NCBI GenBank assembly: GCA_009885085.1
Contig: VFLK01000025.1
Coordinates: 1-34,733, forward strand
Source of the DNA: Minisyncoccota bacterium
GTDB lineage: Bacteria > Patescibacteriota > Microgenomatia > UBA1400 > PJMF01
Direction of reading: 5' to 3'
Length of the DNA: 34,733 nt
Below, piece by piece: positions 1-34,733 of this stretch. The notes below the pieces were generated by a model, which saw only the letters and a list, made by a program, of their open reading frames with translations, was not told the origin of the DNA and searched no databases. Position 1 is the stretch's first letter, and every line of letters begins with the position of its first letter. Made by a program: the position numbers and the translations under genes.

Positions 1-1365
1 AAACATGGGCTAGTTTTCGGACTTTCCATATTGGGTGCGGTCATTGTTTTTTCCATCTTCATACCAACTATGGTTTCTAGTTTAGAATTTAAAAAAAGAA
101 ATTATGTGGGTTTGGTCGGAAATTATACAATCGACAACTTACCAAGAGAGATTACCGAGAAACTTAGTGCAGGATTAACAACAATCAATGAGGATGGATC
201 AGTATCACCATTGCTATCTCAAAGATGGAGCGTTGAACAAGACGGAAAAACCTACAGATTTATTCTAAAGGCAGATATCTATTGGAGAGATGGCAAGAAA
301 CTCGAACCTCAAGACATTAAATATAACTTTGAAGGTGTAGAAACAATAATTACTCCAAATGATATTGTTTTTAAGTTGCCTGATTCGTATGCACCATTCC
401 CTACAGTAGTATCTGAGCCAATAATTAGAAAAGAGGATGTCAAATATAACCTCTTCTTCACAAGACCAATATTAATAGGCATTGGAAAATACAAAATGTC
501 TGACTATGAAACAAAAGGTTTGAGAATAACCGAGGTAACATTAGACAGTAAAACAGATCGATACATTTATCGATTTTATTTAACAGAAAATGATGCTGTA
601 ACGGCATTCAAGCAAGGTGAGGTTGATGATTTGCCATATTTAACTAGAGAACAAGATATTTTTAGCTGGCCGAACATAAACCTTACTGAAACACTAAATA
701 CTAATAGATATTTAGCGGTTTTTTTCAATATAAGGAATTCTTTTTTCTCTAAAAGTGTGAGGCAAGCACTTTCATATGCAGTCGAAAATACAAGTGATGA
801 AACAGACGCAAACGGACCTATCGATCCAAAATCATGGGCTTTTCTTCCAGCTGGTAAATCTTATGAAAAAGATATGAACAGAGCTGTAGAAAGACTTTTG
901 GACGAAATACCTCAAACTAAAATGGATCTAGAATTAACAACCACATCATTATTTGAACCAGAAGCAGAAAAAATTAAAAATGATTGGGAAGAATTAGGAA
1001 AAAAAGCTTTTGAAGAATGTCAAACTTCTAGTAAAGTAACTGAAAAAAACCTATGCGAAAATGTAAATATAAGCGTATCTTTAAGAATTTCTAATTTCCC
1101 AGATATCAATAATTTTCAACTAATGCTAATTGGTCAAGAATCACCTCCCGATCCAGACCAATATTATTTATGGCACTCAGAACAGAATTCAAACTTTACA
1201 GGATATAAAAATACTCGTATCGATAACTTGCTAGAAAAAGGAAGAAAAACTGTTGACCAAAAGGAAAGAATTGAGATCTATCAAGAGTTTCAACAATTTT
1301 TTCTAGAAGACGCTCCTGCAATATTTATTAGACACCTATATTCTTATGAAGTGAGTAGAAAATAA
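1..1365 (+). CDS. ABC transporter extracellular solute-binding protein, family 5 (peptide/oligopeptide type), 5'-partial
   Basis: Frame is open to the window edge (KHGLVFGLSILGAVIVFSIF...), so the track start at 31 (TTG) is probably internal. SBP_bac_5-like content: 'LSAGLTTINEDGSVSPLLSQRWSVEQDGKTYRFILKADIYWRDGKKLEPQDIKYNFE', 'SVRQALSYA', 'PPDPDQYYLWHSEQNSNFTGYKNTRIDNLLEKGRK'. Confidence 0.85.
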   Translation, partial: KHGLVFGLSILGAVIVFSIFIPTMVSSLEFKKRNYVGLVGNYTIDNLPREITEKLSAGLTTINEDGSVSPLLSQRWSVEQDGKTYRFILKADIYWRDGKKLEPQDIKYNFEGVETIITPNDIVFKLPDSYAPFPTVVSEPIIRKEDVKYNLFFTRPILIGIGKYKMSDYETKGLRITEVTLDSKTDRYIYRFYLTENDAVTAFKQGEVDDLPYLTREQDIFSWPNINLTETLNTNRYLAVFFNIRNSFFSKSVRQALSYAVENTSDETDANGPIDPKSWAFLPAGKSYEKDMNRAVERLLDEIPQTKMDLELTTTSLFEPEAEKIKNDWEELGKKAFEECQTSSKVTEKNLCENVNISVSLRISNFPDINNFQLMLIGQESPPDPDQYYLWHSEQNSNFTGYKNTRIDNLLEKGRKTVDQKERIEIYQEFQQFFLEDAPAIFIRHLYSYEVSRK

Positions 1366-1366
1366 T

Positions 1367-2386
1367 TTATAATTTTCTCATTTTTTTTCTTAAAAATTCG
1401 AATGAAGATGTAAGACTATACTTTACTGATAGTGGAATGTCGTGAGAAGGCAAGTATTGAACTTCTTCACCTCCAAAGCCTCTCTTAAAAATCGAGACCC
1501 CAGCAAAACGGTGATTTTTTTCCTCTTCAGGAGCAATCCCCCAAAAATTATATTTTAATAATCCTCTCCTTTTTGCTTCCTTAATTGCCGCCCATTGGCA
1601 CGCATAACTTCCTGGAAATTTACCATTTTCTGGTGTTGAAATTCCATAGTGATAAACAGCCTCACCATTATAAAAAATAATAAAAGCTGATGCTAATAAA
1701 ATATCATCTTTGAATGAATGAATTAATATTACTTGATCGTCATCTAAAAATGAAGAAAATTGATTGAATAAAAAGTCATAAGAAAATGGAACGAACCCAT
1801 GTCGTTTGGCTAGATCATTTTGGAAATCACAAAACTTTTTAATGTCATTTTTATCTTTAGAAAAAATAGTTGTGATACCATCTTTCTCAGCTTTTTTAAT
1901 TGAGTAACGAGTATTCTTTCTCATTTGTTGCAAAATCTCATCCTCAGATTTTGTAAGATCTAGTTGAAGAGTTAAATCGGCTGTTAAATGCATTTGCGAA
2001 GCAACAGCTCCTAATTTTCTAACAGTGTCACTTAGTTTTTGAGAGTTTAATGATTGTGGTCTAAATCTGATAAATACAGCACTTTGCTCTTTTGCAATTC
2101 TCTTAATTTCTTCAAATGTTTGTGATACTAAATTCTCATCATCCCAATTTAATAATGGACCGCCAGCAATTGATAAATAGGTACCTCTCTTTGCAGCCTC
2201 TCTAACCAACTGAACCATGCCAACTAAATTTCCATCGTGTCTCACTAGTAACCTAGTAATAATTTTTCCCATTGATTCTTGAAACACTCCCCAATTCCAT
2301 GACTGCAAAAAGTTTGCTTCTTTAAATAACTTAATGTTTTGCTCCCAATTGTTTTTATCAGTAATGTATTCAAAATTTAGTGTCAT
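1367..2386 (-). CDS. FemAB/FemX-like peptidoglycan bridge aminoacyltransferase (GNAT-fold)
   Basis: 339 aa; 'FLQSWNWGVFQESMGK', 'MRKNTRYSIKKAEKDGI', 'YHYGISTPENGKFPGSYACQWAAIKEAKRRGLLKYNFWGI', 'FKRGFGGEEVQYL' are typical of FemAB proteins. Confidence 0.88.
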   Translation of the reverse strand: MTLNFEYITDKNNWEQNIKLFKEANFLQSWNWGVFQESMGKIITRLLVRHDGNLVGMVQLVREAAKRGTYLSIAGGPLLNWDDENLVSQTFEEIKRIAKEQSAVFIRFRPQSLNSQKLSDTVRKLGAVASQMHLTADLTLQLDLTKSEDEILQQMRKNTRYSIKKAEKDGITTIFSKDKNDIKKFCDFQNDLAKRHGFVPFSYDFLFNQFSSFLDDDQVILIHSFKDDILLASAFIIFYNGEAVYHYGISTPENGKFPGSYACQWAAIKEAKRRGLLKYNFWGIAPEEEKNHRFAGVSIFKRGFGGEEVQYLPSHDIPLSVKYSLTSSFEFLRKKMRKL

Positions 2387-2401
2387 ATAAAAACTGATCC
2401 T

Positions 2402-3718
2402 TTAAAATTTATTAACGATTTCAATAATTTTATTAGCATTTTCTAAAGTAATATTTTGATGAGTTGGTAAATTCAAAATTTCACCTGCAAGTTTTTCCGC
2501 ATTCTGAGCTGATCCCTGTTTATATGCGGAACTACAATTAATTTTTCCGCAGTCAACTGCATTACGATACCACCGGTCAGATAAATATATGCCATTATCT
2601 TTCATAAATTTAATTAATTTATCAACATTCGTGGTTCTAATTGAAAATCTCAAATTACTCCCAGTTTCGATATCTTTTTTTGTATTTACAATTTTAATAT
2701 TAGAATTAGAAATCTTGTCTAAATAATAATTTGCGATCTTTTTGCGGTGAATTAATTGTTGATCAAGTTTTATAAAAGATCTGTTAGTAAGTTCTGCATA
2801 TTCAGGACTCATTAAAGATACTTTTGATGTTTTTGAAATTGCTGGCGATGCAATTAAACCAATGGATCTAGATATTTTTAAAATGATTTTTCCAATAAAT
2901 ATATCGTGAGTTTTCCTTCCTAAAAAAGTAATTACTGGATAGATCATGTCTCTATATATAATATTTTTAGAAAGTTTCAGTAAATTATTCGTTATGAAAT
3001 TTTCAATTTTTGCTCTTTGGTCAACTGTTAAATTTTTGAACACTACGGCTCCGCCAGAAACAGCGTCGATTATTTTGTCTCTACCAAATGAAAAGATAAT
3101 AGCGTCAGCATTCATTCCCAAATAATTTCCATTAAAATCTACTCCACCAATTCCTTGTGCCAAATCCTCAATCAGAATTAAATTATTTTCTTTACACCAT
3201 TTTTTAATGTTAATAATATCTGCAGGAATTCCTAAACTATGTTGGACCAAAACTGCTTTTGAATCAAGATTTTTTTGGAACACTTTATTTAGAGTTTCAA
3301 CAGTCATGTTAGTTGAATTATTATCAATATCAACGTAAACAGGAGTCGCTCCTGATCTTTTAATTCCCTCTTCTACTGCGAAGCAAGTGAAAGCTTGCGT
3401 TAATACTTTGCCCTTTGCAGTCACATCTTTGTGCCCCAGGGCAGCTTCTCTGGCTTCGCTATGGCCCAGGCCAGCTTCTCTTCCTACGGAATTCACCTTC
3501 TTAACCTTCTCGTCACTTGAAAGTAAAATCCTCAATGAAAATTCAATTGCGTCTCTTCCTTTGTAAAACAAATATGAATTTCCATCATAAGTTTTATCTA
3601 AGTATTTATGTAACTTATCGATACTTCCAGTATCACCTTTTGATACTGTTTGTTTTAATGCTAACATCACAAAATTAAATGAGTAATTAGAACCTAAGCT
3701 GTTAAAAATCGATTTCAT
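2402..3718 (-). CDS. DegT/DnrJ/EryC1/StrS-family PLP-dependent aminotransferase
   Basis: 438 aa; 'QAFTCFAVEEGIKRSGATPVYVDID', 'LIEDLAQGIGG', 'IIFSFGRDKIIDAVSGGAVVF' (PLP-lysine region), C-terminal 'LNLPTHQNIT'. Contains an atypical insert, see findings. Confidence 0.88.
   Translation of the reverse strand: MKSIFNSLGSNYSFNFVMLALKQTVSKGDTGSIDKLHKYLDKTYDGNSYLFYKGRDAIEFSLRILLSSDEKVKKVNSVGREAGLGHSEAREAALGHKDVTAKGKVLTQAFTCFAVEEGIKRSGATPVYVDIDNNSTNMTVETLNKVFQKNLDSKAVLVQHSLGIPADIINIKKWCKENNLILIEDLAQGIGGVDFNGNYLGMNADAIIFSFGRDKIIDAVSGGAVVFKNLTVDQRAKIENFITNNLLKLSKNIIYRDMIYPVITFLGRKTHDIFIGKIILKISRSIGLIASPAISKTSKVSLMSPEYAELTNRSFIKLDQQLIHRKKIANYYLDKISNSNIKIVNTKKDIETGSNLRFSIRTTNVDKLIKFMKDNGIYLSDRWYRNAVDCGKINCSSAYKQGSAQNAEKLAGEILNLPTHQNITLENANKIIEIVNKF
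3430..3489 (-). repeat. GC-rich tandem repeat, 2 x 30 bp, in frame inside the aminotransferase gene; each unit carries a short palindrome
   Basis: Unit 1 tgtgccccagggcagcttctctggcttcgc (3430-3459), unit 2 tatggcccaggccagcttctcttcctacgg (3460-3489), 23/30 identical; 38/60 G+C. Encodes GREAGLGHSE/AREAALGHKD-like 10-aa repeats. Confidence 0.85.
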
Positions 3719-3719
3719 A

Positions 3720-5225
3720 TTATTTTAAATATTTATTTATCCATCCTGGCATTCTACCCTCAACCAAGATCATCTCATGATAAGTCAAATTTAACAAAAA
3801 GTTTATAATTCTAGTCTGATCATTTACAGATTCTGCACTGAACAATTTTTCTTTAAAAACATCTTGAAATTGTTTGATCCCAGACTCACCAACATAAAAA
3901 ACTGTGTCAAATACTTCAAATGCTTTTTTAGCTAATTCAGTGTGAATGCTATTTGACTCATCTCCTAGATCAACTATTCCTGATGTTATAAGAACTTTTT
4001 TTGGATGATTAATATGTGCTGCTAAATTAATTGCCGCAGAAAATCCATTTGGATTGCTAGTTCCTCCGTCATTAATAATTAGGCTTCCTACTTTTGTACT
4101 GTACGAATAAATAAACTTATCGTCGGGGACAAATTTTGAAATTGCTTCCACAATATCTTTATCAGTAACTTCGAGTTTTTGCGCTACTGAAAGAACCATT
4201 ACAACTATTTCAAGATAATGCATTCCAAGCAAATTAGTACTTACTTGCTGACCAGCAAAAACAAATTGAAGTTTCCCAACTTTGTTTAGATGAGCCTTCA
4301 TTACAACCGAATCTTTATTCTCAACTTTGGCTGCAATCATTTCAAGATTGCCTTTTGAATGAGAATTCTCGCCCATTCCTTTTTCACAAATCTTTTTGGC
4401 ACCAATATCATTTCCATTCCAAACCACAACTGAACCAGGATCTAAAGATTTTACTAACTCTGATTTTGCTTCAATAATCGAATCAACGCTACCAAATAGT
4501 CCCAGATGTTGCTTTGCTAGTCCAGTTATTATGGCTAAATTCGGCTTGAACCAAGATGCTAGGATCTTTATCTCTCCTTTTTTGTAGGCCCCATATTCAA
4601 GAATCATAATCTCCTGATTTTTGAAACCTTTATTAATACTTTGAGCAACAGAAAATTTTGTGTTAAATGATTTTGGAGTTTTAAAAACACTAAATTTTTT
4701 TTCTAGAACCGCTGCTAAAAGTACTTTAGTGGAAGTTTTTCCATAGCTTCCTGTGATCCCAATAATTTTTGGTTTTAAGTTTTTAACTTTTGAGTGAGCT
4801 GATAATAATTCCAACCAAACTCTAAATGAAGCTACTAAAGCTGTTGGTAAAACTGCAACTAGTATCAATAATGGAATGACTGCTAAATAAATCAATAATC
4901 CAAATATCATTAGCAAAATAAAAGCAATACTTCCAAATAAAAGACTTCTACTAACTAAGCATGTCACTAAAAATAAAAATATAACTATAAAAATAATTGT
5001 AACTATTATAATTCTTGAAGTTATTCTAGGTCGCTTTAAACCAGTTCTTGAAAAATCTTTTTTTTGAGGAAATATTCTAAATATCTCTTTTTTTCCTTCA
5101 TCTGATTTAATAAATAAAATTAATCTATCAGCTCTATATTCTTTTTGCTGAGCAATCGCTAACCATCGTAAAGCTCTAATGAAAAATGATGTTAAAAATA
5201 GAGTTAGGATTGATAAAGTCTTCAT
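3720..5225 (-). CDS. Membrane-anchored Mur ligase family protein (MurF-like)
   Basis: 501 aa; several N-terminal hydrophobic segments, then Mur ligase P-loop 'IIGITGSYGKTSTKVLLAAVL', 'AIITGLAKQHLGLFGSVDSIIEAKSELVKSL', 'NDGGTSNPNGFSAAI', 'LTSGIVDLGDESNSIHTELA'. Confidence 0.85.
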   Translation of the reverse strand: MKTLSILTLFLTSFFIRALRWLAIAQQKEYRADRLILFIKSDEGKKEIFRIFPQKKDFSRTGLKRPRITSRIIIVTIIFIVIFLFLVTCLVSRSLLFGSIAFILLMIFGLLIYLAVIPLLILVAVLPTALVASFRVWLELLSAHSKVKNLKPKIIGITGSYGKTSTKVLLAAVLEKKFSVFKTPKSFNTKFSVAQSINKGFKNQEIMILEYGAYKKGEIKILASWFKPNLAIITGLAKQHLGLFGSVDSIIEAKSELVKSLDPGSVVVWNGNDIGAKKICEKGMGENSHSKGNLEMIAAKVENKDSVVMKAHLNKVGKLQFVFAGQQVSTNLLGMHYLEIVVMVLSVAQKLEVTDKDIVEAISKFVPDDKFIYSYSTKVGSLIINDGGTSNPNGFSAAINLAAHINHPKKVLITSGIVDLGDESNSIHTELAKKAFEVFDTVFYVGESGIKQFQDVFKEKLFSAESVNDQTRIINFLLNLTYHEMILVEGRMPGWINKYLK

Positions 5226-5236
5226 AAATAATTAAT

Positions 5237-5962
5237 TTAAAAAATAAAATCATTCACTAATTTTGCAGTTTCCTTTGGATGTGTGAATTGTGGCGAATGT
5301 CTAGCATCTTTAATAAATTCAAGTTGACTATTTGAAATTAACAAATGCATTTTTTTAGCATTCTTCACAGGAGTTGTTAAATCATTCTCTCCCCAAATTA
5401 TCTTTGTCGGAACCGTAACTTGTGGCAAATCTTCAAAAATTTGGTTATTCAAAACTTTTGCCATAGTTTTTCTCAACAAAGGAGAAGCATTTTTATAATC
5501 TGCCTCACGTGCTAATTTGTACAGCAAGTTCCTAAAAAATTCTCCTCTTAACAAAACCTTTCCGACTTTAGATACAATCAAAAAAGCCGTTCGTTTGAAA
5601 ACTGCTTTTGGTGACATATCTCTAATACCAGAACTATCAAGTAAAATTAATTTTTCAATTTTTTCATTATTTTGTGCGGCATATTTAATGGCTAACTGGC
5701 CACCAAAAGAATGACCTAACAAAATAATTTTTTTATCCTTTGAATTCTCATTTATTTGCGTAGTAAGCCACAATAAATAGTTGTCAAGATTCCAAACTTC
5801 ATTCAATGGTGCTGAAAGTCCTGGAATTTTCAAAAACTCAACATGTAGACCATTAACTTCCAACTCATCAATAAATGGTTGCCACATTTTTTTATTTTCA
5901 TCAGCTCCTCTAACAGCCCAGCCGTGTAATATAAATATCGTTTTCATTTTTTTATAGACCAA
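5237..5962 (-). CDS. Alpha/beta hydrolase fold protein
   Basis: 'IFILHGWAV', nucleophile elbow 'LLGHSFGGQLAIKYA', 'VPTKIIWGENDLTTPVKNAKKM', 'DARHSPQFTHPKETAKLVNDFI'. Likely start is the internal ATG at 5947 (MKTIFILHG). Confidence 0.88.
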   Translation of the reverse strand: MVYKKMKTIFILHGWAVRGADENKKMWQPFIDELEVNGLHVEFLKIPGLSAPLNEVWNLDNYLLWLTTQINENSKDKKIILLGHSFGGQLAIKYAAQNNEKIEKLILLDSSGIRDMSPKAVFKRTAFLIVSKVGKVLLRGEFFRNLLYKLAREADYKNASPLLRKTMAKVLNNQIFEDLPQVTVPTKIIWGENDLTTPVKNAKKMHLLISNSQLEFIKDARHSPQFTHPKETAKLVNDFIF

Positions 5963-6004
5963 TCTTTACTTTAGAATACAACCTTGAGTCAATTGTAGTA
6001 TATT

Positions 6005-6033
6005 TTGAGTGTTTTAGCAGTTTCAGTTATAAT
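6005..6033 (+). promoter_or_regulatory. Sigma70-type promoter upstream of the cyclophilin gene
   Basis: TTGAGT (6005-6010), 17-nt spacer, TATAAT (6028-6033). Confidence 0.65.
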
Positions 6034-6088
6034 AGACTAGTTGCGAAATGTAAAATAAACAACAATTTTATTTCGTTACGAGTCTATT
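6031..6088 (+). promoter_or_regulatory. Imperfect inverted repeat overlapping the -10 box and the predicted 5' UTR
   Basis: AATAGACT (6031-6038)/AGTCTATT (6081-6088); CGAAAT (6044-6049)/ATTTCG (6070-6075); AAAAT (6052-6056)/ATTTT (6065-6069). Confidence 0.6.
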
Positions 6089-6138
6089 TTCAATTTAAAA
6101 GTTGCAACTCTTTGATTCTTAAGTATACTAGCAAGCAT

Positions 6139-6837
6139 ATGAAAAACTCACGAATAATTGCCCTTATTGCGCTTCTAGCATCTACCACGATATTATTTTC
6201 CGGATGTACCAACCCAGAAAATGCAGACGATGCAAATGATACTCCAGATGATATTAAAATAAATTTTGATTCAACTAATAAGGATTCAGGTATAGAATTA
6301 ACAGATACTAAATTATCAAATAAGGAAACAGTAACACCAATGCCAAATAAACAATACAAAACAATTGAAGACTTCAAAAAAATTGACGCAACCCAAGCAG
6401 TTTTTGAAACAACAAAGGGCACTTTGGTAATCGATCTTTACAGAGACAAAACTCCTTTAACAACAGCAAACTTTCTAGATTTAATTGATAATGGCTTCTA
6501 CGATGGAATAATTTTTCACAGAGTAATACCTGGATTTATGGCCCAAGTTGGTGATCCTTTTACAAAAATACCTGGAAATGAAAGCAAATGGGGAATGGGA
6601 GATCCAGGATATAAAATAATGGATGAATTTGATCCTACACTCAAGCATGATTCACCAGGAATTCTTTCAATGGCAAACTCAGGACTAAACACCGGTGGTA
6701 GTCAAATATTTATAACTTACGCCCCACAGCCTCACCTAGATGGAAAACATGCGGTTTTTGGAAAATTGGTCGAAGGCATGGATGTCCTAGAGTCAATAGA
6801 AGTTGGCGATAAGATCATCAAAGCAAGCTATAGATAG
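6139..6837 (+). CDS. Peptidyl-prolyl cis-trans isomerase, cyclophilin type, predicted lipoprotein
   Basis: Signal peptide with lipobox 'LLASTTILFSGC'; cyclophilin signatures 'FLDLIDNGFYDGIIFHRVIPGFMAQVGDP', 'GILSMANSGLNTGGSQIFITYAPQPHLDGKHAVFGKLVEGMDVL'. Track ORF starts at 6112; ATG at 6139 fits the signal peptide. Confidence 0.93.
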   Translation: MKNSRIIALIALLASTTILFSGCTNPENADDANDTPDDIKINFDSTNKDSGIELTDTKLSNKETVTPMPNKQYKTIEDFKKIDATQAVFETTKGTLVIDLYRDKTPLTTANFLDLIDNGFYDGIIFHRVIPGFMAQVGDPFTKIPGNESKWGMGDPGYKIMDEFDPTLKHDSPGILSMANSGLNTGGSQIFITYAPQPHLDGKHAVFGKLVEGMDVLESIEVGDKIIKASYR

Positions 6838-6853
6838 TAGAATGAGATAATTA

Positions 6854-8533
6854 ATGTGGAAAAGAATCTTAATATTATTAGGGATAATTTCTGTAACATT
6901 TTTTGCCATTCTAATTTTCCTAATATCTCGCACTTTCAACCAATTAAATAATGGTAATTTTCAAGAAGCAAGAGAAACTGCGCTTCAATGCCTTTTAATT
7001 ATCGAACCTCTTTCAAAGTTTACCTTTTCTAAGAACAACGATATTGAGTTACTTAAGAATTCACTAAATTTAATTAGTGATATACCCTCTTATTCCGAAA
7101 CTTTGATATTAGCTAGCAACTTAAATCAAAATGAAAAATATATTTTTGATATATCAGGCTTAAAAAACATTTTAAATGAACTAGATCAAAGAATTAATAC
7201 TATAAATAATCAAATTTCTCAGTCAAAAATTGCGAATACAGTAATCAATGAAGACAAACTTCAAAAATTTAATCAATTGTCTAAAGCATTACCTGATTTT
7301 ATTAAATTTTTAGATAGCTTTTCAAATCAGGATCAAAAAATAATTATTGTTTTTCAGAACTCAGATGAGATCCGAGCAACTGGTGGTTTTATGGGCTCAT
7401 ATACCGTTTTAGATATCGTTGATGGAAAAGTTTTAGAAATTGTAACTGAAGACATTTATGATGCAGATGGTCAATTTGAAGGTTTTATTGAAGCTCCAAG
7501 TGGAGTTAAAGAATACTTGAGCGATGGCAAAGGCTTGAGACTTCCAAATGCCAACTGGAATCCAGATTTCCCAACAAGTGCTGAACAGATATTGCAGTTT
7601 TTTGCATTCGGAAATAAAAAAAATGTTACCACTCTTGTTGCCGTTAACCCAGATTATGCAAAGCTAATTTTATCGATTACTGGCAGCATCACTCTCAACG
7701 ATTATAATACGATAGTAAACAAAGATAATGTCACCGAAGTACTTAGATCGAGAAGAAGCTCATTTTTCCCAGGAAGCACAGAAAAAAAGCACCTTCTTGC
7801 TCAACTGTTAACACAAGTTCAAATTAAAATTAGTAATCTTGACGTTAAGTCTAAAATTAATATTCTTCAAGAATCTATAAATCAATTTTCTTATAACAAT
7901 ATTCAGCTTTATTCTAATGTTGATGAAATTGACGAAATAATTTCAAAATATAGGTTTAGGCAAGAACTCGAATATAAGGAGAATGCAGATTATCTTTTTA
8001 TAGTAGAATCAAATGTTGGAATTAACAAAGCAAATAAAAATATCAACCGTGACGTATTAATTGATAAAAATAATAATGAAACTTTAATAACAGTTAATTT
8101 CAAAAATAACAATTTCTCCCCAACGATTTCCAATTTAACAGGCTTAATCGACGAAGACGTTATAAATATTGATAAATCTAGCAACGGCAATGAAGCAAAT
8201 CACCTTGGATATGTAAATTATCAAAGAATTTTCATAAAACCAGAGCAAAGTTTGGATTTTATTAAATATAACGATATACAAATTTCTGATTGGCATGAAG
8301 GCATTATTAAAAATTCAAAAAATGAGGAATTTAAAGAAATTGGTTTTATTGTCACACTTAAAGAACAGGAAAGTTCTAAACTTGAAATTAAATTAAAAAA
8401 TCCTCAATCAGATGAAAATCAAATTTATATTCAAAAACAGCCAGGATTACCCGCAACTCCATACACGATTAAAAAAGACTCTTTTATTGCGCAATTTTTA
8501 TTAGAACAAAATACTCTGGTCAAACTCCAATAA
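6854..8533 (+). CDS. DUF4012 domain-containing membrane-anchored protein
   Basis: N-terminal TM, 'KIIIVFQNSDEIRATGGFMGSYTVLDIVDGKV' and 'NPDFPTSAEQILQFF' typical of DUF4012. Confidence 0.8.
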   Translation: MWKRILILLGIISVTFFAILIFLISRTFNQLNNGNFQEARETALQCLLIIEPLSKFTFSKNNDIELLKNSLNLISDIPSYSETLILASNLNQNEKYIFDISGLKNILNELDQRINTINNQISQSKIANTVINEDKLQKFNQLSKALPDFIKFLDSFSNQDQKIIIVFQNSDEIRATGGFMGSYTVLDIVDGKVLEIVTEDIYDADGQFEGFIEAPSGVKEYLSDGKGLRLPNANWNPDFPTSAEQILQFFAFGNKKNVTTLVAVNPDYAKLILSITGSITLNDYNTIVNKDNVTEVLRSRRSSFFPGSTEKKHLLAQLLTQVQIKISNLDVKSKINILQESINQFSYNNIQLYSNVDEIDEIISKYRFRQELEYKENADYLFIVESNVGINKANKNINRDVLIDKNNNETLITVNFKNNNFSPTISNLTGLIDEDVINIDKSSNGNEANHLGYVNYQRIFIKPEQSLDFIKYNDIQISDWHEGIIKNSKNEEFKEIGFIVTLKEQESSKLEIKLKNPQSDENQIYIQKQPGLPATPYTIKKDSFIAQFLLEQNTLVKLQ

Positions 8534-8558
8534 ACTAGATTCATGATAAAATCATTCT

Positions 8559-9653
8559 ATGAATTCAAGTCACGAGCCATCACTACTTATCGAAAACGCA
8601 AATGAATATTTATCATCAACAGAGATAGAGGCACTTAAAAAAGAGCTAAGTGATCTAGAGGAAAAAACTTTTTTACCTAATTTTTGGCAATCTAAAGAAG
8701 CAAAAAAGGTAATGAAAAGCACCTCACTTGTGAAAGAAGATATTGATGATTTTGAGTCAGTAAAAAATTTGAGCGATGAACTAAAAACCTATCAAGAGTT
8801 AATTTCTGAAGAAAAAGATGTTGCATCTATTAAAAACCTTGAAATAGATTTGAATATCACTTGTTCAAAACTATCAAAAAAACTAAACGAGTTAAAATTA
8901 AAACAATACTTAAGCAGTAAATATGATAATTATGGAGCCATACTCTCTGTTCATTCTGGTCAAGGTGGAACTGAAGCAATGGACTGGGCATCTATGCTCA
9001 AAAGAATGTATTCTAGATTCTTTGAAAGAAAAGGTTGGAAAGCGACTCTTATTTCAGAATCACGAGGTGAAGAAGCTGGAATAAAGTCAGCAGAATTTCA
9101 AATTGATAGCCAATATGCCTACGGATATTTAAAAAATGAACAAGGTACTCATAGATTAGTCAGACAGAGTCCTTTTAATGCTGATAGCCTGAGACAAACT
9201 TCATTTGCCTTGGTAGAAACTTTACCTCTAATCGATGAGAATGATGAAGAAATAGAAATTAGCGATACAGAGCTTAACTGGAACTTTTCAAGAGCTGGCG
9301 GAGCTGGAGGTCAGAATGTTAATAAAGTGAATACCGCAGTTGAATTGACCCACGTACCAACTGGAATTGTTGTAAGGTGCAGAGAAGAAAGAAGTCAGGT
9401 ACAAAATAAAGAAAAAGCACTTATTAAACTCAAAAGAAAACTTGCGCAAATAGAAGCCCAAAGACTTCAAGACGAACTAAACAAAGAAAAAGGAGTTCAC
9501 GTAAATGCAAGTTTTGGAAATCAAATTAGAAACTATGTTTTGCACCCTTATAAATTAGTAAAAGATACAAGAACTCAAGTAGAAACCACAAACACAGAAG
9601 CAGTTTTAGACGGTGACATAGACTTATTTATTCAAGAGGAAATTAAATTGTAA
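8559..9653 (+). CDS. prfB: Peptide chain release factor 2
   Basis: '[25 protein letters not shown]', GGQ motif '[27 protein letters not shown]', '[22 protein letters not shown]'. Contiguous ORF. Confidence 0.95.
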
Positions 9654-9672
9654 ATAAGTTATAATTTAATAT

Positions 9673-10245
9673 ATGAAAAAAATAGATATCATGGAAGACA
9701 TCGAGAACAAAGCTGTAGTTGACGATGAATTACTTCTAGAGCATAATCAAAAATCTCCTGAACAGGAAAGTATTCTAACAACTAATATAAAGAAAGACTC
9801 ATCGATGAGAAATACTTCAAGGTTATTTATCGTTTTAACAATTATTGCAGTTCTTTCTGGGGTCGGAACGGGTTTTGGTAGTTTTAAACTTTTTGCAAAC
9901 AAATCCACATCTACGTCAGATCTAGCACTTCAAGAACTTCCATCAGCTGACAAGCTAAGTGTTGGCGATACATTTGGAAGTAAAGATGAGTCTTTTAAGG
10001 ATTCTGCTGAGGGCTATTTAGAAATTGGCGGACTTGATGGCGAAGGCTCACACAAACTTTTAAGACCAGGTGGAGCATCACAAACGGTCTATTTAACATC
10101 TTCAGTTACTGATCTAAGCGAACTCGCTGGGACAGAAGTAAAAGTGTGGGGAGAGACCTTTAAAGGTCAAAAAGCAGGCTGGTTAATGGATGTCGGCAGA
10201 GTTGAAGTGCTAAAAGTCGACGCAGAATCTCCAGCAGAAGAATAA
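9673..10245 (+). CDS. Hypothetical single-pass membrane protein
   Basis: 190 aa, one TM (LFIVLTIIAVLSGVGTGFGSF), small extracytoplasmic domain ending 'TEVKVWGETFKGQKAGWLMDVGRVEVLKV'; no confident family. Confidence 0.7.
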   Translation: MKKIDIMEDIENKAVVDDELLLEHNQKSPEQESILTTNIKKDSSMRNTSRLFIVLTIIAVLSGVGTGFGSFKLFANKSTSTSDLALQELPSADKLSVGDTFGSKDESFKDSAEGYLEIGGLDGEGSHKLLRPGGASQTVYLTSSVTDLSELAGTEVKVWGETFKGQKAGWLMDVGRVEVLKVDAESPAEE

Positions 10246-10300
10246 ATCTCAATTCAATCTTGCATAGTTACCAGTAAACAGGCTAAACTAGGTTTAAATT

Positions 10301-11164
10301 ATGATTAAATTTACCTCAGTCAGCAAATATTTTCCACCAGACTCATACGCAGTTAATGATATTTCCTTTGAAATTGAAGCCGGTGAATTAGTTCTTCTTA
10401 CGGGCCCTTCTGGGTCTGGAAAAACTACCATTATGAGATTGCTAACTAGAGAGCACAAAGCTACTTCTGGTGATATCTTTTTTGCTGATAAAAATAACGA
10501 AATAAAGCAATCACATATTCATGAACATAAAAGAAAAATTGGTGTTGTCTTCCAAGATTACAAGCTTCTCCCTGAACTAAATATTTGGGAAAATATAGCT
10601 CTCCCCCTTTCTATTATTGGCAAAAAACAAGATGAAATTGAAAGAAGAGTGACTGATCTTTTAACTCTGATCGCGCTCACCGATAAAGCTTACTTGTTTC
10701 CTCAACAACTTTCTGGAGGAGAAGCTCAAAGAATTAGTATTGCTAGGGCATTATCCACCGGGCCTGCAATAGTTTTTGCAGACGAGCCCACCGGAAATTT
10801 AGATAAAGAAACTTCATTAGAGATTGGCAAATTATTTCAAAAAATAAATTCCTTTGGAACCACTATTATCTTAGCAACTCACGATCATGATATTTTGGAA
10901 TTACTCAAAGGTGTGAGACAAATCGATCTTGAAAAAGGTAAAATTAAAAAGGATACCAGGCCAAAAAAAGAAATAAAACTGGAAGTAAACTCGAAGGCAG
11001 ATACAAAAACTTACTCTCCAAATGAAACCAAGGAAAAGTCGAACTCAGAGTCGGTCAATGAATTAAAAAAAGATGTTACTGATAAGAAAAAAGCTAAAAC
11101 AAAACTAAAAGAAACTAAAGAAACTAAATCAAAAGAAATGGATAAAAAGACTAAAACAAAATAA
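10301..11164 (+). CDS. ftsE: Cell division ATP-binding protein FtsE with a long charged C-terminal extension
   Basis: Walker A 'LTGPSGSGKTTIMRLL', signature 'LSGGEAQRISIARALS', Walker B 'IVFADEPTGNLD'; followed by ftsX; Lys/Thr/Glu-rich tail from about residue 215. Confidence 0.93.
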   Translation: MIKFTSVSKYFPPDSYAVNDISFEIEAGELVLLTGPSGSGKTTIMRLLTREHKATSGDIFFADKNNEIKQSHIHEHKRKIGVVFQDYKLLPELNIWENIALPLSIIGKKQDEIERRVTDLLTLIALTDKAYLFPQQLSGGEAQRISIARALSTGPAIVFADEPTGNLDKETSLEIGKLFQKINSFGTTIILATHDHDILELLKGVRQIDLEKGKIKKDTRPKKEIKLEVNSKADTKTYSPNETKEKSNSESVNELKKDVTDKKKAKTKLKETKETKSKEMDKKTKTK

Positions 11165-11167
11165 TAT

Positions 11168-12037
11168 ATGAACTCACTGACAACTGCCCTAACCACAATC
11201 AGAAGAACACCTTACCAATCCTTAACTTCAATTATAATGGTTGCAGTAACCTTTTTTGTCGGATTTTCTTTTTCACTTTTTGTTATGGGAGCAAGTAAAG
11301 TCCTTCAACATTTTGAAACTCGACCACAAATAATTGCTTTTTTTGAGCTCGAAACTCCAATAACAGATATTGAAAAAACAGCAGAAGCAATTAGGGCAAA
11401 ACCATACGTAGAATCGACAAAAATAATTACCCAAGAAGACGCTCTTAAACTCTACCAAGAAGAAAATAAAAATGATCCACTGCTTCTTGAGCTAGTAACC
11501 GCAGATATTTTGCCAGCCAGCATTGAGGTCTCAGGAAGAAATATCGAATCGCTTATCAATATAAAAAATGATTTTAACGATTACAGTCAAGTAGAGGATG
11601 TAGTTTTTCAAGAAGATGTCGTATCCATTCTATCAAAATGGATTAATACAGCTGAAATTATCGGTATCTCTGCTACCTCGATTTTAACTCTAATTTCTTT
11701 TCTGATCATCATGACCATAACCGCAATGAAAGCTACGGCACAGAAAAAATCGATTCGAGTAATGAGAATGTTGGGAGCAACAAAAGGCTATATCAAACTT
11801 CCATTCATGTACGAGGGAATGATTTATGGATTAGTTGGAGCTGCAATTGGTTGGCTAGTTACTTTTTCGATATTGTTATATTTAACACCATCAATAAATT
11901 CAGTTTTAGGAGAAATTAAGTTGCTACCAATTCCTTTAGAATTCTATATTATTCATGGCTCTATAGGAATATTTTTTGGAGTTATTCTTGGAGGATTTGC
12001 AAGCCTAGTTGCTATCCAAAGACTGATTAAAAATTAA
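11168..12037 (+). CDS. ftsX: Cell division protein FtsX (permease-like)
   Basis: Four hydrophobic segments, extracytoplasmic loop, 'RVMRMLGATKGYIKLPFMYEGMIYGLVGAAIGW'; adjacent to ftsE. Confidence 0.92.
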   Translation: MNSLTTALTTIRRTPYQSLTSIIMVAVTFFVGFSFSLFVMGASKVLQHFETRPQIIAFFELETPITDIEKTAEAIRAKPYVESTKIITQEDALKLYQEENKNDPLLLELVTADILPASIEVSGRNIESLINIKNDFNDYSQVEDVVFQEDVVSILSKWINTAEIIGISATSILTLISFLIIMTITAMKATAQKKSIRVMRMLGATKGYIKLPFMYEGMIYGLVGAAIGWLVTFSILLYLTPSINSVLGEIKLLPIPLEFYIIHGSIGIFFGVILGGFASLVAIQRLIKN

Positions 12038-12076
12038 CAGTTTGAGCTTGTGTTAACATCACCTTTTACTTAACTT

Positions 12077-13315
12077 ATGATCAAGAAACTACATATATCA
12101 GTCGTACTTTTTATTATTTACATATTATTTGAATTGGTTGTTAAAACTGTTTATGCTCGAGATTGTGAATCAGATTTTCAGTGCAATGAAAACGATGAAA
12201 GTTATGATATATGCTTACAAAATAAAATTGACTGTATTGAAAACAAGTTGGGTGAAATAAATGCTGAAAAAACAACGCTCAATAGCACGATTAGTGTTTT
12301 CAATGGAAATATCAACATTCAAGAATTACAAATCAGACAACGAGAAACTGAAATAACCAAACTTGAAAAAGAAATTGGAGCCTTAGGAGACAGAATTTCG
12401 GGATTAAGTATTTCATTAGACCGACTCACAACATTACTCGTTGACAGAATAAGAACCCAATATAAACAGCGACAATCAAACCCACTGGAACTATTACTAA
12501 CTTCCAACTCTCTTTCAAAATTCATTAACCAGCACCGATATTTAAGTCTTGCTGGAAAACAGACAGCCGATGCTATGCAAAGAGCTCAAGATCAAAAAGT
12601 TTTATATGACGAACAGAAAGATATAAAAACTATTAAACAAGATGAAATTGAAACAAAAAGATATCAACTGCAACTTGAACAAAATAATTTAGTTGCTCAA
12701 AGAGAGGCCAAGAAAAATTTGCTTGATATAACTCAGAATAATGAAAAAAAATACCAAAGCCTACTGGAAGAATCAAGAAAAGAACTAGCTCAAATTTTGA
12801 GTGCTGCTAATACTGTTATTAAAGATGGAAATGGTATAGCTGTAGTTCAAGGTGAAGTTATAGGAACAATGGGTAATTCTGGATTTTCAAGCGGACCACA
12901 CTTACATTTTGGAGTCTATCGCTATTCAGCGGATAAATTTTCCAAAGACAATTGGGATTGGTATTACAGTAATTATATAAATCCTTTAGACAAACTTCGC
13001 AACCAATCAATCACCTGGGACACAGGTTGTAGCAATGATCCAAGCGGACAGCAATCATCTGGTAATGGCGGCTGGAATTGGCCAATGAGCAACATAAGGG
13101 TTACTCAAAATTATGGAGGAAATACTTGCTACAATTTTAAGTACGGTGGAAAAGCTCACCCAGCTATGGATTTGGTTGGAATTGGTGATATTTCTGTTAA
13201 AGCCGTAGCAGATGGAGTAGCCTATTTTTGCAGAAACTGCCTCGGAGACGGTGGAAACGGTGCCTTTGTCTTTCATGAAGACAATTATATGACTCTGTAT
13301 TGGCATCTTAAATAA
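12077..13315 (+). CDS. Coiled-coil M23 (LytM) metallopeptidase, EnvC/PcsB-like, with permuted catalytic-domain order
   Basis: Signal segment, long coiled coil (about residues 35-240), then 'GEVIGTMGNSGFSSGPHLHFGVY' (HxH at 275/277) before 'NWPMSNIRVTQNYGG...KAHPAMDL' (HxxxD at 361/365) and terminal 'TLYWHLK' (H410, two residues before the stop). Confidence 0.88.
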   Translation: MIKKLHISVVLFIIYILFELVVKTVYARDCESDFQCNENDESYDICLQNKIDCIENKLGEINAEKTTLNSTISVFNGNINIQELQIRQRETEITKLEKEIGALGDRISGLSISLDRLTTLLVDRIRTQYKQRQSNPLELLLTSNSLSKFINQHRYLSLAGKQTADAMQRAQDQKVLYDEQKDIKTIKQDEIETKRYQLQLEQNNLVAQREAKKNLLDITQNNEKKYQSLLEESRKELAQILSAANTVIKDGNGIAVVQGEVIGTMGNSGFSSGPHLHFGVYRYSADKFSKDNWDWYYSNYINPLDKLRNQSITWDTGCSNDPSGQQSSGNGGWNWPMSNIRVTQNYGGNTCYNFKYGGKAHPAMDLVGIGDISVKAVADGVAYFCRNCLGDGGNGAFVFHEDNYMTLYWHLK

Positions 13316-13362
13316 TAAATTCCTACACTTAAATAAATATTTTTTCATTACTATTCTTTATA

Positions 13363-14634
13363 ATGAAAGTACTTATTTTGATTTTTAACTTTATTCTCTT
13401 TTTTTATTTTGTCATGCCAGCACATGCTTCACCAATTATCAACGAAGTTTATCCAAGACCAAATACTAACGAAAAAGAATGGTTAGAACTTTTCAATAAC
13501 TCAGAAGCAAACGTTGATCTTGCCGGATGGATGTTAATGGATGAACTCACTACTCCTTCGATTATTTTTCAATTTACCCCAAGTTTTGTAGATGAATGGA
13601 AAATGAAACCGTTCGAGTTTTTAATAATAGAATTTGAAACTAGTAAATTAAATAATACTGCCGATGGCGTAAAATTAATAAATAATATTGGCGATGTAAT
13701 TGATCAATTTGAATATATTAATTCGGAGCTTGGAATGAGCTTTGCAATAATATCAAACTCTAATAACAATCAAGATTCTATTATTATGTCAGACCCAAGT
13801 AAAGGATATTCTAATACGGCCCCCGCTAGTTCACCTCAAGGATCTGTTAATTCACCTCCAGATCCAACAAGCTCACCGACTCCAACAAGCTCGCCAGTTC
13901 CAACATCAACAAGTTCGCCAGCACCAACAAGCTCGCCAGTTCCAACATCAACAAGTTCGCCAACTTCAACAAGCTCTTCTAATACTGATAGTGAAACCTA
14001 TCCATCGCTTTCACTATATGAAGTAATGTCATGCCCAGAAGCCAATACTCAAGAATGGATAAAAATAAGAAATACTAATAGTGAAGCTGTTAATCTAAAT
14101 AAATGGATTTTAAAAGATTTTGCAGATAATCAGATACTATTCACTTCATCAGAAATAATACCCCAGCAATCATTTTTAATTATTTATCTAAAAAATAATA
14201 TTCTCAACAATTCCGGTGATACTATAACTTTAATTGATCCAAATGGAAAAGTAATTGATAAACTCGAAATGGGTGAATGCACCCCAGGCATATCAATTCT
14301 TGCTTCAGCCTCTTCAAATGAAGATTTAGGTATAACAACAGAAACATCATATTTAGAATCAAGTTTTAAAGATAAAGAATTACTTAAAAATAACCAAGAA
14401 ATAGTTGTAAATGACATTATCGGACAAAAAATTATAAGTTTAAAAAAAATTAACAAATTGCTGCCAATCAGTAATGCTGATAAATCCGCTACTGCTAAAA
14501 TAGATAATTACATCTCAAAAAAAGTGGTAGTTAGAAATAATAGTTTGCCAAAAACAGCTGTAATAAGTGTTATAATTGGAGGAGCAATGCTAGCAAGTTC
14601 TGGATTATTCTTTATAAAAAATGAAAAAATTTAA
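13363..14634 (+). CDS. Surface protein with two lamin-tail-like domains, Ser/Thr/Pro linker and LPKTA-TM-Lys C-terminus
   Basis: 'PIINEVYPRPNTNEKEWLELFNNSEANVDLAGWMLMDE' and 'LSLYEVMSCPEANTQEWIKIRNTNSEAVNLNKWILKDF' are LTD-like; PTSSPVPTSTSSPA linker; C-term 'LPKTAVISVIIGGAMLASSGLFFIKNEKI'. Confidence 0.82.
   Translation: MKVLILIFNFILFFYFVMPAHASPIINEVYPRPNTNEKEWLELFNNSEANVDLAGWMLMDELTTPSIIFQFTPSFVDEWKMKPFEFLIIEFETSKLNNTADGVKLINNIGDVIDQFEYINSELGMSFAIISNSNNNQDSIIMSDPSKGYSNTAPASSPQGSVNSPPDPTSSPTPTSSPVPTSTSSPAPTSSPVPTSTSSPTSTSSSNTDSETYPSLSLYEVMSCPEANTQEWIKIRNTNSEAVNLNKWILKDFADNQILFTSSEIIPQQSFLIIYLKNNILNNSGDTITLIDPNGKVIDKLEMGECTPGISILASASSNEDLGITTETSYLESSFKDKELLKNNQEIVVNDIIGQKIISLKKINKLLPISNADKSATAKIDNYISKKVVVRNNSLPKTAVISVIIGGAMLASSGLFFIKNEKI
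13889..13972 (+). repeat. 42-bp tandem repeat coding for the Ser/Thr/Pro linker
   Basis: gctcgccagttccaacatcaacaagttcgcca occurs at 13889 and again at 13931 (period 42). Confidence 0.85.
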
Positions 14635-14995
14635 CAAGATATTAATGGCTTATCTACCACCCATTTTATGGGCAACCCTCATTTTTATACTATCATCTCA
14701 AAGTGTAATTGCTGGATTTCAGGAATCAGCCTATGATTATGTTTTTAAAAAATTATCACATATTTTAGTCTATTTTGTGCTTTATTTGCTATTAAAAAGA
14801 GCTGTAGATAAAACCACAAACTCAAAAACCTCAACAAAACAACTCTACGTTCCAATTTTAATTTGCCTACTTTATGCAGCTAGTGACGAATTTCATCAAT
14901 CACTAGTTCCAGGCAGATATGCCACAATCAGAGACATTGGATATGACATGATTGGTGTTAGCGTCGCATTCTTAAAAAAATATAACTTTATTTAA
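14621..14995 (+). CDS. VanZ-like family membrane protein
   Basis: 'PPILWATLIFILSSQS', 'LSHILVYFVLYLLLKRA', 'SDEFHQSLVPGRYATIRDIGYDMIGV' match the VanZ pattern; overlaps the previous gene by 14 nt. Confidence 0.88.
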   Translation: MKKFNKILMAYLPPILWATLIFILSSQSVIAGFQESAYDYVFKKLSHILVYFVLYLLLKRAVDKTTNSKTSTKQLYVPILICLLYAASDEFHQSLVPGRYATIRDIGYDMIGVSVAFLKKYNFI

Positions 14996-15011
14996 TTTCA
15001 AGAATTGAAGA

Positions 15012-15039
15012 TTGACAGGTGAAGAAAATAAGTGATAAT
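15012..15039 (+). promoter_or_regulatory. Sigma70-type promoter of the HU gene
   Basis: Perfect TTGACA (15012-15017), 16-nt spacer, GATAAT (15034-15039); SD AAAAGGGA precedes the ATG at 15097. Confidence 0.7.
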
Positions 15040-15096
15040 GATTCATCTAAGTCGCTCTATATGAGGCTAATTAATAATTATTAAAAGGGAATACAA

Positions 15097-15372
15097 ATGA
15101 CTAAATCACAATTAGTTGCTGTTATTGCAAAAAAAGCTCACTTAACAAAAAAAGCTTCTTCTGATGCTATTGAAGCATTATTTGAAGAAGTAATCCGTTC
15201 ACTTAAAAAAGGTGAAAAAGTAGTCGTTTCAGGATTTGGAACATTTTACGTTAGTAAAGTCGGAGACAAACAAGTTGTTCCTTTTGGAAATGAATCAAAG
15301 AGACAAACAATTAAAGGTCATAAAGTTGTTAACTTTAGAGTTGGCAAGCCTTTAAAGAAACAAGTTTGGTAA
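15097..15372 (+). CDS. HU family DNA-binding protein
   Basis: 'MTKSQLVAVIAKKAHLTKKASSDAIEALFEEVIRSLKKGEKVVVSGFGTFYVSKV...' full-length HU. Confidence 0.95.
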   Translation: MTKSQLVAVIAKKAHLTKKASSDAIEALFEEVIRSLKKGEKVVVSGFGTFYVSKVGDKQVVPFGNESKRQTIKGHKVVNFRVGKPLKKQVW

Positions 15373-15414
15373 ACTAATAATCTACTTTGTAGATTTTGAA
15401 CTTTATAAATATAA

Positions 15415-15437
15415 CCCCCGCTCGAGCGGGGGTTTTT
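15415..15437 (+). terminator. Rho-independent terminator of the HU gene
   Basis: Perfect palindrome CCCCCGCTCGAGCGGGGG (15415-15432) followed by TTTTT. Confidence 0.9.
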
Positions 15438-15445
15438 ATTGCATG

Positions 15446-15513
15446 TTCTGGTAATGAGTACATTCTAATAATGACCACATTCTGGAAATAAGTACATCTG
15501 TTAATGAACAACT
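15446..15513. repeat. 17-bp degenerate tandem repeat, about 4 units
   Basis: ttctggtaatgagtaca (15446-15462), ttctaataatgaccaca (15463-15479), ttctggaaataagtaca (15480-15496), tctgttaatgaacaact (15497-15513). Confidence 0.8.
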
Positions 15514-15559
15514 TGAAATTATATTGGGTGGTTCGATCCAGAGGTGCTAGAATAGCAAC

Positions 15560-16359
15560 ATGCTAAGAAAGTATTATTTAATCTTTAAGTACATGTTTAT
15601 AAGAACATTACAGTTTAGAGAGGAAATTATAATTTATGCATTCTTGGACGTAGTCCCATTTTTTGTTTTATTTTTCTTATGGGGAGCAGTTTATTCAAAT
15701 CAACAAATTATTAATAATTACTCTTTTTCTGATATTGTTCAATATTATATCTTAGTAGTTTTCATTCAAAGAATAACCGCAACTTACTTTGAAGGTTGGC
15801 GATCTCAAGAAATTAGAATGGGAAAAATTGATTATTTTTTAACAAGACCATTTTCGTATATAAATGAAATTCTGTCGAAAGAGCTTGGCGGTAAAATTGT
15901 AAATTTACTGATTTCAATTCCAATACTAACACTTTTCTATATATTCTCAATGAAAATATTCCATGTTTCTAAAATTATTTTTGATATAAATAGTTTATTT
16001 ATTTTTTGGGTTTGTTAGCAGCTGCCTACGCTATACAAATAATGATTGCGCTCTGGATTGTTTTACTTACTTTTTGGTTTGAAGGATCTAGTGGTCTGGA
16101 ACATTTTAAATGGATTCTTATTTCATTATTTAGCGGTTCAACAGTGCCATTTGAATTTATGCCTATTTGGTTACAAAATATTTTTAGCTTTCTACCATTT
16201 AAATATCTAAGTTACGTACCTATTCAAGTGATCCAAGGAAAAATGAAACTGCAACTTAACGATTATTTATTTATTTTTTCTACACTTTTAATCATGCTAT
16301 TATTTAGTAATTTCTTATGGAAAAAAGCAAGATATAAATACTCATCTGCCGGAGGATAA
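15560..16359 (+). pseudogene. ABC-2 family transporter permease, interrupted by a -1 frameshift at a T6 run (ORFs 15560-16018 and 16006-16359)
   Basis: N-part ends '...SLFIFWVC*'; overlapping -1 frame continues 'LGLLAAAYAIQIMIALWIVLLTFWFEGSSG...' to the C-terminal 'KKARYKYSSAGG'. Combined length (about 265 aa) matches the intact paralogues (262-263 aa). May be indel, recoding or true pseudogene. Confidence 0.75.
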
Positions 16360-16367
16360 CACTAATA

Positions 16368-17156
16368 ATGAAAAAATATTGGAAATTATTTTGGACATTT
16401 AGAAGAATTCAACTCATGAAAATGATGGAATATAGAGGTGATTTTTTCTTCTGGTTAATTGTCTCAACAATGTGGACAGCTTTCAACTATTTTTTTTACT
16501 ATCTAATAATTGGGAACAGTAAAACTATTGCTGGCTGGACTTATGATGAAGTTGTCATATTACTTTCATTTTTTACCATGTTGGATGCTTTCACATGGTC
16601 AGTATTTTTTCCAAACATGGTTAATTATACTGAGTCAATTTATCAAGGAACTTTAAGTAATCTTCTTTTATTACCAGTTAACAGTGTGTTCATAATTTTA
16701 ACCAAAGAAGCAACTTACCATAATGTTCCAAGATTTTTTATTGGTCTTACGATACTCATAAGTACAGCTGTTAAGATGCAAATTCAGATATCGATATATC
16801 AAATACTTTTGGCCTCATTTGTCTTCATAATTTCAATTATATTTATCTACAGTGGATGGTTTATATTAGCAACCTTATCATTTTGGGCAGAAAAATTAAC
16901 TAACATTAATGAGGTTATGCCAGGATTTAGAAGTATTTATCAAATGCCAGCCAGAATTTATACTGGACTAACTGGATTTATCATTACTTTCATTGTTCCA
17001 TTAGGTCTCGTTACTACCCTTCCAAGCGAAATAATTTTAAACAGAAACAATACATCAGATATTATATATTTCTTCATCTTTACAATGATTTTTGCATATT
17101 TAACAATTCAATTTTTTAATTATTCTATTAAAAAATACTCAAGTGTTGGAAATTAA
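16368..17156 (+). CDS. ABC-2 family transporter permease
   Basis: 262 aa, about six hydrophobic segments, terminal 'YSIKKYSSVGN' shared with neighbouring permeases. Confidence 0.85.
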   Translation: MKKYWKLFWTFRRIQLMKMMEYRGDFFFWLIVSTMWTAFNYFFYYLIIGNSKTIAGWTYDEVVILLSFFTMLDAFTWSVFFPNMVNYTESIYQGTLSNLLLLPVNSVFIILTKEATYHNVPRFFIGLTILISTAVKMQIQISIYQILLASFVFIISIIFIYSGWFILATLSFWAEKLTNINEVMPGFRSIYQMPARIYTGLTGFIITFIVPLGLVTTLPSEIILNRNNTSDIIYFFIFTMIFAYLTIQFFNYSIKKYSSVGN

Positions 17157-17186
17157 GGTATAATCAAATATAGCTTGAAAGGCACA

Positions 17187-18194
17187 ATGAATTCCACAAA
17201 AAATAACAAAAAAATCACTATCAAAGTTAGTAACTTGAAAAAGTATTTTAAAGTTTATAAAAAAGAACCCGGGCTTTTGGGTTCTATCAAATCTCTTTGG
17301 AAACGAAGTTACGAAACTGTAAAGGCAGTTGATGATGTTAGTTTTGAGATAACTGAAGGAGAAATCGTGGGTTTCATAGGTCAAAATGGAGCAGGAAAAA
17401 CTACAACTTTAAAAATGCTTTCAGGACTCTTGTACCCAACAGAAGGAGAAACTTCGGTTTTAGGATTTAACCCTTGGGATAGAAAAACAGAATTTCAAAA
17501 ACAATTTGCATTAGTGATGGGACAGAAAAACCAACTTTGGTGGGATTTACCAGCAATCGAATCCTTTCATCTAAATAAAGCAATTTATGAAATTCCTGAC
17601 AAAGTTTTTGATGAAACTCTTTCAAAACTATCAAAAATTTTAGATGTTGAAGATATTCTAAGAATTCAAGTGAGAAAATTATCATTGGGTCAAAGAATGA
17701 AGTGCGAAATTATTGCTGCTTTGCTTCACAACCCTAAGGTTTTATTTTTAGATGAACCAACTATAGGTTTGGATGTCGTAATGCAAAAAACCTTAAGAGA
17801 TTTTATTAAGACTTACAATAAAGAATTTGGAGCCACAATTATTTTAACAAGTCACTACATGGGGGATGTAAAAGAATTATGTGAAAGAGTCATCATGATA
17901 GATAAAGGACATAAAATTTATGATGGTAATTTGGCAGACATTATCAACAAATATGCCAGAAATAAAATTCTTTCGCTTACACTAGAAAATTCAGTATTAA
18001 GAAAAGATTTAGAACAATTTGGCAAAGTAAAATCATTTAAAAATAACCAAGCTACATTAATAGTGCCTAGAAAAGAAGCAACAAAAATTGCTTCAAAAAT
18101 TCTGAATCAATTTAAGGTAAATGACCTAAATATTGAAGAAGTGCCAATAGAAGTGGTAATCAGAGAAATCTTTGGCGATAAAAAAATTCATTAA
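17187..18194 (+). CDS. ABC transporter ATP-binding protein (ABC-2 exporter type)
   Basis: Walker A 'GFIGQNGAGKTTTLKMLSGL', signature 'LSLGQRMKCEIIAALLHNPKVLFLDEPTIGLD', 'TSHYMGDVKELCERVIMIDKG'. ATG at 17187 with SD GAAAGG preferred over the track's TTG at 17175. Confidence 0.93.
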   Translation: MNSTKNNKKITIKVSNLKKYFKVYKKEPGLLGSIKSLWKRSYETVKAVDDVSFEITEGEIVGFIGQNGAGKTTTLKMLSGLLYPTEGETSVLGFNPWDRKTEFQKQFALVMGQKNQLWWDLPAIESFHLNKAIYEIPDKVFDETLSKLSKILDVEDILRIQVRKLSLGQRMKCEIIAALLHNPKVLFLDEPTIGLDVVMQKTLRDFIKTYNKEFGATIILTSHYMGDVKELCERVIMIDKGHKIYDGNLADIINKYARNKILSLTLENSVLRKDLEQFGKVKSFKNNQATLIVPRKEATKIASKILNQFKVNDLNIEEVPIEVVIREIFGDKKIH

Positions 18195-18985
18195 TGACTA
18201 AATATTTAACACTTCTTAAAATTACCTGGCAAAACGGTCTAGTATATAGATTAAGTCTATTCACATGGCGACTTAGATCGTTCTTATCCAGCTTAATGTC
18301 CCTTACGGTGTGGACAGTGATTTTTACTTCAAACAACGGTGCTTTTGGCTACTCTAAAGAGAGCATGATCACTTATATATTTTTAGTTGCATTTTTACAA
18401 AGTTTAATCATTTCGTCATCATTAAATGGATTGGCAGGCAGATTATATTCTGGGGAGATTAGTAACTATTTATTAAAACCAATTAATCTTTTTGGATATT
18501 TTGCTATTCAAGAAGTTGCGGACAAATTTAAAAACATTCTTTTCTTAATCTTGGAATCTTACTTTTTATTTTTAATTTTCAAACCAATTATAATATTTCC
18601 CGATTATAAAATATTGTTATTATTTGTTGTGTGGTCATTTGGAGGGTTAATTTTAAATTTCATTATATCGCTTCTTTTCGGAAGCATGGGATTCTGGAGT
18701 CCACAAGCGTGGGGACCTAAATTTATATTTTTTATGATGATAGAATTTACTGCAGGAAAACTCTTTCCATTGGACATTTTACCCATCTATTTGCAAAAAA
18801 TTATTTACTTTACTCCCTTTCCATATTTATCATTTGTTCAAATTCAGTTATTTTTAGAAAGATTAAATTCCCAAGAAATTATCAAACATTCGATCGTACT
18901 TACTCTGTGGATATTAATATTGGGATTATTAACTCATAAGATATGGACAAAAGGCTTAAAATCATATGAATCAGTTGGCATCTAA
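18194..18985 (+). CDS. ABC-2 family transporter permease
   Basis: 263 aa hydrophobic protein, 'YLLKPINLFGYFAIQEVADKFKN', terminal 'GLKSYESVGI'; overlaps the ATPase stop (TAATG). Confidence 0.85.
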   Translation: MTKYLTLLKITWQNGLVYRLSLFTWRLRSFLSSLMSLTVWTVIFTSNNGAFGYSKESMITYIFLVAFLQSLIISSSLNGLAGRLYSGEISNYLLKPINLFGYFAIQEVADKFKNILFLILESYFLFLIFKPIIIFPDYKILLLFVVWSFGGLILNFIISLLFGSMGFWSPQAWGPKFIFFMMIEFTAGKLFPLDILPIYLQKIIYFTPFPYLSFVQIQLFLERLNSQEIIKHSIVLTLWILILGLLTHKIWTKGLKSYESVGI

Positions 18986-18991
18986 ATATAT

Positions 18992-19783
18992 ATGAGACTA
19001 AAAACTTACTTTAACGTTTGGAAAATATTTGGTTTAAACTCCCTCCAAGAAACTCTTGTAAATAGAGGCTCTAATATTCTATTTATGATAGGAAAAATAC
19101 TACGATTTTCATTCTCATTAATTTTTTTATTTTTAATTAAAAATAATGTTAATAGTTTTGCTGGATATACTTCAGATCAGATGATTGTTTTTTTTCTAAC
19201 ATATCAATTTATAGATTTAATTAGTCAAATTTTTTTCAGGGGTACTTATATATTTAGTAATGAAGTTCGTTCAGGGTCCTTTGATGCATATTTAACTAAA
19301 CCAATAAGTCCATTGTTTAGAGCCTTAACCGGCAAGCCTGACATAAATGATACAATCTTTATGATTCCTTCATTAGCAGTTAGTTTTTACATTTTTAGTA
19401 ATCTTAATATCTCTGTCACTTGGATTTCGCTAGTATGGTATTTAATTCTTGTGGCAAATGGTTTACTAATCATTACTGCCATAAATATCCTAATTTTATC
19501 TATTGGCATTCTTACAACTGAAACTGAAGGAATAATTTGGATTTATCGTGATTTAAGTTCAATGGGAAGATTTCCAATTGGCATGTACATGCAACCACTT
19601 AAATTTATTCTTTTCTTTATTATTCCAATTGGCATGATGATCACAATTCCTACAGAAGTTTTGCTAGGAGTCAAACCTTCATTCAGCATTTTTTTAACTA
19701 TTGTAGTAGGAATAGGCAGTTTTATTGCTAGTTTAAAATTTTGGGACTGGTCTCTTAAAAAATATTCAGGAGTAGGAAGCTAA
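18992..19783 (+). CDS. ABC-2 family transporter permease
   Basis: 263 aa, 'FSNEVRSGSFDAYLTKPISPLFRALTGKPDINDTIF', terminal 'DWSLKKYSGVGS'. Confidence 0.85.
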   Translation: MRLKTYFNVWKIFGLNSLQETLVNRGSNILFMIGKILRFSFSLIFLFLIKNNVNSFAGYTSDQMIVFFLTYQFIDLISQIFFRGTYIFSNEVRSGSFDAYLTKPISPLFRALTGKPDINDTIFMIPSLAVSFYIFSNLNISVTWISLVWYLILVANGLLIITAINILILSIGILTTETEGIIWIYRDLSSMGRFPIGMYMQPLKFILFFIIPIGMMITIPTEVLLGVKPSFSIFLTIVVGIGSFIASLKFWDWSLKKYSGVGS

Positions 19784-20256
19784 ATAAGTTTAAGTACCTT
19801 TTTCAAATCCACGGAACTATAGATTTTGACGTCATTAAATTTATTCAAATCAACCCATTCTGCTTTCCCTACATATTTTTGTTCTTGCTCATCTAAAAAT
19901 TGTGTAGACAATTCTCCACCAATAATTTTACACATGTGAAATATTTGAATTGAATGTACAAAACTGCCATTAAATGGAAGCTTGAAAAAAGAATTATCAC
20001 AATGAAGCAATTTTCCTACTTCCACCTTTAACCCAGTTTCTTCTTTTACTTCTCTAATTAAAGCATCTGCTGTAGACTCTCCTAATTCAATAGCGCCTCC
20101 TGGAAAATCGTACCCTTCCCATTGCTTAGAAAGTAAAATCTTACCATCCTGAATAATCACTCCATAAACAGCTGGTCTAAAACTCAAATCATCGCTAGAT
20201 ACTTGATATTTTTTATCATGAATATCGTCGCATGTTACCATTCTTTTTAGATTCAT
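19780..20256 (-). CDS. NUDIX hydrolase
   Basis: Nudix box 'GGAIELGESTADALIREVKEETGLKVEVG'. Confidence 0.93.
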   Translation of the reverse strand: MNLKRMVTCDDIHDKKYQVSSDDLSFRPAVYGVIIQDGKILLSKQWEGYDFPGGAIELGESTADALIREVKEETGLKVEVGKLLHCDNSFFKLPFNGSFVHSIQIFHMCKIIGGELSTQFLDEQEQKYVGKAEWVDLNKFNDVKIYSSVDLKKVLKLI

Positions 20257-20759
20257 AAAGATTCTTTAACTCCCCTGTATTTTTCTGAATCAAGCAATTT
20301 TTCTATCTCAATTTTTATATCTCGGCAATCATCTTGTGAATAAGGTTGAAAGCTTTCGTAATATTCAGGAAAATCTCCAACAAATGGAAAGACAAGAGCG
20401 TTTGGAAATGCTTGAAATCTTAAATCGCCAGCTGGATGCTTTTCATTTCCAGATCTAACATATAAGTGAACATGCATGTGGGGTTCAGATTTTACACTTG
20501 GAAAATAAGGCCAATTGCCATTGTCCTGATAATTAATTCTAATTACGTCAATTCCTTTGTTTTTCATGACGTTTGTAATTGCTTCACCAGCCACCTTCAC
20601 TAGTTTCATCATGTCAACGTATAAATCTAAAGGCATCTGAGTTCTATCTGTATAAGAAACCTTGGGAAATATCTTTGCATGGCCGCCATTATTTCTATCA
20701 TGATGTGGACTATCATGACCAACAACTAAAAATTTAGATGTTTCAATTATTAATGGCAT
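20253..20759 (-). CDS. HIT-family (histidine triad) protein
   Basis: 'HMHVHLYVR' histidine triad; 'VGHDSPHHDRNNGGHAKIFPKVSY'. Ends with TGA, 4-nt ATGA overlap with the Nudix gene. Confidence 0.82.
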   Translation of the reverse strand: MPLIIETSKFLVVGHDSPHHDRNNGGHAKIFPKVSYTDRTQMPLDLYVDMMKLVKVAGEAITNVMKNKGIDVIRINYQDNGNWPYFPSVKSEPHMHVHLYVRSGNEKHPAGDLRFQAFPNALVFPFVGDFPEYYESFQPYSQDDCRDIKIEIEKLLDSEKYRGVKESL

Positions 20760-20815
20760 AAGTATTTATTAAATATATAGAAAATTATAACAGAGCCTCC
20801 TTATAGTTGATAACT

Positions 20816-20844
20816 AAAAAGCCCCCGATTTCTCGAGGGCTTTT
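20816..20844 (-). terminator. Rho-independent terminator at the end of the ribosomal operon
   Basis: AAAAAGCCCCCGATTTCTCGAGGGCTTTT: GCCC/GGGC stem flanked by A/T tracts, just downstream of rpsI. Confidence 0.8.
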
Positions 20845-20894
20845 CTAATTCTATGTTATTTTGGCCAGAATTTTTCCGACAATAACTGCAAAGT

Positions 20895-21410
20895 TTAACG
20901 CTTTGGAGATTGTCTCTTTCTTCTTGCTTTACCACCCATACCAATTTTTCTAGTTTCTTTCATTCTATCATCTCTAGTAATTAGTCCTGCTGGTTTAAGT
21001 AATAGTCTGAATGATTCATCGTATTTAACTAAAGCTCTAGAAATACCATGAACAACTGCATCTAATTGTGAAGAAGAACCAGATCCTGAAACTCTAGCAA
21101 CAACTGAGAATTTTCCTTTTGTGCCAGTTAATTCAAATGGATTGTTGTATCGTAATACTGCGTCATTGATTGTATCAAAATATTTGCCTATAACCTTGTC
21201 ATTTACTATAAAATCGCCTTCTGACTCATAAAGCCTAACTCTAGCAGTTGCGACTTTTCTTCGACCAACAGCTTCGTAGTACTTTCCAGTTGGAACTGTT
21301 AAGTTGGTAGAAGCATCAGACTCCACTTTTCTCATAAGCTTTTTAATTGGCTGAGTTTTTTTAACAATTTTTTTGATTACTTTTTTCTTTTTATTTAATT
21401 TTAATGCCAT
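20895..21410 (-). CDS. rpsI: 30S ribosomal protein S9 (uS9), Lys-rich N-terminal extension
   Basis: 'YYEAVGRRKVATARVRLYES...', C-term 'DDRMKETRKIGMGGKARRKRQSPKR'. Confidence 0.96.
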   Translation of the reverse strand: MALKLNKKKKVIKKIVKKTQPIKKLMRKVESDASTNLTVPTGKYYEAVGRRKVATARVRLYESEGDFIVNDKVIGKYFDTINDAVLRYNNPFELTGTKGKFSVVARVSGSGSSSQLDAVVHGISRALVKYDESFRLLLKPAGLITRDDRMKETRKIGMGGKARRKRQSPKR

Positions 21411-21416
21411 AGCTGG

Positions 21417-21836
21417 TTATGCTCCTAATTGACTTTCGTGATTATGATCTGGACCTGCGTAAACTTTCAAACGAGCCATTCTTAGACTTTGAAGTTTGTT
21501 TTTTGGTAACATATTTTTAACAGCGTTCTCAATAATTCTTTCAGGAAATTGAGCCCTAACTTTAGCTAAATTTCTTTCCTTAAAACCACCTGGAAAGCCA
21601 GAGTGTCGATAATATTTTTTATCTTCTTCTTTATTTCCAGTTACAGCAACTAGTTCGGCATTTATAACAACAACGTAATCACCTGCATCAATGTGTGGAG
21701 TATATTCTTTTTTGCCTTTTCCAATAAGTTTAGTTGCAATATCAGTACAAATACGACCTAAAACTTTATCCTTAGCATCAACGAGATGCCATTCTCTTTT
21801 AATTTCACTAGATTTTTGTGTGTATGTTTTTTGCAT
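21417..21836 (-). CDS. rplM: 50S ribosomal protein L13 (uL13)
   Basis: '[47 protein letters not shown]', '[10 protein letters not shown]'. Confidence 0.96.
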
Positions 21837-21839
21837 TAT

Positions 21840-22385
21840 CTATTTTGTTTCTTTCTCAGCTTTTTTCTTTGTTGCGGTTGCTTTCTTAGCTGGAGCTTTC
21901 TTTGCTTCTACTTTTTTTTCATCAGCTTTCTTAGCGACAACCTTTTTTGCATCAACTTTTTTAGCAACTGCTTTTTTTGCTACTTTTTCGGCTGATGTTT
22001 TCTCAGCTTTCAAAGTTCCCATTCTTGATGGCATTTTAGTTAAAGAAAGTTTTGATAACTTTGTGTTATCTCCTCTTCTTAAACCAGCATCTTCAATAGT
22101 TGTAAAGCCAGAAGTCTTATCAGAAAACTCAGGAGCAATTCTATCTACTAAAGAATTGACAACATCTCTTCTGCCAAAAAATTTGTGTAAGAGTCTTCTT
22201 GTTGCAATAGTATCAACTTTTGCATTCGAAATGATCTTATCAGCAATTTTCTTAATTTCCTTAGCTTTGCTTTCTGTAGTCACGATGTGACCATGCTCAA
22301 CTAAAGAACGTACTAGACCTTTAAACAATGCTTTTCTAGCTTTGCTATCTCTATTAAAATGCTTAATTTTTACTCTATGTCTCAT
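21840..22385 (-). CDS. rplQ: 50S ribosomal protein L17 (bL17), Lys/Ala-rich C-terminal tail
   Basis: 'MRHRVKIKHFNRDSKARKALFKGLVRSLVEHGHIVTTESKAKEIKKIADKII'; tail 'AEKVAKKAVAKKVDAKKVVAKKADEKKVEAKKAPAKKATATKKK'. Confidence 0.95.
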   Translation of the reverse strand: MRHRVKIKHFNRDSKARKALFKGLVRSLVEHGHIVTTESKAKEIKKIADKIISNAKVDTIATRRLLHKFFGRRDVVNSLVDRIAPEFSDKTSGFTTIEDAGLRRGDNTKLSKLSLTKMPSRMGTLKAEKTSAEKVAKKAVAKKVDAKKVVAKKADEKKVEAKKAPAKKATATKKKAEKETK

Positions 22386-22389
22386 TGTA

Positions 22390-23325
22390 TTACTCTCCCA
22401 AGTTTACGCCTTTTTTTTGTAATGCTGCATCGATCAGTACGACACTTTTTCCACCTAAATTCTTAACTTTAGAAACTACTTCTTTTGGTGCACCAGTTAG
22501 ATCTCCGACTGTTTTAAAACCACCTTTTCTAAGAGCATTTGCGATTCTTGTTGGCAAATCTAATTCTTCGACTGTTAATCTTAATGTTTCTGCTTCTTCT
22601 GGTGATAATGAAATTTCTGGTTCGACTACTTCTGGTACAACTGGGTTAAATACTTGACCAAATTGTTTTGTTAAAATTTCTGCTGCTAATTTAACTGCAT
22701 CAATTGGTGAAATTGAACCATCAGTTTGGACACTCATTATTAATTTATCAAAATCAGTAATTCTTCCAACACGTGTTTGTTCAACTTTGTATGAAACTTT
22801 AACAACTGGTGAAAATAAAGCATCTAGAACTATATCGCCTATGGAATCTGCTGATTTTTCGTCTGCAACTACATAGCCAATTCCTGACTCAACTCTCATT
22901 TCCATCTGAATACTCTTGCCTTTTGCGATAGTACAGATTGGTAAGTCTTTATTTATGATTTCAAATCCCGCTTCACACTCAATATCCCCTGCAGTTACTT
23001 CTTTTGGACCTTTTGCTGAAAGCTTTAGTAATCCAGTTTCATGTGTAGATGCAAAGACTTTGATTTGTTTGATATTTAAAGCCATTTCCAATACATCTTC
23101 TTTTAATCCATCGATTGTTGAAAATTGATGATCTGCACCCTCAACTCTAAATTGAGTAATAGCTGTACCTGGCAAAGATGACAAAAGCACTCTTCTTAAA
23201 GCGTTTCCAATTGTATGACCATAGCCATTCTCTAATGGTTCGATAACAATCGTAGCTGATGTAGCACTAGAATCTTTCTCTTCTACTTGAAAAGTTGGAT
23301 TCATTCCTGTGATTAAGTTGTTCAT
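22390..23325 (-). CDS. rpoA: DNA-directed RNA polymerase subunit alpha
   Basis: 'EPLENGYGHTIGNALRRVLLSSLPGTAITQFRVEG', alpha-CTD 'LDLPTRIANALRKGGFKTVGDL'. ATG at 23325 with SD AAAGGAG is preferred over the track start at 23352. Confidence 0.96.
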   Translation of the reverse strand: MNNLITGMNPTFQVEEKDSSATSATIVIEPLENGYGHTIGNALRRVLLSSLPGTAITQFRVEGADHQFSTIDGLKEDVLEMALNIKQIKVFASTHETGLLKLSAKGPKEVTAGDIECEAGFEIINKDLPICTIAKGKSIQMEMRVESGIGYVVADEKSADSIGDIVLDALFSPVVKVSYKVEQTRVGRITDFDKLIMSVQTDGSISPIDAVKLAAEILTKQFGQVFNPVVPEVVEPEISLSPEEAETLRLTVEELDLPTRIANALRKGGFKTVGDLTGAPKEVVSKVKNLGGKSVVLIDAALQKKGVNLGE

Positions 23326-23404
23326 ATTTTTCTCCTTTGTTTCTTCTCCCATTTGAACTTTAGTTCATTTGGAATCTGTTTCTAGATTTTAATTAATAAT
23401 ATTT

Positions 23405-24010
23405 TTATCTACTGTAGTACTCAACAATTAATTGTTCTTCAATTGATTCTGTTACGTCTGTTCTCTCAGGCAATCTTGATACCTTAGCGACAGCACCTTT
23501 TTGTTCTAGCCAAGTAACTTTGCTCGAATTTTCTTTTATAGCTTCTGAAACCAAAGGTATTTTCATTCCTTTTGAGGTCAAGGAAATAATGTCATTTACT
23601 TTAACCTTGTAAGAAGGAACATCCATTTTTCTGCCATTTATTCTTACATGTGCATGAGAAGCTAACTGTCTTGCAGCTGCTCTTGTGCCAGTCCAACCTA
23701 ATCTATAAATGGTATTGTCTAATCTTCTTTCAAGCAAACTCAAAAGAGCGGCACCAGTTGCTGTTGGATTCTTACTAGCTTCGGTATAAAGCTTTCTAAG
23801 TTGCTTTTCCAAAATACCATAAATATACTTAACTTTTTGTTTCTCATTAAGTTGAGCTCCAAAATCAGAAGTTTTTCTTCTTGATTTAGCACCATGTTGA
23901 CCTGGCTTAGAAGTCAAACGTTTTGCAACTTTAAGAGCATTGGTCTTAAGACCTAAGTCTTCACCAATCTTTCTTGCTAATTTATTTTTTGGTCCAATGT
24001 ATCGTGCCAT
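23405..24010 (-). CDS. rpsD: 30S ribosomal protein S4 (uS4)
   Basis: 'MARYIGPKNKLARKIGEDLGL', 'LERRLDNTIYRLGWTGTRAAARQLASHAHVRINGRKMDVPSYKVK'. Confidence 0.97.
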   Translation of the reverse strand: MARYIGPKNKLARKIGEDLGLKTNALKVAKRLTSKPGQHGAKSRRKTSDFGAQLNEKQKVKYIYGILEKQLRKLYTEASKNPTATGAALLSLLERRLDNTIYRLGWTGTRAAARQLASHAHVRINGRKMDVPSYKVKVNDIISLTSKGMKIPLVSEAIKENSSKVTWLEQKGAVAKVSRLPERTDVTESIEEQLIVEYYSR

Positions 24011-24037
24011 ATTACTTGTGCCCCTTAGGGTATGTTC

Positions 24038-24445
24038 TTACTTGTTATGTTTTTGTTTTCTTGGTCTAGTTCCGTTATGAGGATCTGGTGTCATATCAGC
24101 AATCATGTTGACTCTAATACCTTGAGCTCTCAAAACTCTTAATGTGACGTCTCTTCCTGGACCTGGTCCTTTAATAAACACATCTACTGTATTCATTCCA
24201 AATGCCCTTGCCTTATTTACAGCATTTTCAACTGTAATGGTGGCAGCATATGGTGTTGATTTTCTTGATCCTGAAAAACCTGCTTCACCTGCTGTTGACC
24301 AGCAGATAACGTTTCCTACATCATCTGTAACACTCACCATTGTAGTGTTAAATGTAGCGGTAACATATATTCTGCCTTTTGGAACAGCTTTGGTTACCTT
24401 TTTTGTTTGTTTAGTTGTAGTTGTGTTCTTTCTTGCTTGAGCCAT
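24038..24445 (-). CDS. rpsK: 30S ribosomal protein S11 (uS11)
   Basis: 'GRIYVTATFNTTMVSVTDDVGNVICWSTAGEAGFSGSRKSTPYAA', 'MTPDPHNGTRPRKQKHNK'. Confidence 0.97.
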   Translation of the reverse strand: MAQARKNTTTTKQTKKVTKAVPKGRIYVTATFNTTMVSVTDDVGNVICWSTAGEAGFSGSRKSTPYAATITVENAVNKARAFGMNTVDVFIKGPGPGRDVTLRVLRAQGIRVNMIADMTPDPHNGTRPRKQKHNK

Positions 24446-24450
24446 GATAA

Positions 24451-24861
24451 TTATTTACCTTTTTTCGCTGTTTCTAATTTTGTTGCCATTTCTTTGGACA
24501 TAGCACCAACTGTTTTTCTCTTTGAGCCACCTCTAGCATTTCTAGAGTTAGTTTTTGTTCTTTGACCTCTAGCAGGAAGTTTCATTATATGGCGCATGCC
24601 TCTATAACTTCTGATACGCTTCAAACGGTCAATGTTGTCACTTACATGTCTTCTAAGGTCACCTTCTAGTTCGTATCTGTCAAATATTCTTTGAATTCTA
24701 TTTACTTCTTCATTATTTAAATCTTTAGCTCTTTTATCTGGATCAACTTGAGCTTCTCTTAATACTGTTTCAGCTACTGTTGCTCCAACTCCATAAATGA
24801 ATTGAAGTGAGAAAAGTATTTTTTTGTTTTCTGGTATATCAACACCAATAATACGAGGCAT
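24451..24861 (-). CDS. rpsM: 30S ribosomal protein S13 (uS13)
   Basis: 'MPRIIGVDIPENKKILFSLQFIYGVG', 'RSYRGMRHIMKLPARGQRTKTNSRNARG'. Confidence 0.97.
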   Translation of the reverse strand: MPRIIGVDIPENKKILFSLQFIYGVGATVAETVLREAQVDPDKRAKDLNNEEVNRIQRIFDRYELEGDLRRHVSDNIDRLKRIRSYRGMRHIMKLPARGQRTKTNSRNARGGSKRKTVGAMSKEMATKLETAKKGK

Positions 24862-24867
24862 ATGTTC

Positions 24868-24981
24868 TTATCCTTGTCTTCCTTTATGTTTTGGTTCTGT
24901 ACAAATACGTCTCAGAACTCCTTTACGTTTAACAAGCTTGCAATGAATGCAGATTGTTTTTAAAGATACTTTTACTTTCAC
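24868..24981 (-). CDS. rpmJ: 50S ribosomal protein L36 (bL36), GTG start; absent from the supplied ORF track
   Basis: Manual translation of the minus strand: (M)[36 protein letters not shown], 37 aa, Zn ligands C-x2-C...C...H present. Confidence 0.93.
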
Positions 24982-25071
24982 TTTCGGCCCTTTCAGGGTT
25001 TATTTATGTCTTCTAATTTTTCAACAGGCTTGAACTATACATCAATTTGTTAAATTTGAAAAGAATTAGTT

Positions 25072-25395
25072 TTACTGCGTAGCTTGTTTGGTTGATCTAT
25101 AGGTGATTTTACACTTATTGAGGTCATATTTAGACACATATCCTCTAACCAAATCTCCTGGCATAACTCTAATTCTGAACAATCTCATCTTTCCTACTAA
25201 CGTTCCCAAGAGAACTTTGTTTATCATAGGTTTAACTTCTGAGTCAGTTACCAACACTCTAAACATAGTATTTGGCAAACAGTTCTCTACCACACCTTCG
25301 ACTTCGAAACGATCATTGCGATCAGATTTCTTGGCAGTGGTGTCTACTTGCTTTTTTGACTTAGCAGATCTTTTATGATCTTGAACTTTACCCAT
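25072..25395 (-). CDS. infA: Translation initiation factor IF-1, extended
   Basis: 'FEVEGVVENCLPNTMFRVLV', 'VGKMRLFRIRVMPGDLVRGYVSKYDLNKCKITYRS'; about 25-aa N-terminal Lys-rich extension. Confidence 0.9.
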   Translation of the reverse strand: MGKVQDHKRSAKSKKQVDTTAKKSDRNDRFEVEGVVENCLPNTMFRVLVTDSEVKPMINKVLLGTLVGKMRLFRIRVMPGDLVRGYVSKYDLNKCKITYRSTKQATQ

Positions 25396-25474
25396 ATAAA
25401 CCTATCTGACAACAATTAATTAAAAAGTAACTCAATGTGAAAATCTCACTATAAAATGGAGTCAGAACTTAGTA

Positions 25475-25480
25475 TTATAC
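25475..25480 (-). promoter_or_regulatory. Candidate -10 box (TATAAT) of an internal promoter before infA
   Basis: Minus strand ...CTGGGGTATAATACTAAG... within a 198-nt gap between map and infA; no convincing -35. Confidence 0.4.
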
Positions 25481-25593
25481 CCCAGATTACCCTCTCTGGC
25501 TACCTCCACAACTAAAATTGACCTCTTTTGTTGCACAATTTCTTATGCAAACCCTTGCGGTGCACTTTCTTCGCGCCCCACACCAGATAGAAA

Positions 25594-26337
25594 CTAATTT
25601 GTCAGTATTTCAGGACCTTTTTCAGTAATTAGAACAGTTTCTTCAAACATTCCTGAAATTGATCCATCGATAGTTTTATAAGTCCAACCGTCTGAAGCTT
25701 CTTTCAAAGTTGCATTTCCCATAGCATACATGTTCTCGATAGCTATAGTTTGTCCTAAGTAAAGCTTGATGTTCCTGTCGGTTTTATCTGGCACACAAGG
25801 TATTGAAGGCTCCATATGAAGCTCTTCTCCAACTCCATGGCCAGTTAGCTGATAAACTACTCCATACCCTTTTCTCTTAAGTGGTTTTTCCATAGCTCTG
25901 CTAATGTCATACACCGAATTACCGACTCTTGCACTTTGAATAGCTTTCTCTAATGACTTCTTGCCTGCGTTAAGAAATTCTATAATTTCTGAACTTACTT
26001 CTCCAACTGGAAATGTAATTGTTGTATCAAGGTGAAATTTGTTATTGATTAAACCAATATCTATTGTAATGACATCGCCATTCTCAACTACTTGATGTTG
26101 AGGAATACCGTGACAAACACTATCATTTTTCATAATACATGTTGCCCAATGATAACCTGGTACAGTAGAAAAACTTGGCACCATACCAGCTTCTTTGATC
26201 AATCTTTGTGCTTCAGCTTCAATTGCTTCAAATGAAACACCGGGTTTGGAGAATACAGCTAATTGCTTTTTAATGCGTCCAAGGATTTTGCCTCCTTCTC
26301 GCATCGATTTGATTTTATATTCTAGAGTTTTACTCAT
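25594..26337 (-). CDS. map: Type I methionyl aminopeptidase
   Basis: 'KSMREGGKILGRIKKQL', 'SVCHGIPQHQVVENGDVITIDIGL', 'TGHGVGEELHMEPSIP', 'TEKGPEILTN'. Confidence 0.96.
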   Translation of the reverse strand: MSKTLEYKIKSMREGGKILGRIKKQLAVFSKPGVSFEAIEAEAQRLIKEAGMVPSFSTVPGYHWATCIMKNDSVCHGIPQHQVVENGDVITIDIGLINNKFHLDTTITFPVGEVSSEIIEFLNAGKKSLEKAIQSARVGNSVYDISRAMEKPLKRKGYGVVYQLTGHGVGEELHMEPSIPCVPDKTDRNIKLYLGQTIAIENMYAMGNATLKEASDGWTYKTIDGSISGMFEETVLITEKGPEILTN

Positions 26338-26874
26338 CTATTTATCTAGTTCTTTGCAGATGTCTTTAAAAACGTCATTGATATTTTTTTCACCATCTAC
26401 AACTATTAATTTATCTTCTTTTTTATAAAACTGAATAACTGGCTCTGTAAAATTATGAAACAAATCAATTCTTTTTTTAATTGCATGAATTGTTTCGTCA
26501 CCACGATCACTTGGTCTTCCAGCAAGTCTCCAAAGAGCTTCTTTATCGGAAACTTCTAGAAAAATGACTTTATCGACACCTCCATTGAATGCATCGGCTT
26601 GAACCACGGTTCTTGGAAAACCATCTAAAATATAGCCATTTGAATATTCCGGTTTTTCCAAGTATGTCAAAATAATTTCCAAAGTCTTATCATCTGGAAC
26701 TAGTGCCCCTGAATTAATAGTTTCTTTGAGCCATCTACCAATCTGAGTTTTTTCTCTGGCCATATCTCGAAAAATATGTCCAGAAGATAAATAAGGAATT
26801 TTATATTTTTCAGATAAGAAGTTTCCTTGGGTGGATTTACCTGCACCTTGGATTCCTATTAATACTAATTTCAT
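26338..26874 (-). CDS. adk: Adenylate kinase
   Basis: 'LVLIGIQGAGKSTQGNFLSEKYKIPYLSSGHIFRDMA', 'GYILDGFPRTVVQADAF'. Confidence 0.94.
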   Translation of the reverse strand: MKLVLIGIQGAGKSTQGNFLSEKYKIPYLSSGHIFRDMAREKTQIGRWLKETINSGALVPDDKTLEIILTYLEKPEYSNGYILDGFPRTVVQADAFNGGVDKVIFLEVSDKEALWRLAGRPSDRGDETIHAIKKRIDLFHNFTEPVIQFYKKEDKLIVVDGEKNINDVFKDICKELDK

Positions 26875-26907
26875 TTTATCCCCTTCCGGGTTTTATTTAA
26901 TTTACTA

Positions 26908-28188
26908 CTAAATAAATCTATCGTAATTTTGTTCAACCAGCATACTCTCAACTTGCTTATATGTTTCCAATACCACTGAAACGACAATTAAGATACTAGT
27001 TCCACTAACTGATAGTTGCCCAATTCCTGTGAATACCTGAGCCAAAGAAGGCATTATTGCGATAAAACCTAAGAAGAATGCGCCTGCTATGGTTATTCTA
27101 GAAACAACATATTCCAAAAACTTTTTTGTGTTTGCACCTGGTCTAATTCCTGGTACAAATGCACCACTTTTTTTAAGTTCATCTGAAATATCTCCAGCAT
27201 TAAAAAAGATCATTGACGAAAAGAAAGTAAAGAAAAAGACAATAATGAAGTAGAGAATCATATAAACTGGTGAAGTTTGCTGAAAGTTTATTGTAAGCAT
27301 ATTTCCTATATCTATGAGTTTGGGATTACTTGAAGCGATCATTAGTTTTGCGACAAATGATGGAATCAGCATTATGGAAACAGCAAAAATAATTGGCATC
27401 ACTCCTGCAACATTTACTTTAATAGGTAAATGGGTAGTCTGTCCACCATATGATTTTTTTCCTCTAGTTCTAGTAGCATATTGAATTGTAATTTTTCTAA
27501 CTGCTTCATTCATAAAAACAATTAAGCCAATTATAAGAAAGAAAACTGCAAAGAAAGAGGCTCCAACAAAAAGACGATTTGTACCAGAAAGTAAAACCTG
27601 AGTGAATGAGCTTGGAAGTTGACTCACAATTCCTGCAAAAAGAATCATAGAAATTCCGTTGCCAATGCCATGAAGGGAAACTAGTTCTCCAAACCAAGTT
27701 ACAATTAAAGAACCAGCAACCAATGAAAGTATCATCGCAATGAAAGCCAGTGGTGTAGTAGACTCCAATAAGTTTTGAGATCGCAGAAGTGCTAAAACAG
27801 AAATACTTTGTCCAACTGCCAATGGAACTGATAAATATCGAGTATATTGGTTTAATTTTTCTCTACCAGTTTCACCATCTTTTTGCATCTCTTTAATTTT
27901 GGGAATAACCATTCCACCAAGTTGCATAATAATCGAAGCGGTGATATATGGATTAATTCCGACGGCTAAAACTGAAAAGTTTGAAAGTGTTCCCCCTGAA
28001 AAAACATTAAGTAAACTTAGAAACTGATTTGAATCGAATAGTTGTCTTAGTTGTAGTAAATTTACAGAAGGAAGAGGAATGTGTGCGAAAAATCTAAATG
28101 CTAAAAGAATGGCTGCAGTAAATAAGAGTTTCTTTTTTAACTCTGGTGTAGAATTAATCCTTTTTAAAAAATCAGTTAATTTCTTCAT
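26908..28188 (-). CDS. secY: Preprotein translocase subunit SecY
   Basis: 'INPYITASIIMQLGGMVIPKIKEMQKDGETGREKLNQYTRYL', 'SYGGQTTHLPIKVNVAGVMPIIFAVS', 'PGIRPGANTKKFLEYVVSRITIAG'. MKKLTDF start at 28188; track gives 28197. Confidence 0.97.
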   Translation of the reverse strand: MKKLTDFLKRINSTPELKKKLLFTAAILLAFRFFAHIPLPSVNLLQLRQLFDSNQFLSLLNVFSGGTLSNFSVLAVGINPYITASIIMQLGGMVIPKIKEMQKDGETGREKLNQYTRYLSVPLAVGQSISVLALLRSQNLLESTTPLAFIAMILSLVAGSLIVTWFGELVSLHGIGNGISMILFAGIVSQLPSSFTQVLLSGTNRLFVGASFFAVFFLIIGLIVFMNEAVRKITIQYATRTRGKKSYGGQTTHLPIKVNVAGVMPIIFAVSIMLIPSFVAKLMIASSNPKLIDIGNMLTINFQQTSPVYMILYFIIVFFFTFFSSMIFFNAGDISDELKKSGAFVPGIRPGANTKKFLEYVVSRITIAGAFFLGFIAIMPSLAQVFTGIGQLSVSGTSILIVVSVVLETYKQVESMLVEQNYDRFI

Positions 28189-28239
28189 AAGCACCACTTA
28201 GGGTATAACTTTCCTGCTGCTTGTTCAATACGCGTAATC

Positions 28240-28680
28240 TTAATCTTCGATTATTCCGCCGACTTTCTCGATTGCTTTTTTTGCAGCTTCCGAAATCTTC
28301 AAACCCTTAATGGTTACTTTTCTAGTTATTTCGCCGCTTGCAATAATTTTTGCTTTTTTAAATTTAATATCAATCAATTTTTCAAGCTTTAATGAATCGA
28401 GTGTAATAATGTCAGCTTTCATTCTCTGAATTTCGGTCAAATTAATTTCTGCAGAAGGTCTAACAACATTTAATCTTCCCTTACCTCTTAACATAGGCAA
28501 ACGTTTAATTAATGGAAGTTGTCCACCTTCAAACCACACAGGAATTTTAGAACCACCTCTAGATTTTTGCCCTTTTTGGCCTCTACTAGATGTATGACCA
28601 CCTTTTCCAGAACCATATCCGCGACCAACGCGTTTCTTTGATGTTTCTGTAATTTTGAATAAGTTTGTGAGTAATGACAT
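28240..28680 (-). CDS. rplO: 50S ribosomal protein L15 (uL15)
   Basis: 'KRVGRGYGSGKGGHTSSRGQKGQKSRGGSKIPVWFEGGQLPLIKRLP'. Confidence 0.96.
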   Translation of the reverse strand: MSLLTNLFKITETSKKRVGRGYGSGKGGHTSSRGQKGQKSRGGSKIPVWFEGGQLPLIKRLPMLRGKGRLNVVRPSAEINLTEIQRMKADIITLDSLKLEKLIDIKFKKAKIIASGEITRKVTIKGLKISEAAKKAIEKVGGIIED

Positions 28681-28684
28681 GTTA

Positions 28685-29311
28685 TTATTTCTTTGCTGGT
28701 TTTGCTGGTTTTTGATCGACTTTTTTCTCTGTTACTGCGGTACTTTGTTTTGCATGCTCTTGAATCTTTTTAATTTTCTCTGCTTCTTCTGCTTCAACCT
28801 GAGCAATAGATTTTAATTTAATTCCTTTTAACTCAACAATTTTTTGAATTTCAGTTAAGGCTTCGAAAGTTGCGTAAACACTAGATGCTTGATTTTCAGA
28901 ACCTAGAATTTTACTAGAAATATCTCTTACACCTGCTGCTTCAACAACTGCACGCACTGGTCCACCTGCAATAACTCCAGAACCTTTTGGAGCTGGCTTC
29001 AACATAACAATTCCAGCACCTTTTTTAACAGTGATTGGAAATGGAATAGTGGTGCCGTCTAGAGGAACTGTTATCATATTCTTTTTAGCTTTTTTAATGC
29101 CTTTTTTAATAGCACCAATAACATCTTTAGCTTTTCCCAAGCCGACTCCAACTCTACCTTTTTTATCACCAACAACCATTAGAACTGAAAAACCTACATT
29201 ATTTCCACCTTTGGTTTTCTTTGAAACTCTGGAAATTCTGATAACTTTCTCTTCGAATTCTTTTGGTTCGATATTACCGGACTGCTTGTTTGTGTTTGGT
29301 CGTTGATTCAT
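28685..29311 (-). CDS. rpsE: 30S ribosomal protein S5 (uS5)
   Basis: 'EEKVIRISRVSKKTKGGNNVGFSVLMVVGDKKGRVGVGLGKAKDV', 'GSGVIAGGPVRAVVEAAGVRDISSKILGS'. Confidence 0.97.
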   Translation of the reverse strand: MNQRPNTNKQSGNIEPKEFEEKVIRISRVSKKTKGGNNVGFSVLMVVGDKKGRVGVGLGKAKDVIGAIKKGIKKAKKNMITVPLDGTTIPFPITVKKGAGIVMLKPAPKGSGVIAGGPVRAVVEAAGVRDISSKILGSENQASSVYATFEALTEIQKIVELKGIKLKSIAQVEAEEAEKIKKIQEHAKQSTAVTEKKVDQKPAKPAKK

Positions 29312-29312
29312 G

Positions 29313-29684
29313 TTATACCTTTATTCCACCATTTCTTAAAGTTTCGGCAATAGCCTTGACTCTACCATGATACTTATATTGACCTCTATCGAAAACTACA
29401 GCTGTAATTTTTGCTTTTTTCATTTTAGCTACTAATTCTTCAGCTGCCTTGATAGCAGAATCAGTTTTTGTAAGCTTCTCTGTTTTCTTAACTGCTTTTC
29501 TAATCTTTGTATCACTCATTGTCATTAATGTTACTTCTTTGACATCATCAATTATTTGAATGTAAGAATATTTATTAGCACGATACACAGACAACCTTGG
29601 TCTTTCAGAAGTACCAAAGAGTTTAGACCTAACTCTAATTTTTCTACTATCTGATTTGGAAGTATAATGTTTAATTGTTGGCAT
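29313..29684 (-). CDS. rplR: 50S ribosomal protein L18 (uL18)
   Basis: 'KIRVRSKLFGTSERPRLSVYRANKYSYIQIIDD', 'VVFDRGQYKYHGRVKAIAETLRNGGIKV'. Confidence 0.96.
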   Translation of the reverse strand: MPTIKHYTSKSDSRKIRVRSKLFGTSERPRLSVYRANKYSYIQIIDDVKEVTLMTMSDTKIRKAVKKTEKLTKTDSAIKAAEELVAKMKKAKITAVVFDRGQYKYHGRVKAIAETLRNGGIKV

Positions 29685-30220
29685 TATGCTGCTGCCTTTC
29701 CTTGTTTTCTAATGACAACTTCATCCTCATATCTAATACCTTTGCCCTTGTAAGGCTCTGGTGGTCTGATCTTTCGGATGTCTGCTGCTAATTGACCAAC
29801 AGCTTGTTTGTCAATTCCTTCTAAGATAATAGTGTCATTTCCTTCAACTTTAATCGATACACCATTAATTGCTTTAACTTCTACAGGATGAGAGTATCCA
29901 ACAGCTAAAGAAACATTAGATCCCATGGCTTTTGCTCTATATCCTGTTCCAACTAGTTTTAAAGTCTTTTTGTAATTTTCAGTAACGCCTAAAACATTGT
30001 TTTGAATTAAACTTCTGATAAGACCATGAAATGATCGAGTTTGTTTATCTTCACTTTGTCTTTCAACAAGAACTTCGCCATCTTTGACCGTAACTGTGAT
30101 ATTAGGTAAAACATCAACTTTAAGCTGACCTTTAGGACCTTTGACATCGACAACATTATTAGCAACTGTAACCGTTACTCCTGCTGGCAATGTGATAGTT
30201 TTTCTTCCAATTCTTGACAT
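29684..30220 (-). CDS. rplF: 50S ribosomal protein L6 (uL6)
   Basis: 'MSRIGRKTITLPAGVTVTV', 'VKGPKGQL', 'IRKIRPPEPYKGKGIRYEDEVVIRKQGKAA'. Confidence 0.97.
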   Translation of the reverse strand: MSRIGRKTITLPAGVTVTVANNVVDVKGPKGQLKVDVLPNITVTVKDGEVLVERQSEDKQTRSFHGLIRSLIQNNVLGVTENYKKTLKLVGTGYRAKAMGSNVSLAVGYSHPVEVKAINGVSIKVEGNDTIILEGIDKQAVGQLAADIRKIRPPEPYKGKGIRYEDEVVIRKQGKAAA

Positions 30221-30234
30221 ATATATTTAACCTT

Positions 30235-30627
30235 TTACCAAACTTGGCAAAGAAGTTCTCCTCCCAAATTTGCTTTACGAGCTTCTTTGTCAGTCATGAC
30301 ACCTTTGCTTGTAGAAACGATAGTAATTCCATAACCACCTAAAGTTCTTGGTATTTTGCTTACTGGCGAATACAATCTTCTTCCTGGTTTAGATAGTCTC
30401 TTAACATTATTTACTGCTGGTAATTTACCAATATATTTTAATGTAATAACTAAATAACTAAATGGCTTACTTTCTTTAACACCGACCTCGCTAACATATC
30501 CTTCTTTCAAAAGAATGTCTGCGACTGCCTTCTTCATTTTTGAATAAGGAACTTCAACTTTAGAATGGCGAGCCATATGTGCGTTCTTTATTCTGATGAT
30601 GATATCTGATATTGGATCGGTTGTCAT
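30235..30627 (-). CDS. rpsH: 30S ribosomal protein S8 (uS8)
   Basis: 'MTTDPISDIIIRIKNAHMARHSKVEVPYSKMKKAVADILLKEGYV', 'GGYGITIVSTSKGVMTDKEARKANLGGELLCQVW'. Confidence 0.97.
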   Translation of the reverse strand: MTTDPISDIIIRIKNAHMARHSKVEVPYSKMKKAVADILLKEGYVSEVGVKESKPFSYLVITLKYIGKLPAVNNVKRLSKPGRRLYSPVSKIPRTLGGYGITIVSTSKGVMTDKEARKANLGGELLCQVW

Positions 30628-30634
30628 AATATTT

Positions 30635-30865
30635 TTACTTACTTGATTTAACTACTCCAGGTAATTCTCCTTTTGAAGCTAATTCTCTAAATGTTAATCT
30701 GCTTAAACCAAAAAATCTCATATAACCTCTAGGACGGCCGGTTATTTTACAACGGTTTTCGCCTCTGGTTGAAACTTTATTAACTTTTTTGACTCCAGAT
30801 TTTCTTAAAGCTTCTCTTAGTGCCAATAGTTTTTTTGATTTTGCAATCTTTGATTTTTTAGCCAT
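30635..30865 (-). CDS. rpsN: 30S ribosomal protein S14 (uS14)
   Basis: '[40 protein letters not shown]'; only one Cys, so zinc-independent form. Confidence 0.95.
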
Positions 30866-30870
30866 TTAAA

Positions 30871-31422
30871 TTATTCCTTTTTCTCGAAAGGCATTCCAAA
30901 TAATTCTAACATTTTGAAAGCCTTTTCGTCTGTTTTAGCTGAAGTTACAAATACTATTTGAAAACTTCTTATACGTTCAATTTTATCGTAATTAATTTCT
31001 GGGAAGATAATTTGCTCTTCAACTCCCATACTATAGTTTCCTGCGTGATCAAAAGCAGTTCTTGAAACTCCTCTGAAATCTTTAACACGAGGCAATGCAA
31101 CTGAAATTAGTTTCTCAAGAAATCCCCACATTCTTTTTCCTCTAAGCGTTACTTTGACTCCTAAAGGATCACCTATTCTTAATTTAAAGTTAGCAATAGA
31201 TTTATGAGCTAACGTAACGACTGGTTGTTGTCCAGTTATTGTAGCAAATTGTTCAACTATATTTGCAATAGCTACTTTTCTGGCTTTTGGATCTTGAGGA
31301 TCTGCAACGCCAATATTAACAATAATTTTTTCTAATTTTGGAACTTCAAAATCATTAGTTATTTTGAACTCTTTTTTAAGTTCTGGCAAAATTTTACTGA
31401 TATATAATTGTTTTAATTTCAC
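30871..31422 (-). CDS. rplE: 50S ribosomal protein L5 (uL5), GTG start
   Basis: 'VPKLEKIIVNIGVADP', 'ITGQQPVVTLAHKSIANFKLRIGDPLGVKVTLRGKRMW', 'DFRGVSRTAFDHAGNYSMGVEEQIIFPEI'. Confidence 0.97.
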   Translation of the reverse strand: MKLKQLYISKILPELKKEFKITNDFEVPKLEKIIVNIGVADPQDPKARKVAIANIVEQFATITGQQPVVTLAHKSIANFKLRIGDPLGVKVTLRGKRMWGFLEKLISVALPRVKDFRGVSRTAFDHAGNYSMGVEEQIIFPEINYDKIERIRSFQIVFVTSAKTDEKAFKMLELFGMPFEKKE

Positions 31423-31443
31423 TTGTGCCCTTTAGGGTATTTT

Positions 31444-31770
31444 CTATTTCTTACTTATTACTACTTCTGTTATGATTTTTCCTGATTTCTTAAAAAATCT
31501 TGATTTTGTACCATCTTTAGCTATTTTAAATCCGACTCTGTCAGCTACACCTTTGTCGTTAAGGATAGCAACACTTGCAGTATGAAGAGGTCTCTCAACC
31601 TTAATTTTATCTCCTGCTCTGCCACTAACTGGTTTAATATGTTTGGTGTATTTGTTTGCACCTTCTACCAAAACTTTATTTAGCTTTGGATAAACCATTT
31701 TAATAACACCAGATTTTCCCTTATCTTTTCCTGCTGTTACTAGTACTTTGTCGTTAACTTTAAATTTCAC
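31444..31770 (-). CDS. rplX: 50S ribosomal protein L24 (uL24), GTG start
   Basis: 'KVNDKVLVTAGKDKGKSGVIKMVYPKLNKVLVEGANKYTKHIKP'. Confidence 0.96.
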   Translation of the reverse strand: MKFKVNDKVLVTAGKDKGKSGVIKMVYPKLNKVLVEGANKYTKHIKPVSGRAGDKIKVERPLHTASVAILNDKGVADRVGFKIAKDGTKSRFFKKSGKIITEVVISKK

Positions 31771-31800
31771 TTGTGCCCTTTCAGGGTATAATTCTCTATT

Positions 31801-32175
31801 TTATAAGACCTCTTGTGCTAAACTTGCAATCTTATTGAAACCCTTATTCTTGACTTCTCTTGCGATTGGTCCGAAAACACGAGTTCCAACTGGAATTGGG
31901 TTTGTTCTTGATTCAATAATAACTGCTGCGTTATCATCAAATCTTACATATTCTCCAGAATTTCTTCTAGTTTCTTTTCTTGTTCTAACAACAACTGCTT
32001 TAACGATCTCACCTTTTTTGATTGAACCAGTTGCATCTGAAACAATTACTGAAGCAGTAACTATATCACCAACATAGCCAAATCTTTTTTTAGATCCACC
32101 ATGAACCTGAATAACTCTGACTCTTTTTGCTCCTGAATTATCAGCTATTTGTAAAATAGATCTTAATTGGATCAT
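31801..32175 (-). CDS. rplN: 50S ribosomal protein L14 (uL14)
   Basis: 'MIQLRSILQIADNSGAKRVRVIQVHGGSKKRFGYVGDIV', 'GTRVFGPIAREVKNKGFNKIASLAQEVL'. Confidence 0.97.
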   Translation of the reverse strand: MIQLRSILQIADNSGAKRVRVIQVHGGSKKRFGYVGDIVTASVIVSDATGSIKKGEIVKAVVVRTRKETRRNSGEYVRFDDNAAVIIESRTNPIPVGTRVFGPIAREVKNKGFNKIASLAQEVL

Positions 32176-32414
32176 TACTTGGTTCCTCCAACTTTTGAAA
32201 CAATCTTAAACTTCTTTGTTTTACTAATTGGTCTTGTAGCCTCAATAATAACTTCGTCGCCAACTTCAAGATCAATGTTCTCATAATGACAAGCATATGA
32301 TTTTGTACGTTTGACAGACTTTAAATATAAAGGATGTTGCCACAATCTAACAACTCTGACTTTTGCAGTTTTGGTAGACTTCAATGATTCAACTGTGCCA
32401 TTTATAGATTTCAT
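32175..32414 (-). CDS. rpsQ: 30S ribosomal protein S17 (uS17)
   Basis: 'GTVESLKSTKTAKVRVVRLWQHPLYLKSVKRTKSYACHYENIDLEVGDEVIIEATRPISKTKKFKIV'. Confidence 0.95.
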   Translation of the reverse strand: MKSINGTVESLKSTKTAKVRVVRLWQHPLYLKSVKRTKSYACHYENIDLEVGDEVIIEATRPISKTKKFKIVSKVGGTK

Positions 32415-32602
32415 GATTTATTTCCTATTACACTCTTAACTCTTGCGACATCATCTGCGATCATTGCAATGTGAGTATTTTTCAACTTACCTGCTCTTTT
32501 TTGCAATCTTGATTTTGCCAATAGCACTAATAACTCATCGAGCTGAATATTTAATTCTTCGATCGTTTTATCATGTAGTGCTTTTATGTCGTTAGTTCTC
32601 AT
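32411..32602 (-). CDS. rpmC: 50S ribosomal protein L29 (uL29)
   Basis: 'DIKALHDKTIEELNIQLDELLVLLAKSRLQKRAGKLKNTHIAMIADDVARVKSVI' in canonical position. Confidence 0.92.
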   Translation of the reverse strand: MRTNDIKALHDKTIEELNIQLDELLVLLAKSRLQKRAGKLKNTHIAMIADDVARVKSVIGNKS

Positions 32603-32621
32603 TTATCCCTTTAGGGTTATA

Positions 32622-33026
32622 TTATTTTTTAACAAATGTTGTTTTTACCGATAGTTTGTGTCCAGCTTTGACAAAAGCCAAACGGGCTGTTTCTTCTGAA
32701 ACACCACTTAATTCAAAAAGTATTGATCCTGGTCTCACAACTGCTACGTGCTCTTTAATTGCACCTTTACCAGAACCCATTTTAACTCCAACTGGCTTAC
32801 TAGTAATTGGCTTGTGTGGGAAAACTCTAACCCAATACTTACCATCTCTTTTAGTCATAAAAGTGATTTTTTTTCTAGCTGCCTCAATCTGTCTAGCAGA
32901 TACCCAACCTCTTGAGGTTGATTGTAGACCGAACTCACCAAAGACCACATCTGTGCCACGTTGAGCTGTTCCTCTCATTTTTCCTCTAAATTGCTTACGG
33001 TATTTTTCTTTTTTTGGTTGTAGCAT
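32622..33026 (-). CDS. rplP: 50S ribosomal protein L16 (uL16)
   Basis: 'MLQPKKEKYRKQFRGKMRG', 'VRVFPHKPITSKPVGVKMGSGKGAIKEHVAVVRPGSILFEL'. Confidence 0.97.
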   Translation of the reverse strand: MLQPKKEKYRKQFRGKMRGTAQRGTDVVFGEFGLQSTSRGWVSARQIEAARKKITFMTKRDGKYWVRVFPHKPITSKPVGVKMGSGKGAIKEHVAVVRPGSILFELSGVSEETARLAFVKAGHKLSVKTTFVKK

Positions 33027-33028
33027 GA

Positions 33029-33679
33029 CTAGACTATTTCACCTTTATAAATCCATACCTTTATTCCAACATATCCCGAACGTGTTCTTGCTGGTACTTG
33101 GAAATAATCAATATTTGCTCTAATTGTCTGGGTTGGAACACTTCCCTGAAAATACTTTTCAGTTCTTCCAATCTCAGCTCCGTTAATTCTTCCAGAAAGT
33201 TGAACTTTTATTCCTTTTGCTCCTGCTTGCATAGTTTTCTCTAATGCTTGCATGACAGCTCTTCTAGGTGGAAATCTTTTTATTAGTTGAGCTACAATTC
33301 TCTCTGCTACTAATTTAGAACTTAAATCTGGCTTTCTGACTTCCTCGACTCTTAGATCAATTTTAACTTTATCTTTTTGTAATTTTGAAACATTTAAAAT
33401 TCTCTCAATTTCTTTTTTAATTACTTCAAGATTTGTTCCACCTTTTCCAATGACAACACCTGGTCTTGAAACAAATAAAACCACTTTAATAGCTTTTAAA
33501 GATCTTTCGATTTGTACATCTGTCACTCCAGCACTGATCAACTTATCATTTAATAATTTTCTAACTTTGTAGTCTTCAATTACTCTGTCGGAATAATCTT
33601 TAGGATCTGCGAACCAACGAGACTTCCAACTAAATGTTGAGCCTATTCTGAAGCCGGTTGGATGTACTTTTTGTCCCAT
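33029..33679 (-). CDS. rpsC: 30S ribosomal protein S3 (uS3)
   Basis: 'MGQKVHPTGFRIG', 'PGVVIGKGGTNLEVIKKEIER', 'GIKVQLSGRINGAEIGRTEKYFQGSVPTQTIRANIDY'. Confidence 0.97.
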   Translation of the reverse strand: MGQKVHPTGFRIGSTFSWKSRWFADPKDYSDRVIEDYKVRKLLNDKLISAGVTDVQIERSLKAIKVVLFVSRPGVVIGKGGTNLEVIKKEIERILNVSKLQKDKVKIDLRVEEVRKPDLSSKLVAERIVAQLIKRFPPRRAVMQALEKTMQAGAKGIKVQLSGRINGAEIGRTEKYFQGSVPTQTIRANIDYFQVPARTRSGYVGIKVWIYKGEIV

Positions 33680-33745
33680 ATTATTTTATCTTCAATTAAT
33701 TATTTTATTCTTAATTCCAGACTGTGTATTATACTACTTCTATAA

Positions 33746-34282
33746 TTATTTTGCTTGACCCTTTTTCTGTTTTGTATTACTAACCTTTGTAACCGTCTTT
33801 TGAGTTGCAATTACTTTTCTATTTACTTTCTCTTTTGGCACTTTATTGGTTGATGCAACAACTTTAGTCATATCATCAGATTTTTTGGTTTTTTCGACAC
33901 TTTTTTCAACTGAGTCAGCTTTTTTAGCAACTGCTGCACTACCTTTTAATTCTGCTGCTTCTAACTCTACGGTAACATGACATGTTCTCTTAACTATTGT
34001 ATGAGCTCTGCCTCTACTCACAGCTCTAAACCTTTTTAATTGAGGTGCTGGAGCAATAGTAATTGCTTTGATAGTTAAATCTTCAAGAGCAAATCCATGG
34101 TTATGAATTGCATTAGCAATTGCTTGTCTAACTACTTTCAAAAGAACTATAGTTGATTTCTTTTCAATAACGGCCAATTGATTAACAGCGTCCATTAAAG
34201 GTAATTTTTTAACTTGGTTAGCTACTAATCTAACTTTTCTTGCAGTTTGTCTTGTATTTTTTTGTGTTGCTTTAATTATCAT
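33746..34282 (-). CDS. rplV: 50S ribosomal protein L22 (uL22), long charged C-terminal tail
   Basis: 'TARKVRLVANQVKKLPLMDAVNQLAVIEKKSTIVLLKVVRQAIANAIHNHG', 'PAPQLKRFRAVSRGRAHTIVKRTCHVTVEL'. Confidence 0.95.
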   Translation of the reverse strand: MIIKATQKNTRQTARKVRLVANQVKKLPLMDAVNQLAVIEKKSTIVLLKVVRQAIANAIHNHGFALEDLTIKAITIAPAPQLKRFRAVSRGRAHTIVKRTCHVTVELEAAELKGSAAVAKKADSVEKSVEKTKKSDDMTKVVASTNKVPKEKVNRKVIATQKTVTKVSNTKQKKGQAK

Positions 34283-34301
34283 TTTAATTATTTTATAAAC
34301 C

Positions 34302-34586
34302 TTAAGTTTTGGTCAAAGTACGTTTAACAATTTTACCGTGACCTCTGAATGTACGAGTTGGAGAAAACTCTCCCAACTTGTGTCCAACCATACTTTCGTT
34401 GACAAAAACTTCAACGAAATTTTTACCTTGATGAACTAAAAAGGTGTGACCAACAAAATCGGGAGAAACAACACAGGCTCTACTCCAAGTTTTAATTGGT
34501 GTTTTGTTTCCAGAAGCCTTTTGAACCAAAACTTTCTTTAAAAGTGTTGGGTCAATGAATGGTCCTTTTTTGCTTGATCTTGACAT
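34302..34586 (-). CDS. rpsS: 30S ribosomal protein S19 (uS19)
   Basis: '[19 protein letters not shown]', '[41 protein letters not shown]'. Confidence 0.97.
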
Positions 34587-34595
34587 AATGTTTTC

Positions 34596-34733
34596 CTATT
34601 TAACTCTTCTGTCTCTAATTATCCATTTATTAGTTCTATGATTTTTCTTTCTGGTCTTCTTACCAAGTGCATGCTTACCCCATGGTGTTTTTGGATGCTT
34701 CATACCAATACCAGATCTACCTTCACCACCACC
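34596..34733 (-). CDS. rplB: 50S ribosomal protein L2 (uL2), C-terminal fragment cut by window edge; absent from ORF track
   Basis: Manual translation: [45 protein letters not shown] (TAG stop at 34596-34598). Confidence 0.95.

Follow-up and report, generated by a model that had tools for sequence, protein, structure and literature searches.

An in-frame insert in a DegT aminotransferase gene

The locus raises the question of how a DegT-family aminotransferase gene that otherwise has only 29% G+C came to contain, in frame, a 78-bp stretch with 56% G+C. The gene lies in the 34,733-nucleotide stretch of DNA that was analysed whole (hereafter, the window), which belongs to a Pacebacteria-type CPR bacterium with a genome (G000) of 979 kb that is 99.8% complete. 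An earlier note on this DNA had described two tandem 30-bp units of 63% G+C and a total of about 28 extra residues, and it had interpreted them as a mobile palindromic element analogous to the Rickettsia palindromic elements (RPEs). The GC-rich, in-frame stretch is present as described, and its inner part (Table 1) matches covariance model R1 with 59.6 bits (E 6.4e-12).

Table 1. Coordinates of the DegT gene, its insert and a possible further copy of the element in the window.
Feature	Positions	Strand	Basis
DegT/DnrJ/EryC1/StrS-family aminotransferase, 438 aa	2402..3718	-	ORF; Pfam PF01041, E 1.3e-38
Whole in-frame insert, 78 bp = 26 codons	3433..3510	-	Orthologue protein and DNA alignments
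Inner (later) element copy, 39 bp, AGAAGGTGAATTCCGTAGGAAGAGAAGCTGGCCTGGGCC	3463..3501	-	Full-length R1 match
Outer (earlier) copy, 5' nine bases, AGAAGGTTA	3502..3510	-	Inner copy separates them from the remainder
Outer copy, remaining 30 bases	3433..3462	-	R1 28.6 bits, E 5.8e-5
Possible decayed copy upstream of infA	25479..25527	-	R1 14.6 bits, E 0.08; weak alone

The nearest orthologues, found in three congeneric genomes, are 49-77% identical to this protein across the downstream 330-343 residues. The insert is missing from the congeners G001, G002 and G003 as well as from more distant relatives, and relative to the nearest orthologue (G003) it amounts to a net 78 bp, so that the number of extra residues is 26 rather than about 28. 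Its exact ends were fixed via a 39-bp unit. When the two separated parts of the outer copy are joined, they give a 39-nt unit, AGAAGGTTAATAGCGAAGCCAGAGAAGCTGCCCTGGGGC, which the inner unit interrupts at GGTnA^AT. There are thus two repeat units, as had been proposed, but they are nested 39-bp units and not a simple tandem; the apparent 30-bp period arises because 30 bases of the outer unit are left over after the inner one, and the figure of 63% G+C holds for this 30-nt part only. The site of the insert corresponds to a loop that is variable among orthologues, and an AlphaFold model of the protein computed without an alignment had a pLDDT of 37.

Two other repeats were noticed in the window: a 42-bp tandem repeat at 13858-13976, which encodes a Pro/Thr/Ser-rich linker in a secreted-looking protein of 423 aa (13363-14634), and a 15/30/45-bp tandem repeat at 21879-21980 in the Lys/Ala-rich tail of a ribosomal protein L17-like protein (21840-22385).

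Dispersed copies and empty sites

A search with a 19-base core, allowing up to three mismatches, found 19 matches in G000, 26 in G003, 36 in G001 and none in G002, all of the same genus, while the reversed pattern that served as control had no match in any of the four genomes. With the insert as query, a BLAST-type search of G000 found an in-frame copy in gatB (98% over 41 bp), one copy directly after a tRNA gene and others that were intergenic; the inner DegT copy differs from the gatB copy (G000:C38:66239) by one mismatch in 39. In the rest of the family, the single clear case was in G006, where a Mur ligase gene contains the whole element. The dispersed copies that the earlier note predicted were therefore found, and so was the presence or absence among orthologues for which it had suggested an alignment.

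Across 15 orthologue DNA comparisons, with host genes identified by Pfam, single copies were clean 39-bp insertions. The gatB copy adds 39 bp and exactly 13 residues in G000 only, as the DegT insert adds 26 residues in G000 only. A 39-bp insertion is found in ileS of G001, and at a second site of this gene G003 has 78 bp where G001 retains a decayed remnant; pheS contains one unit (39 bp) in G001 and two nested units (78 bp) in G003. Insertions of 39 or 78 bp occur in lysS, tgt, yqeY, a UvrD-type helicase gene and the gene for the PFOR beta subunit in one species and are missing in others, and pnp is also among the genes with a clean 39-bp insertion. No target duplication longer than one ambiguous A was detected in the 15 alignments; the absence of a duplicated flank also rules out the idea that the 39 bp consist of 30 bp plus a 9-bp target duplication. 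At the clearest empty sites (gatB, lysS and tgt), the target does not contain the two bases with which the element begins, and an A lies directly 3' of the insertion in 135 of 151 copies. The sites that were checked tolerate indels: at the turn concerned, further GatB orthologues have additional residues of unrelated sequence (L120, L126).

Insertion of the element into itself is not confined to nesting of the DegT type, as one copy lies within the hairpin-1 loop of another (L315). Exact 39-bp tandem arrays occur in Mariprofundus ferrooxydans PV-1 and in G535. Units spaced 31 or 40 bp apart are found in intergenic copies only. In the cultivated strain PV-1 (NZ_DS022294.1), a protein of 458 aa resembling NDP-sugar epimerases/dehydratases contains, close to the N terminus, exact tandem copies (DKVNGEAREGALG) of which three are complete and one is partial (L239). 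Insertion into hairpin loops in general was seen in few cases (7% vs 0.8% expected by chance). At three loci (L140, L164, L196), the element lies within the hairpin loop of other palindromic repeats that resemble CGTC-type REPs (GTCATTCCTGCG^...AGGCAGGAATCCAG). A second, longer dispersed repeat of the genus (CTCGCATGCACTAGGCGGGTGCTTCGCTTCGTTTCAC) often carries the element (L013, L014, L016, L017, L077, L079, L083, L294), and its element-free version adjoins an IS200-type tnpA in G001 (L294).

The possible decayed copy upstream of infA is followed by the same sequence (GTATAATACTAA.TTCTGACTCCATTTTA) as a clearer copy in G003 (L068). In nine intergenic copies of the genus (L015, L019, L025, L056, L068, L070, L085, L091, L092), TATAAT spans the 3' junction of the element (CTGGGG-TATAAT), and several of these loci look common to two or three species. 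Such copies possibly reflect either insertion into promoters or co-option as promoters.

A conserved, covarying fold

The consensus of 80 sequences is ACAAGGTGAATnGCGAAGCnAGAGARGnTnnCCTGGGnn. In insert numbering (1-39), the structure of the element, ((........((((...))))......))(((....))), consists of two hairpins and a 2-bp closing helix. The column pairs that covaried most strongly among 150 gapless copies were 12:20, 31:38, 2:28 and 30:39. In the 80 distinct copies, 96.0% of the paired cells were paired vs 76.6 +/- 1.1% after shuffling, and double-change cells numbered 128 vs 35.5 +/- 5.5; controls in which the structure was slid along the sequence reached at most 43% paired. The compensatory stem difference first noticed between the two DegT units proved to be general: at pair 31:38, 46 of the 80 distinct copies have C-G, 23 have G-C and seven have another standard pair. 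The covariation of the stems also agrees with the earlier interpretation. Bases 1 and 2 pair with bases 28 and 29 (base 1 with 29) and base 39 pairs with base 30, so that the two ends of the insert abut. In intergenic copies, G.T mismatches exceed A.C mismatches by 34 to 8, which indicates that it is the sense strand that folds, either as RNA or as single-stranded DNA. By energy, single units fold no better than shuffles, and support for the fold thus comes from covariation alone; protein or tertiary contacts may be needed. When 10 element loci of about 3 kb were compared with Rfam, only tRNA genes passed the gathering score.

Reading frame, orientation and selection

Five of the six reading frames of the element are open. 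In ORFs of at least 200 aa (n = 65), 56 copies are read in the sense frame that encodes KVNGEAREGALG (the KVN frame), six in a second sense frame and three in antisense, which departs from equal use of five configurations with a binomial p of about 3e-30, although the copies are not wholly independent of one another. Between co-directional genes, in contrast, the intergenic copies are divided 17 sense to 17 antisense; 17 more were found at convergent sites and five at divergent sites. The bias inside genes together with the even division between them implies that insertion is strand-neutral and that the bias comes from selection at the protein level. The second sense frame is used by a minority, namely ArsP, CobS and a histidine phosphatase in Sulfurovum/Helicobacteraceae MAGs, and in those few proteins it is genuine. 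Among eight antisense ORFs tested, there was one Pfam match, to a transposase domain that does not contain the element.

Coding and intergenic copies also differ at the first variable pair of the hairpin, 8:16 (12:20 in insert numbering). Of 49 distinct coding copies, 31 have G-C here (GGC, Gly), whereas 35 of 51 distinct intergenic copies have T-A (TGC, Cys), with both sides changing together. This difference is consistent with selection on the protein. No chain with the element peptide was found in the PDB.

Distribution across bacteria

An exact 25-base pattern searched in the GTDB representatives matched more than 116 stretches. The carriers included Sulfurimonas, Sulfurovum and Sulfuricurvum; Mariprofundus (including PV-1 and EBB-1) and Ghiorsea; Chromatiales, Oleiphilaceae, Seongchinamella, Methylobacter and Nitrosomonadales; BMS3Abin06, Lentisphaerales, Bacteriovorax, Myxococcales and a Deltaproteobacterium; and Komeili-, Nomura-, Kaiser-, Pace-, Parcu- and Gracilibacteria. 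Gammaproteobacteria, Nitrospirae and several CPR phyla are among the groups with the element, which occurs in at least 10 phyla-level groups in all. With R1, 36 of 61 Zetaproteobacteria in the sampled set were positive, with up to 42 copies and exact 39-bp tandem arrays, as were five of 150 genomes of one Campylobacterota order and two of 290 sampled Patescibacteria. This patchy distribution points to horizontal spread, and we infer that the Zetaproteobacteria are the likeliest reservoir. Phage and plasmid collections gave no real match; one viral contig had a single copy. The element is present in type I restriction hsdR genes of a Nitrospirae and a Nitrosomonadales genome, at apparently the same site, as well as in further hsdR genes and in drmD genes of DISARM systems (hsdR/drmD loci L188, L191, L194, L226, L146, L178). 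Given its presence in these genes, we infer that transferred defence genes may be one vehicle for the element.

Nature and movement of the element

We consider it highly probable that the DegT insert arose from a small, non-autonomous 39-bp mobile DNA element, one copy of which is nested in another. Copies of the element are dispersed and are not the same in sister species, insertion is clean (a net 39 bp, usually 5' of an A) and can take place within the element, and the single-strand fold is conserved and covaries. An ordinary lineage-specific loop whose internal similarity arose by chance would fit the position of the insert in a loop variable among orthologues, but it is refuted by near-identical copies in unrelated genes, in intergenic regions and in other phyla, and we assign it practically no chance; the finding that would have overturned the earlier interpretation, namely no further copies and a conserved loop, did not materialise. 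It is also improbable that the peptide or hairpin has been retained for its usefulness (as a protein loop, for mRNA stability or as a promoter) and is not a tolerated selfish repeat. The nine TATAAT-junction copies, several of them at apparently shared loci, suggest that some copies were co-opted. Against usefulness, the genes that harbour copies are unrelated to each other, such copies are mostly confined to one species, and some have decayed to remnants (ileS in G001). Mitochondrial byp elements and the bypassing of T4 gene 60 are known cases in which the ribosome skips part of a message. Were the element likewise bypassed, or cut from the mRNA, with the fold joining its ends, the peptide would never be made; the precise union of both insert ends by the fold and the presence of the element in many essential enzymes without visible harm agree with this. 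Such skipping or removal would need no open frame, yet in-gene copies hold one frame, coding copies favour a Gly codon where intergenic copies have Cys, and the 31- and 40-bp spacings are confined to intergenic copies; we regard this reading, too, as improbable.

How the tolerated mobile element moves is less clear. In the world of IS200/IS605 and REP sequences, the element would be a REP-like hairpin that owes its movement to a Y1 (HUH) transposase, either resident or lost, and the pairing of bases 1-2 with 28-29 would be that of guide and cleavage site. The short, guide-like, covarying pairing beside the hairpin foot, the sense-strand fold and the lack of target duplication are as expected, and a Y1 transposase was found in G001, which has the most copies in its genus. 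No Y1 transposase was found in six other carriers (G000, G003, G006, G532, G535, which has 24 copies, and G544), and in the 61 Zetaproteobacteria its presence was not associated with the element (29 of the 36 genomes with the element have a Y1 transposase, as do 20 of the 25 without it), nor did any copy lie within about 1.5 kb of the Y1 gene at 20 loci. This absence and non-association rule out a resident Y1 transposase as the universal mover. Moreover, IS200-type elements retain a fixed 5' target motif, whereas the clearest empty sites lack the two bases with which the insert begins. We thus regard this explanation as unlikely, though by no means negligible. Spread at the RNA level, with a folded RNA entering transcripts and a reverse transcriptase returning the copy to DNA, would accommodate the sense-strand fold with its G.T pairs and the abutting ends. 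Reverse transcriptase is missing, however, from most carriers tested, including PV-1 (no RVT_1 in G000, G003, G006, G511, G532, G535, G537 and G544), so that a resident one is ruled out as the universal mover, and the 17:17 division of intergenic copies is unexpected for insertion into transcripts; we give this route little credence. No mobilising enzyme was identified among the two kinds examined, Y1 and reverse transcriptase.

Because Y1 and reverse transcriptase are absent or not associated, we favour mobilisation in trans by an enzyme yet to be identified. Less certainly, we infer that the 39-bp element may move as a folded single strand (single-stranded DNA or RNA), processed by an unidentified or transient enzyme, and that it may have reached new phyla along with transferred genes. 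Insertion would be nearly random in strand and frame, and selection is inferred to purge from genes the copies that lie in another frame or orientation. An element that enters an NAY codon behind its first base would give NAC-KVNGEAREGALG-YAY and add 13 residues, without loss of frame since 39 is divisible by 3 and the sense strand is open, and the protein would survive where the site is a tolerant loop. We infer that the element behaves mainly as a selfish repeat, which host proteins tolerate in the form of a surface loop, and that it has no part in enzyme function; exposure of the loop and translation of the peptide have not been shown.

Relation to known palindromic repeats

RPEs were reportedly described by Ogata and colleagues in 2000 and 2002. 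They and the Wolbachia palindromic elements resemble the 39-bp element in being palindromic, dispersed and in frame in unrelated housekeeping genes, with no known transposase and with a tolerated peptide. RPEs are about 150 bp long (PMC10969869), and some of them, RPE-4 and RPE-6, are counted among the short CGTC REPs (PMC3733652). The present element is shorter, its consensus is unrelated, it inserts within itself at a fixed place, and it occurs in at least 10 phyla-level groups and not in one order. Homology with RPEs was not found, as the consensus lacks the terminal CGTC tag of RPE-4 and RPE-6; the long RPE families were outside the direct comparison. The likeness to RPEs that had been proposed therefore holds as an analogy, but by sequence the element is not an RPE (it has no terminal CGTC or GTAG) and it extends beyond the Rickettsiales. 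The earlier interpretation was supported in kind.

GTAG/CGTC REPs are short hairpins with a preference for unidirectional or convergent intergenic sites, G.T stem pairs and some copies in ORFs, and CGTC REPs are also found without a transposase (PMC3733652). The element shares the short hairpins, the unidirectional and convergent sites, the G.T stem pairs and the intragenic copies, but it lacks the terminal tag and forms two hairpins with a closing helix, not one stem. In contrast to a REPtron, the 80-sequence consensus has no unpaired GTAG end and none of the 20 Y1 (RAYT) loci is flanked by the element. That some copies lie within the loops of CGTC-like REPs further indicates two separate kinds of repeat. 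PARCEL repeats, in turn, are amphipathic domains of surface proteins that have a tandem unit of 25 aa (75 nt) and a conserved Trp (PMC2996958). They are likewise palindromic coding repeats distributed horizontally among diverse microbes, whereas the element adds 13 aa, for the most part to cytosolic enzymes, and has no Trp in the frame used. The palindromic elements derived from IS200/IS605 (PATE) and MITEs are similarly small, non-autonomous and hairpin-bearing; the element differs in having no terminal inverted repeats, since its ends pair with internal bases 28-30 and not with each other, no visible target duplication and no associated Y1 transposase. It is thus a family separate from the RPEs and from the CGTC/GTAG REPs, though RPE-like in behaviour. 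Neither the DNA strings of the element nor its peptide was found in open-access text, a search that left out supplements and most subscription papers and that proves no novelty.

Rickettsia and Wolbachia are the best-known bacteria in which selfish repeats lie in frame within essential genes. The family described here extends the phenomenon to distant phyla, including streamlined CPR bacteria and the cultivable Mariprofundus. In aminoacyl-tRNA synthetases, GatB, PNPase, HsdR and other proteins, nature has in effect carried out many insertion experiments, and with the orientation-neutral intergenic copies as an internal control, a bias of insertion can be told apart from selection on the protein. 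The family may also represent a new class of mobile element of the smallest size, a 39-nt folded strand with juxtaposed ends that crosses phyla by unknown machinery, neither a resident Y1 transposase nor a reverse transcriptase, and repeatedly adds a 13-residue loop to essential enzymes; this we put forward only tentatively. What moves a 39-nt hairpin without a visible transposase is a question that can be answered.
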